NCBI RefSeq assembly: GCF_016887565.1 | Contig: NZ_CP069396.1 | Span: forward strand, 1,019,001 to 1,083,000 | Direction of reading: 5' to 3' | From: Archangium violaceum | Lineage (GTDB): Bacteria > Myxococcota > Myxococcia > Myxococcales > Myxococcaceae | DNA length: 64,000 nucleotides | Made by a program: the position numbers and the translations under genes | Shown here: one piece after another, positions 1 through 64,000 of the stretch | How the letters are laid out: the number at the start of each line of letters is the position of its first letter | Position numbering within the stretch: position 1 is the first letter of the stretch | Notes under the pieces: generated by a model | What the model was told of the DNA's origin: nothing | Seen by the model: the letters and a program-made list of their open reading frames with translations, nothing else | Database searches by the model: none

Positions 1-529
1 CGAACTCCGTCGTCACCGGCAGGCGCTTCTCCAGCCACAGCACCAGCTTGTTGTCGGACTCCTCGCCGGGATGCTTGCGCGCCACGCGCCAGGCCGCGAC
101 GAGCAGAATGCCACCGAAGATGTAGACCACCCAGTGCCAGTGCTCGAGGGCCTCCAGCCCCAGCAGGATGAACAGCGCCCGGAACACCAGGGCTCCGAAG
201 ATTCCCCAGAAGAGCACCCCCCGCTGCTTGTCCTCGGGCACCCGCAGGCTCGCGAAGATGACGAGGAAGACGAACAGGTTGTCCAGGCTCAGGCTCTTCT
301 CGATGAGGTAGGCGCCCAGGTACTCGTGCGCGGCGGTGACCCCGTGCCTCAGCCAGACGAACACCCCGAAGGCCAGGCCCACGCAGATCCACGCCACGCT
401 CCAGGCATAGGCCGCCTTCTTCGACTCCCCGTGCTTCGAGTGGTGGGCCAGCTGGTCGATGACGATCATCGCCACCACGAGCACCCCGAAGAGGCCCCAC
501 TCCCATGGTGATACCGGGGTTGGATTCAT
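1..529 (-). CDS. TerC/Alx family integral membrane protein (partial, runs off the left edge)
   Basis: An open frame read on the minus strand from ATG at 529 to the window edge gives 176 residues. It begins MNPTPVSPWEWGLFGVLV and has several hydrophobic helices. The family signature EKSLSLDNLFVFLVIF is present around residues 77-92. TerC/Alx proteins are polytopic membrane proteins linked to tellurite resistance and to manganese export and metalation of exported enzymes. The signature carries the conserved acidic residues of the transport core. The C-terminal part is missing only because the window ends. A 7-bp inverted repeat (552-558 / 565-571) lies just upstream in the 101-bp gap to the next gene. 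I see no yybP-ykoY-type riboswitch there. The family call is solid and the exact ion is not known. Confidence 0.85.
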   Translation of the reverse strand, partial: MNPTPVSPWEWGLFGVLVVAMIVIDQLAHHSKHGESKKAAYAWSVAWICVGLAFGVFVWLRHGVTAAHEYLGAYLIEKSLSLDNLFVFLVIFASLRVPEDKQRGVLFWGIFGALVFRALFILLGLEALEHWHWVVYIFGGILLVAAWRVARKHPGEESDNKLVLWLEKRLPVTTEF

Positions 530-630
530 GGGAGGAAGCTGACTATCCAGGGCCCAGGCAACAACCTGGGCACCCGGAGTGTCGTCGGCTCGTCCGCTCC
601 CTCGGTGACGGGGTTGACCCGTCCCGGCCC

Positions 631-2634
631 TCAGCGGCGCGCGGGCTCGGCGGGGGCGGGCTCGAGGGCGAGCGGCTCCACCGGCTCCGCCAGGCTCAGG
701 CCCATCACCTTCGCGTAGAAGGCCAGCTCGCCCTCCAGCGCCTTCTGGATGTCCGCGCTGGTGCGTGCACCCGGTCCCCCTCCCTCGAGGCCGAGCGTCG
801 CCACCGGCACACCGTTGGCGCGCAGCCGCTTCGCCATCTCCTCCATCTGCCGCGCCACCGGCGACGGATCCTGCCGGCCGTGGATGAAGAGCACGGGACT
901 GCGCTTGATGTTGTCGATGTGGAAGTAGGGCGAGCGGTCCTGCAGCAACTGCTTCGACTCCGGCAGGGGCCCGAGCACCTGGTCCAGGTAGTGGGCCTCG
1001 AACTTCTCGGCCTGCTCCACCAGCGTCTCCAGTTGGGAGATGCCCGAATCGAAGACGCCGCAGCGCAGGATGTCGCGGAACGTCAGCAGCGAGAGCGGGG
1101 TGTAGCCCGCCGCCCCAGCGCCCCGGGCCGCCAGGCGCTTCGCGTCCACCTTGCCCTCCTGCACCAGCCGCAGCGCGGCGTTGGCGCAGTCATCCACGTC
1201 CATCACGCCCCAGTTCCCATACAGCGACAGGCGGTACTCGCGGCCGTAGCCGGTGCTGCCCCGGTAGTTGACGTCCACCACCGCGAAGCCGCGGCTGGTG
1301 AAGTACTGCACCACCCAGTCCAGCCGCGTCGACGTGGCCGAGGTGGGGCCCGCGTGGTTGAAGATGAGCAGCGGTGGCTTCTCTCCCGCGGGCGCCGTGA
1401 AGTCCGGGTGGGTGGGCGGGTAGTACCAGGCGTGTGCCTCGCCCAGCTCCGTGGTGGGGTAGTGCAGCGGCTCGCAGCGCGAGATGTAGCGCGTCAGCTC
1501 CTCCGGCACCCGGGTGGACGTCTTCAACACCTGCGGCCGGCCCGACTCCATGTCCAGCCGCACCACCGCCGCCGGGTGCTCCGGCCCTCCTCCCACGAAG
1601 TACGCCGTCGCGTAGCCCGCGCGCACCTGCCGCACGTCCGTGTACGGCGTGCTCAGCTCGGCGAACTGGCCGAGCACCACGTCCAACCTTCCCATCTTCC
1701 ACTGGCCCTGCTCGTTGAAGGCACACACCACGTGCCGCGGCGAGACGAAGGCGTACGTGGACCTACCCAGCCCCCACTGCGCCAGGCCGAACTCCGCCCT
1801 GCGCTCCAGCACCGGCACCACGCTGCGGCCCTGCAACCGGTAGAGGTTCCACCAGTTGTTCCGGTCGCTGACGAAGTACAGCTCGCCCTGCGGCGACCAC
1901 TCGGGCTGGAAGATGGACTCCGTGGTGCCGCCGGCCACCAGCCGCGGGTTGCGCAGCCCGCCGTCCTCGTCCACGTCCGCCACCCACAGCTCGCAGCCCT
2001 CCCACGGCATGCAGGGGTAGTCCCACGCGAGCCACGCCAGCCGCCGGCCGTTGGGGCTCAGGCTGGGCGAGGAGTAGAAGTCGCGGCCCTCGGTCAGCAC
2101 CGTCTGCCGCTGTCCATCCAGGTCCACCGCCACCAGCGAGATGCGTGGCTGGCCCTCCTTCAGGTTGCGCCAGTCCTCGCGCACGCACAGCACGCGGTTG
2201 CGCGTGCGGTCGATGACGAGGTCCCCGAAGCGGTGACGGCCTCCCGTGTCCGGCGTGAGGGGCACCGGCGTGCGGCCCGGGTTCACCCGGTACAGCCGCT
2301 GGTCGGGGTGGGACCCACCGAGGGCGTGGTTGACGAAGACCACCAGCCCCTCGGACACCGCGAAGGCGCCTCCTCCATGGCCGTACACCAGACTGCGCGC
2401 GCTGTAGGCCCCCTTCGTGTCTCCCGCCCCGGGCAGGATGTCCGAGAGCGCCCCGTCCGCGGTGTGCCGCACGATGGTGCGCCGTCCCCGCTCGCCCGGA
2501 CGGGCTTCCAGCCAGTACACGTCGTCGCCATCGACCGCCACCTCGCTCAGCTCGAGCGACTGGGTGGCGATCAGCTCGGCGCTGATGGGGGACTTCCAGG
2601 AACCGTAGGGAGCCTCTCGACTCGCGAGCGTCAT
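631..2634 (-). CDS. S9 prolyl-oligopeptidase-family protein, predicted catalytically dead
   Basis: 667 aa. The N-terminal two thirds form a beta-propeller (WD/PD40-like repeats such as 'SPSLSPNGRRLAWLAWD'). The C-terminal third is an alpha/beta hydrolase like S9C dipeptidyl/acylaminoacyl peptidases, with 'VDVNYRGSTGYGREYR' at the oxyanion region. Working relatives carry G-G-S-A-G-G at the nucleophile elbow. Here it is G-A-G-A-A-G, with Gly at residue 507 in place of Ser (codon 1114-1116). The catalytic His of the E-G-x-G-H-G-F motif is Pro621 (codon 772-774). The Asp region (HGRQDPSP) remains. The frame is intact with no stops, so this reads as a pseudoenzyme rather than a decayed gene. The start at 2634 was chosen because family homology begins at MTLASREAPYGSW. 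No export signal is evident. Confidence 0.88.
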   Translation of the reverse strand: MTLASREAPYGSWKSPISAELIATQSLELSEVAVDGDDVYWLEARPGERGRRTIVRHTADGALSDILPGAGDTKGAYSARSLVYGHGGGAFAVSEGLVVFVNHALGGSHPDQRLYRVNPGRTPVPLTPDTGGRHRFGDLVIDRTRNRVLCVREDWRNLKEGQPRISLVAVDLDGQRQTVLTEGRDFYSSPSLSPNGRRLAWLAWDYPCMPWEGCELWVADVDEDGGLRNPRLVAGGTTESIFQPEWSPQGELYFVSDRNNWWNLYRLQGRSVVPVLERRAEFGLAQWGLGRSTYAFVSPRHVVCAFNEQGQWKMGRLDVVLGQFAELSTPYTDVRQVRAGYATAYFVGGGPEHPAAVVRLDMESGRPQVLKTSTRVPEELTRYISRCEPLHYPTTELGEAHAWYYPPTHPDFTAPAGEKPPLLIFNHAGPTSATSTRLDWVVQYFTSRGFAVVDVNYRGSTGYGREYRLSLYGNWGVMDVDDCANAALRLVQEGKVDAKRLAARGAGAAGYTPLSLLTFRDILRCGVFDSGISQLETLVEQAEKFEAHYLDQVLGPLPESKQLLQDRSPYFHIDNIKRSPVLFIHGRQDPSPVARQMEEMAKRLRANGVPVATLGLEGGGPGARTSADIQKALEGELAFYAKVMGLSLAEPVEPLALEPAPAEPARR

Positions 2635-2749
2635 GAGCAGGCCTTTCCTTGGGTGGTGCGCGTGAAGGGAGTGGCCCGCGTGTCTAGCACGCCGGGACGA
2701 CGTATCGGGGCGGGCGCGAGGGCCCCATCCCCACGGGAAGTGTTGGGTT

Positions 2750-3094
2750 TCACGCACCTCCGCCCGAGGCGCGCACGTTGTCCCGAATCCATTGCAGGTA
2801 CGGCGCGTGCCCCGCCTCCACGCCCAGCCGCAGCACCTCCGGGCACTGGTAGGGATGCAGCGCCACCACCCGCGCCCGCAGCGCCTCGAAGAGCGGGGCG
2901 CGCGACTTGAGGATGAGCAGCGCTTCCGGCTCGTCGTGCACCTTCCCCTCCCACCGGTAGATGGAGCGCAGGCCGGGCACCACGTTGCCACATGCCGCCA
3001 GCTCCTCCTCCACCAGCGTGCGGGCGAGCTCCGCGGCCTTGTCGGCCGTGGGCGCCGTCACGAGAACGATGATGGCATCCAGGGTATCGGTCAT
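2750..3094 (-). CDS. cutA: Divalent-cation tolerance protein CutA
   Basis: 114 aa, the usual length for CutA. The protein shows the family pattern: VLVTAPTADKAAELAR at the N-terminus, then LAACGNVVPGLRSIYRWEG (the conserved Cys and RSIYxWxG core), and LHPYQCPEVLRL near the C-terminus. CutA forms ferredoxin-like trimers in the cytoplasm that bind divalent copper. Its physiological role is unsettled. ATG 3094 gives the best match to family N-termini, and an in-frame ATG at 3106 would add four residues. It is the last gene before a 448-bp non-coding gap and is transcribed away from the chemosensory operon. It may be co-transcribed with the S9-like gene, 115 bp downstream. Confidence 0.9.
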   Translation of the reverse strand: MTDTLDAIIVLVTAPTADKAAELARTLVEEELAACGNVVPGLRSIYRWEGKVHDEPEALLILKSRAPLFEALRARVVALHPYQCPEVLRLGVEAGHAPYLQWIRDNVRASGGGA

Positions 3095-3542
3095 GGGTCC
3101 ACACATACCCGCCCGCGCCTGGTGGTGAAAGAGGTGGATGAACCCATACATATGTATGTCTCATGGCGTGAGAGTTTGTGTTGGGGGTAGATCATTCCCG
3201 GCGCGCGACATGGAATGTTCTGACTGGTTTAAACACGTTTTTCAAATACTGTAGACAACGGGACAACACTCTCCTGGTAGGTCAAGGTCCGACTGCATGG
3301 GGGTGAATCCAGCGTCGGGTCGTGGACGGAGCAAGTCTCTGTTCTTCCAGGGGAAAGAGTGGAGAGGACCCCAAAGTGGGGAGGGAGTGTCCGCTAGCGT
3401 CCAAGTACCGGGCTCCTAACCCCTGGGTCAGGAGGCAAGCAAGCGTGGTTTCCCGTATTCCCTTTCATGTGCTTTTCACGTGGTCGTCCTCGATTCCTTG
3501 CAGCTGATAGGGAATGGGAGGACCCGTGAGGCGGGGGGGGCC
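3095..3542. other. Divergent intergenic region between cutA and the first chemosensory operon
   Basis: No convincing gene is visible in these 448 bp. The segment around 3200-3270 is clearly more AT-rich than its surroundings (it contains GTTTAAAC and TTTTTCAAATA) and is the likely place for the divergent promoters. A perfect 14-bp palindrome lies at 3145-3158. A run of eight or more G residues sits just before the first start codon of the operon. Confidence 0.5.
3145..3158. promoter_or_regulatory. Perfect 14-bp palindrome, candidate operator
   Basis: The sequence CATACATATGTATG is its own reverse complement. It is AT-rich in a 70 % GC genome and lies 51 bp upstream of the cutA start, in the shared promoter region with the chemosensory operon. 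The shape suits a dimeric repressor site. The regulator is unknown. Confidence 0.4.
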
Positions 3543-4751
3543 ATGTTGAAGACTGTCTCGCGGTGTCATGGGGGGAAATCGAATATGCCACTCGCCTCGC
3601 ACGCGCTGTCCACGCAGTCGGGAGTGTCCGCGGAGCTTTCCCGCAGGGTGTTGCTCGTGGATGGCGTCAAGGAGTTGCGGTTGTCCCTGACGCCCCTGCT
3701 GCGCACGGTGGGCTGCGAGGTGGTGTCGGTGGACAGTTTGATCGCCGCCCGCGTCGAGCTGGGCCGGTTCCGGCCGCTGATGGTGCTGGTGGACTGGCGC
3801 GCGCTGCCACAGGACGGAGGGACTGGCTGTGGGGTGCTGCGCAGCCACCCGGTCCACGGGGACGTGCCCATCCTCGTCGTCGTGGGGGAGAACACGCCCG
3901 CGGAGCTGCTGGAGGCGTGCGTGCGCAGCGGCGCGGAGGACTGCGTGCTCGGCCCCGTGCGCATCAACGAGCTGCAGGCGCGTCTGGACGTGCTGCGGGA
4001 CAAGACGCCCTGGTCCGCGCCCCGGCTGGTGGAGCGGCGCACCCCGCGCACCGTGCTGCTGGTGGGCGAGACGCCGGACGCGCACGACGCCCTGGGTCCG
4101 CACCTGGAGGCGTGTGGCCACCACCTGCTCCACGCCGCCACCCGCGAGCGCGCCCTGGCCCTGGCGGCCGAGCACGCCGAGCCCATCCACCTGCTGCTCG
4201 TGCGCACCGCCGTCACCTCGGCCGAGGAGATGCTGCGCGTGGAGCACCTGCGCACGGACGCGCACCTGGGCCGCGTGCCCACCGTGGTGGTGACGGACGC
4301 CGACGTCACGGACGTGCAGTCCTTCGGGCAGGTGTGGATGAGCGCGCGCACCCTGGCGCCCCGCCACCTGCTGGCCCGCATCAACGGCCTGCTGCAGCGC
4401 AACCTGGCGGCGCTCCTGGTGGACGAGCGCGTGCCCTTCGTCTGCCCCGTGGAGTTCCGCGAGGTGGGCGGCTACTCGTGGAGCTCCTGCTACTCCAGCG
4501 CGCTCAGCCCTGGTGCCCTCTTCGTGCGCACCCTGGTGCCCGCCCGCTCCGGCTCCGCGCTGGAGCTGCGCATCCACCTGCCCACCACCCGCGAGGTGCT
4601 CGAGGGCCCCGGGCTCGTCGCCTGGTCCAACGCCTACGCGCCCCGACGCACCGCCTCCTATCCGCTCGGCATGGGCATCCAGTTCCTGGGCATGAGTCCC
4701 CGGCGGCTGATGCAGCTGCGCGAGCTCATCCGCTTCAGCAGTGGCGCCTGA
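3543..4751 (+). CDS. Two receiver-like domains plus PilZ domain protein
   Basis: 402 aa from ATG 3543. ATG 3585, preceded by GGGGGGA, is an equally plausible start. Domain 1 (about residues 38-150) is a CheY-like receiver keeping an Asp in VLVDWRALP. Domain 2 (about 165-290) has the same fold pattern (RTVLLVGETPDAHDAL) but the phospho-acceptor strand reads LLLVRTAV, so Arg replaces Asp and it cannot be phosphorylated there. The C-terminal 110 residues are a PilZ domain of the myxobacterial paralogous type. The usual RxxxR and D/NxSxxG c-di-GMP motifs are degenerate (ERVPFVCPVEF; SSALSPGALF). It is first in an operon with CheA and MCPs, so a role as adaptor or output of that array is likely. 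Confidence 0.8.
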   Translation: MLKTVSRCHGGKSNMPLASHALSTQSGVSAELSRRVLLVDGVKELRLSLTPLLRTVGCEVVSVDSLIAARVELGRFRPLMVLVDWRALPQDGGTGCGVLRSHPVHGDVPILVVVGENTPAELLEACVRSGAEDCVLGPVRINELQARLDVLRDKTPWSAPRLVERRTPRTVLLVGETPDAHDALGPHLEACGHHLLHAATRERALALAAEHAEPIHLLLVRTAVTSAEEMLRVEHLRTDAHLGRVPTVVVTDADVTDVQSFGQVWMSARTLAPRHLLARINGLLQRNLAALLVDERVPFVCPVEFREVGGYSWSSCYSSALSPGALFVRTLVPARSGSALELRIHLPTTREVLEGPGLVAWSNAYAPRRTASYPLGMGIQFLGMSPRRLMQLRELIRFSSGA

Positions 4752-4795
4752 GTCCCCCCTTCTCCAACCTCCCACTCCAACGCCGGAGGAATGTC

Positions 4796-5179
4796 ATGCC
4801 CAAGAAGAAGATCCTCCTCGTCGATGACTCCCACACCGTCCTGCTGCTGCACAGGATGATGCTGTCCCATTGCGGCTACGAGCTGCTCACCGCACGGGAT
4901 GGACAGGAGGCACTCGACAAGGCCTTCGTCGAACGTCCGGACCTCATCTTCCTGGATGTCCTCATGCCGCGCCTGGATGGTTTCCAGACGTGCCGGGCCC
5001 TGCGCCTGCGCTCGGAGATGAAGGACGTGCCCATCATCCTCGTCACCACCCGGGGCGAGCCGCACTACGTGCGCCAGGGCTTCGAGAGCGGTTGCACCGA
5101 CTACATCACCAAGCCCTTCGATGGAGAGGAGCTGCTGGCCAAGGTCCGCAGCCACTTGGAGGAGGCACGGCCCTCATGA
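4796..5179 (+). CDS. CheY-like single-domain response regulator
   Basis: 127 aa, a receiver domain with no output domain. The acidic pair (LLVDDS), phospho-acceptor Asp (LIFLDVLMP), switch Thr (LVTTRG) and Lys (ITKPFD) are all present, so it should accept phosphate from the CheA encoded 660 bp downstream. A strong GGAGGA ribosome site lies directly before ATG 4796. Its stop overlaps the next start (ATGA at 5176-5179), indicating translational coupling. As the only stand-alone CheY in this operon it is the best candidate for the diffusible output. Confidence 0.93.
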   Translation: MPKKKILLVDDSHTVLLLHRMMLSHCGYELLTARDGQEALDKAFVERPDLIFLDVLMPRLDGFQTCRALRLRSEMKDVPIILVTTRGEPHYVRQGFESGCTDYITKPFDGEELLAKVRSHLEEARPS

Positions 5180-5811
5180 GGGAGCAGCTTCGCTGGGAGA
5201 ACGAGGCACTGCGCGCGGAGGTGGCCACCCTGCGCGCGGAGAACGAGCAACTCAAGCGCTCGCTCGAGCGCAGGAGCGAGGACGAGCAGTGGCGCGCCCA
5301 GCGCCAGGGGCTGGTGGAGGCGGAGCTCTCCCATCTGGTGCGCCTGCGCGTGGCCTCCCAGCGCCTGCACGAGTCGCTGAATCCCGGAGAGTTGATGGAC
5401 ATCCTCCAGGACCTGCTCGTCAACCTGGTGGGCTCGGAGATGCTGGGCATCTTCGAGCTGGAGCCCACGGGCCAGACGCTGGTGCTGCGGGTGTCCATGG
5501 GCATCGACGCCGAGCGCTTCCGCCGGCTGCCTCTGGGGGAGGACCCCATCGGAAGGGCGGCGCGCACCGGCGCGCCCTGGCTGGCGGACCTGATGGAGGG
5601 CGTGTCCGAGCAGGCGCGGCATGAGGGGCCTCGCGCGTGCGTGCCCCTGCGCCTGGGCGGCCACGTGCTGGGAATGATGGTGCTCTTTGGTCTCTTGCCT
5701 CACAAACAGCGCCTCGTGCAGGAGGACCGCGAGCTGCTGGAGCTGCTCGCGACCGAGGGGGCGCGAGCCCTCTACTGCGCGCGAGGCATCTCCGCCGGGA
5801 CACGGTCCTGA
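5176..5811 (+). CDS. Coiled-coil plus GAF domain protein
   Basis: 211 aa. Residues 1-45 form a charged coiled coil (REQLRWENEALRAEVATLRA). Residues about 55-195 form a GAF domain (LGIFELEPTGQTLVLRVSMGID; VPLRLGGHVLGMMVLFGLL). There is no catalytic or output domain. It is translationally coupled to the CheY gene in front and lies 29 bp before cheA. GAF modules bind small ligands or mediate dimerization, so this may be a soluble sensory or scaffold component of the array. No ligand can be read from the sequence. Confidence 0.82.
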   Translation: MREQLRWENEALRAEVATLRAENEQLKRSLERRSEDEQWRAQRQGLVEAELSHLVRLRVASQRLHESLNPGELMDILQDLLVNLVGSEMLGIFELEPTGQTLVLRVSMGIDAERFRRLPLGEDPIGRAARTGAPWLADLMEGVSEQARHEGPRACVPLRLGGHVLGMMVLFGLLPHKQRLVQEDRELLELLATEGARALYCARGISAGTRS

Positions 5812-5840
5812 GCGGGAACCACTTCGTGGAGGGGGACACG

Positions 5841-7466
5841 GTGGACCTGGATCGCGAGCAACTGCTCGCCACCTTCGCCGAGGAGTCGGGAGAGCTCCTC
5901 AACGAGATGGAGCAGAAGCTCCTCGCTCTGGAGACGCATCCGGACGAGGAGGGGTTGATGTGCATCTTCCGGGGCGCGCACACGGTGAAGGGCGCCGCGG
6001 GAGCACTGGGTTTCTCCGCCATGGCGGATGTGGCGCACGTGGTGGAGGACGTGCTGGAGGTGGTGCAGGAGCGGCGGCTGCCGGTGTCGGACGAGCAGGT
6101 GTCGCTGCTGCTGGAGTCCGTGGACCGGCTGCGGGAGATGATGCAGGGCGCGCTGGTGGGGCGGGAGGGGCCGCTGGAGGGCCATGAGGCCCTGCTGGAG
6201 CGGCTGCGCGCCTGTGGCGCCGCGCTGCGCCAGCAGGCCCGGCCGATGGTGGCGCCCGCCGTGCCGGCGGAGGAGCCGGTGGTGGAGGAGGCGCCCGCGG
6301 GAGGGCGTCGGGGGCGCACGCTGCGGGTGGACCTGGAGAAGCTGGACCGCATCGCCACGCTTACGGGCGAGCTGGCCATCGCCCGCACGCGCCTGGCCCA
6401 GGTGCTGTCCACGGGCACGGCGGAGGAGGCCCTGGGGGTGCACCTCGAGGCGGACCGGCTCCACGAGGAGCTGCGCGAGGAGGTGATGCGGGTGCGGATG
6501 GTGCCGGTGGGACCGCTCTTCCGGCAGCACCTGCGCACGGTGAGGGACCTGGCGCGAGCGGAGCGGAAGTGGGCGCGGCTGGTGCTCAAGGGCGAGGACG
6601 TGGAGGTGGACACGGCGCTGGTGGACGGCCTGCGCGAGCCGCTGCTGCACCTGGTGCGCAACGCGGTGGACCATGGCCTGGAGACGCCGGACGAGCGGCG
6701 GGCCGCGGGCAAGGAGGCATGCGGCACGCTGGTGCTGAGGGCCTTCCACGAGCCGGGCTCGCTGGTGGTGGAGCTGTCCGACGATGGCCGGGGCCTGCGC
6801 TACGACAGGCTCCGGGAGAAGGCGCGAGGGCTGGGGCTGGAGCCGGAGCGGATGACGGTGGAGGAGCTGGAGGAGCTCGTCTTCATGCCGGGGCTGTCCA
6901 CGGCGGACACGGTGACGGAGGTGTCCGGGCGCGGGGTGGGCATGGACGTGGTGCGCCGCAGTGTCGAGGCACTGCGGGGCATGGTGACGCTGCGCTCGGA
7001 GGAAGGGCGTGGCACCACGATGACGCTGCGGGTGCCGCTGACGCTGGCCACCATCCAGGGCTTCTCGGTGGGGGTGGGCGAGGAGACGTACGTGCTGCCG
7101 CTGGACGCGGTGCGCGAGTGCCTGGAGCTGCCGGCGGAGCGGTGCGGCCAGCCCGGCGGTGGTGTGTTGAATCTGCGGGGCCGGTCGCTGCCCTACCTGC
7201 GGCTGCGCGAGGTGTTGGGCGTGGAGGGCCCCGGGCCCGCTCGGGAGAATGTCGTCGTGCTGGGCCACGGTGGGGGCCGCGCGGGCCTGGTGGTGGACGC
7301 GCTGCACGGCGAGGGCCAGTGCGTCCTCAAGCCCCTGGGCCGGCTCTTCCGACACGTCCCCGGCGTTTCCGGCTCCACCATCCTCGGCAGCGGGCGCGTG
7401 GGACTCGTCCTGGACGTGCCCACCCTCCTGCGCATGGCCATGCGTCAGCGGGCCGCCGCGAGGTGA
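5841..7466 (+). CDS. cheA: Chemotaxis histidine kinase CheA
   Basis: 541 aa from GTG 5841, chosen for the GGAGGGGG ribosome site six bases upstream. Domain order: P1 phosphotransfer with its His in [16 protein letters not shown] (about residue 48); a short Ala/Glu/Pro linker with no recognisable P2 CheY-binding domain; P3 dimerization ([20 protein letters not shown]); P4 ATPase with N box ([14 protein letters not shown]), G1 (DDGRGL) and G2 ([10 protein letters not shown]); P5 CheW-like domain at the C-terminus. It phosphorylates itself on P1 in response to MCP signals and passes phosphate to receivers. The missing P2 suggests direct docking of its receiver on P1 or P4. Confidence 0.95.
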
Positions 7467-7504
7467 GTCCCCCGTTCCTCCACGCTTTTTCCAGAGAGAG
7501 AATC

Positions 7505-9196
7505 ATGCTCGAGAACCTCACCATCTCCCGGAAGCTGCAGCTCGGATTCGGCGTGCTCGTCGCGCTGCTCGTCGCCGCCATCTGGGGTGCTTTCTCCTTC
7601 TTCATGATGCTGGTGGGCTACGACTGGTACTACCGCTCCCACGAGGTGCGGATCGAGCTGCGCTCCATGGGCATCGCCCACATCGACACGGAGCGCCGGG
7701 TGCAGGAGTACCTGCTCACGGGCAACGAATCCATCCTCGAGCCACTGGCTCAGCGGAAGAACACGTTCCTCAAGTCCCACGCCCAGGTGAAGAAGCTGGT
7801 GGGCGACAACGCCAGCGAGCAGGAGCAGCTCCAGCAGATGCTGGACCAGTACCAGCAGCAGTTCCTCCCGCATATCGAGCACCTGCAGCAGTTGCGCCGG
7901 GACGTGGATGCCGGGCGTGTCCCCATGCAGGCGATCGTCGACTACCTGAAGCAGGGCAAGGGGCAGAGGCTCCTGAACGACCTGTATGGCCTGGCGGAGA
8001 GCATCAGCCAGAGCGAGATCGCGGAGCGCCAGAGGCTCGAGGAGATATCCGACGCGCAGGTGCAATCGGTCAAGCAGATGTTGGTGACCGGGGGCGTGGT
8101 GGGTCCATTGCTGGCGGTGCTGCTGGCGTGGATGTTGTCACGCAGCATCGTGCGGCCGCTGCAAGGGGCGATGGATCTCACCGGGAAGCTGGCGTCGGGG
8201 GACCTCACCCACTCCATCGAGGTGCGGGGCAGGGACGAGACGGCGCGGATGATGGTGGGGCTGAGGGAGATGGTGCAGCGCTTCAACAGCGTGCTGGGTG
8301 AGGTGAGAGGGGCGGTGGGCTCGCTGTCAGGGGCTTCGGGACAGGTAGCGGCGGCGGCGCAAGCGCTGTCACAGGGGACGAGCACGCAGGCGGCATCGGT
8401 GGAGGAGACGACGACGAGCCTCAGCCAGCTGAGCGCCTCCATCAGCCAGAACGCGGAGACGAGCAAGCTGCTGGAGGGGATGGCGGTGCAGGGGGCGACG
8501 GACGCGGAGGAGAGCGGGCTGGCGGTGAACGAGACGGTGGAGGCGATGGCGGCCATCGCCGAGCGGATCGGAATCGTGGAGGAGATCGCGTACCAGACGA
8601 ACCTGCTGGCACTCAACGCGGCGGTGGAGGCGGCGAGGGCGGGGGAGCACGGGAGGGGATTCGCGGTGGTGGCGTCGGAGGTGAGGAAGCTGGCGGAGAG
8701 GAGTCAGAAGGCGGCCAAGGAGATTGGAGGACTGGCGAGCAGCAGCGTGAAGGTGGCGGAGCGCTCGGGGATGCTGCTGAAGCAGCTGGTGCCGTCCATC
8801 CGCAAGACGGCGCAGCTGGTGCAGCAGGTGGCGGCGGTGTCGAGGGAGCAGGCCAGCGGGGTGATGCAGATGAACCGGGCGATGGTGCAGGTGGACCAGG
8901 TGACGCAGCGGAACGCGTCGGCGGCGGAGGAGCTGTCGTCGACGGCGGAGGAGCTGGCGGCGCAGGCGGAGTCGCTGCAGCAGATGATGACGTTCTTCCG
9001 GGTGGCGGGGCAGGTGGCGGCGCAGCAGGTGCGCTCGCTGAGGCCGCCACCGGTGCAGCTGCCGATACACCCGCCCGCGCAGGGGTTGAGGGCGATGGCG
9101 CAGGCGATGCCCGCGGCGCAGGCGACGCATGCCAGCTTCCCGGTGGTGACGGATCGCGCGGCGGCCGCCTCGGACCAGGACTTCAAACGCTTCTAG
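7505..9196 (+). CDS. Methyl-accepting chemotaxis protein (first of a tandem pair)
   Basis: 563 aa, starting [18 protein letters not shown]1 is at about residues 13-35. A helical periplasmic sensor of about 150 residues with regular Gln-rich heptads follows (CHASE3/four-helix-like). TM2 is at about 195-215 ([13 protein letters not shown]), then HAMP ([14 protein letters not shown]) and a cytoplasmic signalling hairpin with the invariant tip [20 protein letters not shown]. The tail is Pro/Ala-rich and ends DQDFKRF. The next gene encodes a protein of identical length. Bases 8437-9008 are identical to 10195-10766 in it, while the sensor halves differ. It lies 38 bp after cheA in the same operon. 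Confidence 0.95.
8437..9008 (+). repeat. 572-bp perfect direct repeat, copy 1 (MCP signalling domain)
   Basis: Line-by-line comparison shows no mismatch or gap against 10195-10766. It covers codons of about residues 312-501 of the first MCP, the methylation helices and CheA/CheW-contact tip. The copies diverge immediately outside it. Confidence 0.95.
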
Positions 9197-9259
9197 ACGC
9201 AGACCCAACCTGAAGCAGTGCTCCAGCGGACAGCGACGTCATCCAAAGGCATACCCTCC

Positions 9260-10951
9260 ATGTTCGACAACCTCAGCATCACCCGGAAGCTGCAGCTCGG
9301 ATTCGGCGCGGTCGTCGCGTTGCTCTTCGTCGTCACCTGGGGGTCCTTCATCCTCTTCGTCGACCTGGTGAAGACCGCTGAAGAAGACTACCGCTCCTTC
9401 GAGGGCGTGCAGGAGGTCCGCTCCATGGGCATTGCCCTGCTGGACCATGAGGCCCGATTGCAGGCCTTCGCGCTCACCGGCAACGAGAACTACGCCCAGA
9501 TCCTGCCCCAACGTCAATCCGAGTTCCTCCGGAGCCACGGCAAGGTGAAGGAGCTGATGCTGGACAACGCCTACGAGCAGGAACTGCTCCAGAAGATGCT
9601 GGACCAGTACCAGCAGCACTTCCTTCCCTATGCCGAGCGCCTGCTGGCGCTGCGGCGGGGTGTGGATGCCGGACGCGTGCCCATGGAGCAACTCCTGGAC
9701 TACGCCAAGAACGCCCAGGGACAGACTGTCGTGGAGGCCATGCGGGGCATGGCGATCGCTCTCAGGCAGGAGGAGCAGAACCAGCGCGACCGGCGGAACG
9801 AGGCGAGCGGGGCGCATGTTGCCCTGGTGAAGCAGATGTTGGCGGCGGGAGGGGTGGTGGGTCCATTGCTGGCGGTGCTGCTGGCGTGGGCGCTGTCACG
9901 CAGCATCGTGCGGCCGCTGCACGAGGGCGCCCGGCTCACCGGGAAGCTGGCATCGGGGGACCTCACCCACTCCATCGAGGCGAATGGGCGGGATGAGACG
10001 GCGCTGATGATGAGAGGGCTGAGGGAGATGGTGCAGCGCTTCAACAGCGTGCTGGGAGAGGTGAGGGGTGCGGTGGGGTCGCTGTCAGGGGCCTCGGGAC
10101 AGGTGGCGGCGGCGGCGCAGGCGCTGTCACAGGGGACGAGCACGCAAGCGGCGTCGGTGGAGGAGTCGACGACGAGTCTCAACCAGCTGAGCGTCTCCAT
10201 CAGCCAGAACGCGGAGACGAGCAAGCTGCTGGAGGGGATGGCGGTGCAGGGGGCGACGGACGCGGAGGAGAGCGGGCTGGCGGTGAACGAGACGGTGGAG
10301 GCGATGGCGGCCATCGCCGAGCGGATCGGAATCGTGGAGGAGATCGCGTACCAGACGAACCTGCTGGCACTCAACGCGGCGGTGGAGGCGGCGAGGGCGG
10401 GGGAGCACGGGAGGGGATTCGCGGTGGTGGCGTCGGAGGTGAGGAAGCTGGCGGAGAGGAGTCAGAAGGCGGCCAAGGAGATTGGAGGACTGGCGAGCAG
10501 CAGCGTGAAGGTGGCGGAGCGCTCGGGGATGCTGCTGAAGCAGCTGGTGCCGTCCATCCGCAAGACGGCGCAGCTGGTGCAGCAGGTGGCGGCGGTGTCG
10601 AGGGAGCAGGCCAGCGGGGTGATGCAGATGAACCGGGCGATGGTGCAGGTGGACCAGGTGACGCAGCGGAACGCGTCGGCGGCGGAGGAGCTGTCGTCGA
10701 CGGCGGAGGAGCTGGCGGCGCAGGCGGAGTCGCTGCAGCAGATGATGACGTTCTTCCGGGTGGCGGAGCATGTGCAGGGAGCGGTGCAGCAGGTGCGCTC
10801 GCTGAGGCCGCCGCCGGTGCAGCTGTCGATGCATCCGCCCGCGCAGGGGTTGAGGGCGGTGGCGCAGGCGACGCCCGCGGCGCATGCCGGCCTTCCGATG
10901 ATGTCGGAGCGCGCGGCGGCTGCCTCGGAACAGGACTTCAAGCGCTTCTAG
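9260..10951 (+). CDS. Methyl-accepting chemotaxis protein (second of a tandem pair)
   Basis: 563 aa, starting [16 protein letters not shown]. The architecture matches the previous gene: TM1, a helical periplasmic sensor of about 150 residues, TM2 ([21 protein letters not shown]), HAMP and a signalling hairpin with the [16 protein letters not shown] tip, ending EQDFKRF. The sensor half is clearly diverged from its neighbour (for example [19 protein letters not shown] against [18 protein letters not shown]). The signalling half is identical at the DNA level, so the two receptors should join the same array and report different stimuli. The gap to the preceding gene is 63 bp. Confidence 0.95.
10195..10766 (+). 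repeat. 572-bp perfect direct repeat, copy 2 (MCP signalling domain)
   Basis: Identical to 8437-9008 at an offset of 1758 bp. See that copy. Identity through third codon positions points to recent gene conversion rather than protein-level selection. Confidence 0.95.
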
Positions 10952-10967
10952 GACGGAGAGCCCCACC

Positions 10968-11486
10968 ATGAGCATGAGCACGAATACGAGCACGGCCCCG
11001 GAGATCGCCCGTCCGGCGCAGTACCTCGGCTTCTCCCTGGCCGGTGAGACGTACGCCATCGAGCTGCTGCGCATCCGGGAGATCATCGAGCACGTTCCCA
11101 TCACCCGGGTGCCGGGCATGCCTCCCGCGGTGCTGGGGGTCATCAACCTGCGGGGCCGGGTGGTGCCGGTGGTGGACCTCGCGATGACGATGGGGCTCGG
11201 CCCGCGCCCCATCACCCGGTGGACGTGCTTCGTCATCGTCGAGGTGATGCTGGACGGCGAGCGCACGGCGCTGGGGCTGCTGGCCGACTCCGTCAGCGAG
11301 GTGATCGACCTGGGCGCGGACGACATCGAGCCGCCGCCCGCCTTCGGTACTCGCGCTCCGGTGGGCTACCTGCGGGGCATGGGCCGCCAGGAGCAGCGCT
11401 TCATCCTCCTGCTGGACCTGGAACGGCTGCTGTCCGCCGAGGAGCTGTTGGGCCTCGTGGGGGGCGCGGCCAGTGGGGGCGCATGA
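10968..11486 (+). CDS. cheW: Chemotaxis coupling protein CheW
   Basis: 172 aa. Typical CheW blocks are YLGFSLAGETYAIELLRIREII, ITRVPGMPPAVLGVINLRGRVVPVVDL (split here around the central NLRG) and the C-terminal RFILLLDLERLL. CheW bridges CheA P5 and the MCP tips in the cytoplasm. The stop overlaps the cheR start by 4 nt (ATGA at 11483-11486). It follows the second MCP after 16 bp, so it is surely part of the operon. Confidence 0.95.
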   Translation: MSMSTNTSTAPEIARPAQYLGFSLAGETYAIELLRIREIIEHVPITRVPGMPPAVLGVINLRGRVVPVVDLAMTMGLGPRPITRWTCFVIVEVMLDGERTALGLLADSVSEVIDLGADDIEPPPAFGTRAPVGYLRGMGRQEQRFILLLDLERLLSAEELLGLVGGAASGGA

Positions 11487-12391
11487 GAGCGGTGACCCCG
11501 GTCGAAGCGCTGCTGTCCGGCGTGGGCCCGCTCCCGCTGTCCGAGCGGGAGTTCGTCCTCTTCCAGGCCCTGGTGGAGCGCGAGGTGGGCATCCACCTGG
11601 GCCCCACGAAGCAGGCGCTGCTGGTGGGGCGGCTGTCCCGGCGGGTGCGCTCGCTGGGGCTGCCGTCCTTCGCCGCCTACTACCGGTTCGTCATCACCCG
11701 GGGCAACGAGGCGGAGCGGGTGCGGATGTTGGACTGCCTCTGCACCAACGAGACGCACTTCTTCCGCGAGCCGGAGCACTTCGAGTTCCTGCGCCAGCGC
11801 GTCTTCCCGGAGTGGACGCGGCGGGCGGCCCAGGGGCTGATGGCGCGGCGGGTGCGCGTGTGGAGCGCGGCGTGCTCGACGGGCGAGGAGCCGTACTCGC
11901 TCGCCATGGAGCTGCTCTCGCACTTCCCCCCGGGCTCGGGATGGGAGGTGGAGGTGCTGGCGACGGACCTGTCCACGTGGGCCCTGGAGCGGGCCAGGCA
12001 GGGACTGTGGCCGGTGGAGAAGGCGGCGACCATCCCCGGGCCGCTGCTGAGGACCTTCATGCTGCGAGGTGTACGCAGCCAGGAGGGGTGGATGCAGGCG
12101 GGGCCGGAGCTGCGCTCGGTGCTGCGCTTCGCGCGCGTCAACTTGAACGACGAGCGCGGCTGGCCGGCGGGGCCCTTCGAGCTCGTCTTCTGCCGCAACG
12201 TCCTCATCTACTTCGGGGCCCAGGCGCGCGCGCAGGCCCTGAGCGCGCTGTTGCGGCGGCTGCCTCCCACGGGCTACCTCTTCCTCGGACACGCGGAGAG
12301 CCTCACCGGTGGCTCCGAGCCCGCCCGCTGCGTGGCTCCCAACATCTACTGCGCGAAGCCTCCGCCTCCCGCGGGCGCCAGCCCTACTTGA
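11483..12391 (+). CDS. cheR: MCP methyltransferase CheR
   Basis: 302 aa. The N-terminal helical domain is followed by the Rossmann methyltransferase with the characteristic CTNETHFFRE, the SAM-binding VWSAACSTGEEPYSLAM and FCRNVLIYF. CheR transfers methyl groups from SAM to Glu residues of MCPs. The operon has no matching methylesterase CheB. The nearest one lies in the opposite operon at 22.2-23.2 kb. It overlaps cheW by 4 nt at its start and the convergent PilZ gene by 8 nt at its end. Confidence 0.95.
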   Translation: MRAVTPVEALLSGVGPLPLSEREFVLFQALVEREVGIHLGPTKQALLVGRLSRRVRSLGLPSFAAYYRFVITRGNEAERVRMLDCLCTNETHFFREPEHFEFLRQRVFPEWTRRAAQGLMARRVRVWSAACSTGEEPYSLAMELLSHFPPGSGWEVEVLATDLSTWALERARQGLWPVEKAATIPGPLLRTFMLRGVRSQEGWMQAGPELRSVLRFARVNLNDERGWPAGPFELVFCRNVLIYFGAQARAQALSALLRRLPPTGYLFLGHAESLTGGSEPARCVAPNIYCAKPPPPAGASPT

Positions 12392-12869
12392 TGCGCTCGA
12401 GCGCCAGGTCGAACAGGGAGGACTCCAGCCGCTCCAGGTCCTTGTCGGAGATGCCCAGCATGGAGAAGGAGACGCGGTGGGTGCCGATCTTCCGCTGCAC
12501 CGACACCAGCTTCGCCCGGCCCGTCACCGGCTCCTGATTGCCCGGCAGGCGCAGCGTGAAGCCGGGCTCCTCCGAGTCGGAGGGCGGCTTGTGCATCATC
12601 ACCGAGAAGCCCCCGCACGACACATCCAGCGTCATGGAGCGCGCCGGCCCCGTGGACAGGCTCAGGTCCACCTGCAGGCCCTGCGCGATGCGAAACGTGC
12701 GGCGGGCGGACTGGCCGGGGGGCAGCATCATTCCCTGGGCCGCCGTCAGCGCCCGCGCGAACTGCTCCCGGGCGGCGTTGTAGCGCCGCTTGTCCTCCTC
12801 CGGTAGCTGTCCCTTTCGCGCACGTTCATGGAGCGTCCGGAAGTGCTCCACCCACTGGTTCGGGCTCAT
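12384..12869 (-). CDS. PilZ domain protein
   Basis: 161 aa. The N-terminal 50 residues are a helical segment (NQWVEHFRTLHERARKGQLP) shared with the next gene. The PilZ domain follows, with both c-di-GMP motifs intact: RRTFR (RxxxR) and DVSCGGF (D/NxSxxG). It is therefore predicted to bind c-di-GMP and has no output domain. A good AGGAG site lies before ATG 12869. It lies 10 bp after its paralogue, so the two form a duplicated pair. Their tail-to-tail position beside the chemosensory operon suggests a shared pathway, but this is inference. Confidence 0.88.
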   Translation of the reverse strand: MSPNQWVEHFRTLHERARKGQLPEEDKRRYNAAREQFARALTAAQGMMLPPGQSARRTFRIAQGLQVDLSLSTGPARSMTLDVSCGGFSVMMHKPPSDSEEPGFTLRLPGNQEPVTGRAKLVSVQRKIGTHRVSFSMLGISDKDLERLESSLFDLALERIK

Positions 12870-12879
12870 CACGGCTCCT

Positions 12880-13371
12880 TTACGGAGGGGTGATGCCCAC
12901 GCGGTCCAGCGCGAAGTCGATGAGGAAACCCTCCAGCATCTCCATCTCACGCTCGGTGAGGTCCAGGAAGGCGAACGAGGCCCGGTGCTTGTCGGCCCTC
13001 TGGAACTGCGACACCACCCGCACCCGGCCCGCCAGCGACGAGCCATCCGGCAGGTGCAGCAGCGTGCTCGGCCGCTCCGCCGTGTCCACCGCGTGCGGCA
13101 GCATCACCGAGAAGCCTCCCGCCGAGATGTCCAACGTGTTCGTCCACACGTTGCCATAGGCCATCTGGAGCTCCACCGGCAGCTGGTGCGCCACGCGGTA
13201 GTGGCGTCGCGCCTCCGCCCCGTCCAGCATCAGGCCCTGGGCATTCAACAGCGCCCGCGCGAACTGCTCGCGCGCCGCCAGGTAGGCCTGCCGCTCGGAC
13301 TCCGGCAGCTGCCCCCGTCGGGCCCGCGTGTGGAGCGAACGGAAATCGTCGATGAACTGGATCACGCCCAT
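12880..13371 (-). CDS. PilZ domain protein (paralogue of the adjacent gene)
   Basis: 163 aa, collinear with the protein at 12384-12869: the same helical N-terminal segment (IDDFRSLHTRARRGQLPE), then PilZ with RRHYR and DISAGGF, so c-di-GMP binding is expected. AGAGGAG precedes ATG 13371. The pair arose by tandem duplication and is now moderately diverged. It is separated by 51 bp from the upstream glycosidase gene on the same strand. Confidence 0.88.
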   Translation of the reverse strand: MGVIQFIDDFRSLHTRARRGQLPESERQAYLAAREQFARALLNAQGLMLDGAEARRHYRVAHQLPVELQMAYGNVWTNTLDISAGGFSVMLPHAVDTAERPSTLLHLPDGSSLAGRVRVVSQFQRADKHRASFAFLDLTEREMEMLEGFLIDFALDRVGITPP

Positions 13372-13422
13372 GGTGTCACTCCTCTGGCTTCCTACTTTCC
13401 GGAAATTTCGCCCTCCCGTCCA

Positions 13423-14829
13423 TCAGGGAGTGGGCGTCAATCCCAGGTTCCTCGCGGCTTCCCGGAACGTCTCCACCGCGGGGGTGGCCTGTCGCGTCAA
13501 TTCCGCGTTTCCACGATCGACCCGGAACAGGCCGAAGCGCGGTTCATACCCCTCCGCCCACTCGAAGTTGTCGATCAGGCTCCAGTGGAAATAGCCGCGC
13601 ACGTCCACCCCCTTCGCCACCGCCTGCTCCACCGCGTACAGGTGGCTGCGCAGGTAGTAGGGCCGACGCTCTCCCGTGCGATCATCCATGCCGTTCTCCG
13701 TGACGACCAGCGGCACGCCGAAGTTCGCGAAGCGCTCGAGCAACAGGTAGAGGCCCTCCGGATGCAGCTCCCAGCCCAGATCATTGGTGTCGTACCCGGC
13801 GGGTACGTACTTGTGGGAGAAGGACGGTGAGGTGTCCTGACGGATGTGATCCCTCGTGTAGTAATTGATGCCGAGATAATCGATGGATCCCTTCAGGCCG
13901 GGAATGTCCCGCTGGAGGGACACCGAGCCGGGCACGAAGAGGGAGATGCGGCCGGTGCGCAGGGCCTCGGGGACGCTCTCGTTGAAGAAGGCGTCGGTGA
14001 GGCCGGACACGGCCACGTCGGTGACGGAGCCGCTGGCGGGTTGGAAGTAGCGCACATGGTGGGCGATGCTGATGAGCGTGGCCTTGCCGTCCCCATCCGC
14101 GTCCACCGTGTCGAGGGCGCGGAGCTGGCGCGCGGCGCGGGCGTGGGCCTCCATGAGGTTGGCCAGCACCTGGGCCGCGGCCACGGTGTCCGTCTTCCCC
14201 GGCGGCCAGACGCCGTCCATGTAGCCGAACACCGCGAGCACGTTGGGCTCGTTGATGGTGCACCACCAGTCCACGTCGGCGCCGAGCAGCTCGGCCACCC
14301 GGCCGGAGAAGCGCTCGAAGGCGTCCAGCGTGGCGGGGTTCTCCCAGCCACCGGACTCGGCCACCCAGTTGGGCAGCGTGAAGTGGTGCAGCGTCACCAT
14401 GGGCTCGATTCCCTGGACGCGCAGGGTGTGGGCCCACTGACGGTAGCGCTCGGCGGCCTCGGCGTTCCACGCGCCGGGCGTGGGCTCCAGGCGGCTCCAC
14501 TCCACGCCGAAGCGGTAGGCGTTGGAGCCCAGCTGCTTCATCGACTTCACGTCCTCGTCGAAGCGGTTCCACGAGTCCGCGGCGGGGCCGGACACACTCC
14601 GGTCCTTGATGTGGGGCGCGCCATCCGGGAAGGAGGCGCGCTCCCAGGTGGCCCAGTCGTTCTCGTTGCCACCCTCGATTTGATGGCTGGAGGTGGAGGT
14701 GCCGAGCAGGAAGCCTCGGGGCAGGCCCTTGCCGATGGGGGCGGCGTTCACCCGGGCTGGATCGAACGAGGGCCGCTCGCTGCAGCCGGCGAGGAGGGCG
14801 AGGCCGAGAAGGAGGGCGCGGGGGCTCAT
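13423..14829 (-). CDS. Glycoside hydrolase family 1 lipoprotein (beta-glucosidase-like)
   Basis: 468 aa. The N-terminal lipobox LLLGLALLAGC predicts a lipid-anchored exported protein. The rest is a GH1 TIM barrel with N-terminal FLLGTSTSSHQIEG, the acid/base Glu in CTINEPNV and the nucleophile Glu in VVTENGMDD, ending with the usual GYFHWSLIDNFEWAEGYEPRFG region (two blocks, HWSLIDNFEW and GYEPRFGLF). It should hydrolyse beta-glucosides or related glycosides. GH1 enzymes are usually cytoplasmic, so lipoprotein targeting is unusual. The start codon overlaps the stop of the upstream exported protein by 4 nt, so the two are co-expressed. Confidence 0.92.
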   Translation of the reverse strand: MSPRALLLGLALLAGCSERPSFDPARVNAAPIGKGLPRGFLLGTSTSSHQIEGGNENDWATWERASFPDGAPHIKDRSVSGPAADSWNRFDEDVKSMKQLGSNAYRFGVEWSRLEPTPGAWNAEAAERYRQWAHTLRVQGIEPMVTLHHFTLPNWVAESGGWENPATLDAFERFSGRVAELLGADVDWWCTINEPNVLAVFGYMDGVWPPGKTDTVAAAQVLANLMEAHARAARQLRALDTVDADGDGKATLISIAHHVRYFQPASGSVTDVAVSGLTDAFFNESVPEALRTGRISLFVPGSVSLQRDIPGLKGSIDYLGINYYTRDHIRQDTSPSFSHKYVPAGYDTNDLGWELHPEGLYLLLERFANFGVPLVVTENGMDDRTGERRPYYLRSHLYAVEQAVAKGVDVRGYFHWSLIDNFEWAEGYEPRFGLFRVDRGNAELTRQATPAVETFREAARNLGLTPTP

Positions 14830-15473
14830 GGCTGGGCGGAAGTGGAGGAGGAGGGGCGGGTGGAGAGGCCCACGGTGAGCATCGCGGACTGGGCGCTGCC
14901 GAGACGGAAGGCGAAGCCCTCCACCTGGAGGCCCAGGGAGGAGGAGAGGGGGATGTGGGCCCACGCGCGGGCTCCAAGGGGAAGGACATACGCCAGGCCC
15001 AGTCCGTTCCAGGAGGCGCCGAGGTGGGCGGGGACGAGGCCGTGCAGGTCGAGCAGCCCCGCGTGCAGGTCCACGGGGCCCACGCGGTAGAGGGCTTTCA
15101 CCGAGGGTAGCACCTGGAGGGCGGGCCGCGCGGTGTAGGCGAGGTTGAGCACGGGGCCGCCGACGAGGCTCCAGCGCTCGCCGGTGTAGCCGGCGCGGGC
15201 GGTGAGGGTGAGGCTGGCGCCGGAGCCGTGGCGTTGCAGGGGCACGAGGGAGAGGACGCCGGCGTCGAGGGTGAAGCCGCCGAGGAGGAGGTGGCCCGAG
15301 GCGGCCTGGGAGGCGAAGGGGCTCATCCATGCGCCACCGCCATACGTGTAGCCGCCGGTGAGGGCGCCGAGGTCCACGCGCAGCTCCGAGTGGGGCAGGG
15401 CGCGCGGGGCGGACTGTGCTCGGGCGGCGGGCGCCACGGCGAGCGCGAGGAGGAGGAGGTGGCGGGAACGCAT
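14826..15473 (-). CDS. Exported protein, probable outer-membrane beta-barrel
   Basis: 215 aa with a clean type I signal peptide (LLLLALAVAPAARAQS). The mature part is rich in alternating hydrophobic/polar stretches and Gly/aromatic residues (LRVDLGALTGGYTYGGGAW; LTLTARAGYTGERWSLVGG), as in small outer-membrane barrels. No family was recognised. It is the first gene of a two-gene unit with the GH1 lipoprotein (ATGA overlap at 14826-14829), which hints at uptake or surface display for glycoside use. Divergent promoters with the KAP NTPase gene must lie in the 167-bp gap upstream. Confidence 0.65.
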   Translation of the reverse strand: MRSRHLLLLALAVAPAARAQSAPRALPHSELRVDLGALTGGYTYGGGAWMSPFASQAASGHLLLGGFTLDAGVLSLVPLQRHGSGASLTLTARAGYTGERWSLVGGPVLNLAYTARPALQVLPSVKALYRVGPVDLHAGLLDLHGLVPAHLGASWNGLGLAYVLPLGARAWAHIPLSSSLGLQVEGFAFRLGSAQSAMLTVGLSTRPSSSTSAQP

Positions 15474-15640
15474 GGCGGCTCGCAGGATAACCGGGCGGCC
15501 ATGGCCGACGGAACCCCGGGAGGCGGGGTTTTCCCCCGGTGTGTGTCTTTCTTTTTCTCAGAGAGAGCGGAGTCGAGGGCCGTCACAATCGAGGGGTCCC
15601 CACCCTGTCTCCTCACGGAGGTTCTGCGCAGGGGAGGCCC

Positions 15641-17944
15641 ATGCGGCGACAAGCGCGAGAAGATGAGGAGGCCGTTGGCTCCACGCCATTGGAGAAACCG
15701 TCTCCAGTGCGGTGTCCATCCAGCTTTCACGCGGATGGTACGTACGGGAAGGATCTGCTCGACATCGACCAGGATGTCGCCGCGTTCGCCACGCTGATCG
15801 CCGCATGCTCCGTCACGCCCCCCCTCTCCATCGGGCTGTTCGGAGAGTGGGGCTCGGGCAAGACCTTCTTCATGCGACGCATCCGTGACGCGGTCGATGC
15901 CCTCTCCCGGGAGGCGCGAGACTCGGGGCGGATGCAGCGGGACCTGCCCTTCTACAAGCGCATCGTGCAGATCGAATTCAATGCCTGGCACTACGCCGAG
16001 GGCAACCTCTGGGCCAGCCTCGCCCAGCACATCTTCGAGAACCTGAGTGTGTCCGGAGAGGAAGATCGGACCGTCACCGAGAAGTTGCAGGAGCACCTGC
16101 TGCGGGAGCTGAGGGCCCGGGAGGGGACGCAGCGGCAGGCGAGCCAGGAGGAGCAGCGGGCCGAGAAGGCGGTCCAGGACACCGAGCGCGCGGTGAACGA
16201 GGCCCGGGAGCAGCTCGACACCCAGGCGCGGGTCGTGGCCGAGAAGTCCAAGCGCAAGGCCCTGCTCGGCTTCGCGCTACCGGAAGCGCAGACGGCGGTG
16301 AACAAGCTCCGGCGGGTGTTGGAGCTCCAGCCCGTGGAGGAGAATGCCAGGGAGGTCCAGGCCGGGTTGGCGGAGGTGAAGGGGATCGTCCAGCGTGGCG
16401 GCACGCTCCTGTCACCCCTGCTCCACGCTCCGGACAGGCGGAAGCGGTGGCTCGCGCTCGTGGGCAGCTTGTTGGTGGGACCCGTGGCCCTGCTCGTCGT
16501 GTGGACGCTCCTCGAGCTCCTGGGACAGACGCGCATCGCCTGGCTGTCCGCGCTGTCCTCCGGGGTCATGGCGTTGCTGACCTCGTTCGCGGCCTGGGCT
16601 CGCAAGCAGCTCGGCTGGTTCTCTGGCTTCCTGGACAAGGTCGAAGGGGTCCAACGCCAGTACGAAGAGGACCTGGCGGTGCAACTCGCGGATGAGACGG
16701 CCGAGCTCCAGAGGCTGGAGCAGGAGCTGCAACGGCTCCAGTCGGACTACAGCGCCGCGCGGCACCTCCACCAGGAGGCCCAGCGCCGCGTCTCCGAGTC
16801 GAAGGCGGAGCTGGAGATGTCCACCGCGAGCAAGCTGCTCGCCCAGTACGTCGAGGATCGTGCGGCGAGCACCGACTACCGCAGACATCTCGGGGTGCTC
16901 GCGCTCCTGCGAAACGACTTCGAGGTCCTGTCGGGCCTCGTCGAGGAGGAGAACTGGCGGCTGGATCCGCCCATCCCCGGAGAGCGCCCGCGCTCCGTGA
17001 AGAAGTACGAGACCCTGGAGGAGGAGGAAGAGGAGAAGACCCGGCGCATCAACCGCATCGTCCTCTATATCGACGACCTCGATCGTTGCCAGACCAGCAA
17101 GGTCGTGGAGGTGTTGGAGGCGGTGCACCTGCTGCTCTCCTTCCCCTTGTTCGTCGTGGTCGTCAGTGTGGATGGCTGGTGGCTCACCCGCTCGCTCAAG
17201 GTCCACTTCCAGGAGCTGCTCCAGGTCATCGAGGTGGAGGCGAAGTCCCGTGCGCGCACCCATGTCACCGGCAGGACGACGACCAGCGACTATCTGGAGA
17301 AGATCTTCCAGATTCCCTTCTGGCTGAAGCCGATGAGCCCCAAGTCCGGCCAACGCATGCTCGGCCATCTGCTCGCGGGCGAAGTCATGGCCGACAAGAA
17401 GGAGTCACCCCCGGTCTCCTCGGGTGCTCCCGATGGCACGAAAGAGCCTCCTCCTCCGGTCCGGATCAACCTGGAGAGCCTGAAGCTCAGCCAGGCGGAA
17501 CACTCCTTCATCCGCCACGCCGCTCCGTTGCTGGGTCGCTCGCCGCGTGCGCTGAAACGCTTCGTGAACGTCTACCACTTCATCAAGGCGGGCCTGATGC
17601 CGTACGCGCAAAAGGACGCCCTCTCCGATGAGGTCCACCAGATGTTGCTCTTCCTGCTCGCGGTGGATACGGGCCTTCCGCGCGTGTCCCCGTTCTTCTT
17701 CCGCAGTTTGATGAGGGTCGCGGACGTGGACATACGCGAGACGAAAGACCCGGACCTGCCCAGGGATCTGCGCGACCTGGTGGCCAGGTGCACCCTGGAG
17801 GCGGCACCAGAGGCGCAGCCCGGGTGGACGACATTGCGGCGCTGGCTCCGGGATGTCGGGGAGCCGCTGCGCTTCAATCCCAATCTGCCCCTGCTCGCGC
17901 ACTGGGCCTCGTACGTGGGGCGCTACTCAGTGCGGATGGAGTAG
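15641..17944 (+). CDS. KAP-family P-loop NTPase with membrane and coiled-coil insertion
   Basis: 767 aa from ATG 15641, preceded by GGGGAGG. Walker A is GEWGSGKTFF (about residue 70) and Walker B is VLYIDDLDRC (about residue 480). Between them lies a long insertion with coiled coil, two transmembrane helices (LVGSLLVGPVALLVVWTLL and the following ALSSGVMALLTSFA) and more coiled coil. C-terminal helices follow (SPRALKRFVNVYHFI). KAP NTPases are membrane-associated STAND-like ATPases of sporadic distribution, some found in anti-phage contexts. No partner effector is adjacent: the downstream gene is convergent and overlaps by 18 nt. Function is unknown beyond the fold. Confidence 0.88.
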   Translation: MRRQAREDEEAVGSTPLEKPSPVRCPSSFHADGTYGKDLLDIDQDVAAFATLIAACSVTPPLSIGLFGEWGSGKTFFMRRIRDAVDALSREARDSGRMQRDLPFYKRIVQIEFNAWHYAEGNLWASLAQHIFENLSVSGEEDRTVTEKLQEHLLRELRAREGTQRQASQEEQRAEKAVQDTERAVNEAREQLDTQARVVAEKSKRKALLGFALPEAQTAVNKLRRVLELQPVEENAREVQAGLAEVKGIVQRGGTLLSPLLHAPDRRKRWLALVGSLLVGPVALLVVWTLLELLGQTRIAWLSALSSGVMALLTSFAAWARKQLGWFSGFLDKVEGVQRQYEEDLAVQLADETAELQRLEQELQRLQSDYSAARHLHQEAQRRVSESKAELEMSTASKLLAQYVEDRAASTDYRRHLGVLALLRNDFEVLSGLVEEENWRLDPPIPGERPRSVKKYETLEEEEEEKTRRINRIVLYIDDLDRCQTSKVVEVLEAVHLLLSFPLFVVVVSVDGWWLTRSLKVHFQELLQVIEVEAKSRARTHVTGRTTTSDYLEKIFQIPFWLKPMSPKSGQRMLGHLLAGEVMADKKESPPVSSGAPDGTKEPPPPVRINLESLKLSQAEHSFIRHAAPLLGRSPRALKRFVNVYHFIKAGLMPYAQKDALSDEVHQMLLFLLAVDTGLPRVSPFFFRSLMRVADVDIRETKDPDLPRDLRDLVARCTLEAAPEAQPGWTTLRRWLRDVGEPLRFNPNLPLLAHWASYVGRYSVRME

Positions 17945-19651
17945 CCCGATGACGATGGGCGGTTCGATGAGCTCCGGAGGCGTGGCGTCCTTGTCATCCG
18001 CCACCCACTCCGGCTCGCGCGCCGTCTCCCCGGGCTTCCACGCGCGAGGCACCCGGCGGATGCCGATGGGGTAGAGCCACAGGCGTCCGTCCTTGTCGAT
18101 CCGCAGCCGCAGGAAGTTCTTCCAGTCCGGGATGGCCAGTGCCGAGAACGCCTCGTTCGGGTGCGCTCCGAAGCCGTTGAGCGAGAGCAGCAGGTAGAGC
18201 CCCATCAGCGTCGGTCCGAGCAGGAAGCCCACCGCGAAGACGAGCACCGCCCCGAGCAACTGCTGCGGAACGCTCCCCAGCGGCAGCACGGCGCCCGAGA
18301 TGGCGAAGGCGGCCCAGAAGGCCAGGAGCGCCCCGGCCAGGTGCGCGCACCCGTGCAGCACTCCCGCCACCCAGCGCCCACGCCCGAAGCGCGCGTCCGC
18401 GAAGCCGATCAGCCCCAGGACCAGCAGCGCCGAGAGCAATATCACCCCCGGGTTGACGAGCGCCGCGCCCAGCACGCGCCCCAGGTTCCACGTCACCGTG
18501 CCGCCCTCGCGCAGATCCGCCACCTGCATCCAGGACAGCAGCAAGTAGAGCAGTCCCGTGAGCACTCCGAACTTCGGGTTGTGTCCCACGAACCCCAGCG
18601 TTCGCCAGCACAGCCTCCGCGACTCCTCCGCCGCCGGGAACGTCTTGCGCTGGGTGAAGCCTTCCGCCAGCTCGCTCTCCTTCCGGGGCACGTGCGTCGG
18701 GTGCAGGAAGGCCCCTCCTCCTCCCGCGATGATCTTCTGCCTCCCCTCGGCATTGGCGTGCCGCCGGTAGTGGTGGATGTCCCCCGTCAGGAAGACGCTC
18801 ACCTTCTTTCCGAACACCTGCTCCTCGAGGAAGTCGAGGTTGTTGTTCAGGTACGAGCGCTCCTTCGGCGCGCGGACCTGCGCCACCAGCCACGCGGGCT
18901 CCGCCAGGCACAGGATGATCCGATCCTCCTCCCGCATCCGCTTCGCTATCTCCTGGAAGTAATGCACCTGCGGCTCGTCCAGGTCCGACTCCAGTTGCAT
19001 GTCCGTGCCGATCAGCCACCACCCGTGCGGTAGCTTCACCGCGAAGTAGCTGCGCCGCTGGTGCGTCTCCCAGCCCGCCGGGTGCCGCCCCTGACAGAAC
19101 AGCCGCATGAAGGACACCAGCCCGTCGTACCAGTCGTGGTTGCCCGGAATGGCGAACAGGTGCGGCGCCGGCCGCTGCCCTCTCATCGCCGCGGTCCACG
19201 GCTTCACCGTGCGCTCCTCGTACTCCCCCACGCTCGCCGTCGGGTACACCTCGTCCCCGCCGAAGACGAGCACCTCGCCTCCTCGCGTCTCGTGGGTCGT
19301 CCCCGTCTCGTCCTTCAGTGTCAGCGTCGGCCGGGAGACCGTCTGCGCGATGGTGTACGTGGAGTCCCAGCCATCCCCCATGTCCGCCACGTAGTCGAGC
19401 CAGAGCTCCTCTCGCGGACGGCCCGCCGCGTCCACCGAGAAGTCACTCGGCTCCACCTTCGGTGCCGCCAGTGCATCGAGCAGCCGGCGATCCGCCTGGC
19501 TCCCGATCGTCGCTGAGATGATGGAGCGCACGCCCGTCTGGGCGAGCACGAGCGGGTCATACCAGCTCACCATCTTCCGGCCCTCCGGCCGCCGTGGGGG
19601 CTCGCCCGCGGAGGGCACCGGCGTGGTGAGGACTCGTGGATCTGCGGCCAT
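17927..19651 (-). CDS. Membrane-anchored calcineurin-like metallophosphoesterase
   Basis: 574 aa. The N-terminal catalytic domain has metal-site motifs: a D-rich ADMGDGWDS, GGDEVYP, FAIPGNHDWYDG (the GNHD signature) and TGDIHHYRR (usual GHTH region). It is followed by about five transmembrane helices (for example FGVLTGLLYLLLSW; LLGAVLVFAVGFLLGPTLMG) and a soluble C-terminal domain. GGAGGAAGAG precedes ATG 19651. The family hydrolyses phosphomono- or diesters. The substrate is not evident, and the membrane part suggests a lipid or envelope substrate. The C-terminal end overlaps the convergent KAP gene by 18 nt. Confidence 0.85.
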   Translation of the reverse strand: MAADPRVLTTPVPSAGEPPRRPEGRKMVSWYDPLVLAQTGVRSIISATIGSQADRRLLDALAAPKVEPSDFSVDAAGRPREELWLDYVADMGDGWDSTYTIAQTVSRPTLTLKDETGTTHETRGGEVLVFGGDEVYPTASVGEYEERTVKPWTAAMRGQRPAPHLFAIPGNHDWYDGLVSFMRLFCQGRHPAGWETHQRRSYFAVKLPHGWWLIGTDMQLESDLDEPQVHYFQEIAKRMREEDRIILCLAEPAWLVAQVRAPKERSYLNNNLDFLEEQVFGKKVSVFLTGDIHHYRRHANAEGRQKIIAGGGGAFLHPTHVPRKESELAEGFTQRKTFPAAEESRRLCWRTLGFVGHNPKFGVLTGLLYLLLSWMQVADLREGGTVTWNLGRVLGAALVNPGVILLSALLVLGLIGFADARFGRGRWVAGVLHGCAHLAGALLAFWAAFAISGAVLPLGSVPQQLLGAVLVFAVGFLLGPTLMGLYLLLSLNGFGAHPNEAFSALAIPDWKNFLRLRIDKDGRLWLYPIGIRRVPRAWKPGETAREPEWVADDKDATPPELIEPPIVIGLLHPH

Positions 19652-19929
19652 GACTCTTCCTCCTCGTCCGGTCGGGAAGGGGCGCGCGAATGGGAGCGGG
19701 GGGCTCGTTCGAACCTGGGGAAGGGCCGGGTCTCGGTGCAAGGGAATGTCCCCCTCCCGGCCGGAGTGTCGGGTTTCCCGCATGGGGCCAGACGCATCGG
19801 GAGAGCGCTCGCGCTCCTCCTCCGGAATACGCGTCGACAACCGGGCTCTTCCGCCTCCCGGGGCTTGTCTCCGCGAGCGGCTCGGACAGATTGATACGCA
19901 TCTCCGCCTTCCACGTGCAGGGGTGCACC

Positions 19930-20310
19930 ATGGATGAGTCCTCTTTCGAGCCCGGCCTGGAACGGACGCTGCGAGCGCTCGTCTCCGCGGCCCGCTCCCA
20001 CTCGCCCGAGTCCGAGGAGCATGCCGCCATCTCCCTCGCGGCCCGCTCCCTTCTGTTCCTTCACCACAGCGGGCAACTCGAGGCCTTCCGGGAGTGGCTC
20101 GCTTCTCCTTCCACCGTCCGGGCCTCGTCCCTCCCCATCCGCTCCTTTCACTCCATGGGCGATGCCCTGGTGTGGTTGGAGGGGCAGCCCGAGGACTCCA
20201 CCGGTTCCCTCGTCGAGGTGGAGCGCGAGACGTATGTCATTGCCCTCGGGCCCACCGGGAGCTTCGTGCTCGTTCGCACGGTGACTCAGCACGCCCCCGT
20301 CGGCGGTTAG
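19930..20310 (+). CDS. Small conserved myxobacterial protein of unknown function
   Basis: 126 aa, soluble, no signal peptide. The sequence starts MDESSFEPGLERTLRALV and contains AARSLLFLHHSGQLEAF, a pattern I associate with a small myxobacterial family that has no assigned role. The N-terminal half looks helical and the C-terminal half beta-rich (LVEVERETYVIALG). It is transcribed away from the metallophosphoesterase across a 278-bp divergent gap, in which I see no other feature. Confidence 0.7.
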   Translation: MDESSFEPGLERTLRALVSAARSHSPESEEHAAISLAARSLLFLHHSGQLEAFREWLASPSTVRASSLPIRSFHSMGDALVWLEGQPEDSTGSLVEVERETYVIALGPTGSFVLVRTVTQHAPVGG

Positions 20311-20338
20311 GCACGGGCGGGAGCTCGGGGACGGATAC

Positions 20339-20375
20339 CCTCACCCCGACCCTCTCCCGGCGGGAGAGGGAGGGG
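20339..20375. repeat. REP-like palindromic element between convergent genes
   Basis: CCCTCTCCCG (20350-20359) and CGGGAGAGGG (20361-20370) are perfect inverted arms with a minimal loop, preceded by CCTCACCCCGA. This form resembles short interspersed palindromes common in GC-rich proteobacterial genomes. It lies exactly between two convergent stops and could also act as a bidirectional terminator, though there is no T-tract. Confidence 0.6.
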
Positions 20376-20381
20376 GATTGA

Positions 20382-22055
20382 TTACAGGGACGGGTGGGGT
20401 TCCGCTTTCAGGCTCACCAGCGGCAGCGTGAACGTGAAGGTGCTTCCCTTGTCCTGCTCGCTCTCCGCCCAGATTCGACCGCCGTGCGCTTCCACGATCC
20501 CCTTGGCGATGTACAGCCCCAGGCCCGTTCCCCGGCTCTCCGCTTCCTTCGCCTGCCAGTAGCGCTCGAAGACGTGGGGCAGCGCCTCGGGTCGGATCCC
20601 CGTCCCCGTGTCCCTCACCCACAGCCGCACCTCTCCCCGGTGCACCCGCGCCCCCACCGTCAGCTGTCCGCCATCCGGCGTGAACTTCACCGCGTTGCCC
20701 AGCAGGTTTCCCAGCACCTGCAACACCCGCGTCCGATCACACTTCACCCGCACGCTCTCGTCCGGCAGCTCCGCGGCCACCCTCAGCCCGCGCGCTTCCG
20801 CCAGCGGGCGCACGCTCTCCAGCGCCTCCAGCGCCAGCGAGGCCACCTCCTGCACCGAGGGTTCCAGTGGCAGCCCGCCCGCCTCGATTCGGCCCCAGTC
20901 CAGCAGATCCGAGATGAGTCGCCCCATCCGCTCCGCCGCCGCCTGGATCCGTCCCGCCTGCTTCTGCACCTGCTCGCCGCCCGGTTTCCCCTGCCACGTG
21001 CGCAGCAGCAGCGCCGACGCCAGCTGCACCACCCCCAGCGGGTTCTTCAGGTCGTGTGACACCACCGCCAGCAGATCCTCTCGCGCCCGCGTGGCACGCC
21101 TCGACTCGCCGAAGAGCCGCGCGTTGTCGATGGCCAGGCTCGCCCGCACGCACAGGTCCTCCGCCAGCGCCAGGTCGTTCGGGCCGTAGCGTCTCCCCGA
21201 CGCACTCGAGACGAATGTCACCGCCCCCAGCGTGTGTCCTCGCGCCTTCAAGGGGATGATCATGTACGAGCGCGCCTGCAACCGGCTGAGCATCGCCGGG
21301 TGCTCGGGCTCGCTCGCGGCCGCGCGCAGCAGCGAGTCCGTCACCGCGGGGACCAGCTCCGGCTCGCCCGTGTGCAGCACCCGCAGCACTCCCACCGGCG
21401 CCGGACGCCGCTCGAAGCGCCTCGTCAGCGCGCGCGCCTGCTCCGTCTGGGTCGGGTCCAGGTGCGCCACCGCCACGCGCGACACCCACGCCCCCTGCTC
21501 CACCGCGTCCACCATGCACCAGTCCGCCAGGTCCGGCACCGCCAGGTGCGCCAGCAGCGTGTACATGCCCTGCGGATCCGGCGGGTGCGCGAAGAGCGTC
21601 GTCATCGCCTGGTAGAGGAAGGACTGTCGGCGCTCGGCCGCTTCCACCTCCGCCCGCGCCGCCTGCTCCAGCGCCAGGGCACGCGAGTACGCGGACTCCG
21701 CCTCGGTGAGGGGCCGCACCATCACCAGCATCCGTGTCGGGCCCTGTCCGTCCCTCAGCGGGGTGAAGCTGAAGGTATGTGGCCGGGCGCCGGTGTCGCT
21801 CGGCCACAGGGCCTGCACCACGTGCGTGGCCTCGCTGGCCAGCGCCACGCTTCGCCCGGAGTCCAGCAGGGCCCCTTCCTCGGCGCCTAGCGACAGCCCC
21901 ACCCAGCGCTGGCCGATGAGCAGCTCCGGCACCAGTCCCAACACCCGCGCGCCCGCCTCGCTGCACGCCAGCACCTGGCCCGCCTCGTCCAGGAGGTAGG
22001 CGGGCTCCGGCAGGGCCTTGAAGGCCATCTCGAATCCGGACAGGGGAAGACTCAT
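20382..22055 (-). CDS. PAS-GAF sensor histidine kinase
   Basis: 557 aa, no transmembrane helices. PAS domain at about residues 8-120 (LPEPAYLLDEAGQVLACSE), GAF at about 140-310 (SYMIIPLKARGHTLGAVTFV), HisKA with the phospho-His in VVSHDLKNPL, and HATPase_c with N box (LLGNAVKFTP), G1 (VRDTGTGI), F (HVFERYW) and G2 (GTGLGLYIAKG). It is a complete cytoplasmic class I kinase with no receiver domain. It lies 133 bp downstream of cheB on the same strand, so it may be read through from the second chemosensory operon, but its own promoter is also possible. Confidence 0.93.
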   Translation of the reverse strand: MSLPLSGFEMAFKALPEPAYLLDEAGQVLACSEAGARVLGLVPELLIGQRWVGLSLGAEEGALLDSGRSVALASEATHVVQALWPSDTGARPHTFSFTPLRDGQGPTRMLVMVRPLTEAESAYSRALALEQAARAEVEAAERRQSFLYQAMTTLFAHPPDPQGMYTLLAHLAVPDLADWCMVDAVEQGAWVSRVAVAHLDPTQTEQARALTRRFERRPAPVGVLRVLHTGEPELVPAVTDSLLRAAASEPEHPAMLSRLQARSYMIIPLKARGHTLGAVTFVSSASGRRYGPNDLALAEDLCVRASLAIDNARLFGESRRATRAREDLLAVVSHDLKNPLGVVQLASALLLRTWQGKPGGEQVQKQAGRIQAAAERMGRLISDLLDWGRIEAGGLPLEPSVQEVASLALEALESVRPLAEARGLRVAAELPDESVRVKCDRTRVLQVLGNLLGNAVKFTPDGGQLTVGARVHRGEVRLWVRDTGTGIRPEALPHVFERYWQAKEAESRGTGLGLYIAKGIVEAHGGRIWAESEQDKGSTFTFTLPLVSLKAEPHPSL

Positions 22056-22188
22056 GGCAGCGCCGCAACGGGCGACGAGGGGCTCCTCTTCATTTCATGC
22101 CACCTGGGCTCCGTCCAGCCCGGCCGTGGGGCGACCCGGCGGGCGACATTCGGAAAGGTAACGTTGGCACCCGTCCCGTGCGCACCTT

Positions 22189-23247
22189 TCACGCTCCCTC
22201 GGTCTCTACTCCGGCGAGCTGCCGGAAGCGGTGGGAGAAGGCGTCCAGGGGGAGCACCTCGTCGGCCAGGCCCGCGGACACCGCCACTCCCGGCATTCCG
22301 TAGACGACACTCGTCGCCTCGTCCTGGGCGATGACCCAGCCTCCCGCCTCGTGTACTTCTCGCAAACCGTCCAGTCCGTCCTGCCCCATCCCCGTGAGGA
22401 CGGCGGCGGCCTGCGCGGCACCAAAGACCCGGGCCGCCGAGCGGAAGAGCCATGTGCCCGACGGTCGGAAGCCTCCCACCGGCGCCGCGTTCGACACCTC
22501 GATATGTCTGTCCGCCCGCACCCCGAGGTGCCGGTCGTCCGGAGCGATGTAGACGACCCCCGGACGCAAGGGCTCTCCCTGCTCGGCCACCTTCACCTCC
22601 AGCGGGCACACACTGTCCAACCACGTGGCCAGTCCCTGGGCGAAGCCCAGGGCGATGTGTTGCACCACCAGGATGGGCAGTGGGAAGGTCGCGGGCAACG
22701 CCGAGAGGATGCGGTGCAGCGCCGCCGGGCCTCCCGTGGAGGCGGCGATGGTGATGACCGCGGGCGTGCCGCGGCTCGTCTGCACAGAAGGAGGCCGCGG
22801 CGCGGGCGTCTCACCGCGCGCCGGCCAGTGCCGCACCACCTTCACCTCGGCCATGGCTTTCACCGTGTCGCGCAGCCGGCGGGCCTCGTCATCGAAGTTG
22901 GGTGCCTGCGGGCCCACCAGCTTCTGCAGCACCGCCAGCGCTCCGGAGCGCAGTGCCGCCATGGACGTCTGGATGTCCCGCTCCACCAGCGTGGACACCA
23001 CCACCACCGGGGTGGGCACCTCCGTCATGATGCGCCGCGTGGACTCCAGTCCATCCATGTTCGGCATCTGGATGTCCATGGTGACCAGGTCCGGCCGCAG
23101 GCGCCGGGTGAGCTCCAGCGCCTCCACGCCGTCCTTCGCCTCGCCCACCACTTCGAAGGAGGGGTCCGCGCGGAGGATCTCCACCAGCAGGCGCCGGGCG
23201 GTGGGTGAGTCTTCGGCGACGACGACGCGGAGCTTGTCGGGCTTCAT
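22189..23247 (-). CDS. cheB: Chemotaxis methylesterase CheB
   Basis: 352 aa. Receiver domain (VVVAEDSPTARRLL, acceptor Asp in LVTMDIQMPNMDG) joined by a Pro-rich linker to the methylesterase domain with catalytic Ser (ITIAASTGGP), His (LVVQHIALGF) and Asp (LTGMGQDG). It removes methyl groups from MCPs when phosphorylated by CheA. It is the only CheB in this window and could serve the MCP pair at 7.5-11 kb as well as its own. The start overlaps the stop of the CheA-REC gene by 4 nt. Confidence 0.95.
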   Translation of the reverse strand: MKPDKLRVVVAEDSPTARRLLVEILRADPSFEVVGEAKDGVEALELTRRLRPDLVTMDIQMPNMDGLESTRRIMTEVPTPVVVVSTLVERDIQTSMAALRSGALAVLQKLVGPQAPNFDDEARRLRDTVKAMAEVKVVRHWPARGETPAPRPPSVQTSRGTPAVITIAASTGGPAALHRILSALPATFPLPILVVQHIALGFAQGLATWLDSVCPLEVKVAEQGEPLRPGVVYIAPDDRHLGVRADRHIEVSNAAPVGGFRPSGTWLFRSAARVFGAAQAAAVLTGMGQDGLDGLREVHEAGGWVIAQDEATSVVYGMPGVAVSAGLADEVLPLDAFSHRFRQLAGVETEGA

Positions 23248-25385
23248 AGGAGCTGTCTCAGGGTCTCCAGCAGATGGGTTTGATCGAAAGCGCTCTTCAC
23301 CAGGTAGGCGCTGGCACCCACCTGCAGGCCGCGCGCCTGGTCCTCGGGCTTGGAGCGCGCCGTGACGAGGACCACGGGCAGCCGGCCGAAGCGCGGGGAG
23401 CCGCGCACCGCCTCGGTGAGCGCGAAGCCGTCCATGCGCGGCATCTCCACGTCCGAGACGACGGCATCGGCCCCCTCCGCCTGCAGCCGCTCCCAGGCCT
23501 CCTGTCCGTCCACGCACGCCAGCACGTCATAGCCGGCCGCCTCCAGGATGCTCTGCTCCAGCGTGCGCGTCGTCATCGAGTCGTCGGCGAGCAGGACGCG
23601 CCGGCGGGCCTTCTTCTCGACGGGGGCGGGGAACAGGCCCACCGGGGTGGTGCGGCCCTCGGCGGCGCGCACCAGGGAGGCGGCATTGAGCAGCGGGGCC
23701 ATGCGCCCGTCGGGCAGCACCGCCACGCCCGAGACGTGACGCGCGCGGCGGATGCGCGGGCCCAGGCCGCGGATGAGCACCTCCTGCTCGGCCACCACCT
23801 CGTCCACCACCAGCACGGCGCGCTGCTCTCCCGAGGCCAGCACCATGGCGCTGGGGCGCGGGCGCGGGGCGCTCGCGGGCAGGCCGAGCACCGTGGCCAG
23901 CGTGGCCAGCGGCACCAGCGCCTGGGGCGTGGCCCACGTCTGCCGGCCCTCCACCACGCGCACGTCCCCGGCCCCCAGGCGCAGCAGGCGCGCCACGTTC
24001 TCGCCCTCCACCGCGAACGACTGGCCGCCCGCCGTCACCAGCAGCACCCGCAGCGTGCTGAGCGTCAGGGGCACGTCCACCGCGAAGCGCGTCCCCCGGC
24101 CCGGCTCGAAGGACACCTCCACGCTGCCCCGCAGCGCCTCCACCTGTGAGCGCACCACGTCCAGGCCCACCCCGCGCCCGGACACCGCCGTCACCGACTC
24201 CGCCGTGGACAGGCCGGAGAAGAAGATGAGCCGCGCGTCCCCCGCGTCCTCCATCACCGGCAGGCCCCGGGCGCGCGCACGCTCGCGGATGGACTCCAGG
24301 TCCAATCCCCGGCCGTCGTCCTCCACCACCACCTGCACCCGGCCGCCGAGCAGCCGCGCCGTCAGCGTCACCAGGCCCTCCTCGGGCTTGCCCGCCTCGC
24401 GCCGCGCCGCCGGACTCTCCAGGCCGTGCGCCACCGCGTTGCGCACCAGGTGCAGCAGCGGCTCGCGCAGGCTCTGCAACAGCGAGCGGTCCAGCTCCAG
24501 CGCCCTGCCGTGTACCTCCAGCCGCACCCGCTTGCCCGCGGCGAACGCCAGGTCCCTCGCGCTCCGCTCCAGCCCCGCGCATGCCTCGGCGAAGGGCAGG
24601 GTTCGCGCGCGCCGCACCTCCTCGTCCAGGCCGCTCGTGGCGGCCAGCAGCGTCCGCCGGTCCGCCGCCAGCGTCCGGCCGAGCTGTGCCAGCCGCGTCT
24701 CCATCCGCCGGGCCGTCACCTCGTCCGCGCCCCGGAGCCGCAGGCGGAGCTGGTGCAGCTCCTCGCGCACCGCCTCCAGCAGATCCACCCGCCCCTCCAT
24801 CCGCAGGCCCGCCACGCGCAGCTCGCCGCTCCGGGCCAGCAGCGCGTCCAGCTTCTGGGCGGACACGCGCACCGGCAGCCCCTCCACGCCGGGCACGGGG
24901 GCCTCGACGGCCGGAGGCGGGGGCGGTGGCGCCTCGGGGGCGGGGGCCCGCTTCGGCTCCGCCCGGTGGACGCTCTCGGGCGCGTGCGCCGCCTCTTCCA
25001 GCCGGGGCAGCAGCGTCTCCAGCGGCGAGTCCGCGAGTCCCTGCTTCTGCGCCAGCCGCCGCCCCGCGTCGTCCAGCGCGTCCGCGGCGGTGAAGCACAG
25101 CTCCATCAGCTCCGGGCTGGCGCGTCCCAGGCGCTGCACCACCGCCAGCACCTCCTCCAGCCGGTGACAGGCCGTCTCGATGATGCCCTCGCTCACCGCC
25201 CGCGAGGCGCCCTTCACGCTGTGCACCGTGCGCAGCAGCGACGTCATCAGCTCCCCGAAGCGCGCGGGCGAGGGCGCCTTCTCCAGCGCGAGCAGCTCCC
25301 GGTTGAGCGCGGCCACGTGTCCCTCGAGCTCCTCGAGGAAGGTGGCCATCAGCGCCTGGGCGAGCCTGTCGCGGTCCATCGTCAT
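23244..25385 (-). CDS. CheA-receiver hybrid kinase (WspE/FrzE type)
   Basis: 713 aa from ATG 25385 (ATGA overlap with the MCP). P1 HPt domain with the His in [13 protein letters not shown]; Pro/Ala linker; P3/P4 with [26 protein letters not shown] and [11 protein letters not shown]5 CheW-like; then a C-terminal receiver with acceptor Asp in [15 protein letters not shown]. This CheA-REC fusion is typical of alternative-function (Wsp-like) and Frz systems. There the receiver is a phosphate sink or relay and the output is not flagellar. No WspR-like diguanylate cyclase is adjacent. The long open frame continuing upstream of 25385 is a shadow of the MCP gene. Confidence 0.95.
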
Positions 25386-27031
25386 GCGGCGCGCCCGTAC
25401 TCGCTCAGCAGGCCCTTGAGCTTCTGGCCCATGGCGTTGAGGTCCTGCACCGCGCGCTCCGTCTGGCGGATGCTGTTGAGCGTCTGCTGGGTGGCCTGGC
25501 TCACGTCGCGCATGGCCTGGCGTATCTGGCTGATGCCGGTGGCCTGCTGGCTGGCGGAGGCCGAAATCTGCGCCGCGGTGAGCGAGGCCTGGGTGAGGTG
25601 CTCGCCCAGCGTCTGGATGGTGGCGCCCGCCTGGGTCACCACCTTGGTGGCCGAGGCCACGCTCTTGGTGCCCTCCTCGGTGGTCATCACCGCGCCCTGG
25701 GTGGCCTTCTGGATTTGACCCAGGATCTGCCGCACCTGGGCGGTGGCCTTCTTGGACTGGTCCGCCAGGGCCTTCACCTCGGCGGCCACCACGGCGAAGC
25801 CCCGGCCGTGCTCTCCGGCGCGGCTGGCCTCGATGGAGGCGTTGAGGGCCAGCATGTGCGTCTGCTCGGAGATGTCGTTGACGGTGGTGATGATGTCGCC
25901 AATGGCCTGGGCCTGCTCGGCCAGGGCGAGGATGCGCGAGGCGATGGACTCCACCTGGTCGCGCACGCTGGCCATGGAGGTGATGGCCTCGTCCACCGCG
26001 CGCCGGCCATTCCTGCCCACCTCCTCGGAGTGGCGCGCGGACTCGCTCACCGCGCGGGCGCGGCCGGCGGCCTCCTCGGACGTCTGCGCTATCTCCTCGA
26101 TGGTGCTCACCGTCTCCGCCACCGCGCTGCCCTGCTCCTGGGCACCGGCCACCTGCTCGGTGGTGCTGGCGAGGATTTCGGCGGTGGTGCCCGCCAGCTG
26201 GTTGACGAACTCGGCCACCGTCCGCAGGGTGTGCTGGCGCTGCTCGGACTGCTTCGCGAGCTCCGCTTCCGCCTGCTGGCGGCGCTCGCCCATGGTGTTG
26301 AAGGCGCGCGCCAGCTCTCCCAGCTCGTCCTCGTGGTGGATGTCGATGCGGTGGGTGAGGTTGCCGCGGCCGAGCTGGTCGGCGCCCTTGACCAGCTTGT
26401 CCAGCGGGCCGGTGATGCCACGGGTGAGGGTGATGCTGCTCAGGGCCACCAGCAGCGTGCCCAGCACTGTCCCGGCGCCGATGATGAGCAGCACGCGCTG
26501 GGACGTGTTCTCGGCGTCGCGCTGCCGCTGCTCCCACACCGCGCGCTCGGCGTTCAGCAGCTCGGTGGTGAGCTGGCGCACCTGCCTCATCCTCTCCGTA
26601 CCCTGGCCCGTCGACACATACTCGAGGGCCGCGTCCTGGCCACGCTGCTGGCGCAGCTCGACACCGGTGGCCAGGGAGGCCAGGCGCGCCTGGACGAGGG
26701 GCTCGAGCTGGTTGACGCGGCGGCTCTGCGCCGCGTCGTTCTCCTCGGACTCCTGTAGCCGCTGGAAGGCCGATTGCACCTCCGCGATCGAGGTCCGGTA
26801 GCGGGTGAGGAATTCCTCTTTCCCGGTGATGAGGTAGTTGCGCTGGTGGGCCTCGGCGTCCACCAGGTGGGTGATGAGCTCGTCCACCCGGTCCACGGTG
26901 CGCTGGCTCTCCACCAGTTGCTGGCTCGTCTCCGCCAGCTCGCGAGCGCCCTGGTAGGCCACCGCGGCCACGACGAGCAGGACGACGAGGTTGAGACCGA
27001 ATCCCGCGGCGATCTTCTTCCCGATGCTCAT
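25382..27031 (-). CDS. Methyl-accepting chemotaxis protein with CHASE3-like sensor
   Basis: 549 aa. TM1 at about residues 8-27 ([18 protein letters not shown]), a helical CHASE3-like periplasmic domain ([20 protein letters not shown]), TM2 at about 180-200, HAMP ([20 protein letters not shown]) and a signalling domain with the tip [20 protein letters not shown]. It differs from the tandem MCPs of the other operon, so the two arrays probably remain separate. It is coupled by 4-nt overlaps to cheW upstream and the CheA-REC gene downstream. Confidence 0.95.
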
Positions 27032-27579
27032 GCGGTCCTTTCCTCGGAGAGGTCGAAGAAGAGGCGACCATCCCCCAGCAGGGCCTCTCCCTCCAGCACG
27101 ATGATGCCGTCGCGGCTGATGCCGGACACGAGCGCCCGCTCCTGGTTGCCGAGCGCGGGCGGAGGGGGCAGGAGCGAGTCGCGCGAGACGAGGCGCACCT
27201 CCTCCACGGCGTCGGCGCGCAGGCCCAGCTCGGGGCGGCCCGTGCCCACCACCAGCACGGGCCCGTGGGTGGCGGGGGCGGCGCGTCCGAAGAGGGGGGC
27301 GAGCTCCACCACCGCGAGCGCCTCTCCGTGCAGCAGGGTGAGGCCCCGCAGTGCCTCGGGGGCGCCGGGCAGCGGCACGAGCTGCTCCAGGGAGCGCAGC
27401 ACCTCCAGCACGAAGCGTGTCTCCAGGGCGTAGTCCTGCTCGCCGGAGCGGAAGTGCATCAGCTCCAGCAGGGGGCCGGTCTGGGTCTCCCGGGCGAGGG
27501 GACGTGCCAGGGCCCTGGCGCGCTCGTCGAGCAGCGCCGCCTCGCGCTCGGGGTCCAGCGTGTCATCACCTTCCACCAT
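27028..27579 (-). CDS. CheW-like coupling protein
   Basis: 183 aa. The CheW domain is preceded by about 40 extra charged residues ([20 protein letters not shown]). Core blocks are [20 protein letters not shown] and [20 protein letters not shown]. The usual NLRG turn is weakened to LLHG, as in WspB/WspD-like second couplers. It starts on the last base of the cheR-TPR stop (TGATG) and overlaps the MCP by 4 nt. Confidence 0.88.
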
Positions 27580-29024
27580 CAGCGCAGCTCCTCATGGGCT
27601 TCCAACCGGATGCGTTCCTCGCGGGCCACCGCCGCGAGCCGGCCAGCGCGCTCGCCCTCGGAGAGGGGAACGGGCGCGTCGGGGGGGAGGGTGGCGCACA
27701 GCATCTCGGCGGTACCGAAGGAGCGCAGGGCTCCCCGGGTGTCTCCCTGGCGCCGGAGGATGTGGCCCAGCATGAGGTGGGCCACGGCCAGGGAGGGCTC
27801 GAGGTAGAGGGCCTGGCGCGCGGCGCGCTCGGCCTCCTCCAGGCGGCCGAGGCCCAGCAGCAGCAGGGCCTCCAGATAGCGCAGCTCCGCGGCGAGCGGG
27901 TGGCGCGCGATGGCCTCGGCACAGGCGCGCACGGCGGCCCGCGCGTCGAGGTTGGCCAGGGCCCGCACCGCCACCGCCGCGGCGCCCGGGTCCTCCTGGA
28001 GCGCTCCGGCCCGCCGTGCCGCCTCGTGCCAGTCTCCGAGGTCGAGGGCCCGCCGTGCTCCCTCCAGGCCCTCGGGGGTGGCGGGCCCGGGTGGAGGCGG
28101 GAGCGGAGGCGGGGCCGCGACCACCACGGGGGGCGGCGGGGGCGTCACGGGCAGGGGAGGAGGGGTCGGGGGCCAGCGCAGGGGACTGCTGGCGACGGGC
28201 CGGTGGTAGACGATTCCCCAGTCGGTGAGGAGCGTCTCGAAGGGCGCGAAGGCGCCGAGGGCCGGGTCCGAGGGGCCGGCGATGAGGAAGCCGCCCTCCG
28301 CGAGCGCGTCATGGAGCCGCCGGGCCACCGCCGCGATGGTGGCGCGGTTGAAGTAGATGAGGACGTTGCGGCAGAAGATGATGTCCAGTCGCCAGATGCC
28401 GCTGGTGGGGGAGGGCCAGGTGTCCTCGGCGAGGTTGAGGTAGCTGAACTGGACGCGGTCGCGCACCTCGGGGGCGAGGGTGTAGCGCCTGCCCTCGGAG
28501 TGGAGGAAGGGTCGCATGCGGCCCGCCTCGGGGCCTCGCAGGGACCACTCGCCATAGCTGGCCACGTGGGCGCGGGAGAGGGCCGCGCGCGACACGTCCG
28601 TGCCCCGCACCTCCATCCGGTCGCCGTAGCCCTCCTCCAGGAGGAGCACCGCCAGCGAGTAGGGCTCCTCGCCGGAGGCGCAGCCGGCGCTCCACGCGCG
28701 CACCACGTGCCCGGGTCTCCGGTGCCGGGCGAGCTCCGGCAGCACCTGGTGGCGCACGAATTGAAAATGCTCCGGGTTGCGGAAGAAGTACGTCTCGCCG
28801 ATGGTGAGCTCCACCAGCAGGTCATCCAGGGCGGAAGGGTCCGCCGCGAGCCGCTCGAGGTAGGAGGAGAAGTCCTCGGACAGGCCAGCGCGGACCATGG
28901 CGCGGTCGATGCCCTCCATGGCGGCCGGCGGGCAGCTGGGGGGCAACAGGCCGGCGCGCGCGGCGACGAGGTCGAGCACCGCGACGTAGCCGGGATGGCG
29001 CCAGGTCCGAGGGGCGTCACTCAC
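27579..29024 (-). CDS. CheR methyltransferase with C-terminal TPR repeats (WspC type)
   Basis: 481 aa. The CheR domain (residues 1-265) shows LTIGETYFFRNPEHF, RAWSAGCASGEEPYSLAV and IIFCRNVLIYFNR. A Pro-rich hinge (PPPLPVTPPPPPVVV) is followed by TPR-like helices to the end (EGARRALDLGDWHEAARR; GRLEEAERAARQALYLEP). CheR-TPR fusions methylate MCPs in alternative-function systems such as WspC. The TPR part mediates docking. It is the second gene of the operon and overlaps its neighbours by 4 nt upstream and 1 nt downstream. Confidence 0.94.
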   Translation of the reverse strand: MSDAPRTWRHPGYVAVLDLVAARAGLLPPSCPPAAMEGIDRAMVRAGLSEDFSSYLERLAADPSALDDLLVELTIGETYFFRNPEHFQFVRHQVLPELARHRRPGHVVRAWSAGCASGEEPYSLAVLLLEEGYGDRMEVRGTDVSRAALSRAHVASYGEWSLRGPEAGRMRPFLHSEGRRYTLAPEVRDRVQFSYLNLAEDTWPSPTSGIWRLDIIFCRNVLIYFNRATIAAVARRLHDALAEGGFLIAGPSDPALGAFAPFETLLTDWGIVYHRPVASSPLRWPPTPPPLPVTPPPPPVVVAAPPPLPPPPGPATPEGLEGARRALDLGDWHEAARRAGALQEDPGAAAVAVRALANLDARAAVRACAEAIARHPLAAELRYLEALLLLGLGRLEEAERAARQALYLEPSLAVAHLMLGHILRRQGDTRGALRSFGTAEMLCATLPPDAPVPLSEGERAGRLAAVAREERIRLEAHEELR

Positions 29025-29497
29025 CGGGGGGCTCCCTCTCTCTCGAGTGCCTCCTCCAACTCGAGCGCCTCCGCCTCGGAGAGGAAGGTCCGCAGGTCGT
29101 GCACGAGGACGAGTCCGTCGGTCAGCTTGAGGGCACCGGCCACGTAGCCCACTCCGGGCAGGGCCCGGGGCGTGTCGTCGAAGAGCGCGGGCTCCAGCTC
29201 CAGCAGGCCCTCGGCGCGGTCCACGCGCAGGGCGACGCGGCGGGACCCGGCCTGGGCCACCACGAGGTGGTCCGAGCTGGAGAGCGGCCGGGCGGGCAGG
29301 CGGAAGCGCCGTCGCATGTCCAGCACGGGGAGCAGCTCTCCGCGCAGGTTGAGCAGCCCTTCCACCACGGCCGGCGCGCGGGGCAGTGGGGTGAGGCGCA
29401 CGGCGCGGACCAGCTCGCGCACGTCCCCGGTGGGCAGCGCGTAGCGTTGCCCCTCCAAAGTGAAGAGAAGGACCTCGCGGGGCGGCGGAGTCGGCAT
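29021..29497 (-). CDS. CheW coupling protein, first gene of the Wsp-like operon
   Basis: 158 aa from ATG 29497. CheW blocks are VLLFTLEGQRYALPTGDVREL, VVEGLLNLRGELLPVLDM (with an intact NLRG turn) and GLVLVHDLRTFLS. As the operon has two CheWs, one probably couples the MCP to CheA and the other has a specialised place, as with WspB and WspD. The stop overlaps the next start (ATGA at 29021-29024). The 148-bp gap upstream separates it from the divergent carotenoid desaturase gene and must contain the operon promoter. No clear promoter motif is visible. Confidence 0.92.
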   Translation of the reverse strand: MPTPPPREVLLFTLEGQRYALPTGDVRELVRAVRLTPLPRAPAVVEGLLNLRGELLPVLDMRRRFRLPARPLSSSDHLVVAQAGSRRVALRVDRAEGLLELEPALFDDTPRALPGVGYVAGALKLTDGLVLVHDLRTFLSEAEALELEEALEREGAPR

Positions 29498-29645
29498 GGG
29501 TCTCCCAATCCTGTGCAGTCTAGGCACGGGCCGCCCGCCCTGGTCGCTCGCGTGAGGGGCGACGGGGAGACCTGACCGGTGTTGGACTTCCCGTGGCTCC
29601 GGCGAGGCGCAACCCCGGGAGGCTCCGGGCATCGAAGGGCCCGCC

Positions 29646-31220
29646 ATGGTACGTCACGTCATCGTCGTGGGAGCGGGACCCGGGGGCCTGTCGGCGGCCA
29701 TCAACCTCGCGGGGTTGGGCCTGAAGGTCACGGTGGTGGAGAAGGACGCGGTGCCCGGGGGACGGATGAAGGGGCTCACCCTGGGGGAGCGGGGCGAGTA
29801 CGCCGTCGACACGGGGCCCTCCATCCTCCAACTTCCCGGGGTGCTGGAGCGCATCTTCGAGCGCTCGGGCAAGAAGATCTCCGACTATGTGAAGCTGGTG
29901 CCGCTGGACACCAACACCCGGGTGCACTTCTGGGATGGCACGTACCTGGACACCACGCGGGACGCGGCGCGCATGGAGCGCGAGGTGGCGAAGTTCGGCC
30001 CGGACAAGGCGCCCGCGCTGCGCCGCTGGCTGGAGGAGGGCCGGGAGAAGTACCCGCTCGCCTACGAGAAGTTCATGGCGACGCACGCCGACAGCCTCGC
30101 CTATTACGCGCCCTGGCGGCTGCTCTCCACCCTGCGCTTCAAGCCCTGGCAGACGCTCTACAAGCACCTGGACGGGTTCTTCCACGACGACCGCATCACC
30201 TACGCGCTGGCCTACCCGTCGAAGTACCTGGGGCTGCACCCCACCACGTGCTCCTCCGTCTTCGGGGTGATTCCCTACCTGGAGCTGGCCTTCGGGGTCT
30301 GGCACGTGGAGGGCGGCTTCCGGGCGCTGGCGCGGGGGATGATGAAGTGCGCCGAGGACCTGGGCGCCACCTTCCGCATGGGCACGCCGGTGGAGCGGGT
30401 GCTGGTGGAGTACGGCCGGGCGGCGGGCGTGGTGCTGAAGGGCGGCGAGCGCCTGGAGGCGGACGCGGTGGTGGTGAACGCGGACCTGCCCTACGCGGCC
30501 CAGAAGCTCGTCCCCTCCGAGGCGCGCGCCGGCACCCGGCTGACGGACGCCGCGCTGGAGCGGGCGAAGTACTCGTGCAGCACCTTCATGGCCTACTACG
30601 GGCTGGACCGGGTCTATGAGGACCTCCCCCACCACCTCATCTATCTGTCCGAGAGCGCGCGGCGCACGGACAGGGCCGCCCTGGAGGACCGGGAGGTGGA
30701 CGTGGAGGACCCGCCCTTCTACGTCTGCAACCCGGGCGTGACGGACCGGAGCGGGGCGCCCGAGGGCCACTCCACCCTGTATGTGCTGGTACCCACGCCC
30801 AACACCTCCCGGCAGGTGGACTGGGCGGCGACGGAGCGCACCCTGCGTGAGCGGATTCCGTCCATGCTGGAGAAGGTGGGTATGAAGGGGGTGCGCGAGC
30901 ACATCCGGGCCGAGCGCTACTTCACCGCGGAGACGTGGCGGGACGACTTCAACGTCTTCCGGGGGGCCGTCTTCAACCTGTCGCACACCTGGCTGCAGCT
31001 GGGTCCCCTGCGCCCCCACGTGAAGAGCCCCAGTGTGGAGGGGCTGTACTGGGTGGGAGGTGGGACACACCCGGGCAGCGGGCTGCTCACCATCATGGAG
31101 AGCGCCAACATCGCGGCGGACTACCTGTCGAGGGAGGCGGGGAGGGGTCCCCTGGCGGACTGGCCCTATGTGCCTCCGCTCGGAGGGGGGGCGGGCGAGC
31201 CCCCCGCACGTGTTGGCTGA
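29646..31220 (+). CDS. crtI: Phytoene desaturase (CrtI) family oxidoreductase
   Basis: 524 aa. It begins with an FAD-binding Rossmann motif (HVIVVGAGPGGLSAAINLAG) and the CrtI dinucleotide-binding extension (VVEKDAVPGGRM). The C-terminal family signature is GLYWVGGGTHPGSGLLTIM, ending in an FAD contact helix (ESANIAADYLS). CrtI enzymes introduce double bonds into phytoene at the membrane. Other CrtI-like members desaturate or isomerise later carotenoids. No other carotenoid gene is near, as expected for myxobacteria with dispersed crt genes. The exact substrate is open. Confidence 0.88.
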   Translation: MVRHVIVVGAGPGGLSAAINLAGLGLKVTVVEKDAVPGGRMKGLTLGERGEYAVDTGPSILQLPGVLERIFERSGKKISDYVKLVPLDTNTRVHFWDGTYLDTTRDAARMEREVAKFGPDKAPALRRWLEEGREKYPLAYEKFMATHADSLAYYAPWRLLSTLRFKPWQTLYKHLDGFFHDDRITYALAYPSKYLGLHPTTCSSVFGVIPYLELAFGVWHVEGGFRALARGMMKCAEDLGATFRMGTPVERVLVEYGRAAGVVLKGGERLEADAVVVNADLPYAAQKLVPSEARAGTRLTDAALERAKYSCSTFMAYYGLDRVYEDLPHHLIYLSESARRTDRAALEDREVDVEDPPFYVCNPGVTDRSGAPEGHSTLYVLVPTPNTSRQVDWAATERTLRERIPSMLEKVGMKGVREHIRAERYFTAETWRDDFNVFRGAVFNLSHTWLQLGPLRPHVKSPSVEGLYWVGGGTHPGSGLLTIMESANIAADYLSREAGRGPLADWPYVPPLGGGAGEPPARVG

Positions 31221-31270
31221 GGTTGCGCGGAATACGTGGTAGGACAAGGAGCCTTTCGACTCTCGAACGA

Positions 31271-32662
31271 ATGAACGAAGCGCTCCAAGTCCTCCTGTCC
31301 GATGGTGTGATTGACGAAGTGGTGGGCCGCCTCAAGAGTGGCAAGGAGGCGGACGTGTACCTCGTGCGCCACGGCGGGGAGATCGTCGCGGCGAAGATCT
31401 ACAAGGAGCGCGAGCACCGCAACTTCCGCAACAACTCGGGTTACCGGGAGGGCCGGCAGGTGCGCAACAGCCGCACCGCGCGAGCCATCGCCAAGGGCAG
31501 CCGCTTCGGCGTGCAGGCCGCCGAGGACGCCTGGAAGACGGCGGAGTCGGACGCCCTGACGAAGCTGTACGCGGCCGGGGTGTGCGTGCCCAAGCCGGTG
31601 ATGTTCTACGAGGGCGTGCTGCTGATGGAGCTGGTGCTGGACCTCGAGGGGCACCCGGCGCCGCGCCTGGAGGAGGCCGCGCTCACGTCCGAGGAGGCGT
31701 CGGCGCTGTACTTCGACCTGCGCAACCAGGCCATCCGGATGCTGTGCTGCGACCTCATCCACGGGGACCTGTCGGCGTTCAACATCCTGCTGGGCAACCG
31801 CGGGGCCACCATCATCGACTTCCCGCAGGTGGTGGACGCGGCGGCCAACAGCCAGGCCGAGTTCTTCTTCAAGCGCGACGTGGAGAACCTGCGCCGCTAC
31901 TTCGAGGCGGCGGATCCGTCCCTGCGGGCGCGCTCGGGTGACGCGCAGGAAATCTGGCGGGCGTACGTGAAGCGCGAGCTGACGCCGGACTTCGTGCCCA
32001 CGGGCCGGTTCCAGGGTCCGGACTCGCGCGAGCGCCGCTTCTCCGGTGGCCCGCGAGGCCGCTTCGACGGCAACACGGGCAATGCCCAGGGCGAGCGTTT
32101 CTCGCAGGGCGGGCGTCCCCCGCGCGACGGGCGTCCCCAGGGAGACCGTCCCCAGGGAGACCGTCCCCAGGGCGAGCGCTTCCAGCAGGGCGGACGTCCC
32201 CCGCGCGATGGGCGTCCCCAGGGAGACCGTCCCCAGGGCGAGCGCTTCCAGCAGGGGGAGCGTCCTCCCCGGAGCAACGGAGAAGGGCCGCGCCAGTGGT
32301 CGGAGCAGGGCCCCCGGTCCGCGGAGCAGCAGGGTCCTCGGGACATGCGTCCCCGGGGAGACCGTCCTCCACGCGGTGACCGTCCTCCGGGCGAGCGCTT
32401 CCCTCGGGGAGACCGTCCGCCACGGGGCGATCGTCCGCCTCGAGGTAACGGAGAAGGCCAGTCCAGGTGGGGAGAGCAGGGCGCGAGGCCCTCGGGTCAG
32501 CAGGGTCCGCGGGAGCCGCGGCCACAGGGGCGTCCTCCGGAGCGGAGGCGCGAGGGGCCCGAGCGTGGGCCACGACAGGCTCGGGACGGTGGCGGTCCGG
32601 TGGTGACGTACAAGGCGCCAGCCACTTCCGCCTCCCCGCCCAAGTCGGAAGACGAGTCCTAG
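31271..32662 (+). CDS. RIO-type protein kinase with Arg/Gly/Pro-rich repeat tail
   Basis: 463 aa. The kinase domain is residues 1-245: RLKSGKEADVYLVRHGG (ATP loop), the Lys in VAAKIYKEREHRNF, catalytic loop LIHGDLSAFNILL and metal-binding IIDFPQVVD, all RIO hallmarks. Residues about 246-450 are low complexity with repeated RPPRDGRPQGDRP and RPPRGDRP units (disordered, strongly basic, RG-rich), then a short acidic end. RIO kinases of archaea and eukaryotes act in small-subunit ribosome maturation, and bacterial members are little studied. An RG-rich tail suggests RNA binding. The last 4 nt overlap the convergent small gene. Confidence 0.9.
   Translation: MNEALQVLLSDGVIDEVVGRLKSGKEADVYLVRHGGEIVAAKIYKEREHRNFRNNSGYREGRQVRNSRTARAIAKGSRFGVQAAEDAWKTAESDALTKLYAAGVCVPKPVMFYEGVLLMELVLDLEGHPAPRLEEAALTSEEASALYFDLRNQAIRMLCCDLIHGDLSAFNILLGNRGATIIDFPQVVDAAANSQAEFFFKRDVENLRRYFEAADPSLRARSGDAQEIWRAYVKRELTPDFVPTGRFQGPDSRERRFSGGPRGRFDGNTGNAQGERFSQGGRPPRDGRPQGDRPQGDRPQGERFQQGGRPPRDGRPQGDRPQGERFQQGERPPRSNGEGPRQWSEQGPRSAEQQGPRDMRPRGDRPPRGDRPPGERFPRGDRPPRGDRPPRGNGEGQSRWGEQGARPSGQQGPREPRPQGRPPERRREGPERGPRQARDGGGPVVTYKAPATSASPPKSEDES
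32095..32450 (+). repeat. Imperfect tandem repeats encoding the RIO kinase tail
   Basis: Short units built on CGTCCCCAGGGAGACCGT and CGCGGTGACCGTCC recur several times. A longer block (32129-32190) is largely repeated at 32209-32263. Units are multiples of 3, so expansion keeps frame. The region is likely to vary in length between strains. Confidence 0.75.
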
Positions 32663-32826
32663 CGGTAGCGGTCCGAGGGCTCCGGTTGGCAGGCCACCTC
32701 GAGGAAGGTGGTGCTACGTCCGCGGACCAGGGCCCAGAGACAGCGCAGGAGACAGGTGGCTCCGAACTCCCGGTAGATGAGACCGAGGTTCTCGATCACC
32801 TCACGTCCAGTGATGACTCCGCGCAT
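32659..32826 (-). CDS. Small conserved protein (55 aa)
   Basis: The frame from ATG 32826 gives MRGVITGREVIENLGLIYRE and continues with FGATCLLRCLWALVRGRSTT, ending FLEVACQPEPSDRYR. An amphipathic/hydrophobic centre carries two Cys. GGGGGG lies at normal ribosome-site distance. I recall similar short myxobacterial proteins (REFG..CLLRCLWAL..GRSTTFLEVAC) but no function. The stop overlaps the convergent RIO kinase stop by 4 nt. The longer open frame upstream of 32826 is not supported. Confidence 0.65.
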   Translation of the reverse strand: MRGVITGREVIENLGLIYREFGATCLLRCLWALVRGRSTTFLEVACQPEPSDRYR

Positions 32827-33197
32827 GGCGCACCCCCCTGAGGAGCATCGCCTCCCCTCCTGACGTGCCAGCGAGGCGGAGGATGCTCGCAGGGGCCCTC
32901 TGCAAAGGCCTTGCCGAGCCGTTCCTGACAGAAATACAGGGTCTGTCTGCCATTGGACTCGCCAAGCGGCCCGTCTTCCGTCTGGCGATGCACGCCCACC
33001 TGTGCCCAGGTTGGTCCCCCTGGCCTGAACCCTGGAGTTCCTACAGGCCCCTTGTGGAAAGGTCGACGGGGGAGCGGCTTCTTCTACATTCGTGGTGCCG
33101 TCCTGGCGGGACAGCCGCCTCATCGGCCGCCCCGACAGGGGCCGGGCGTGCGTGCGGCAAATGCCCGGCCGCCGCTTCCACTGCCTGGAGCCTCGTC
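32827..33197. other. Divergent intergenic region, 371 bp
   Basis: It lies between the 55-aa gene (-) and the exported protein gene (+). No supported gene. A 6-bp inverted repeat GACAGA (32927-32932) / TCTGTC (32942-32947) with a 9-bp spacer is the only structure noted. Promoters for both flanking genes should lie here. Confidence 0.4.
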
Positions 33198-34331
33198 ATG
33201 TCCCTGCTTCGATGCCCCCTCGATTGTGCCCGGCTGATGGCGGTCACCACGGCCCTCGCACTCACACCGGCGTATGCGTTGAAGGACGAGGTCGTCATCC
33301 GCTCTCCGGAGCCCGGGGAGGTCCGCACGGTGGTGACCGGCCAGGGCGAGGCCGCCAGTGTCGCCTTCCCGGACGGCCCGGCCAGCATGACGCCGCTCTG
33401 GCTCGTCGGGATGGTGGACCTGCGGTGGACCTGCGCGGACAGCAAGGCCGTGAGCCTGGAGGTCAAGACGGGCAAGGGGCCGGACGCGAAGCCCCAGAGC
33501 TTCGAGCTGCTGCGCAAGCACAACCTCCAGGGCGGCTCGACGCGGACGGTGCTGTACCTGTGGGAGGCCTCCGCGGTGAAGGCCGCCTGCGCGAAGGACG
33601 GCGAGGCCCGCGTGGACTCCGTTCCGGTGAGCCTGACCCTCCGCTGCAAGAGCGGCCGGGTCCTCGAGCACACGCAGGTCATCCCCCTTCAGGCCGAGTG
33701 CCGGCCCTCCACGCCCTCGCAAGAGGCGGTCACGGGCCTCACCGGCTCCGAGATGGAGCGCAACCGGGGGGTCTATCAACTGATGCTGTCCAAGTTCTCC
33801 CGCCAGGAGCCGGATCCCTCCCCGGACGAGCTGCGCCTGGGCGGGAAGAGCACGCTGGAGTTCTCCCGTGTGCGGCCAGGGGGCTTTGTTCCAGAGGTCC
33901 AGAGCCTGCGCGTGGTCCGGCTCGACGAGAAGGGCCAGGTCGCCGAGCGTTTCCCGCCCGTCCGCCTGTCTGGCAGTGGAGACGACGCGGAGTTCGTGCC
34001 GCGGCTCACCTTCACGCCGAAGGCCGCGGGGCCGGTCCGCTTCGCGTTGGAGGCCGGGTACGCGGATGGCTCGTGGCTGCTCTCCCGGCCGGCCGAGGTC
34101 CAGGTGCTGACACCCGCTCAGGTCGCCGCCAAGGCGGCGAAGGAGGTGTCCGGCACCCGGCGCATGGCGTTCTTCAAGGAGCTGGAGGCCCAGATGGGCC
34201 AGCTGAAGTGTGGCCCGGAGCTGGTGGAGTGGCTCGAGAAGCAGCCTGTCATCGAGGACGCGGGCTTCACGGAGGGGAACGTCTGGTACACCTTCACCGA
34301 CGAGGTGACCGGGGTGGCGCACTGCCACTGA
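33198..34331 (+). CDS. Exported protein of unknown function
   Basis: 377 aa with a probable signal peptide (CARLMAVTTALALTPAYAL, cleavage near residue 28). The mature protein is beta-rich in its first two thirds (VDLRWTCADSKAVSLEVK; LEFSRVRPGGFVPEVQSLRVV), with four or more Cys that may form disulphides, and has a helical C-terminus (RRMAFFKELEAQMGQLKC). I recognise no family. Layout resembles a periplasmic Ig-like repeat protein. It is followed 21 bp later by the convergent P450 gene. Confidence 0.6.
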   Translation: MSLLRCPLDCARLMAVTTALALTPAYALKDEVVIRSPEPGEVRTVVTGQGEAASVAFPDGPASMTPLWLVGMVDLRWTCADSKAVSLEVKTGKGPDAKPQSFELLRKHNLQGGSTRTVLYLWEASAVKAACAKDGEARVDSVPVSLTLRCKSGRVLEHTQVIPLQAECRPSTPSQEAVTGLTGSEMERNRGVYQLMLSKFSRQEPDPSPDELRLGGKSTLEFSRVRPGGFVPEVQSLRVVRLDEKGQVAERFPPVRLSGSGDDAEFVPRLTFTPKAAGPVRFALEAGYADGSWLLSRPAEVQVLTPAQVAAKAAKEVSGTRRMAFFKELEAQMGQLKCGPELVEWLEKQPVIEDAGFTEGNVWYTFTDEVTGVAHCH

Positions 34332-34352
34332 ACGCCGGACGGGCCCGCCGGC

Positions 34353-35729
34353 TCAGCGCGCGGTGATCATCACGGGGAGCTCGCCGGAGGGCCGCAGGGT
34401 GATGAGCGGCTCGGGCGTGGGCGTGTAGCCGGCCACCATCCTCGGACGGTGGCGCTGCGCGAGTGTCGCGAGGATGAGCGTGCCCTCCATCTGCGCGAAG
34501 CTGTTGCCGATGCACTGACGCGGACCGCCGAGGAACGGGAAGTAGGCGTACCTCGGCCTCGCGGCGACCTGCTCGGGCGAGAAGCGGTCCGGCTCGAAGC
34601 GCTCGGGGTCCGGCCAGAACTCGGGCAGGCGGTGGGTGAGGTAGGGGCTGATGTCGACGGTCGACCCGCCGAGCAGCTGATAGCCGCAGACCGTGTCGTC
34701 CTCCACCACCTTGCGGCTCAGGATGTAGACGGGAGGGTAGAGGCGCATCGTCTCGTCCAGCACCCGGCGCGTGTACACGAGCTTCGGGACATCGTCCGCC
34801 GTGGGCAGGCGGCCGCCGAGCACGGAGTCCAGCTCCGCGTGGAGCTTGCGCTCCGCGTCCGGGTTGCGCTCGAGCAGCATCCAGGCCCACGAGAGCGCGG
34901 TCGCGGTGGTCTCATGGCCGGCGAGCATCATCGTCAGCACCTCACTCTGAAGGTGCGCGTCATCCATCTGCTCGCCCGTCTCCTCGTCCTTGGCGAGCAT
35001 GAACATGGAGAGCAGGTCTCCGTGGTCCTCCATGCGCTCGCGGCGCTGGGCGATGACGCGGGTCACCACGTCCCTCAGGGAGCGGTTCGCCTGGCGGTAG
35101 GCCCGGTCATAGGCGGTGGGCAGGATGGGAGGGATGAAGCGCAGGGCGCGGAAGCGCTCGGCGGTCTGTTCGCTGATGACGTTGAAGGACGCCGCCACGG
35201 CCTGGGTCTCCGCGCGCACGTCGGTTCCGAGCAGCGCCTCGCCGACGATGCGCAGGGTGAGCGCCATCATGTCGCGCCCCGCGTGGCGTGGCTCTCCGGC
35301 GCGCTGGGACTCGGCCCAATGCTCCGACAGCTCCGCCGTCGCCTTCACCATGTGGTCCGCCATGGCGGAGATGCGCGCCCGGTGGAAGGCCGGCTGCGCG
35401 AGCCTGCGCTGCTTGAGCCACGTCTCGCCGCCGCTCGTGAGCAGGCCATCGCCGATGATGCGGCGGAGCATGGAATAGCTGATGTGCTCCTTGGTGTAGT
35501 TCTTCACGTTGTCCTGCAGCACGTGCTTGAGCCCATCCGGGTGCGTCACGAGGTAGGCGCGCCAGGGGCAGCGGTACTGGGCCACGTACCCGTGCTCCGC
35601 CACTGTCCGCGTGAACCAGCCCAGGACGTCCTTGCGGGCCTCGAGCATGACTCCGAAGATGGGATGCCCTCGAGGGCCGGTGGGGATGCGGGGCGCGGCG
35701 GACGGCGCGACTGCGGGCGTGGCGGTCAT
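34353..35729 (-). CDS. Cytochrome P450
   Basis: 458 aa from ATG 35729. I-helix oxygen-binding motif AGHETTA, K-helix ExxR in DETMRLYPP, PERF motif (PERFEPDRFSPE) and heme ligand Cys in FPFLGGPRQCIG are all present. The length and the LAGHETTATALSWAWMLL sequence place it nearer eukaryote-like/CYP102-CYP4-type bacterial P450s than soluble secondary-metabolite ones. It is soluble (no N-terminal anchor) and needs separate ferredoxin and reductase partners, which are not encoded nearby. Substrate unknown. It is divergent from the DUF3565 gene across 61 bp. Confidence 0.93.
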   Translation of the reverse strand: MTATPAVAPSAAPRIPTGPRGHPIFGVMLEARKDVLGWFTRTVAEHGYVAQYRCPWRAYLVTHPDGLKHVLQDNVKNYTKEHISYSMLRRIIGDGLLTSGGETWLKQRRLAQPAFHRARISAMADHMVKATAELSEHWAESQRAGEPRHAGRDMMALTLRIVGEALLGTDVRAETQAVAASFNVISEQTAERFRALRFIPPILPTAYDRAYRQANRSLRDVVTRVIAQRRERMEDHGDLLSMFMLAKDEETGEQMDDAHLQSEVLTMMLAGHETTATALSWAWMLLERNPDAERKLHAELDSVLGGRLPTADDVPKLVYTRRVLDETMRLYPPVYILSRKVVEDDTVCGYQLLGGSTVDISPYLTHRLPEFWPDPERFEPDRFSPEQVAARPRYAYFPFLGGPRQCIGNSFAQMEGTLILATLAQRHRPRMVAGYTPTPEPLITLRPSGELPVMITAR

Positions 35730-35790
35730 GAGCGGACTCCGGTTTCGGGTGATGGTGCCGGTGCCATACGCTGGAATGCAAGGGGACCCG

Positions 35791-36165
35791 ATGAAGCAGA
35801 AGATCTCTGGATTCCATCTCGATGGTGAAGCGCACTGGGTCGCGGAGCTCGAGTGTGGCCACCAGCAGCACATGCGCCATACGCCGCCGTGGATGGATCG
35901 CCCCTGGGTCCTCACGGAAGAGGGGCGGCGCAGCCGGCTGGGGGTGGAGCTCGAGTGCAAACGCTGCGACGAGGTGGGCCACGCGGTGGCCGAGGCCGTG
36001 CGCGAGGTGTTGGAGTCAGCGGCCCGGCAGGCCTATGAGGAGGGAGGCTTGAGCGGCCTGTGCGCCGAGGGGCGCTGGGACCTCGCGCTGGACGCGATCC
36101 ACACGACCGGGCTCACATCGGCGATCCAGCGTGCCCTCTCCCAGGGTCGTTCCTCCCCGGATTGA
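35791..36165 (+). CDS. DUF3565-type domain protein
   Basis: 124 aa from ATG 35791 (AGGGGA before it). Residues 1-60 match the short DUF3565 pattern: ISGFHLDGEAHWVAELECGH, then HMRHTPPWMDRPWVLTEEGR and a closing LECKRCDE. The Cys/His residues (CGHxxHxRH...CKRC) suggest a small zinc-binding fold. The C-terminal 60 residues are helical and probably specific to this group. Function unknown. It precedes a membrane-protein operon by 18 bp. Confidence 0.75.
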   Translation: MKQKISGFHLDGEAHWVAELECGHQQHMRHTPPWMDRPWVLTEEGRRSRLGVELECKRCDEVGHAVAEAVREVLESAARQAYEEGGLSGLCAEGRWDLALDAIHTTGLTSAIQRALSQGRSSPD

Positions 36166-36183
36166 AACGACTGGAGGCCGTCC

Positions 36184-36744
36184 ATGTCCGAAGCTCCCGT
36201 CCAGGCTCTCACCCTCACCCCGCGCCAGTGGCTCTCACGCTTGCGCGATGCCGCCAACCTGCTGGCGTCCCTGGCTCCGGGTGTGTTGTTCGGCACGGCG
36301 CTCGTCCTCCTCTCCCGCGACCCGCGCTTCTCCTGGCTCACCGAGCCTGGCCGGTACCCGTGGGAGCTCTGGGTGGTGGCATTGGCCGGGACGACGGCGA
36401 CCCTGGCGGGCATCTCGGACTGGCGCTACCACCGCACGGCCGGAGTGCGGGTCGGCCCCAACGAACACCGGGCGGAGCTCCTCGCGCTGGCGGGCGGGGG
36501 ACTGCCGCTGTTCCTGCTGATGGGTGCCGCTTCCGTCTCGTCGCGTCCCCGGGTGTTCCTGTTGCCGGTGCTCGTCGTCCTGATGGGGACGATCGTGCTC
36601 ATCTGCTACGACGAGTTCGTCTTCCATCGGCGGCGATGCGGGCGGTTCGAGTCCCTGCTGCACCGGACACTCCTGGCGGGACATGCGACGGCGTTCCTGG
36701 CCTGGGCGCACTTCTGCTTCGTGCGGGAGGGATTCCATGGCTGA
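36184..36744 (+). CDS. Four-helix integral membrane protein, unknown function
   Basis: 186 aa with about four hydrophobic segments (LLASLAPGVLFGTALVLL; LWVVALAGTTATLAGI; LLALAGGGLPLFLLMGAA; VFLLPVLVVLMGTIVLICY) and a cytoplasmic His/Arg-rich stretch (FVFHRRRCGRFESLLHRTLL). GGAGG precedes the ATG. It overlaps the following gene by 8 nt, so it starts a tightly packed operon with another membrane protein, a kinase-like protein and an aldo/keto reductase. No family recognised. Confidence 0.65.
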   Translation: MSEAPVQALTLTPRQWLSRLRDAANLLASLAPGVLFGTALVLLSRDPRFSWLTEPGRYPWELWVVALAGTTATLAGISDWRYHRTAGVRVGPNEHRAELLALAGGGLPLFLLMGAASVSSRPRVFLLPVLVVLMGTIVLICYDEFVFHRRRCGRFESLLHRTLLAGHATAFLAWAHFCFVREGFHG

Positions 36745-37330
36745 GTCCACCTCCGGCGCCATGCCGCTCGTCATGGAGCGCGGGCGCACGCTGCTGGAGC
36801 GCGCGGCGAGGCTCTACGATGCACCCGGCTCTCCACTCGCCCGGTCCGCTCGGGGGGCCTGGCGCGGAGGCTTTCGGGGCGGTGCCGCCTGGATGGCCGA
36901 GGCCATGGCCCAGGTGAGGGGCCGTCCCGTTCCCGCCACGCTTTTCCGGGCGCACGGGCTGGGAGTCCTCAAGTACACGGCCGCGCTCCTCGCGGCGCTG
37001 GGGGCCTGGGGCCTGACGGCGTACGCCGGGGGACCTCTCCTGGTGGGGCCTGTCCTCGGGCTCCTGGCCTTCTATGCCGTCGAGGCGCAGATGGTGTTCC
37101 TCTTCCCCCTGGCACTCGATGGGAGTCCACGACCGTTCCGCGCGTCGCGAGCCCTCGCGCTCGGAGCCGGAGGCACGTTGAGCGTGATGGGGACGGTGCT
37201 CCTCCTGGCGGCGGTGATGCTCTTCGGCGGACTGGCGGGGAGGGGCGTGGTGCGCTGCTGGTGTCTGGGATGCCTGGCGGTCGTGCTCTGGTACGAGGAG
37301 CTGACGGGGGGAGCGTTTGTCTCTGGCTGA
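36737..37330 (+). CDS. Integral membrane protein, unknown function
   Basis: 197 aa. The first 70 residues are Arg/Ala-rich and soluble. Then come three to four membrane segments (YTAALLAALGAWGLTAYA; LLVGPVLGLLAFYAVEA; LSVMGTVLLLAAVMLFGG; VVRCWCLGCLAVVLWYE). It overlaps the gene before by 8 nt and the kinase-like gene after by 14 nt. The pairing with a phosphotransferase-fold protein suggests envelope-lipid or polysaccharide modification, but this is inference from context only. Confidence 0.65.
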   Translation: MAESTSGAMPLVMERGRTLLERAARLYDAPGSPLARSARGAWRGGFRGGAAWMAEAMAQVRGRPVPATLFRAHGLGVLKYTAALLAALGAWGLTAYAGGPLLVGPVLGLLAFYAVEAQMVFLFPLALDGSPRPFRASRALALGAGGTLSVMGTVLLLAAVMLFGGLAGRGVVRCWCLGCLAVVLWYEELTGGAFVSG

Positions 37331-38138
37331 GCGCTGGAACCAGGGACTGGGGCGGATGATCGACCTCGTGCGGGTCAACACCGTGCGCCCGGAGTCCCTG
37401 CATGGCCGCGCCGTCTGGGTGAAGCGCCGCCGTCCGGGCATGGGGGCGGTGATCGCTCCCGGGAACCTCTTCCTGCGCCTGTCTCGCAGCCGCATCCGCA
37501 TGTTCGTGTCGTGTGCGCGGTGGCAGGACTGGGAGCTCGCGTCCTTCCAACTCCTGCACCCGGGCCGGCTCGCCGAGCGTCGGAGGGGTGCCGTCGCGCT
37601 GGAGGCGCTCCCGGGAGAGAGCCTGGACCGGCTGCTGGAGCGCGGAGAGCTGACGCCAGCGATGCTGGAGGCCTCGGCCGTGGAGCTCCGCCGCGCTCAC
37701 GCGCTGAGCCTGCCGGGCTCGCGGGAGCCCTGGTCCCACGGCGATGCCCACCTGAAGAATCTCCTCTACGACCCGGCCGGACGGTGCGCGCGGCTCATCG
37801 ACTTCGAGACCCCGCACGAGCCCTGGCTCTCCGCCGACGAGCGGCATGCGGATGACCTGTTCGTCTTCCTGCTGGACCTGGCGGGACGTGTGCCGGAGGG
37901 GACGGTGGGGGAATGGGCCGGGGTCTTCCTCCGCGCTTATGCCCGGGTGGACGTCCTGCGCGCGCTGCTCACCCGCCCGCGGCCGCCCCGTGGACTGGAG
38001 CGTGCGCTCTGGGCGAGCCGCTCGCACCATCTCCCAGAGGCAAGGCTCGCATCCGCGCTCGGCCAGTTGCGCGAGACGGTGATACGCATCCTCGAGGACT
38101 CACCGCTTTCCATTGGAGCCAATCATGACCGTCGGTAG
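37317..38138 (+). CDS. Aminoglycoside/Kdo-kinase-like phosphotransferase
   Basis: 273 aa if the TTG at 37317 is the start. The first in-frame ATG is 37356 (MIDLVRVNTVRPES). The kinase core is clear: catalytic loop WSHGDAHLKNLLYD (HGDxxxxN) followed by the metal-binding ARLIDFETPHE (DFE in place of DFG), as in the APH and lipopolysaccharide/Kdo kinase groups. The N-terminal lobe is short (RAVWVKRRRPGMGAVIAPGN). The substrate is probably a sugar or lipid. It overlaps genes on both sides (14 nt each), so co-translation with the membrane proteins and the reductase is likely. Confidence 0.75.
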   Translation: MSLAERWNQGLGRMIDLVRVNTVRPESLHGRAVWVKRRRPGMGAVIAPGNLFLRLSRSRIRMFVSCARWQDWELASFQLLHPGRLAERRRGAVALEALPGESLDRLLERGELTPAMLEASAVELRRAHALSLPGSREPWSHGDAHLKNLLYDPAGRCARLIDFETPHEPWLSADERHADDLFVFLLDLAGRVPEGTVGEWAGVFLRAYARVDVLRALLTRPRPPRGLERALWASRSHHLPEARLASALGQLRETVIRILEDSPLSIGANHDRR

Positions 38139-39042
38139 GCAGAAGCTGCACCCTGAAGGACTGGAGCTCTCACGTCTCGTCTGTGGTCTCTGGCGAGCCC
38201 TCCAGAGCGAGGAGACACGGGAGCCCACCGGGGTGGCCCGGTTGATGGACGTGTGTCTGGAGTTGGGAATCACCAGCTTCGACCATGCCGACATTTATGG
38301 TGACTATCAGGTCGAGGCGCTCTTCGGCCGGGCGTTGCGGGAGTGGCGTGGCGATCGTCGCCGCATCGAGCTGATCACCAAATGCGACATCATGCTGCAG
38401 AGCGGCCAGCGGCCAGCGAACCGCGTGAAGCACTACGACACCAGCCGCGCGCACATCCTCGCCTCGGTCGAGAACTCCCTGCGGAACTTCGGGACCGACT
38501 ACCTCGACCTGTTGCTGATCCACCGGCCGGATCCCCTGATGGATGCCGACGAGACGGCGGCGGCCCTCGACGAGGTGTGCCGGTCCGGGAAGGTCCGGTA
38601 CGTGGGCGTCTCCAACCACACGCCCGAGCAGCTCTCCCTGCTGCAATCCCGCCTGTCACGGCCGCTGGTGACGAACCAGGTGGAGCTGTCGGTGCTGCAC
38701 CTGGAGCCGCTGCACGATGGGACGTTGGACCAGGCGCAGCGGCTGCGCATGGCGCCGATGGCCTGGTCTCCGCTCGGGGGAGGCAACCTCTTCAAGGGCC
38801 AGGGCGAGCGCGAGCAGCGGGTCCGGCAAGCCCTGTCCGACGTGGCGGCGGAGCAGGGCCATGACAACCTGGGAGCGGTCGCCATCGCCTGGCTGCTGCG
38901 TCACCCCTCGCATCCGGTGCCAGTCCTGGGCTCGAGCAGGGTGGAGCGGCTACGTGACCTGGCTCGCGGCGAATCGCTCGCGCTGACACGCCAGCAGTGG
39001 TTCTCCATCTGGCAGGCCTCGGCGGGACGCCCCGCTCCCTGA
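38125..39042 (+). CDS. Aldo/keto reductase
   Basis: 305 aa. An (alpha/beta)8 NADPH-dependent reductase of the YdhF-like subgroup. The tetrad residues are visible as Asp/Tyr in FDHADIYGDY, Lys in LITKCD and His in LLLIHRPDPL. The C-terminal cofactor region is VPVLGSSRVERLRDLA. It reduces aldehydes or ketones in the cytoplasm. Substrate unknown. It starts 14 nt inside the preceding kinase-like gene after TTGGAG and is the last gene of that operon. Confidence 0.92.
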   Translation: MTVGRQKLHPEGLELSRLVCGLWRALQSEETREPTGVARLMDVCLELGITSFDHADIYGDYQVEALFGRALREWRGDRRRIELITKCDIMLQSGQRPANRVKHYDTSRAHILASVENSLRNFGTDYLDLLLIHRPDPLMDADETAAALDEVCRSGKVRYVGVSNHTPEQLSLLQSRLSRPLVTNQVELSVLHLEPLHDGTLDQAQRLRMAPMAWSPLGGGNLFKGQGEREQRVRQALSDVAAEQGHDNLGAVAIAWLLRHPSHPVPVLGSSRVERLRDLARGESLALTRQQWFSIWQASAGRPAP

Positions 39043-39087
39043 ACACTCGCACGGTAGTGTCACAGGACTGTCAAACTGTTTTGAGGT

Positions 39088-39104
39088 CATCACTCCAGGT
39101 GATG
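39088..39104. promoter_or_regulatory. Inverted repeat CATCAC-N5-GTGATG
   Basis: Perfect 6-bp arms at 39088-39093 and 39099-39104, in the AT-richer part of the 187-bp gap before the aminopeptidase gene (near TGTCAAACTGTTTTGAGG). It suits a dimeric regulator site near the promoter. Confidence 0.35.
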
Positions 39105-39164
39105 TCTGTCTTCACGTGCGGTGTGGCTGACTCCCGCGAAAACAGCTAGAACGGCGCCTCCGGC

Positions 39165-39185
39165 GAATCGGGACAGGCCCGATTC
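39165..39185. promoter_or_regulatory. Leader hairpin GAATCGGG-N5-CCCGATTC
   Basis: Perfect 8-bp arms (39165-39172, 39178-39185) 45 bp upstream of the aminopeptidase ATG. Being downstream of the probable promoter, it may form in the mRNA leader or be an operator. No T-run follows, so it is not a classical terminator. Confidence 0.4.
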
Positions 39186-39229
39186 ACGGAATCAAAACAG
39201 GGGAAGCATCCACCGCCGAGGAGCAGCGT

Positions 39230-40480
39230 ATGAAGACGACGAAGTTCGGTGCGGTTGCGTTGTTGCTGGTGTGCACCACCCCCGCGTTCGCGGGAGAGAA
39301 GGACAAGGAGGTGTGGGTCACCATCGGAACGGACGCGCTGGATCCCGCGCTGGCCTCGTTCCAGGGCCAGGGCCTGGTGGCGCCGGCCGTGGCGCACGAG
39401 AAGGGTGGAGTTGCGGTGCTGCGCGTGCGTGAGTCCCAGCTAGAGAAGCTAGCGTCGGTGATGCACGACAAGCTCAACCGGTGCGCGGGCTTCATCTCTC
39501 ACGACACCGAGGAGCAGGCGCTGGCGGCGGTGGAGAGCTCCACCTCGCCCAAGCCGGTGCAGTCGCTCATCAGCTACACCATCGACAACGCGACGACGGT
39601 GAACTCGCTGCTGGGCAGCGTCCAGGAGACGAGCATTCGCAGCACCATCAGCTCTCTGTCGACGAAGTGGACGTCGCGCCGCTACAACGTGCAGTCGGGC
39701 GCGGACGCGGCCACCTGGCTCAAGACCCAGTGGACGACGCTGGCCGGCTCGCGCAGCGACGTCTCGGTGGCGTTCTTCAACCACTCCTCCTGGCTGCAGC
39801 CGTCCGTCATCCTCACCATCAAGGGCACCACGCTGCCCAACGAGGTGGTGGTGCTCGGCGGGCACCTGGACTCCATCAACGGCAGCAGCTCCACCGCCAG
39901 CGCGCCGGGCGCGGACGATGACGCCTCGGGCATCGCCTCGCTCACCGAGGTCATCCGCGTCGCCATGCTCAAGGGCTACAAGCCGGCCCGCACGGTGAAG
40001 TTCATGGCCTACGCCGCCGAGGAGGTGGGCCTGAAGGGCTCGGCCGCCATCGCGGCCCAGCACAAGAGCAGCGGCACCAACGTGGTGGGCGTGCTCCAGC
40101 TGGACATGACCAACTACCGTGGCTCCAGCTACGACATCGTCCTGGTGTCCGACTACACCAACGCGGCGCAGAACTCCTTCCTCACCAGCCTCATCAGCAA
40201 GTACCTGCCCGGGGTGACCTCGACCTCGACGCGCTGCGGGTACGCCTGCTCGGACCACGCTTCCTGGTACAACCAGGGCTACGCGGCCTCCATCCCCTTC
40301 GAGGCGCTGCTGGGCCAGGACAACCCGTACATCCACACCTCGAGCGACACGCTCACGCAGTCGGCCGGAAGCGCGCAGAACTCGGTGAAGTTCGTGAAGC
40401 TGGCCGCGGCCTACATGGCCGAGCTGGCCAAGGGCACGACGAGCACCGCCCTGGTGCCGGACGCCGAAGCCGAGCGTTGA
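39230..40480 (+). CDS. Secreted M28 family zinc aminopeptidase
   Basis: 416 aa. Signal peptide FGAVALLLVCTTPAFAG, then a propeptide-like segment of about 120 residues and the M28 catalytic domain. Two-zinc ligands are readable: His in VVLGGHLDSI, bridging Asp in APGADDDASG, Glu pair in YAAEEVGLKGS, Asp in QLDMTNYRG and His in NPYIHTSSDT. This matches secreted leucyl aminopeptidases of the Vibrio type, which free N-terminal residues from peptides outside the cell. This fits a predatory, proteolytic lifestyle. AGGAG precedes ATG 39230. Confidence 0.93.
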   Translation: MKTTKFGAVALLLVCTTPAFAGEKDKEVWVTIGTDALDPALASFQGQGLVAPAVAHEKGGVAVLRVRESQLEKLASVMHDKLNRCAGFISHDTEEQALAAVESSTSPKPVQSLISYTIDNATTVNSLLGSVQETSIRSTISSLSTKWTSRRYNVQSGADAATWLKTQWTTLAGSRSDVSVAFFNHSSWLQPSVILTIKGTTLPNEVVVLGGHLDSINGSSSTASAPGADDDASGIASLTEVIRVAMLKGYKPARTVKFMAYAAEEVGLKGSAAIAAQHKSSGTNVVGVLQLDMTNYRGSSYDIVLVSDYTNAAQNSFLTSLISKYLPGVTSTSTRCGYACSDHASWYNQGYAASIPFEALLGQDNPYIHTSSDTLTQSAGSAQNSVKFVKLAAAYMAELAKGTTSTALVPDAEAER

Positions 40481-40649
40481 TGCGACGCTGACGGCGCCCG
40501 GTTCACTCCACGGACTGGAGCGCCGTCCTCATCGGAGCATGAAGTGAGGGCGCGGCCGCCAGGATGCTGGTGGCCCCCCCGTGCGCACTCCAACCCGCTA
40601 TGACGAGCGCGGGCGGGCGGGATAGGGTCGCGCGCCACGGAGAATCCCC

Positions 40650-41159
40650 ATGAGCATGATCATCATCTTCCGCTTGGCCCGGCGCGAGCGGCTCTCCTCC
40701 CTGCTCGCCTCGCCGGAGCAGGTGACCGACTTCCTCCATGACACCGACGGCGAGGACGCTGACGGTCCGGAGAACAGGTTCGACCTCGACAAGGCGTGGC
40801 ACGGACTCCACTTCCTGCTCACGGGCACGGATTGGGGTGGCAAGCCCCCGCTGAACTTCATCGCCGTGGGTGGCGAGACGATTGGAGACGTGGACGTCGG
40901 CTATGGACCGGCCCGCGCCTTCACTCCCGAACAGCTCGCGGAGATCTCCCGGGCCCTCGATGCCGTCAGCTCGGACGCGCTGCGCCAGCGCTTCGACCCG
41001 GCGAAGATGATGGAGCTGGACATCTACCCGAGCATCTGGGACCGGGACCCCGCCGATGACGACACGCTGGGGTACGTGCTCGAGTACTTCGAGATGCTCA
41101 AGTCGTTCCTGCGCAAGGGCGCGGAGCGGGGGCTCGGGGTCGTCGTGTACATGAGTTGA
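40650..41159 (+). CDS. DUF1877 (YfbM-like) protein
   Basis: 169 aa. The start MSMIIIFRLARRERLSSLL, the FDLDKAWHGLHFLLTG block and the C-terminal YVLEYFEMLKSFLRKGAERG match the DUF1877/YfbM fold, a small cytoplasmic alpha/beta protein of unknown function. GGAGA lies before the ATG. It is monocistronic: a 169-bp gap precedes it and a 137-bp gap follows. Confidence 0.8.
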   Translation: MSMIIIFRLARRERLSSLLASPEQVTDFLHDTDGEDADGPENRFDLDKAWHGLHFLLTGTDWGGKPPLNFIAVGGETIGDVDVGYGPARAFTPEQLAEISRALDAVSSDALRQRFDPAKMMELDIYPSIWDRDPADDDTLGYVLEYFEMLKSFLRKGAERGLGVVVYMS

Positions 41160-41296
41160 GGGCCCCGGAGGTTGCCCGGGGAGCATCCGGGCGGGCTCGA
41201 CCTCCGAGGGGAATGCGCAGCGGGGAACTCCTCCGGTGGGGTCCCTCCAGCGCGGGAGATGCGGCGCACGTCGGAGCGCCGGGTTAGACAGAGGGC

Positions 41297-43159
41297 GTGT
41301 CTCCTCCGTACTCGCGCCAGCCGCGTCCCCCCGAATCCCTCAAGGCCCGACTGAAGAACGCGGGCAGCCTCTTCCGGCAGTTGCCGGGCACCTTCCGTCT
41401 CTTCTGGGAGTCGAGTCCCCGGGGCGCGGTGGTATTGGCGGCGCTGACGCTGGTGGCGGCGGTGCTGCCGGCGGCGATCGCCTGGGTGGGCAAGCTCATC
41501 GTGGACGGGGTGGTGGCGGCCGCGGGGGGCGGAGGCGAGGCGGCACGGGAGCGGGTGCTGCGCCTGGTGCTGTTGGAGTTCGGGCTGATGGTGGGCTCGG
41601 CGACGTTGGACCGGGCGCTGTCGATGGTGCGCGAGCTGCTGCGGGCCAACCTGGGCAACCTGCTCAACGAGCGCATCCTCCAGAAGGCGCTGGAGCTGGA
41701 GCTGCGGCACTTCGAGGACTCGGACACCTACGACAAGATGCAGAACGCGCGGCGCGAGGCGAGCAGCCGGCCCCTGGGGCTGGTGATGGATGCGCTCTCC
41801 ATCGTGCGCAACGCGGTGACGCTGTCGACGTACGCGGTGCTGCTGGTGTCGCTGTCACCGTGGAGCGTGGTGGTGCTGGTGGCGGCGAGCATCCCGGCGT
41901 TCATCGCGGAGGCGCGGCTGGCGGCGGAGGGATTCCGGCTGTACTCGTGGCGCGCGCCCGAGGGGCGCAAGCTGAACTACCTGGAGTGGATCCTCACGCG
42001 GGACAACCACGTGAAGGAGGTGAAGCTGTTCGGGCTGGGCCCGTTGGTGCTGGGGAGGTACCGGGAGCTCTTCCAGAAGTTCTTCCGGGAGGACCGGGCG
42101 CTGGCGATGAAGCGGATGGGGTGGGGGTTGGGGTTGGGGCTGGTATCGCTGGGAGCCTTCTACGGGTGCTACGCCTTCGTGGCGAGCCGGGCGGCACAGG
42201 GCTCCATCACGGTGGGCGACATGGTGCTGTACCTGGGCGTGTTCCGGCAGGGGCAGTCGGCGTTCCAGGGGATTCTGTCGAGCGTGGGCAGCATGTACGA
42301 GGGGGCGCTCTTCATGAGCAACCTCTTCGCGTACCTGGAGATACCGACGGGGCAGGAGTCGTCGCGGGTGCTGCCGGCGCTGACGGCGCCGAGGGGCCGG
42401 GGCAACGCCATCGAGCTGCGCAACGTGTCGTTCCGCTACCCGGGGAAGGACGCCTGGGCGCTGAGGAACCTGTCGTTGCGGCTGGAGCCGGGGGAGAAGC
42501 TGGCGCTGGTGGGCGAGAACGGGGCGGGGAAGAGCACGCTGGTGAAGCTGCTGCTGCGCCTGTACGAGCCGACGGAGGGCGACATCCTCTACGGGGGCGT
42601 GAACCTGAAGGACATGGATCCGGAGGACCTGCGCTCGCGCTTCGGGGCGGTGTTCCAGGACTTCGTGCGCTACCAGTTCAGCGTGGCGGAGAACATCGGG
42701 CTGGGGCACGTGCCGGCGCTGGAGGACCGCAACCGCATCGTCCGCGCGGCGGAGCAGGGCGGGGCGAGCACCGTCATCTCCGCGCTGCCGAGCCAGTACG
42801 ACACGATGCTCGGTGGCTGGTTCGAGAAGGGGCACGAGCTGAGCGGCGGGCAGTGGCAGAAGCTCGGGGTGGCGCGGGCCTTCATGCGCGAGGACGCGGA
42901 GGTGCTCATCCTGGACGAGCCGACGGCGAGCATCGACGCGGAGTCGGAGCACGCCCTCTTCGAGCGCTTCCAGGAGCTGGCGGCGGACCGCATCGCGCTG
43001 GTCATCTCGCACCGGTTCTCCACGGTGCGGATGGCGGACCGGATCGCCGTGCTGCACAACGGCACGGTGGAGGAGCTGGGCAGCCACGCGGAGCTGATGG
43101 CGCGCAACGGGCGTTACGCGCACCTCTTCAACCTGCAGGCCCGCGGCTACCGGGACTGA
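41297..43159 (+). CDS. ABC exporter half-transporter (ABCB type)
   Basis: 620 aa from GTG 41297. The N-terminal six-helix exporter domain (AALTLVAAVLPAAIAWVGK; ALSMVRELLRANLGNLLNER) is fused to an ATPase domain with Walker A LVGENGAGKST, signature HELSGGQWQKLG, Walker B EVLILDEPTAS and switch His ALVISHRFST. It works as a homodimer unless a partner is elsewhere. The coupling-helix region (RDNHVKEVKLFGLG) resembles lipid/peptide exporters of the MsbA/HlyB superfamily. No substrate can be inferred from neighbours. Confidence 0.93.
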   Translation: MSPPYSRQPRPPESLKARLKNAGSLFRQLPGTFRLFWESSPRGAVVLAALTLVAAVLPAAIAWVGKLIVDGVVAAAGGGGEAARERVLRLVLLEFGLMVGSATLDRALSMVRELLRANLGNLLNERILQKALELELRHFEDSDTYDKMQNARREASSRPLGLVMDALSIVRNAVTLSTYAVLLVSLSPWSVVVLVAASIPAFIAEARLAAEGFRLYSWRAPEGRKLNYLEWILTRDNHVKEVKLFGLGPLVLGRYRELFQKFFREDRALAMKRMGWGLGLGLVSLGAFYGCYAFVASRAAQGSITVGDMVLYLGVFRQGQSAFQGILSSVGSMYEGALFMSNLFAYLEIPTGQESSRVLPALTAPRGRGNAIELRNVSFRYPGKDAWALRNLSLRLEPGEKLALVGENGAGKSTLVKLLLRLYEPTEGDILYGGVNLKDMDPEDLRSRFGAVFQDFVRYQFSVAENIGLGHVPALEDRNRIVRAAEQGGASTVISALPSQYDTMLGGWFEKGHELSGGQWQKLGVARAFMREDAEVLILDEPTASIDAESEHALFERFQELAADRIALVISHRFSTVRMADRIAVLHNGTVEELGSHAELMARNGRYAHLFNLQARGYRD

Positions 43160-43178
43160 GGCCCGCCCCCGGGCCCGC

Positions 43179-44414
43179 TCAGACGCGCTGGTCGCCCTCG
43201 TGCAGCTCCTGCCCGGACAGCAGCCGGGCGGTGCGCTGGAGGCGCTCGGAGCTCAGCTGCGAGAGCGCCTCGCGCACCCCGGCTCGCACGAGGACGTGAC
43301 GCTCGACGGCCTCCCGGTCCAACCGCAGCAGCGTGCAGGCGGAGTCCGCGGACACGGTGGCGGTGGCGGGCAGGCCGAGCATCACGGAGAGCTCGCCGAA
43401 CACGTCCCCCTCGCGCAGCACGGGGTACTGGCTCTCGTGCCCGTCCGGATGCTGGTGCGTCACCCGGCACTGGCCCCGGAGGATGATGTACAGGGCCGCC
43501 CCCGTCTGTCCCTGCTCGAGCAGCTTCTGGCCGGCCGCCGCGCTGTGGAACTGGAAGGAAGGGGCCAGGGCCTCGCGCTGCTGGGGCGAGAGGACGGAGA
43601 GGATCGGATTGCTGCGCAGCACGTTGGCCAGCAGGCGCTCCTCGTGGAAGGAGCGCAGCACCTGCTTCACCGAGGGGTGGAGTTGCACGAGCCGATCCAC
43701 CTGCTTCCGCGTCAGCTCCAGCGCGACGATGCGCTCGGCGGCCACCACGCTGGCCAATCTCGGGCCCGCGGAGAGCAGGGCCATCTCCCCGAAGAAGTCA
43801 CCCTCGCCCAGCGAGGCCACCTTCCGCCGCTGGCCTCCCGCCAACTGGCGCACCACGTCCGCGCGGCCTTCCACGATGGCGAACAGGGAGTTGCCCGGCT
43901 CTCCCTCCTGGACGATGGACTCCCCCGGCGAGAAGGTCCTCATCGCCAGCTCCTCCAGCACCGCCACGAAGGCCTCCTCGCTCAGTTGCGAGAAGAGGGG
44001 GATGCGGGGCAGGGGATTGGACGTCACCTTCTTCGGACCGCGGGTGGCCGTGTTCGTCACCGGAGCCACCGCGGACAGCCGCGGTTGCGGCGTCAGGCGC
44101 CGCGCGTAGAGGTCCGCGAGCATCTGTTGCGTCCGGCCGTGACCCGGCTCGAGCTGGAGGATGACCTTGCACAGCGCGATGGCGCGCAGCAGCCAGCCCT
44201 GTCGGGCCCAGGCCATGGCCACCTCCTCGTACACCGAGATGGCCTCCTGCTTGCGCCCCAGCCGTTGGAGCAGCTCGGCCACCTTCTGCCGGCTGGCCAG
44301 CTCTCCCGAGGAGGACTCCACCACGACCTGGTACTCGGCGAGCGCCTCCTCGAGCTTCCCGCTGGCGAAGAGTTGAGCGGCCTTGTCCTTGTGTTCACGA
44401 AGCGTCTCGAGCAT
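43179..44414 (-). CDS. TPR protein with two cyclic-nucleotide-binding domains
   Basis: 411 aa from ATG 44414. Residues 1-110 form TPR-like helices (LEEALAEYQVVVESSSGELA; AISVYEEVAMAWARQGWLL). Two cNMP-binding domains follow, at about 150-265 (FSPGESIVQEGEPGNSLFAI, GEGDFFGEMALLS) and about 280-395 (LLEQGQTGAALYIILRGQCR, REGDVFGELSVML). There is no HTH, so it is not a DNA binder. Both pockets lack the cAMP-type Arg after the FGE motif (EMALLSAGPRLAS keeps an R further along). It is divergently paired with a Crp/Fnr gene. Confidence 0.85.
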   Translation of the reverse strand: MLETLREHKDKAAQLFASGKLEEALAEYQVVVESSSGELASRQKVAELLQRLGRKQEAISVYEEVAMAWARQGWLLRAIALCKVILQLEPGHGRTQQMLADLYARRLTPQPRLSAVAPVTNTATRGPKKVTSNPLPRIPLFSQLSEEAFVAVLEELAMRTFSPGESIVQEGEPGNSLFAIVEGRADVVRQLAGGQRRKVASLGEGDFFGEMALLSAGPRLASVVAAERIVALELTRKQVDRLVQLHPSVKQVLRSFHEERLLANVLRSNPILSVLSPQQREALAPSFQFHSAAAGQKLLEQGQTGAALYIILRGQCRVTHQHPDGHESQYPVLREGDVFGELSVMLGLPATATVSADSACTLLRLDREAVERHVLVRAGVREALSQLSSERLQRTARLLSGQELHEGDQRV

Positions 44415-44752
44415 GGCGTACCTTTCGCGCGGGCCTTCCGGAGCACTCTGGGGTCTCCCCGTCCGCTTGCATTCCGGTTCTCGCATGGAGGGCCCGGCGA
44501 AGATGTGATGCGTTCCACTGGTTGGATGTGGAGCGCATCACAGTGTCCGCTGGGGGGGTGGCTCACGCTGTGCCAACCCATGAAGCGGTCACACGCGTGC
44601 TCGCCTGTTGTGTATCCAGGGGTCCGTGCCTCGGGGTGTCTGGGAAACCGTTGCTGTCACAACGGGGGACGGTCTCCTCCCTGGTTCGGGGCCAAGGCTC
44701 CGGGCAGAATGAATCCCGGTGGGGGCAGGTCCCACCATGAAAGTCACGAGCC
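44415..44752. other. Divergent promoter region of the two cNMP-binding genes
   Basis: 338 bp with no gene. The main feature is the mirrored CRP-like palindrome at 44504-44542, about 90 bp upstream of the TPR/cNMP gene and 210 bp upstream of the Crp/Fnr gene. The remainder shows no clear motif. Confidence 0.5.
44504..44542. promoter_or_regulatory. Mirrored pair of CRP-like sites within one 39-bp inverted repeat
   Basis: Arms of 15 bp (44504-44518 and 44528-44542) match at 14 of 15 positions around a 9-bp centre. Read another way there are two CRP-type sites: TGTGATGCGTTCCACT (TGTGA-N6-CCACT, 44504-44519) and TGTGGAGCGCATCACA (TGTGG-N6-TCACA, 44527-44542), 23 bp apart centre to centre. The consensus is TGTGA-N6-TCACA. 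The adjacent Crp/Fnr protein is the obvious candidate binder. Confidence 0.6.
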
Positions 44753-45439
44753 ATGTCCTATTCGGAGCTCCTCTCACGGGTCCCCCTCTTCGCGTCCCTC
44801 GGGTCCGACGACCTGGAGCGACTCTCCTCCTGTCTGCAACCGCGGAACTACGACCGGGGGGAGATCGTCTTCCACCAGGGTGACGTGGGAACGGACCTCT
44901 TCATCATCCGCAAGGGCGAGGTGACCATCCGACTCAGCTCGTCGGACGGCAAGGAGGTCTCCCTGGCGCTCCTGCGGCGGGGAGACTCCTTTGGAGAGCT
45001 GGCGCTGCTGGACAGCGAGCCGCGCTCGACGGACGCGGTGGCTCGCGAGGAGACCTCGCTGCTGGCGCTGCGCCGGGACGAGTTCCAGCGCTTCCTGGAG
45101 GAGAGACCCCAGGTGGTGCCCTCCCTGCTCGCGGAGCTGAGCCGGATGGTGCGGCGGGTCACCCGGGTGGTGCACGACGCCAACTTCCTGGATGCACGGG
45201 CCCGGCTGGCGCGCGTCCTGTTGGATCTCGCCCAGACCCAGGGGCAGTCCGGGTCCGAGGGGGAGGGGGTGGCCATCGCCTCCCGCCTCACCCAGGGCGA
45301 GCTCGCCAACCTGTGCGGACTGACCCGCGAGAGCACCAACCGGTGGTTGCGCTTCTACGTGCGTGAGGGGCTGCTGTCCTACGAAGGCGGGGTCATCACG
45401 TTGCTGGACCCCCGGAATCTTCGCATGAACGCCGATTGA
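44753..45439 (+). CDS. Crp/Fnr family transcriptional regulator
   Basis: 228 aa. The N-terminal cNMP-binding beta-roll (PRNYDRGEIVFHQGDVGTDL; RRGDSFGELALLDSEPRSTD) has the phosphate-binding FGELALL...RS that suits a cyclic nucleotide. A dimerization helix (EELSRMVRRVTRVVHDA-like) follows, and a winged HTH (LTQGELANLCGLTRESTNRW). There are no Fnr-type N-terminal Cys residues, so a CRP-like rather than oxygen-sensing role is likely. The mirrored CRP-like sites in its upstream region suggest autoregulation and control of the divergent gene. Confidence 0.92.
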   Translation: MSYSELLSRVPLFASLGSDDLERLSSCLQPRNYDRGEIVFHQGDVGTDLFIIRKGEVTIRLSSSDGKEVSLALLRRGDSFGELALLDSEPRSTDAVAREETSLLALRRDEFQRFLEERPQVVPSLLAELSRMVRRVTRVVHDANFLDARARLARVLLDLAQTQGQSGSEGEGVAIASRLTQGELANLCGLTRESTNRWLRFYVREGLLSYEGGVITLLDPRNLRMNAD

Positions 45440-45506
45440 GCCTGGCGGGGTGCAAGGTCACCCGTGGCGGCCCCGCCGCCGCAATCGGTGGAACGGGGTG
45501 GCGGTG

Positions 45507-46214
45507 TCAATGCACGGACCCGCGCGGGGGCAGCAGTGGCTGTTTTCGAGCTTCCTCGCGCCGGGCCTCGGAAATGAGTCCCGCGGACTGGAGTCGCGCG
45601 AGCACGAAGTCCCTTCGTCGGAGCGCGGCCTCTGGCCGGAGGAGCGGGTCATATCGGCTCGGCGATTGTGGCAATCCCGCCAGGAGCGCGACCTCATGGA
45701 GCGCGAGCCGCTCGAGCTCCCGGCCGAAGTACCTTCGCGCGGCGGCATCGAGACCGATGCTGTCTCGTCCGAACGAGGCGCCTTCGGCGTAGGCGGTCAA
45801 CAACTCCTCTGCGGTCCAGTGGCGTGAAATCCAGATGGTGAGGGCGAGTGCCTGGAAGCTCCGGTGCAGGTGCCGCTCGCCCTCGCGCCCGGGTCGGGAC
45901 GCCAACCACCGGCGTGCCGTCAGCCAGGCGAGGTCCTCTCCGGTGGAGTGCTGTCCTCGTGCCAGGTTGTTCACGAGCGTCCAGGGCCAGAGGGGTTCGA
46001 CCTGGAGAGGCTGGCCCTCCTCCTCGACGAGCCAGAGCACCTGGTGGGCGAAGTCCGTCCGGGGCCGTGGAGTCCGTGGCAGCTCGCCCACACGCGACAG
46101 CCCGTAGTGGTACGCGGCCTCCACGCTCCCTAGCAGCAAGAGGGGAGGGAGGAGCAGGGCGACGAGGCCCCACCTCTGGAGCCGTGAGAGACGACCGTGG
46201 CTTCGAGGAGACAT
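45507..46214 (-). CDS. Degenerate GT51 (peptidoglycan transglycosylase-like) membrane protein
   Basis: 235 aa from ATG 46214. An in-frame ATG at 46301 would add 29 residues and overlap the divergent Nudix gene. One N-terminal membrane anchor (WGLVALLLPPLLLLGSVEAA). The second half matches the late GT51 region: ALTIWISRHWTAEELLTAYA, FGRDSIGLDAAARRYFG, EVALLAGLPQSPSRYDP. The catalytic Glu motif (EDxxFxxHxG) and the GGSTITQQ motif are not present in the first half (PWTLVNNLARGQHSTGEDLA instead). No transpeptidase domain follows. It is probably inactive as a glycosyltransferase. Confidence 0.7.
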   Translation of the reverse strand: MSPRSHGRLSRLQRWGLVALLLPPLLLLGSVEAAYHYGLSRVGELPRTPRPRTDFAHQVLWLVEEEGQPLQVEPLWPWTLVNNLARGQHSTGEDLAWLTARRWLASRPGREGERHLHRSFQALALTIWISRHWTAEELLTAYAEGASFGRDSIGLDAAARRYFGRELERLALHEVALLAGLPQSPSRYDPLLRPEAALRRRDFVLARLQSAGLISEARREEARKQPLLPPRGSVH

Positions 46215-46299
46215 GCCACGGAGGCCGTGCAGGTGGAGTGCCAGCAGCCTACCTTCCAACTTCTTGCGAGCCGGGCCCTGAGCGATAAGAGCCTTGCCC

Positions 46300-46788
46300 A
46301 TGCCCTACACTCCCATCCTTGGCACCCTCGGCTACGTGATGTCCCCGGACGGGACGAAGGTGCTGCTCATCCACCGCAACGCGCGAGCGAACGACGCGCA
46401 CCTCGGCAAGTACAACGGACTCGGCGGGAAGATGGAGCCGGGCGAGGACGTGGTCTCCTGCATGCGCCGCGAGATTCGCGAGGAGGCGGGCATCGAGTGC
46501 ACACAGCTGCGGCTGCGCGGCACCATCAACTGGCCGGGCTTCGGCCCCAAGGGCGAGGACTGGCTCGGCTTCATCTTCCTCATCGACCGCTTCGAGGGCA
46601 CCCCCTTCGAGCGCAACGTGGAGGGCACCCTGTCCTGGGTCCCGGTGAAGGACATCATGACCCTTCCGCTCTGGGACGGAGATCGCCACTTCCTGCCGCT
46701 GGTGTTCGATGATGACCCCCGGGCGTTCCACGGCGTCATGCCCTATTCCAACGGCCACGCGGTGAGCTGGTCCTTCACCCGCATCTGA
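46300..46788 (+). CDS. Nudix hydrolase (MutT-like)
   Basis: 162 aa. The Nudix box GX5EX7REUXEEXGU is complete, spanning GGKMEPGED through RREIREEAGI (about residues 47-69). It resembles the 8-oxo-dGTP diphosphatase/ADP-ribose group (LGTLGYVMSPDGTKVLLIHR; YNGLGGKMEPGE). It would clean up oxidised nucleotides or a related nucleoside diphosphate in the cytoplasm. It is divergent from the GT51-like gene and lies 8 bp before the lipoprotein gene. Confidence 0.9.
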   Translation: MPYTPILGTLGYVMSPDGTKVLLIHRNARANDAHLGKYNGLGGKMEPGEDVVSCMRREIREEAGIECTQLRLRGTINWPGFGPKGEDWLGFIFLIDRFEGTPFERNVEGTLSWVPVKDIMTLPLWDGDRHFLPLVFDDDPRAFHGVMPYSNGHAVSWSFTRI

Positions 46789-46796
46789 GACGAACC

Positions 46797-47117
46797 ATGA
46801 AATCCATCCTGCGTCTGTGTTCGATGTTCGCGAGCTGTGCGCTGCTCGCGTGCGGTTCCTCCAGCAATTCGAATGACAACGACCCGCCGGACGCGGGCCA
46901 GAACTGTGACGCGAAGGTCGTGTACGCGCGTCCGACCGCGGGGACCGATTGCCAGCAGTTCGCCTCGCCCTGCGAGATACCGGCGGGCTACGTCCAATGC
47001 TGTGGCGGATTCGCCTACGGGGCCTGCGTGACCCAGAACCTCCGGTGCGTCGATGACACCTCGGACACGTGCAATCCGGATCGCAGCTCGACCTGTCCGG
47101 GCATCTGCCAGCCGTAG
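46797..47117 (+). CDS. Small Cys-rich lipoprotein
   Basis: 106 aa with lipobox ASCALLACGSS. The mature part starts with a Ser/Asn/Asp linker (SSSNSNDNDPPDAGQNCD) and then has about nine Cys residues in 75 (CQQFASPCEIP; QCCGGFAYGACV; CNPDRSSTCPGICQP), suggesting a compact disulphide-bonded domain on the cell surface. Short lipoproteins of this style are numerous in myxobacteria. Family and function unknown. Confidence 0.78.
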   Translation: MKSILRLCSMFASCALLACGSSSNSNDNDPPDAGQNCDAKVVYARPTAGTDCQQFASPCEIPAGYVQCCGGFAYGACVTQNLRCVDDTSDTCNPDRSSTCPGICQP

Positions 47118-47156
47118 CCCTGCAAGGCGGTCGTCCGAAAGGAGCCTGGGTTGGCA

Positions 47157-47310
47157 TGCGCCGCGATGGCGCAACCTCCTCGAGAGCGATTCGGGCGGTA
47201 CGAGCTGGCATCGAAGCTGGGCCGTGGTGGCATGGCCGAGACCTGGCGCGCGCGCCTGCTGGGCGCGGCCGGGGTCACCAAGCCCGTGCTCATCAAGAAG
47301 GTGTTGGAGG
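47157..47310 (+). pseudogene. N-lobe remnant of a Pkn-type Ser/Thr protein kinase
   Basis: The frame from ATG 47166 (MAQPPRERFGRYELASKLGR) and its immediate continuation (GGMAETWRARLLGAAG, TKPVLIKKVL) is a standard myxobacterial kinase N-terminus, with the Gly loop GRGGMAETW and the Lys in LIKKVL. After about 47310 homology stops. The frame then runs on as an antisense or out-of-frame shadow of the OPT gene. No catalytic loop or DFG follows anywhere downstream, so only about 50 codons of a gene of 1.5 kb or more remain. Confidence 0.8.
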
Positions 47311-47361
47311 AAGAGGGTGGACGATTACGACAAGTCCAAACGCCAGTAGAGTGCCCGCTCC

Positions 47362-49224
47362 ATGGCCCAGTCCGTCCCACCGCTCCCGTCGTCTTCCTCC
47401 GCCGCGTCATCCGCCAGTGCCACCCCGGAGGGCGGTGCTCCGCGCTTCGGCTGGCTGCCGGAGCCGGGCTCGTGGAAGTTCCACCTGCTGCTGAGCGCGG
47501 TGGCCATCTTCATCCTCGGGCCGCTGGGGGGCATCGCCGCCTCGTACATGAACTTCAGCCTGGGCATCTTCGTGGGCGGGCAGGTGCTGGCTGGCATCCT
47601 CGGCAGCGCCGTCACCTACGGCTACGGCCCGGACGGCAAGCACGGCGCCAACTACATGCAGACGATGGCCGCCTCGGTGGCCTCGATGTGCGCCATGGCC
47701 GTGCTCATCCAGGCCATGGTGTGGCTGGGCATGCCGCAGCCGCCCGCATGGCACCTGATGCTCTTCGTGGGCTGCGTGGGCATGTTCGGCGTGGGCGTGG
47801 GCATGCTCTACACGCCGCTGCTCGTGGATCGGCTGCAACTCGACTATCCCTCCGGCTACGCGGTGGCCAACATCCTCCGGGCGCTCACCGACAAGCGCCT
47901 GCTGAAGGTCTCCATCGCCAAGCTGGGAGGGGGCACCGGCCTGGGCTCGCTGGCGGCGTGGCTCTCCGAGCATGTGGCCGCCCTGGGCGCCGCCGGCATG
48001 AGCGCCTCCACCGTGGGCGCGGGCATGGTGGTGGGCAGCCGCATCACCGTGCCGGCCCTCATCGGCGGGCTCATCGGCGCGGCTTTCGTCCCCCACCTGC
48101 GGGAGATCGGCTGGCTGGGGAAGGAGGATCCGTTCCGCAAGGTGGGCTTCCTCATCGCCCTGGCGATGATCTGCGGCGCGGCGGTGGTGGACCTGTCGGT
48201 GCTGGCGGTGCAGGCGGTGGAGCGGGTGCGCAACCGGGCCCGGGTCCAGGAGGGCGAGGTGCCGGCCTGGAAGCAGGTGAACCTGCCGAGGCTGCTGGCC
48301 TGGGTGGTCTTCTGGGGTGTGGCGGTGGTGCTGGTGGCCACGCGGTTGCTGGAGCAGCCCCTGGGCTTCGTCGTCTTCGGTCTGGCGTTGTCGCTGCTCT
48401 TCGTGCTCATCAACGGCATCGCCTACGGCATCAGCGACCAGAATCCCATCTCGAGCGCCTTCGTCATCTCGGTGCTGCTGATGTCGCTCCTGGGGCTGAG
48501 GAACCCGATGGTGGGGATGATGGCCGCGAGCATCCTGCTCATCTCCACCTCGGTGGGCAGCGACATGCAGCAGGATCGCTCCACGGGCTGGCGCCTGGGG
48601 ACCGACCGCGTCATCCAGTTCCGCTATCAGGTGGTGGGAATCGTGATGGGCGCGGTGCTGTGCGTGGGGCTGGCGCGCGTCTTCATGAGCGCCTATCCGG
48701 TGCTGGCCATCAACCAGCTGGACAGCCCGAACGCCCAGGTGGGCCAGTGGGGCTCGGCGATGACGTACAAGCTCGTGGGAGCCATCCGCGGCCTGGGCTC
48801 GCTGTCGGATTACACGGTGAAGGCGCTGCTGCTGGGGTTGGGGCTTGGCTTCACCATCGAGGTGACGCGAAAGCTGCTCAAGCGCCATGAGGGCTATCAG
48901 CGCTTCGTGAAGGGCTCGCGGGCGGGCTTCGCGGTGGGGTGGACGATGGACTCGGTGCTGTTGTCGAGCCCCTATGCCGCGTCCCTCGGCGGCTTCGTGA
49001 ACCTGCCGGTGGTGGTGTGGTTCGCCGTCGGAGGCATCATCTCCTCGCTGTGGAACACGCTCGGGCGCAAGCCGGCACCGCACGCGGCGGGCTCACCCGG
49101 CGAGGGCGAGGTGCTGCCCGAGGACATGAGCACCACGTCGCTGGTGGGCGGAGGGCTCATCGCGGGCGAGTCGCTCTACTTCCTCTTCATGGGAATCGCG
49201 GGGCTGCTCGCGCTGCTGTGGTGA
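47362..49224 (+). CDS. OPT family oligopeptide/metal-chelate transporter
   Basis: 620 aa with about 14 hydrophobic helices. The Ser/Ala-rich N-terminal tail is followed by WKFHLLLSAVAIFILGPLGG. Characteristic OPT segments include GVGMLYTPLLVDRLQLDYPSG split as LLVDRLQLDYPSG (the pore PSG) and IAYGISDQNPISS in the second half. OPT proteins import oligopeptides or siderophore/metal complexes by proton symport. The gene sits directly between two gene fragments, a kinase N-lobe upstream and a Nudix N-terminus 3 bp downstream, so local rearrangement has occurred around it. Its own frame is intact. Confidence 0.88.
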   Translation: MAQSVPPLPSSSSAASSASATPEGGAPRFGWLPEPGSWKFHLLLSAVAIFILGPLGGIAASYMNFSLGIFVGGQVLAGILGSAVTYGYGPDGKHGANYMQTMAASVASMCAMAVLIQAMVWLGMPQPPAWHLMLFVGCVGMFGVGVGMLYTPLLVDRLQLDYPSGYAVANILRALTDKRLLKVSIAKLGGGTGLGSLAAWLSEHVAALGAAGMSASTVGAGMVVGSRITVPALIGGLIGAAFVPHLREIGWLGKEDPFRKVGFLIALAMICGAAVVDLSVLAVQAVERVRNRARVQEGEVPAWKQVNLPRLLAWVVFWGVAVVLVATRLLEQPLGFVVFGLALSLLFVLINGIAYGISDQNPISSAFVISVLLMSLLGLRNPMVGMMAASILLISTSVGSDMQQDRSTGWRLGTDRVIQFRYQVVGIVMGAVLCVGLARVFMSAYPVLAINQLDSPNAQVGQWGSAMTYKLVGAIRGLGSLSDYTVKALLLGLGLGFTIEVTRKLLKRHEGYQRFVKGSRAGFAVGWTMDSVLLSSPYAASLGGFVNLPVVVWFAVGGIISSLWNTLGRKPAPHAAGSPGEGEVLPEDMSTTSLVGGGLIAGESLYFLFMGIAGLLALLW

Positions 49225-49227
49225 CAC

Positions 49228-49428
49228 ATGACCATCGAGACGGTTTCTTCGATGGAGGTCTACCGGAACCGGTGGATGACGGTGCGCGAGGACGCCATTC
49301 GCAGGCAGGATGGTTCGAGCGGCATCTATGGCGTCGTCCACAAGCCGGACTTCTCGCCAGCGCCCCTGGCTACTCCACGAGGGGCCGCGTTTGAAGAAGC
49401 CGAGCTCTCCCGGAGATGTAGGCCCTGA
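49228..49428 (+). pseudogene. N-terminal fragment of a Nudix (ADP-ribose pyrophosphatase-like) gene
   Basis: The first 41 codons (TIETVSSMEVYRNRWMTVRE, then DAIRRQDGSSGIYGVVHKPDF) match the N-terminus of Nudix hydrolases of the ADP-ribose type. Homology then ends. The frame continues with unrelated residues and a stop at 49428. There is no Nudix box. The start is 3 bp after the OPT stop. It is a truncated gene and probably non-functional. Confidence 0.75.
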
Positions 49429-49534
49429 AGGCGTACGTTTTACCGTCCTCCAGGCCGATGCTGCCCTCAGTGGCTCGATAAACCCTTGAAATGACGAGCC
49501 CCGCCGGAGGGCCTCCGCTGGCACACGAGATGCT
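49370..49534 (-). pseudogene. Possible C-terminal fragment of an exported or fibronectin-like protein
   Basis: A 55-codon stretch bounded by stops and lacking a start reads SISCASGGPPAGLVISRVYR, then ATEGSIGLEDGKTYAFRAYI and ends RARLLQTRPLVE. The 'EDGKTYAFRAY' turn resembles the end of a fibronectin type III-like domain. It overlaps the tail of the Nudix fragment on the other strand. It may be the broken end of a deleted gene. The length is too short to be sure. Confidence 0.3.
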
Positions 49535-49667
49535 CTATCCCCTGCTCGTGAAGGTGACGGGGTAGGACGGGCGTGAGGGGTGGGGGCGGCGGGTCGGTCG
49601 GGGTTGAGCGGTACAGGGGGCAGTAGGGGTAGGGCGGTCTTCGGGGGTGGTACGGGGGAAGCACGTC

Positions 49668-49709
49668 GGGAAGGGGCCGCTGGGGGGCGGCTCCTTCCCG
49701 ATTCTTTTT
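49668..49709 (+). terminator. Intrinsic terminator
   Basis: A 13-bp stem (49668-49680 with 49687-49699, one G.U wobble) around a short G loop is followed by GATTCTTTTT on the plus strand. It would stop transcription coming from the OPT side before it enters the antisense lipoprotein gene, whose stop codon lies inside the T-tract. Confidence 0.8.
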
Positions 49710-51366
49710 AGAAGTTGGTGTTGCTGATCACCAGCCCCTGCTGCGGCAGCTCCTCGGCGCGGGCGCCCTTGTAGCGCAGGATGTAGAGCCCGCTGTTCTC
49801 ATCGGCGATGTAGACGAGGCCGTTGTAGAGGAAGGGGTGGGGCCATACCCATACGTCCGGGCTGTTGCGGAACGGCTCCACGACGTCCGTGGCGGGTCTG
49901 GGCACGAAGACGCCCACCTCCATGGGAAGCACCGGGTTGGAGATGTCCCAGGCGCGCAGGCCCGCCGAGTACCAGGAGATGAAGAACAAGTTGGGAAAGA
50001 CGAGCTGCTGGTGCGGGGAGAACTCGCGCTGGAGCGCCGGGTCTCCCGGGCCGCCGGGGAAGCAGTTGGCCTCCAGATTCTCGGGAACCAGGTAGCGCGA
50101 GACCACCTGCGGGAAGCGCTCGACCGAGATGTCCAGGATGGTGCCCCAGCTCCAGGGGCAGGTGTCCACGCCGTTGCGCTCGCCGGAGATGAGCAGGTAG
50201 GGCCGACCCGGAACGGGGTACACGGAGTGCTCGGTCCACCCATAGGGGGGCGTGACGTCCACCCGGTTGCCAGGATCCGGGTTGAGCTTGCGCAGACAGA
50301 GGTTGGGGTCCGTGTTGCTCGTCGCGTCGACGGTGACGGTGTTGGGCGTGCACGGCAGGCCCTGTGTCAGGCGCGAGCTGTCCAGGATGTAGTAGCCCGC
50401 GTGGATGCTGGCCACGTACGTCCGCGTCCCGTCCTTGGTCACGGACATGGAATGGACGTTGTTGCGCTGCGTGGCGGGCCGCTCCGAATTGAAGACGAAG
50501 TGGTCCTCCCGGTAGGCGCCCGGGTCGATGGGTTCCGTGCGAGGCACCGCCGGGCTGAGCGTGAAGGTCGCCACCGGGTTGGGGCTGATGGGGCCGTTGG
50601 GCGGGTCGCGGAGCTCGAACACCCGGAGCGAGGGCTCCCTCACATCACCCAGGTGGATGGAGGAGAAGAGCAGGAAGCGCCCCGGGTCGCGCGGGTCCCG
50701 CCACAGGAAGAACTCATGCGGCCGATCGACACCCAGGGAGATCGTCTGCTTGAGGACCGGGTTGCGGCAGTCGGTGGTGTCATAGATCTGGTAGTTGTTC
50801 ACCGCGCCGCTGTCGGGCCCCGTGTCCCGGAAGTTCATGACGATGAGGGTGTTCAGGTCGGGGATGGTCCGGAGCTCGCGGGAGGTGGAGTTGAGGATGG
50901 TGGGCAGGGCCCCCACCACCTCGGGCTTGCTCGGGTCCTGGATGTCCACGATGAGGATTTCCGGAGGCAGCGCGGGGGTGCCGAAGTCCGGGCCCGTTCC
51001 CGGCCGGCGCCCGATGCGGCTGCCGACATAAAGACAGTTGCCGGAAACGCCGGTGGGGCCGTTGCGGCCTCGGGGCCGGGTATCTCCGGGATTGGGCAGG
51101 GGGTTGTGGCCGACGAGCTCGAAGTTCTCGATCTGCGGCAGCTTGTCGAGCGGCTCGCGGAGCGCTCCGATGATGGGGCGTGGCGCCTTCTTGAAAGGGG
51201 TGTCGACGATCTGCCGCACGGGCAGGGGCGAGGGCTCCGGGGTCGCGGCACTCGCGGGAGGCGGGTTGTCCTTGCACCCGGCGAGCAGGGAGAGCAGCGC
51301 GAGCAGTGCGAAGCTCCAGTGGGGGGACGCACCTCGGGACGAGATGGCGGCGGTGGCTTTCGGCAT
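49708..51366 (-). CDS. LVIVD-repeat beta-propeller lipoprotein
   Basis: 552 aa. The lipobox LLALLSLLAGC gives a lipid anchor. The mature protein has repeated beta-propeller blades of the LVIVD type (EILIVDIQDPSKPEVVGALP; AGLRAWDISNPVLPMEVGVF; YIADENSGLYILRYKG). His/Glu/Trp residues are abundant in loops. Such proteins are surface-exposed in myxobacteria, with roles in adhesion or extracellular binding proposed but not established. No enzymatic motif was seen. It is monocistronic and ends at a terminator shared with the convergent OPT side. Confidence 0.82.
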   Translation of the reverse strand: MPKATAAISSRGASPHWSFALLALLSLLAGCKDNPPPASAATPEPSPLPVRQIVDTPFKKAPRPIIGALREPLDKLPQIENFELVGHNPLPNPGDTRPRGRNGPTGVSGNCLYVGSRIGRRPGTGPDFGTPALPPEILIVDIQDPSKPEVVGALPTILNSTSRELRTIPDLNTLIVMNFRDTGPDSGAVNNYQIYDTTDCRNPVLKQTISLGVDRPHEFFLWRDPRDPGRFLLFSSIHLGDVREPSLRVFELRDPPNGPISPNPVATFTLSPAVPRTEPIDPGAYREDHFVFNSERPATQRNNVHSMSVTKDGTRTYVASIHAGYYILDSSRLTQGLPCTPNTVTVDATSNTDPNLCLRKLNPDPGNRVDVTPPYGWTEHSVYPVPGRPYLLISGERNGVDTCPWSWGTILDISVERFPQVVSRYLVPENLEANCFPGGPGDPALQREFSPHQQLVFPNLFFISWYSAGLRAWDISNPVLPMEVGVFVPRPATDVVEPFRNSPDVWVWPHPFLYNGLVYIADENSGLYILRYKGARAEELPQQGLVISNTNF

Positions 51367-51614
51367 ACGGGGTCCTTGCTCTCAGCGACGACACGGGGAG
51401 GGCGCAAGGTACCGGGGCACCCGCTCCCCGGCGATGCGACCCGGGGCGGGGTTGATTGCCGTGTGGGCGATGCTTCCCAGGGCAGGCGTGTCCCAAGCGG
51501 GCTGTCGTTTCAGGGCACCCCCTCGGCGGCCATCCACTAGTACGCGGAGAGGTGTCCTGGCGTCGCATTTCCCTGGCCCGGCGAATCCTCTACTCGTGGC
51601 TCGAGGAGACCGAG

Positions 51615-52004
51615 ATGAGACCACCCGCCAGCGACTACGTCACCCTCGCCGAAGTGCTGGAGCTGACCCGCCCGTTCGAGGAATTCGAGGCGGCCGCTCA
51701 GGCGATGGCGCGACGCCTGGAAGCCGAGGGAATCCAGGAGCTGGTGATGTTGCAACTCCATGCCAGGCCGGGCTCCACCGAGGTGGGCGTCGTCCTGATC
51801 TTCTCCGACCGCCGAAGGGTCATGCAGCACATCCAGATGATCTCGGGGTGGGACGAGTTCCAACAGTTCGCCCGCACCATCAAGCTCGCTCACATGCGGG
51901 TGTACGGCAAGCTGAGCCCGGAAGCGGAAGCCTGGGTGCGGCAGTTCAATAGCTCCAACGCCATCACCCAGTTCGACACCCACGTCGCCGGGTTCGTGCG
52001 CTGA
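51615..52004 (+). CDS. Small soluble protein, unknown function
   Basis: 129 aa from ATG 51615 with GAGGAGA upstream. Alpha/beta composition: YVTLAEVLELTRPFEEFEAA, TEVGVVLIFSDRRRVMQHI, then MISGWDEFQQFARTIKLAHM. No Cys and no signal peptide. I know no family for it. Codon use is typical of the window, so it is probably a real native gene. The 248-bp gap before it shows no other feature. Confidence 0.65.
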   Translation: MRPPASDYVTLAEVLELTRPFEEFEAAAQAMARRLEAEGIQELVMLQLHARPGSTEVGVVLIFSDRRRVMQHIQMISGWDEFQQFARTIKLAHMRVYGKLSPEAEAWVRQFNSSNAITQFDTHVAGFVR

Positions 52005-52070
52005 GCACCAGGAGCCTCGGCCCGGAAACTCTTCTTCGCCAAGGTGACCGCTCGATTAGTGTCGCGGCCC

Positions 52071-52397
52071 ATGAACCGCCGAACCCTTCCCGTCTGGGCC
52101 GCGGGCATCACCGTGGCCTATTTCGCTCTCAGCCTCGGGGCGGTGTGGTCCTTTTCCCTGGGTCTGCCACCCTGGCTGGAGCAGGGACTGAGCGTGCTGG
52201 CGGCGCCCGCGCTGCTGCTCCTGCTGGTGTGGAATCCCCTGCTGCGCCCGCTCGGTCTGACCTCCGGCGAATGGGTCGTCGCGCCCAGCGGCCCGGTCTG
52301 CGTGCTCATCATCCTCCTGTACGCGAGCGGGGTCTACGCTCTGGCCCGGCTCCTGTTCGGTGGACCACGTGGCTCTAGGAATCTCCGTCACCCGTGA
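52071..52397 (+). CDS. Small integral membrane protein
   Basis: 108 aa from ATG 52071 with three hydrophobic segments (VWAAGITVAYFALSLGAVWS; LSVLAAPALLLLLVWNPLL; VCVLIILLYASGVYALARLL). An upstream in-frame ATG at 52044 is less likely, lacking a ribosome site. No family recognised. It lies 66 bp after the 129-aa gene on the same strand. Confidence 0.6.
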   Translation: MNRRTLPVWAAGITVAYFALSLGAVWSFSLGLPPWLEQGLSVLAAPALLLLLVWNPLLRPLGLTSGEWVVAPSGPVCVLIILLYASGVYALARLLFGGPRGSRNLRHP

Positions 52398-52453
52398 ACC
52401 CAGGGAGGATGTGGGGGGTTGCCTGGATGCTCGGGCCGGATGGAAGATGCGGG

Positions 52454-52490
52454 CTTACCATTCGGTAAGTCGCTGTCCACCATGCGGTAA
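52454..52490. promoter_or_regulatory. Tandem operator-like repeats ACCATNCGGTAA
   Basis: Two direct copies, ACCATTCGGTAA (52457-52468) and ACCATGCGGTAA (52479-52490), start 22 bp apart, about two helical turns. The first is embedded in a perfect palindrome CTTACC-ATTC-GGTAAG (52454-52469), the usual form of a TetR-family site. They lie 20-56 bp upstream of the diiron protein start, overlapping the expected promoter or leader. Confidence 0.6.
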
Positions 52491-52509
52491 ACCCCCACCG
52501 AGGTCCATC

Positions 52510-53394
52510 ATGGCCGACGCACTGGTTTCCACGTCCTTGCGCCCCAGCTTCTATTCCCCCATCCCCGAGTCCGCGCGAGAGGATCTGCTGCAGGCCTACC
52601 GGAAGTTCCTCGAGCGCCGCAACGGCGACATGGACTTCACCCGGGGCTTCTCGCTGAGGGAGGAGTGGCTGCGCGAGGCCGCCAGTTGGAAGAGTGAGTT
52701 CAAGGGGAAGGTGGATGGCGAGGCCTTCAACCGGGCCTACGCGAGCTTCGACGAGGTGAGGAACCTGTCCCTGCCGGAGGTGGCGCTGCTGACGTTCGTG
52801 AAGGCGAACGCGGGCGAGGCCTACGGCGTGGAGGTGGTCAACCGCGTGCGCCAGAAGCGCCAGGATGGGACGAAGCTCTTCCACCAGGTGGAGCGGCTGC
52901 TGGGCTTCGAGGAGACGTACCACACGCGCATCCTCATCGGCGCCACGCAGCACTTCGGCGTGAAGGTGGAGGGGGCGTGGCGGCCGAACCTTCAGTTGCG
53001 GCTGCTCATCGGCTCGCTGGCCTACGCGCCGGGCCTCTTCTTCCATCCCATCCTGCTGGCCTCGGAGATCTCCGGTGTCTTCATCTTCCAGTGGATGCTG
53101 CACCGGGTGGGGGAGATCTTCAGGGAGCAGCCGGCGGTGCGGGAGTCCATGGAGCAGCGGCTGATCGAAATCCTCGTGGACGAGGTGGGTCACGTGGCCT
53201 TCAACCGCATGGCGGTGGGGCCGCTGGGTCTGTCGGCCGCGCGGAGCATGGCGTCGGGAGTGCTGCGGGGCGTGTCCGGCACCACGCCGGAGTACAAGGC
53301 GCTCGGGTTGAACGAGCATGAGATGAGCAAGCTGAACGGCTTCGACCTGCACCACCTGCCCGAGGAAGTGCTGCGCCGCGCCTACTTCGTCTGA
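52510..53394 (+). CDS. Ferritin-like diiron protein (putative oxygenase)
   Basis: 294 aa. Four-helix pattern with the complete set of carboxylate/His ligands: Glu in KANAGEAYG, ExxH in GFEETYHTRI, Glu in LLASEISG and ExxH in VDEVGHVAF. This fits the ferritin-like diiron superfamily in which oxygenases, N-oxygenases and aldehyde-deformylating enzymes occur. No signal peptide. The substrate is unknown. Tandem operator repeats upstream suggest tight repression by a regulator not encoded nearby. Confidence 0.75.
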   Translation: MADALVSTSLRPSFYSPIPESAREDLLQAYRKFLERRNGDMDFTRGFSLREEWLREAASWKSEFKGKVDGEAFNRAYASFDEVRNLSLPEVALLTFVKANAGEAYGVEVVNRVRQKRQDGTKLFHQVERLLGFEETYHTRILIGATQHFGVKVEGAWRPNLQLRLLIGSLAYAPGLFFHPILLASEISGVFIFQWMLHRVGEIFREQPAVRESMEQRLIEILVDEVGHVAFNRMAVGPLGLSAARSMASGVLRGVSGTTPEYKALGLNEHEMSKLNGFDLHHLPEEVLRRAYFV

Positions 53395-53424
53395 CGCCGG
53401 GGACTGGCCGGCCGCGACGCCGCG

Positions 53425-53459
53425 CTGACGTGTCAACGCCCCGGGCTGACATGTCAGCC
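53425..53459. promoter_or_regulatory. Two TGAC-N2-GTCA palindromes 21 bp apart
   Basis: CTGACGTGTCA (53425-53435) and the perfect 16-bp palindrome GGCTGACATGTCAGCC (53444-53459) repeat the same core (TGAC-N2-GTCA) with 21-bp spacing. They lie in the 213-bp gap upstream of the FAD-linked oxidase. A homodimeric regulator binding two adjacent sites on one DNA face is the simplest reading. Confidence 0.55.
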
Positions 53460-53607
53460 GGCACGCCAGCACGGGCGCTTCCCTCCGGTCCAGAGCCCCG
53501 AGACGCCTCCTCTCGCGGGGTTGCACGAGGCTCCACCCTGGCCTGGCCCGTGCAACCCCTCCCTCCGCTCAGCTCCCTTGGCTGAAGAACGGAATGCGGA
53601 GGCAGAT

Positions 53608-55578
53608 ATGACCGAGGCAAGAGACCTTTCGTCCCAGTTCCCTTCCATCCAGTACGATTCGCTGACGTGCATCTTTCATCCGCAGAGCGAGGCGGAGATC
53701 GTTCAACTCGTCCAGTATGCCTCCGCGCACGACCTGCAGTTCCGGGTGATCGGTTCAGGCCACTCCGTGGTGAAGTCCATCCTGTCCACGGCGCAGGGGG
53801 CCATCAACATCTCCCTGGATCAGTACAGGGCGGTCACCTTCAACGATGACGGGACGGTCACGGTCCAGGCCGGATGCTTCCTGGGTCGCAATGCCCCCGC
53901 GCCATGGGAGAACACGCTCTTCTACCAGCTGGAGCAGAAGGGGCTGGCCGCGCCGGACATGGGAGGTATCACCCACCAGGCCGTGGGGGGATTCACCACC
54001 ATGGGGTGTTCGGGTGGTTCGGTGCAGTACGCCTATACGGATAGCATCGTCGCCATCAGCCTCGTGGATGGGCAGGGGACGGTGCACGCGTACAGACAGG
54101 GGAAGGACCCGGAGTTCGAGGCCGTGCTCGTCTCCATGGGGCTCATGGGCATCTTCTCCACCCTCACCTTCAAGCCCAGCGAGCGCTTCAACATCATCGG
54201 GGACGAGACGTGCTACGCCCTGGATGACGTCGACTGCCCCATCGACTTCTTCGGGCCGGGCACGACCGACAAGCCCTCGCTGGAGCAGTTCCTGCGCCAG
54301 ACGGAGTACACCCGTCTGCTGTGGTGGCCGCAGAAGGGCGCCGAGCGCATGGTGGTCTGGAAGGCCCAGCGCATGAAGTCCGAGGATTACGACGGCCTTA
54401 CGGGGACCCCCGAGAGCTTCAAACCCAAGCCGTACACGGAGTTCCCGGTCATCCTCGGGAGCCAGATTCCGGCACAGGTGGCCGCGTCCTTGTTCTACCA
54501 GTTGTCCGCTGGCTGGCGCACGCTGTTCGAGGAGTGGATCCCGGCGGAAACTCCTCTGCGCGACCTGCTCGAGGCCCTCATCGAGGCGACCTACGAGACG
54601 CAAATCCTCCCCTTCGTGATCAATCTCTTCGCTCCCGTCTTCAAGAGGGACGTGGTGACCTCGGAGCCCGTGCCTCCTCCCCCTTGCCCCTTCGGGAGCC
54701 TGTTCTCGGACGAGGTTCGCGTCATCGAGCTCGGGAGGAATACGGGGAGCAATCCCATGCAGGGGGCGGCCGCGCAGGGCTCCGCGGGACGGCGCGCGGC
54801 TGGAGGTCCGGTCCTCCGGCTGCTCGACCTGGAGGCCGCGTCCCAGACGGGCTCGACCCGCGTCACGTCGACCCCGATCGATCTCTGGAATGATGTGCTG
54901 GCCAGGATGCCGGGCATGAACGAGCAGCTTTCCAAGCTGGAGTCCGCTCTGAGCGAGCGGGGCCTGAAGCTGCCTCGCTACTACCACCTCCATGCCCCGA
55001 GCGAAGCCCTGCAGGGCCTCCAGGCTGGGAGCGAGGCGGCGTCCCAGGAGCCGGTGGGCACGCAGCGGTTCTGGGACAACTGGTACGGCAGTCTGCCGAT
55101 GGACAATGATGTCTCCGACTTCCTGATGCCCACCGAGTTCACCGAGCTGTGGATCCCCCTCGAGAAGACGCAGGAGCTGATGAACGATCTGCGTGACTTC
55201 TATGAAAAGGGCGGGTTCAAGGCCACGGGCTCCTATTCCTGCGAGATCTACGCGGCCAAGGCCAATGACCTCTGGCTGAGCCCCGCCTACAAGCAGGACG
55301 TGATCCGCGTGGATGTGTTCTGGTTCCACGACATCTACCGAAGCGAGGATGAGCTCGAGGCCTTCTACCAGCAGTACTGGGAACTGCTGCGGAAGTACGA
55401 CTTCCGCCCGCACTGGGCCAAGTACATGCCGGAGGGGGACATGGGAGCCGGGTACCTGGCGCAGCGCTACCCCATGTGGAAGCAATTCCTGGAGCTGCGC
55501 GCCCAGATGGATCCCAAGCAGCTCTTCGTCACCGACTACTGGCGCAACGCCCTGGGCATCCCCCAGGTGAATCCGTAA
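53608..55578 (+). CDS. FAD-linked oxidase of the aldono-lactone oxidase family
   Basis: 656 aa from ATG 53608 (GCGGAGG upstream). N-terminal FAD-binding PCMH-type domain with SQFPSIQYDSLTCIFHPQSE, RVIGSGHSVVKSI (flavin-contact GxGHS) and GGITHQAVGGFTTMGCSGG. The C-terminal half matches D-arabinono-1,4-lactone oxidase-like proteins (KQLFVTDYWRNALG at the end). Members oxidise sugar lactones or alditols with oxygen and produce H2O2. A Gly/Ala-rich insertion near residue 380-410 (NPMQGAAAQGSAGRRAAGG) is unusual. No signal peptide. An intrinsic terminator follows directly. Confidence 0.82.
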   Translation: MTEARDLSSQFPSIQYDSLTCIFHPQSEAEIVQLVQYASAHDLQFRVIGSGHSVVKSILSTAQGAINISLDQYRAVTFNDDGTVTVQAGCFLGRNAPAPWENTLFYQLEQKGLAAPDMGGITHQAVGGFTTMGCSGGSVQYAYTDSIVAISLVDGQGTVHAYRQGKDPEFEAVLVSMGLMGIFSTLTFKPSERFNIIGDETCYALDDVDCPIDFFGPGTTDKPSLEQFLRQTEYTRLLWWPQKGAERMVVWKAQRMKSEDYDGLTGTPESFKPKPYTEFPVILGSQIPAQVAASLFYQLSAGWRTLFEEWIPAETPLRDLLEALIEATYETQILPFVINLFAPVFKRDVVTSEPVPPPPCPFGSLFSDEVRVIELGRNTGSNPMQGAAAQGSAGRRAAGGPVLRLLDLEAASQTGSTRVTSTPIDLWNDVLARMPGMNEQLSKLESALSERGLKLPRYYHLHAPSEALQGLQAGSEAASQEPVGTQRFWDNWYGSLPMDNDVSDFLMPTEFTELWIPLEKTQELMNDLRDFYEKGGFKATGSYSCEIYAAKANDLWLSPAYKQDVIRVDVFWFHDIYRSEDELEAFYQQYWELLRKYDFRPHWAKYMPEGDMGAGYLAQRYPMWKQFLELRAQMDPKQLFVTDYWRNALGIPQVNP

Positions 55579-55597
55579 CGAGAAGCGGCCCGAAAAC

Positions 55598-55647
55598 ACC
55601 AAGGCCGGAAGCCCCTGAGCGCTCAGCGGCTTCCGGCCTCGGTTTTT
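55598..55647 (+). terminator. Intrinsic terminator, copy 1 of a duplicated element
   Basis: Stem CCAAGGCCGGAAGCC with GGCTTCCGGCCTCGG (one mismatch) around an inner CTGAGCGCTCAG palindrome, followed by TTTTT at 55643-55647. AAAAC on the left makes it nearly bidirectional. On the minus strand it sits directly 3' of the tRNA-like remnant, the normal place for a tRNA terminator. A second copy is at 57529-57580. Confidence 0.85.
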
Positions 55648-55650
55648 GTA

Positions 55651-55673
55651 TCCCCGACGGGAGTCGAACCCGT
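55651..55673 (-). repeat. tRNA 3'-end-like direct repeat, left copy (candidate att site)
   Basis: Read on the minus strand it gives a T-arm (ACGGG-TTCGACT-CCCGT) followed by an acceptor-like CGGGGA. It matches 59584-59606 at 22 of 23 positions in the same orientation. No complementary 5' acceptor strand or anticodon arm is found upstream, so it is a fragment and not a complete tRNA gene. Confidence 0.65.
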
Positions 55674-55835
55674 GTGGAGGAGGGGGGCCCGAGCAGACGT
55701 GTGCCTCCTGGGAGTTGCACCGCCTCCGCACCGGCCCGGCGCAGCCTCGGTCACATCCGCCACCGCTCGACTCCTTCTTCCGGGCAGCGGAAATCCGCGC
55801 ACCCTCGTCCGTAGCCACATACCCAGGAGAGGGTC

Positions 55836-56831
55836 ATGTCTCACAATCCTCATCGCCTCCGCGTCCTCACATGTCTCGCATTGCTGCTGACGGCCTGCGC
55901 GGCACGGCAACCCACGCTCCGGCAGGAGCCTCCCCTGGGTGCCCCACCGCCGGAGGAGCAGAGCCAGGAGCAGGCAGCGGACTACGATGATGAGTTCATC
56001 ATCGAGAACCGCCGGGCGCAGTTCACGAAGTTCGGGCGGGCCGAGGCCGGTTTCACCCAGGAGCAGGAGCGGCGGCTCGAGTCCAACTGCCCCTTCGGAC
56101 TCCCTCGGGCCCTGAAGGCCTGGGAGCACGGGCCCACGAGGTACGTCCTTCGTGAGGGCTATGTCCTCCAGCACAGCGGAAGCGACAAGATTCCCCTCTG
56201 GGTCTGCGAGGGGGTGGAGCGGGCCCAACTGGACGGGAACCTGCCGCGACCCGGGCAGTCGGCTTTCAAGCCGGAGCCGGAGCTCCCCAAGGGCGAGCGT
56301 GCGGAGCTCCCTGATTACAAAGGCTCCGGCTACAGCCGTGGGCACATGGCTCCCGCCGGCAACCAGACCGTGGACCACCAGCGCAAGCTGGAGACCTTCT
56401 ACCTCTCGAACATGGTCCCCCAGCTACAGGTGCACAACGGGGAGATCTGGGCCGCGCTCGAGGACCAGGCCCGTGACTGGGCACATGTCCGGGGCAAGGC
56501 CTTCATCATCACCGGGCCGATGTTCTACGACCCCGCGGAGGAGGCTCCCGAAACGGCGGATGGCTTCATCGAGGTGTTCCGGATCGGCGCGAACGCGCTG
56601 CCCGTCCCCACCCACCTCTTCAAGATCGTCGTCGCCCAGAATGCCAGCGGGCAGTGGGAGGCCATTGCCTTCGTCCAGGAGCACAGGCGCTACGACAAGC
56701 CGTGGGACTTGTCCCAGACCATCCAATCCATCGACTGGATCGAGGAGCGCGTGGGGTTCGATTTCATGCCCGAACTGGAGCAGGAGCAGGAGCAGGCGCT
56801 CGAGGCCTCCCCGTCACCCATGTGGCAGTGA
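55836..56831 (+). CDS. NUC1-type DNA/RNA non-specific endonuclease lipoprotein
   Basis: 331 aa. The lipobox LALLLTACAAR predicts a lipid-anchored, exported nuclease. The nuclease domain has GYSRGHMAPAGNQ (usually DRGH; here Ser replaces Asp but the general-base His remains), FYLSNMVPQLQVHNGEIW with the metal-binding Asn, and ALEDQARDW. Secreted enzymes of this class degrade DNA and RNA. AGGAGAGG precedes ATG 55836. The next gene, a trypsin-like protease, starts 3 bp after the stop, so the pair is co-transcribed. It is the first intact gene inside the repeat-bounded island. Confidence 0.85.
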   Translation: MSHNPHRLRVLTCLALLLTACAARQPTLRQEPPLGAPPPEEQSQEQAADYDDEFIIENRRAQFTKFGRAEAGFTQEQERRLESNCPFGLPRALKAWEHGPTRYVLREGYVLQHSGSDKIPLWVCEGVERAQLDGNLPRPGQSAFKPEPELPKGERAELPDYKGSGYSRGHMAPAGNQTVDHQRKLETFYLSNMVPQLQVHNGEIWAALEDQARDWAHVRGKAFIITGPMFYDPAEEAPETADGFIEVFRIGANALPVPTHLFKIVVAQNASGQWEAIAFVQEHRRYDKPWDLSQTIQSIDWIEERVGFDFMPELEQEQEQALEASPSPMWQ

Positions 56832-56834
56832 ACG

Positions 56835-57470
56835 ATGCCGACCATCCACAATCATCGAGGTGCCTTCCGCCCCCTGCGGGGCGGGACGGCGGTGGTGAAT
56901 CCCCAGGTCAAGCACCCGGGTACGCTGGGCTTCGTGGCGGTGGACGAGAGCGACCCGTCCCAGCAGTTCATCGTGAGCAGCTATCACGTGCTCGTGCGGC
57001 TGATGGGGGAGCCAGGAGTCCAGGACGAGCCCATCTTCCAGCCCTCCCATCAGGGTCCGAGCTCCGAGGTCGCCTTCGTGGAGCTGTCACGGGCGGACGC
57101 GAGACTGGATTGTGCGGCGGCCAGGGTCGCGGTCAACATCCAGACGAGCCCGCGCATCCTGGGGCTTGGACGGCCCGGGCCGCCGCTGGTGGCGCAGGTG
57201 GGAATGCGGGTGGTCAAGTCCGGGCTCGCCACGGGAGTCACCGAGGGGGTGGTGACGGAGGTCAACGGCGACCGCGTGCGGCTGGAGTGCCCCCAGGGCT
57301 TTCCCGAGGACTATGAGCTCTCGGACGCGGCGGACTCGGGAGCCCTCTGGCTGGAGCTCGAGACGAGGGCGCCCGTGGCGCTCCATGCCCGCGGCAACCC
57401 AGATGGGGCGGAGTGGGCCGAGGGCATAGCCATCCATCAGGTCCTCCGTGCACTGAGACTCCGCATGTGA
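56835..57470 (+). CDS. Trypsin-like (chymotrypsin-fold) serine protease
   Basis: 211 aa, no signal peptide. Apparent triad: His in FIVSSYHVL, Asp in ARLDCAAARV and Ser in AADSGALWLE (the GDSG-type turn with Ala in place of the first Gly). The order and spacing (about 51, 94 and 172) fit a small double-barrel protease of the kind found with bacterial conflict proteins. Coupled to the nuclease lipoprotein 3 bp upstream. It may activate or regulate the nuclease, or be a self-contained effector. This is inference. Confidence 0.65.
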   Translation: MPTIHNHRGAFRPLRGGTAVVNPQVKHPGTLGFVAVDESDPSQQFIVSSYHVLVRLMGEPGVQDEPIFQPSHQGPSSEVAFVELSRADARLDCAAARVAVNIQTSPRILGLGRPGPPLVAQVGMRVVKSGLATGVTEGVVTEVNGDRVRLECPQGFPEDYELSDAADSGALWLELETRAPVALHARGNPDGAEWAEGIAIHQVLRALRLRM

Positions 57471-57528
57471 AGAAGCTCGACCTATCGGTGAGTCTCCGGC
57501 GTGGAGACATTCTGGAGACGCGCCGGGG

Positions 57529-57580
57529 CCCGAAAACACCAAGGCCGGAAACCCCTGACGAATCAGCGGCTTCCGGCCTC
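57529..57580. terminator. Terminator-like hairpin, copy 2 of the duplicated element
   Basis: Repeats 55589-55640 almost exactly (GGCCCGAAAACACC, GGCCGGAA...TTCCGGCC, CTCGGT) with changes in the loop. It lies between the protease gene (+) and the immunity gene (-), so it can end both transcripts. The following T-run is interrupted (TCTGTGTG), while AAAAC on the left gives a U-run for minus-strand RNA. Confidence 0.7.
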
Positions 57581-57597
57581 GGTCTGTGTGTCCCTTC

Positions 57598-58353
57598 TCA
57601 AGGGACTAATCGCCCTCCGATCTCTGGGAAGCGCTCGTAGGCCCGTTTAAGCGCGTCCAGGTGGGCAGGGTTGTCCAGGTCGAGCGGTGCATCGGTGAGC
57701 CGGACAACCCACCCGCCGGTCGCAGTGCGCCGCGCCCGCGAGAGCAGGTCCGCGTCGCGGGCCGGGTCCGGAAAGCCGATGGCCCGTGCGGCAGCATCCG
57801 ACCAGTAGTTCAGCCATCCGAGGCGAGCCGGAATCTCAGGCGAACGAATGTGCTCAAAGAGCTTGAGGGCGGGCAGCCCCCGGGGAGGAACCCCCGGCTT
57901 ATGCACCGGATCGATTGTTTGCCGTGCGATCTCCACCCCCGCGCTGAACGGTGTCGCATGCCCCCACAGCGCACGCGCGCCCTCTGCCATGGCTTCAAGC
58001 ACATCCGCCGCCGCTGCGAGGCCAACGGCATCCAGCGGCAGCTTTGCGTGGACATCGAGCAGCGGCTGACCGCCCGGGGCGTGGCGGGCGGATGTTTGTA
58101 ACCCATAAACCGTCACGGGGAAGGTCTCATCGCCGTTGCACACAAGAGGGAATGCCCCGTCCTTGATCCCCTCGATGAGCCATGTGTCGCGCTGCGGCAA
58201 TGCGATGAGGCGCCCATCTTCGGAAACCTCCCACTCCATGCGCAGACCGGGGAGCGCCCGTTCCATCCCCTGGACAATCGCGAGCGTGCGCTGGTCGTTG
58301 CCTAGCAGTGCAGGAGCATAAACGATAATGCCGAGTTTCTTTCGCGCAGTCAT
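57598..58353 (-). CDS. DUF5953 protein, probable immunity partner of the adjacent toxin
   Basis: 251 aa from ATG 58353. It begins TARKKLGIIVYAPALLGNDQ and contains RAIGFPDPARDADLLSRARR and PLDLDNPAHLDALKRAYER, a family (DUF5953) I know from Cystobacterineae, where it follows DUF6310 genes. Soluble, acidic, no signal peptide, as expected for an immunity protein protecting the cytoplasm. The start overlaps the toxin stop by 4 nt (ATGA at 58350-58353). Immunity function is inferred from this pairing and not shown by sequence alone. Confidence 0.75.
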   Translation of the reverse strand: MTARKKLGIIVYAPALLGNDQRTLAIVQGMERALPGLRMEWEVSEDGRLIALPQRDTWLIEGIKDGAFPLVCNGDETFPVTVYGLQTSARHAPGGQPLLDVHAKLPLDAVGLAAAADVLEAMAEGARALWGHATPFSAGVEIARQTIDPVHKPGVPPRGLPALKLFEHIRSPEIPARLGWLNYWSDAAARAIGFPDPARDADLLSRARRTATGGWVVRLTDAPLDLDNPAHLDALKRAYERFPEIGGRLVP

Positions 58354-59294
58354 CGTTTGCACCCCGTTGCGACGATCTTGAGTTCAGGCGCCTGGAACTC
58401 CAGCGCTTCTTTGTGTTCTTCGGTGCTAACCCCAACGACGAAGCCATATCCGCAGTCTCGCGCAGCGTCGCGCTGCTTGCGCAATTGCTTCATTTCCTTT
58501 GCAATCTCGCGTTCTTGGATGAAATCAGGGTACGTGTCAAATTGATGGGTCTTGATTTCCCACGGCACACGCACGCCGACTTGCAGTGCATCGAAGCTCA
58601 CACCGCCCACGAGCACATCCATTCCGGGATAACGGTTAGGCGGAAACTGATCGGCGCACTTGTTGTGCGCGTCATCCTTGCCCGCGTGCGGTTCCGGGAT
58701 GGGCTCGCACCTGGGGCGATCTCGCTCCGTGATTTCGGGTGGTTCCAGAGGAGGGAAATCCGGCCCTTTTGGCTCCGGCTTGGGCCTTTTTTCCGGCGAG
58801 GGCTCCCGCGGCGCGGGCTTTGCTTCGGGCACGGGCTTCACGTCTGGCACGGGGCGCGTTTCAGGAGCGGGCCTCACTTTCTCGGGATCGCCCCATCTCA
58901 GCTCATACGCATCCAGGGCCTTTTTGATGGCGAAGCCCACCACGACAACGCCCGCCACAACTACCGCGCCCACGACGAGCTCCGGGGCCGCCAGGACGCA
59001 GACGCCGAGCCCCATGGCAGCGGCACCCGCAGAGGCAATCGAGCATCGTCCCGTGGGGTCGTGAAACTCGATCCGGTCATGGTCGAGGGCATGAAAGCAC
59101 CGCTCCACCAGCACGGGCCAGGGCTCGGAAGCTTCGCGGACGGCGCACCGCCCCCCGTCCGTCCAGGGCCGCGTCGCCGCTCGCTGGAGGTTGGCGAGCC
59201 TCGGGTCTCGGGCCGCTGGCTCTCGGGGGCTCGGTGCTGACGTCGCGCAGGAGGAGAGAAAGAGCAGAAGTGCGAAGCAAGCGCGCAGACGCAT
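58350..59294 (-). CDS. DUF6310 lipoprotein toxin with predicted restriction-fold nuclease C-terminus
   Basis: 314 aa from ATG 59294 (AAAGGA upstream). The lipobox LLLFLSSCATS directs it to the envelope. A hydrophobic segment lies at about residues 92-125 (LVVGAVVVAGVVVVGFAI), then a Pro/Lys/Glu-rich linker of about 70 residues, then a C-terminal domain with FDALQVGVRVPWEIKTHQFD. The D...ExK arrangement fits a PD-(D/E)XK nuclease. Lipoprotein plus variable C-terminal nuclease plus overlapping immunity gene matches the SitA-type toxins that myxobacteria pass between cells by outer-membrane exchange. The delivery route here is inference. Confidence 0.72.
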   Translation of the reverse strand: MRLRACFALLLFLSSCATSAPSPREPAARDPRLANLQRAATRPWTDGGRCAVREASEPWPVLVERCFHALDHDRIEFHDPTGRCSIASAGAAAMGLGVCVLAAPELVVGAVVVAGVVVVGFAIKKALDAYELRWGDPEKVRPAPETRPVPDVKPVPEAKPAPREPSPEKRPKPEPKGPDFPPLEPPEITERDRPRCEPIPEPHAGKDDAHNKCADQFPPNRYPGMDVLVGGVSFDALQVGVRVPWEIKTHQFDTYPDFIQEREIAKEMKQLRKQRDAARDCGYGFVVGVSTEEHKEALEFQAPELKIVATGCKR

Positions 59295-59324
59295 GGGCAC
59301 GTCCTTTCAAGCAAGTGGTGCGCC

Positions 59325-59561
59325 GTGGGTCAATGCGGGTCCGTTCAACACCGCCTGGAGCGGGCACTGAGCCGAGCGGGCATCACGCGCGAGCAGGGGT
59401 GCATCACCTGGCACGACCCGCGGCACACCTACGGCAGCCACCTCGCCATGAGGGGCGTTCCGCTCAAGGTCATCCAGGAGCTCATGGGCCACGCGACCAC
59501 CGAGATGACCATGCGGTACATGAGGAACCGGGGGCAAAGGAAAAGCCCAGCAACCCCGTGA
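59325..59561 (+). pseudogene. C-terminal fragment of a tyrosine-recombinase integrase
   Basis: The frame gives WHDPRHTYGSHLAMRGVPLK and VIQELMGHATTEMTMRYM, containing the HxxR box, the GH/W position and the catalytic Tyr of phage-type integrases. Box I (the first catalytic Arg) and the N-terminal arm-binding domain are absent. The tail runs into the minus-strand terminator. The fragment ends 23 bp from the right tRNA-like repeat, the normal place for int next to its attachment site. Inactive on its own. Confidence 0.88.
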
Positions 59562-59574
59562 GATTGCTGGGCTT
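59543..59574 (-). terminator. Intrinsic terminator (minus strand)
   Basis: Perfect 11-bp stem AAGCCCAGCAA (59543-59553) / TTGCTGGGCTT (59564-59574), followed on the minus strand by TTTTCC. It lies just 3' of the right tRNA-like remnant and ends transcripts coming from gpmA. Confidence 0.85.
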
Positions 59575-59583
59575 CCCAGGTTG

Positions 59584-59606
59584 TCCCCGACGGGATTCGA
59601 ACCCGT
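59584..59606 (-). repeat. tRNA 3'-end-like direct repeat, right copy (candidate att site)
   Basis: Minus strand: T-arm ACGGG-TTCGAAT-CCCGT plus acceptor-like CGGGGA, then the terminator. The upstream part that should hold the rest of a tRNA is the end of gpmA instead (stop at 59623). It is the same orientation as 55651-55673, 3.93 kb away, with one mismatch in 23. Confidence 0.65.
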
Positions 59607-59622
59607 TGGATTCGGGCGCGGA

Positions 59623-60231
59623 TTACGGCGTGGTGTTGCGCTTGTTGATGACCTCGCACTCGGTGGACAGCTCGTAGACGAGCGGCACGCCGGTGGCCAG
59701 CTCCAGGCCCACCACCTGCTCGCCGGTGAGCTTGTCGAGCTTCATCACCAGGGAGCGGTTGGAGTTGCCGTGGGCCACCACGAGCACGTTCTTGCCCTGG
59801 CGCAGGTCGCCGCTGATGGCGCGGTCGTAGAAGGGCAGCACGCGCTTGGCGGTCATCTCGAGCGACTCGCCATTGGGGGGCGGCACGTCGAAGGAGCGGC
59901 GCCACAGCTTCACCTGGTGGTCGCCCCAGCGCTTGGCCGCGTCCTCCTTGTTGAGGCCCTGGAGGTCACCGTAGTGGCGCTCGTTGAGGGCGGCGTCGCG
60001 GATGACGGGGATGCGCTGGCCGAGCGACTCGAGGATGATGGCCAGCGTCTCCTGGGCGCGCGTGAGGGCGGAGGTATAGGCGACGTCGAACTTGAGGCCA
60101 CCGAGGGACTTGGCGGCCTGCCGGGCCTCGGCGCGGCCCTGTTCCGTCAGGGGCACGTCCACGAAGCCGGTGAAGCGGTTCTCATGATTCCAGAGGGACT
60201 GACCGTGTCGGACGAGAGCGAGGATGGGCAT
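59623..60231 (-). CDS. gpmA: 2,3-bisphosphoglycerate-dependent phosphoglycerate mutase
   Basis: 202 aa. Phospho-His in LALVRHGQSLWN, the substrate-binding FTGFVDVPLTEQG, catalytic Glu in LNERHYGDLQGLNK and second His in VLVVAHGNSNRSLV. It interconverts 3- and 2-phosphoglycerate in glycolysis. The length is slightly shorter than the 230-250 aa of many GpmA proteins, as in other compact bacterial forms. This housekeeping gene sits between two toxin/immunity pairs, with a truncated tRNA-like repeat at its 3' end, suggesting that its downstream flank is an integration hotspot. Confidence 0.93.
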   Translation of the reverse strand: MPILALVRHGQSLWNHENRFTGFVDVPLTEQGRAEARQAAKSLGGLKFDVAYTSALTRAQETLAIILESLGQRIPVIRDAALNERHYGDLQGLNKEDAAKRWGDHQVKLWRRSFDVPPPNGESLEMTAKRVLPFYDRAISGDLRQGKNVLVVAHGNSNRSLVMKLDKLTGEQVVGLELATGVPLVYELSTECEVINKRNTTP

Positions 60232-60375
60232 GTCCGCCCCCTACTTCAACCCGGGCCGGGCTGTAAACCGCGACGAGCGCTCCCGGCCCGGGAACGGGGG
60301 TCCATCCATCACGCCGCGCACAGGACGGGCTTCTGGAGGGTGGGATGGTGGAACACCCCCTGCGTCAAGGGGTGC

Positions 60376-60750
60376 TCAGGATCGTGGAGGTTGGTAACGG
60401 AAGGCAGCGTAGATTTCCGCGAGCGTCGTCTCCTGTTCGAGCTCGATGCTACCGCTCATGCCTTCGTCACAGAGGGTCAGTGGCTCATGCGCGGGGAGGG
60501 TGGAGCGGCACCAGAGGGCCAGCTCGGCGCAGTCGCGGAGATCGCCGATGAAGACCAGTGCGCTCCCGGCGCGGTTGATCGAACCATCCACGCGGGAGTG
60601 GGTCATGGGGATGCGGAACTCCAGTGCGTGACTGCTCGCCGGGTTGCTGATTTCCTCGAGATGGGTCTGGGGCCATCTCGACGTGAGCCGCTGAGCGAAG
60701 CTCGTGATCTGGATGACTCCGTCCGTCTGCGTGACGATGAAGTAGTTCAA
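60376..60750 (-). CDS. Probable immunity protein of the second toxin
   Basis: 124 aa, soluble alpha/beta protein (FIVTQTDGVIQITSFAQRL; SALVFIGDLRDCAELALWCR). No family recognised. The start overlaps the stop of the restriction-fold toxin gene by 4 nt (60747-60750), the standard arrangement of polymorphic toxin/immunity pairs. That is the only basis for the call. A GC hairpin overlapping its stop (about 60352-60376) may end the transcript. Confidence 0.65.
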   Translation of the reverse strand: MNYFIVTQTDGVIQITSFAQRLTSRWPQTHLEEISNPASSHALEFRIPMTHSRVDGSINRAGSALVFIGDLRDCAELALWCRSTLPAHEPLTLCDEGMSGSIELEQETTLAEIYAAFRYQPPRS

Positions 60751-61862
60751 GGGAATCCTCGCCCTCTGACGACGACTCGGCCTGGAATGCCGAACAGGTC
60801 GAGCAGTGATTGGAACAAAGGGACTGCCCTGGCGTCGTTCGTGATGACTTCGAGAGCAACGGCGGGCGTGTTTGGATCCTTGATGACCGCGGCGTAGCGG
60901 CGGAACTCGTCCGTGAGCTCTTCCTTGACCAGGAGTCGGATCCGCTCATTGCACTTCGAGCCGGGAATGAAGGGGCTTCGCTCGGGAGTTTCGACGTGCT
61001 TGGCTTCCATCAGGGTTGCGTCGCTCTTGCGCACGCCATCTGTCCAGACATGCTCGCCACCCCCCTCGAGCAGAAACTCCTCGGGGCCTGCTTGCTCTTT
61101 CTGGTAGCGGTAGGCCTCGGGCGAGGAGCGAGTGGGCCTTCGTTCGGCCTGGTTCGTCCACTCTTCGAATGCCTTGGGATCGGCTCTCTTGGAAGCCTCA
61201 TTCCCATGAGGCGCATGGTCCGCGTTCGAGAGCATGCCCACTGCCGCCACGGCGGGCGCTGGCACCGCCCGCGAAGCAGCTCGCGCGACCGAGGTGGTTA
61301 CCTGTATACCCTCGGCGGTCTGGAGTTGAACGGATGCGGTTGAGCCTGGACCTGCCTTTCCCACGGCCTTCTTCGTCAGGATGAAGACGACCACATTGAT
61401 ACCGACCATCGCGATGGCCTTCGCGAGATGGGCCGCGGCCATATCGAGGTCGGCTTCACTTCGTGCTGTCGATACACGATTCACATAGGACCAGAGTGAA
61501 TCGGAGAGCGTTGCTGCTTGAAGAGCCAGTAGGGTGACTCCCAGTGCGATCAGAGTGGCATCGACTGCCTGGCCTACAATCGGGATGCCTTGGGTGCCGA
61601 GCCACGCCGCGGTCATGCTCGCCATGACCGTGAGGTTTTCGGGGGTGAGCATCGCGCCGACTTCGTGAGCCGCTTCTTCCGGGAGTTGAGCCAATGCTCT
61701 GGCGAATGAGCGGCAGAACTTCTCGGAACCGACCATCCGCGCAACTGGCTGGGGGCTGGTCTGGCACAACACTTTCTCGAGTGAATTCGCCCAGGCTGGT
61801 GCTCCAACCAGAAGCAGGATGCAGACGATGAAGTAGGGAGATGTGACTCGACGTGTGCTCAT
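60747..61862 (-). CDS. Exported polymorphic toxin with restriction-endonuclease-fold C-terminus (Tox-REase-2-like)
   Basis: 371 aa. N-terminal export signal (FIVCILLLVGAPAWANS), then a helical, partly hydrophobic region (VDATLIALGVTLLALQAATL; AMVGINVVVFILTKKAVGK) and a C-terminal domain of about 130 residues. That domain carries YRYQKEQAGPEEFLL, GEHVWTDGVRKSDATLMEAK (the D...ExK metal site) and FRRYAAVIKDPNTPAVALEV. This matches restriction-fold toxin-2 domains of myxobacterial polymorphic toxins such as SitA-type proteins. It should cut DNA in non-immune kin after transfer. The following overlapping gene is the likely immunity factor. Confidence 0.78.
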   Translation of the reverse strand: MSTRRVTSPYFIVCILLLVGAPAWANSLEKVLCQTSPQPVARMVGSEKFCRSFARALAQLPEEAAHEVGAMLTPENLTVMASMTAAWLGTQGIPIVGQAVDATLIALGVTLLALQAATLSDSLWSYVNRVSTARSEADLDMAAAHLAKAIAMVGINVVVFILTKKAVGKAGPGSTASVQLQTAEGIQVTTSVARAASRAVPAPAVAAVGMLSNADHAPHGNEASKRADPKAFEEWTNQAERRPTRSSPEAYRYQKEQAGPEEFLLEGGGEHVWTDGVRKSDATLMEAKHVETPERSPFIPGSKCNERIRLLVKEELTDEFRRYAAVIKDPNTPAVALEVITNDARAVPLFQSLLDLFGIPGRVVVRGRGFP

Positions 61863-61941
61863 CGCATGGGCGGGTTACTCCAAAATCCCGTTCTCGCCCA
61901 GATGCTTCTGGCACTCGCGAGTCACGTCGCCCGGGTCGCTG

Positions 61942-62574
61942 CTATCTTCTGGCACCGCAACCCATTCCAGTTGGAGCCTCCACCGTCAGGACGAGCCGTG
62001 GTGCCAACTCCTGTCGTGCGTGCTCCTTCGAGGCGAAGTCCACGCCGTTGCGCGACTCGGTGACGAGGGCGAATCCCTGGGGCCCGGAGCCCGCCACGGC
62101 GGCCGTCACGTCGTACTCCACCCAGCTCCCGTTCGGCACGAGGCCCACGTCTCCCAGCGGGCCTCCCGTCAGCTCGGGCGCCTTGGTCCACGAGAGACTG
62201 TCCTCGGTCCAGTCCGTGGTGGCCGGGTACAGCTTCGGCCCATCCGTGCTCCCATCCAGCGCGTACAGGCGCAACGTGGCCCGCAGGACTGGCCCCGGTG
62301 GCTCGGGCACCTCGAAGCGGAGCCAGGCAGAGCGTCGCGAGAGATTGTCCGCCACCAGCTTCCGCTCGGTACCGTGGACCGTGGGGCCCTGGTCCTCCTC
62401 CACATACGAGTCCGCCACGGGCGCGAGGGCCAGCTCCCTCACCTCCAGGCCCGAGGACTCCCGACACCTCGGGTCATCCTCCATCCCGTTCACCGCCTCG
62501 CCACACCGGGTGAGCAGCATGCACGCCGCCCATCCGGCTACAACCCTGCCACCCCAACGCACACCTTGTTTCAT
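61942..62574 (-). CDS. DNRLRE-domain lipoprotein
   Basis: 210 aa from ATG 62574. Lipobox CMLLTRCGEA. The mature part is one DNRLRE-type (CBM96-like) beta-sandwich: ADSYVEEDQGPTVHGTERKL, SAWLRFEVPEPPGPVLRATL, TTDWTEDSLSWTKAPEL and GFALVTESRNGVDFASKEH. Such domains occur on secreted carbohydrate-binding or structural proteins, here as a stand-alone anchored module. No catalytic domain. Eighty bases separate it from the toxin gene downstream, so it marks the likely outer edge of the accessory region. Confidence 0.82.
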   Translation of the reverse strand: MKQGVRWGGRVVAGWAACMLLTRCGEAVNGMEDDPRCRESSGLEVRELALAPVADSYVEEDQGPTVHGTERKLVADNLSRRSAWLRFEVPEPPGPVLRATLRLYALDGSTDGPKLYPATTDWTEDSLSWTKAPELTGGPLGDVGLVPNGSWVEYDVTAAVAGSGPQGFALVTESRNGVDFASKEHARQELAPRLVLTVEAPTGMGCGARR

Positions 62575-62835
62575 GTCTCGCTCGTGCCTCCGAGCGCCGG
62601 GTGTGCAGCGGTGATGCCAGGGCGGTTCGTGCCCAGACAGACCCGACTCGTCCGGGAAACCCCTCGCGGATGGGGAGGGGCCGTGCTCACCGCGAGAAGG
62701 TGCGTTGCCCTTGGAGTCCGCGCGGAGGACATCTCGAGGGCGGGGAGTCGTCCGCGCGGGGTGGGTTCCCAGGCAGGCGTGCATTCGTCGTCGCCGTGTG
62801 CCCTCCTGCCCCGGCAGGCTAGGCTGGTGCCCACC

Positions 62836-63462
62836 GTGCAACGTTCCCGCTCCCACTCGTCTTCGGCACAGCCCATCGAGTCCTCTCCTCTGGAAGAGGT
62901 GCCCTCCCTGGAAGAGGTGCCCTCACCGCGCGAGCTGCTGGAACTGGCGCGGGCGCCGGACGCGGCCCGTCCCGAGGTGGATGCGCTGCTGCGGGGACTC
63001 GCGCTGCCCCTGAGGCCAGGAGAGGACGCTCGCGCGCGGGCGGACCTGTTGCATGAGATCCTGGAGGACAAGCGGGTCCGGGCCTTCACGGGCGGCAATG
63101 GGCACCGGGTGGCCCATGCGGCGGTGGAGGCCCTCCTGGCGCTCGGTTATCCCTACGCGCTGGAGGTCTCTCCGGAACTGCTCGCCGAGTCCCGTGCGCT
63201 CTCTCCGCTTCCGGCCGTCTCCGGGGAGGCCTCGGCATGGGGGCGCGGGTTGGCGGCCCTGGCGGGCCTTCTGGTGGGAGGGGCGGGCCTGCTGGTGGTG
63301 GGGTTCGTCTTCCGTCTCCTGGCCACCGAGCGTTCGGAGGGCTTTCTCTTCCTCTTGTCCGCAATGGGACTGGTCTCGGGGGCGATCTTCATCGGGGTGG
63401 CCAAGGTCCTGCTCGGATTGACGTGGCGGTCCGGAGCGCCCAAGGGCGAGCAGGAGGACTGA
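62836..63462 (+). CDS. Membrane protein with acidic N-terminus, unknown function
   Basis: 208 aa if GTG 62836 is the start (an in-frame GTG at 62827 is also possible). The N-terminus is Ser/Glu/Pro-rich with a short repeat (EEVPSLEEVPS), followed by a helical soluble region (ALLRGLALPLRPGEDARARA) and two transmembrane helices near the C-terminus (GLAALAGLLVGGAGLLVVGF; FLFLLSAMGLVSGAIFIGVA). No family recognised. It is followed after 77 bp by a phospholipid-synthesis gene, possibly in one transcript. Confidence 0.6.
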   Translation: MQRSRSHSSSAQPIESSPLEEVPSLEEVPSPRELLELARAPDAARPEVDALLRGLALPLRPGEDARARADLLHEILEDKRVRAFTGGNGHRVAHAAVEALLALGYPYALEVSPELLAESRALSPLPAVSGEASAWGRGLAALAGLLVGGAGLLVVGFVFRLLATERSEGFLFLLSAMGLVSGAIFIGVAKVLLGLTWRSGAPKGEQED

Positions 63463-63539
63463 CACGAGGGGCGAAGGAGCAGGCGGGCCATTGCCCCTCG
63501 GAATGCAAAGGGTGGGAAGCGTTCCTAGGTTGGGAAGGT

Positions 63540-64000
63540 ATGCGCCGCCGCACGAGCCTCACGCTCCTCAACGCGCTGTCGCTTTCCCGCCTGCCCCTCG
63601 CCGCCGTCTTCGTCGTGATGGAGGAGCCGCTGGTCCGGGTGGGGCTGGTGGTGGCCGCGGCGCTGACGGACTTCCTGGACGGGTGGATCGCCCGTCACAA
63701 GCACCTGGAGTCGTACTGGGGAGCGCTCATCGACCCGCTCGCCGATCGGGGCTTCGTGATGGTGGCGCTGCTGGCCTTCGTGCTGGAGGGAAGGCTGACG
63801 CCGGTGGAGTTCGGCATCCTGGTGGTGCGCGACGTGGCGACGGGCCTGGGGTTCGTGGTGGCGCGCATCGTGCCGCGGTTCCGCCCGGTGAAGTTCCAGG
63901 CGCGGATGCTGGGCAAGGTGGTGACGACGTTGCAACTCGGAGCGTTGCTGGCGGTGCTGGTGGTGCCGGTGCTGGTGCGCCCGCTGGTCATCGCGGTGGG
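63540..64000 (+). CDS. CDP-alcohol phosphatidyltransferase (partial, runs off the right edge)
   Basis: From ATG 63540 (GGGAAGG upstream) the frame is open to the window end, 153 residues. The family signature D-x2-D-G-x2-A-R-x8-G-x3-D-x3-D is complete: D44, D47, G61, D65 and D69, within LTDFLDGWIARHK and YWGALIDPLADR. Hydrophobic helices flank it. These membrane enzymes join a CDP-diacylglycerol with an alcohol, such as glycerol phosphate (PgsA) or a phosphatidyl group (cardiolipin synthase-like). The exact reaction cannot be fixed from the visible part. Confidence 0.9.
   Translation, partial: MRRRTSLTLLNALSLSRLPLAAVFVVMEEPLVRVGLVVAAALTDFLDGWIARHKHLESYWGALIDPLADRGFVMVALLAFVLEGRLTPVEFGILVVRDVATGLGFVVARIVPRFRPVKFQARMLGKVVTTLQLGALLAVLVVPVLVRPLVIAV

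Follow-up and report, generated by a model that had tools for sequence, protein, structure and literature searches.

Paired CRP-like sites between a Crp/Fnr gene and a TPR/cNMP-binding gene of Archangium violaceum: one copy of a genome-wide element with fixed spacing

The closest described counterparts of the locus analyzed here are the CRP-dependent promoters of Escherichia coli. There, class II promoters have the CRP centre at -41.5, and class III promoters of the deoC type are protected near -40 and -90 (PMC5957442). Among the myxobacteria, MrpC of Myxococcus xanthus is a member of the CRP family that activates some genes and represses others, and according to the same publication no ligand is reported for it (PMC8844925). 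A search of the open-access literature revealed, among the matches listed, neither a myxobacterial cAMP-Crp regulon nor a paired CRP architecture with a 23-bp period. The cAMP receptors of the myxobacteria are largely uncharted; the element described below points to a likely receptor, to its DNA code and to a list of its targets, and once these three are named the role of cAMP in these bacteria becomes testable promoter by promoter.

The sequence analyzed is a stretch of 64,000 nucleotides (the window) from the A. violaceum genome, a 13.2-Mb single contig designated G000; G000 to G005 are the genomes of the genus. An earlier note on this DNA had pointed to two CRP-like sites 23 bp apart between a Crp/Fnr gene and a TPR/cNMP gene and to a 15-bp inverted repeat matching at 14 of 15 positions, and both observations are confirmed (Table 1). 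The element (TGTGA-TGCGTT-CCACT, GGTTGGA, TGTGG-AGCGCA-TCACA) is 39 bp long (16+7+16) and agrees with the consensus at 17 of 20 positions; the centres of its sites are 23 bp apart, and the arms of the repeat (44504-44518 and 44528-44542, 15 nt each and 9 nt apart) are 93% complementary. The pair pattern, with at most three mismatches, matches once in the window versus 0.00 expected from 100 dinucleotide-preserving shuffles. The note's reading of the motif as CRP-type is supported by the sequence, and the mirror-image repeat is likely to be a pair of docking sites for a regulator of the cAMP-receptor type. The flanking genes are also as it described them, the Crp/Fnr protein having cNMP_binding and HTH_Crp_2 domains and the other protein two cNMP_binding stretches; the TPR matches of the latter are weak, just under Pfam's cut-offs. 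The TPR gene probably starts at M25 (44414) and not at 44486, because the corresponding upstream stretch of G005 meets a stop after MRKPE; the longer frame from 44486 begins inside the predicted promoter.

Table 1. Features at the crp and TPR/cNMP genes (positions within the window)
Feature	Position	Strand	Basis or remark
Crp/Fnr-family regulator (Crp-A), 228 aa	44753..45439	+	Pfam, relatives, tree
TPR/double-cNMP-binding protein, start M25, 411 aa	43179..44414	-	Pfam, ortholog alignment
Paired CRP-like element	44504..44542	.	sequence and pattern search
CRP-like site 1, TGTGA-N6-CCACT	44504..44519	.	sequence
CRP-like site 2, TGTGG-N6-TCACA	44527..44542	.	sequence
Predicted -10 hexamer CACGCT, crp	44564..44569	+	predicted from the regulon rule; inferred
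Predicted -10 hexamer GAGAAC (weak), TPR/cNMP gene	44477..44482	-	inferred
Second promoter-like block, GGGCAGAATG	44702..44711	+	51 nt 5' of the crp ATG

The earlier note had also proposed a motif scan of the genome for further targets. We searched 59 genomes, including that of the window, for TGTGA-N6-TCACA-N7-TGTGA-N6-TCACA with up to three mismatches, and used the reversed pattern as a control. G000 contains 22 copies of the pair versus none of the reversed pattern; altogether there are 143 copies in 14 of the 59 genomes, and the control has just two matches, both in genomes without pair copies. The notion of a self-contained cNMP module is not borne out, since the copies of G000 lie upstream of many unrelated genes. 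A profile of the element (R1), built from 42 of 45 oriented sides (excluded were a side located within a called gene and, for two elements already represented, the other side), 12 of the 42 being from G000 and including the window's own copy, recovers 27 distinct loci in G000 at E <= 0.05. The window copy scores 2.6e-6 towards crp, the orientation used for training, and 0.0016 in the direction of the TPR gene. R1 also has matches at E <= 0.05 in 18 of the 45 genomes without the element, the best being 5.8e-4.

The 23-bp spacing is fixed. Among 49 exact GTGA-N6-TCAC pairs found at any gap from 2 to 32 bp in the six genus genomes, 23 have the 9-bp gap that corresponds to this period, 11 have a gap of 6 bp and the remaining 15 are spread over the other gaps; in 8 of the 11 gap-6 pairs both sites read GTGAC-N4-GTCAC, which is a different motif. 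Columns outside the search pattern are enriched too, with G at -1 and C at 0 (0.67 each versus an assumed background of 0.34). As a separate observation, GTGAC-N4-GTCAC constitutes a second class of tandem palindromes, mostly of 20-bp period (G000:C1:5689730-5689799 and 67942-67976); gap-6 pairs of this type are present in five of the six genus genomes, and these repeats look like the operator of a different dimeric regulator.

The base composition of the element and its position relative to genes were counted in the 69 elements of G000, G002, G003 and G005 (the other 74 of the 143 were left out), with gene calls from our own simple GC-frame caller. A called gene start lies nearby and points away from the element in 60 of the 69, versus 215 of 1215 random positions, and only 9 elements are inside a called gene, versus 999 of the 1215. 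The called gene is on one side only in 39 cases, on both sides in 22 and on neither in 8. Among the one-sided copies a -10-like hexamer, YAnnnT, starts at +22 on the gene side in 19 of 39, the mean over offsets being 0.60; A occupies +23 in 28 (p = 3e-13) and T occupies +27 in 20. The same hexamer is found at +22 in 5 of the 39 opposite sides and in 15 of the 44 sides of two-sided copies, and in 26 of the 69 elements neither side has both A23 and T27. If YAnnnT at +22 is read as a -10, the start falls at about +34 and the two site centres therefore at -41.5 and -64.5. Counted in this manner from the -10-like box, the centre of a CRP consensus site falls, at the level of the whole regulon, at -41.5 relative to the predicted start, which would be the position of a class II activator. 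A GGCA block near +20 is, by eye, suggestive of a sigma-54 promoter, for which the spacing is GG-N10-GC; this spacing does not fit, A23/T27 fits a -10, and the candidate was rejected. Counts from a genome scan for a single site plus a -10 were discarded: in such a scan the second site contributes its own CA at +22/+23 and confounds the result.

Applied to the window, this rule places the predicted crp hexamer at +22 to +27 from the element, with a start site near 44576 and a leader of about 177 nt. On the TPR side the start site is predicted near 44470, with a leader of about 56 nt; the candidate hexamer there has A23 and lacks both Y22 and T27, and in the seven TPR orthologs that carry the element A is present at +23 in five and T at +27 in one, so that a -10 fits poorly. 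Blocks resembling GGGCAGAATG occur, as judged by eye, upstream of several crp orthologs.

We consider it quite probable that cAMP-Crp, either Crp-A or its paralog, binds the element as paired dimers and activates a regulon that includes the TPR/cNMP gene and, in some lineages, crp itself. The repeat would then consist of two CRP operator sites, one next to the other, in a promoter of the class II activator type. A cAMP-bound dimer, the product of the adjacent crp gene or of the paralog, would occupy the gene-proximal site at about -41.5, a second dimer would sit back to back with it at about -64.5, and both together, presumably in a cooperative manner, would recruit RNA polymerase to a weak -10. 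The symmetry of the pair allows a single copy to serve divergent genes; the window copy would drive the TPR/cNMP-binding gene and probably crp too, and the same architecture would operate at about two dozen promoters of G000. The TPR/cNMP protein would be among the targets, and it may itself bind part of the same ligand. The geometry also bears on an unlikely alternative, in which the pair is a repressor operator and Crp dimers on both sites block the crp and TPR promoters, a form of autorepression. The proximal site would indeed overlap the -35 region of both divergent promoters, and the second promoter-like block 51 nt from the crp ATG could be an unregulated promoter; however, the exact spacing to the -10-like hexamer (19 of 39) is something that an activator needs, whereas repressor sites need no fixed offset, and at the -35 place the gene-side profile shows, by eye, the end of the site and GC-rich bases with no likeness to TTGACA.

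Activation by a cAMP-Crp is consistent with the properties of the Crp-A protein. It combines a CNB domain (PF00027, 1.2e-26) with HTH_Crp_2 (PF13545, 8.7e-15), as does the cNMP-responsive branch of the Crp/Fnr family, and it has both the Glu/Arg/Ser of the phosphate cassette and an RExxxR/K recognition helix, roles that we assign by the residues of E. coli Crp. With three outgroup rows excluded, all 25 crp relatives have the pocket FGE..RS and the helix RES[TAV]N[RK]. A paralog elsewhere in the genome, Crp-B, is 69% identical, and of the eight PF13545 matches of G000 these two proteins alone have both a helix of this kind and a cNMP pocket. In the tree, the Crp-A and Crp-B proteins of Archangium, G032 and G015 form two supported clades, and both Crp copies of G019 and G033 fall outside them. 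An element at G000:C1:12196899-12196937 lies 3' of the crp paralog and upstream of a histidine kinase gene; near-identical copies of it exist in all six genus genomes, and the side that faces the kinase lacks a -10-like box at +22 in G000.

Close crp orthologs (E <= 1.3e-89) are present in 13 of the 14 genomes with the element and in none of the 45 without it (best 4.7e-42); related lineages share ancestry, and this co-occurrence is therefore not independent evidence. The exceptions are G027, which has two pairs and no close crp ortholog, and two Myxococcus genomes outside the 59, which have the ortholog and no pair. These same exceptions are what favours a rather improbable alternative, that another dimeric regulator with a CRP-like motif binds the element and the flanking crp is a bystander. 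Against it stand the presence of crp in 13 of the 14 genomes and of a close ortholog in 0 of the 45 others, and also the third strong HTH_Crp_2 protein of G000, which has SRSFVSTL in its recognition helix and no Arg in its pocket. One of the G027 pairs (G027:C1:2517492) matches at 19 of 20 positions and could be either chance or the site of another regulator.

In the relatives the element accompanies the TPR/cNMP gene. The element is kept in all seven TPR orthologs of at least 60% identity (G000, G005, G003, G004, G002, G032 and G018), at an estimated 89-135 bp 5' of the aligned TPR start and with 16 to 20 of the 20 positions; it is absent at 11 TPR homologs of 40-52% identity. Among double-cNMP genes of less than 60% identity it is present at four: one adjacent to crp in G033, and one paralog each in G000, G005 and G002. 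Identity among the seven ortholog elements is 0.83 in the half-site columns and 0.46 in the others. At crp the element is found within 500 bp upstream in 6 of 13 orthologs (G000, G005, G015, G019, G033 and G034), and thus in 2 of the 6 of the genus; within the same distance it is absent from the other seven, which include the four sister species G001-G004, from all 10 crp paralogs and from both Myxococcus crp genes. Chance was controlled with dinucleotide shuffles for the crp-upstream scan and mononucleotide shuffles for that of the TPR orthologs. Among the six crp genes with the element, YAnnnT is at +22 on the crp side in G000, G019 and G033, is off by one in G015, fits only on the side away from crp in G034 and, by eye, does not fit in G005; the shared copy of G033 fits on both sides. 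By this comparison of sequences the conserved partner of the element is the TPR gene and not crp, and an element confined to, and conserved in, the interval between the two genes was not what we found, given the 22 copies of G000 and the absence upstream of crp in G001-G004. The earlier note had held that loss of the repeat from close relatives that keep both genes would count against its proposal. Such a loss is seen at crp; at the TPR gene the repeat persists in G002, G003 and G004 (16 to 17 of 20), where the two genes are about 4 kb apart. Two Myxococcus species have just one CRP-like site between crp and the double-cNMP gene, and here too +22 to +27 is occupied by a hexamer of this type, TAGGTT or TAAGTT. 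That the 15-bp inverted repeat is an RNA or DNA hairpin (terminator, attenuator or recombination site) is extremely improbable and was rejected, since the complementarity of its arms, 14 of 15 in the window, is not conserved (the six other TPR orthologs have elements with 8-11 complementary positions of 15), the N6 spacers of the 69 elements complement at 2.26 of 6 positions versus 2.06 in mismatched pairs, which is near chance, and two sub-threshold Rfam matches in the stretch fall elsewhere; judged on the sequences, the 14-of-15 hairpin is incidental.

The suggestion that the TPR protein senses the ligand is half plausible from its residues. In an alignment of 19 rows, of which that of G005 was unreadable because reading began upstream of its stop, the Glu (FGE) of CNB1 is kept in 18 of 18 readable rows and its Arg in 16, whereas none of the 18 has an Arg at the equivalent place of CNB2.

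The genes beside the other elements of G000, with the side served by each provisionally assigned from gene calls and the genes identified by Pfam, include a second double-cNMP protein, a TssB/VipA type VI secretion gene and a P450-TetR-cyclase gene run; further neighbours are CDP-alcohol phosphatidyltransferase, arginase, kelch, GH114, OmpA, CHAT and PAN-domain proteins, among others. Two elements (G000:C1:12802519 and 12808787) flank the run of P450, TetR and AAA/class III cyclase genes; the centre of one element is about 98 bp from the P450 ATG, with a caspase-like gene on its other side. The side served here is uncertain; if the cyclase belongs to the regulon, it would complete a feedback loop. 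Six paired elements are clustered within about 24 kb (G000:C1:4690234-4713811) around the TssB/VipA gene. A strong element at G000:C1:4474047-4474085 is located directly 3' of a LamB-type porin gene, and similar-looking copies, judged by eye, are present in the other five genus genomes.

The view that both neighbours belong to one cyclic-nucleotide locus gains support from the relatives. In G001-G004, crp and the TPR/cNMP gene flank two class III nucleotidyl cyclase genes, and the roughly 4 kb between them encode a protein kinase-receiver-cyclase and an FHA-GAF-cyclase (identified by Pfam in G001 and G002, by similarity in G003 and G004). In G032, G015, G019, G033 and G034 crp has one or both of these cyclases as neighbours, which brings the genomes with class III nucleotidyl cyclase genes next to crp to 9 of 13. 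There is no similar cyclase in the whole G000 window or in 5.5 kb at G018; the remaining two of the 13, G005 and G008, are represented by short flanks only, and G005 was left out of the comparison. Neither Myxococcus crp locus (7.7 kb each) has such a cyclase. The best alignments of the FHA-GAF cyclase are to bacterial adenylate cyclase domains, and its DKF/DEF motif has K where one listed relative reads E; we take this Lys to mark the use of ATP. G000 has 23 class III cyclase domain matches; its FHA-GAF cyclase is elsewhere in the genome, at about G000:C1:3,728,778-3,730,358 (76% identical over residues 1-527), and the full-length kinase-receiver-cyclase was not seen in 16 G000 stretches that cover 17 of the 23 matches. 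In G001 the TPR gene is reduced to its C-terminal half (211 residues), directly after the cyclase, and the 11 kb at this crp/TPR locus contain no paired element of at least 16 of 20.

A more comprehensive reading, which we offer tentatively and find slightly easier to doubt than to accept, joins a paired-dimer cAMP-Crp regulon, an ancestral cyclase-Crp-TPR locus and an origin of the pairing after the split from Myxococcus. Archangium-type myxobacteria would possess a regulon of obligate paired-dimer, sometimes two-way promoters with Crp at -41.5 and -64.5. Its core locus would once have held the kinase-receiver-cyclase and the FHA-GAF-cyclase as makers of cAMP, Crp as the receptor and the double-cNMP TPR protein as a target that feeds back on the signal; the pairing would have arisen after the divergence from Myxococcus, in which one site is retained at the corresponding position. 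An arrangement with one CRP dimer at -41.5 and another fixed back to back with it at -64.5 would, to our knowledge, be an unusual activation geometry and, if true, worth structural study.

The resemblance to an E. coli class II promoter lies in the CRP consensus half-sites and in a proximal site at about -41.5 from the predicted start. The differences are that here a second site is fixed 23 bp upstream, at about -64.5, a region normally bound by the alpha C-terminal domain, and that the -10 is YAnnnT in a GC-rich host. With the class III CRP promoters the element shares the presence of two CRP sites at one promoter; theirs are about 50 bp apart, whereas here the sites are back to back with a 7-bp linker, and there is no sign of a CytR-like partner at the paired elements. 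Crp-A resembles MrpC in being a myxobacterial regulator of the CRP family; the third strong Crp-type protein of G000, which we guess to be MrpC, differs from Crp-A in both recognition helix and pocket. Crp-A also matches PDB 3d0s/3i54, presumably the Crp of M. tuberculosis, and Vfr over most of its length, cNMP domain and HTH included, and these are remote relatives. What the literature searched did not provide is the variant proposed here, a fixed double site used across a genome-wide regulon; the parts from which it would be assembled, Crp and the class II geometry, are known ones.
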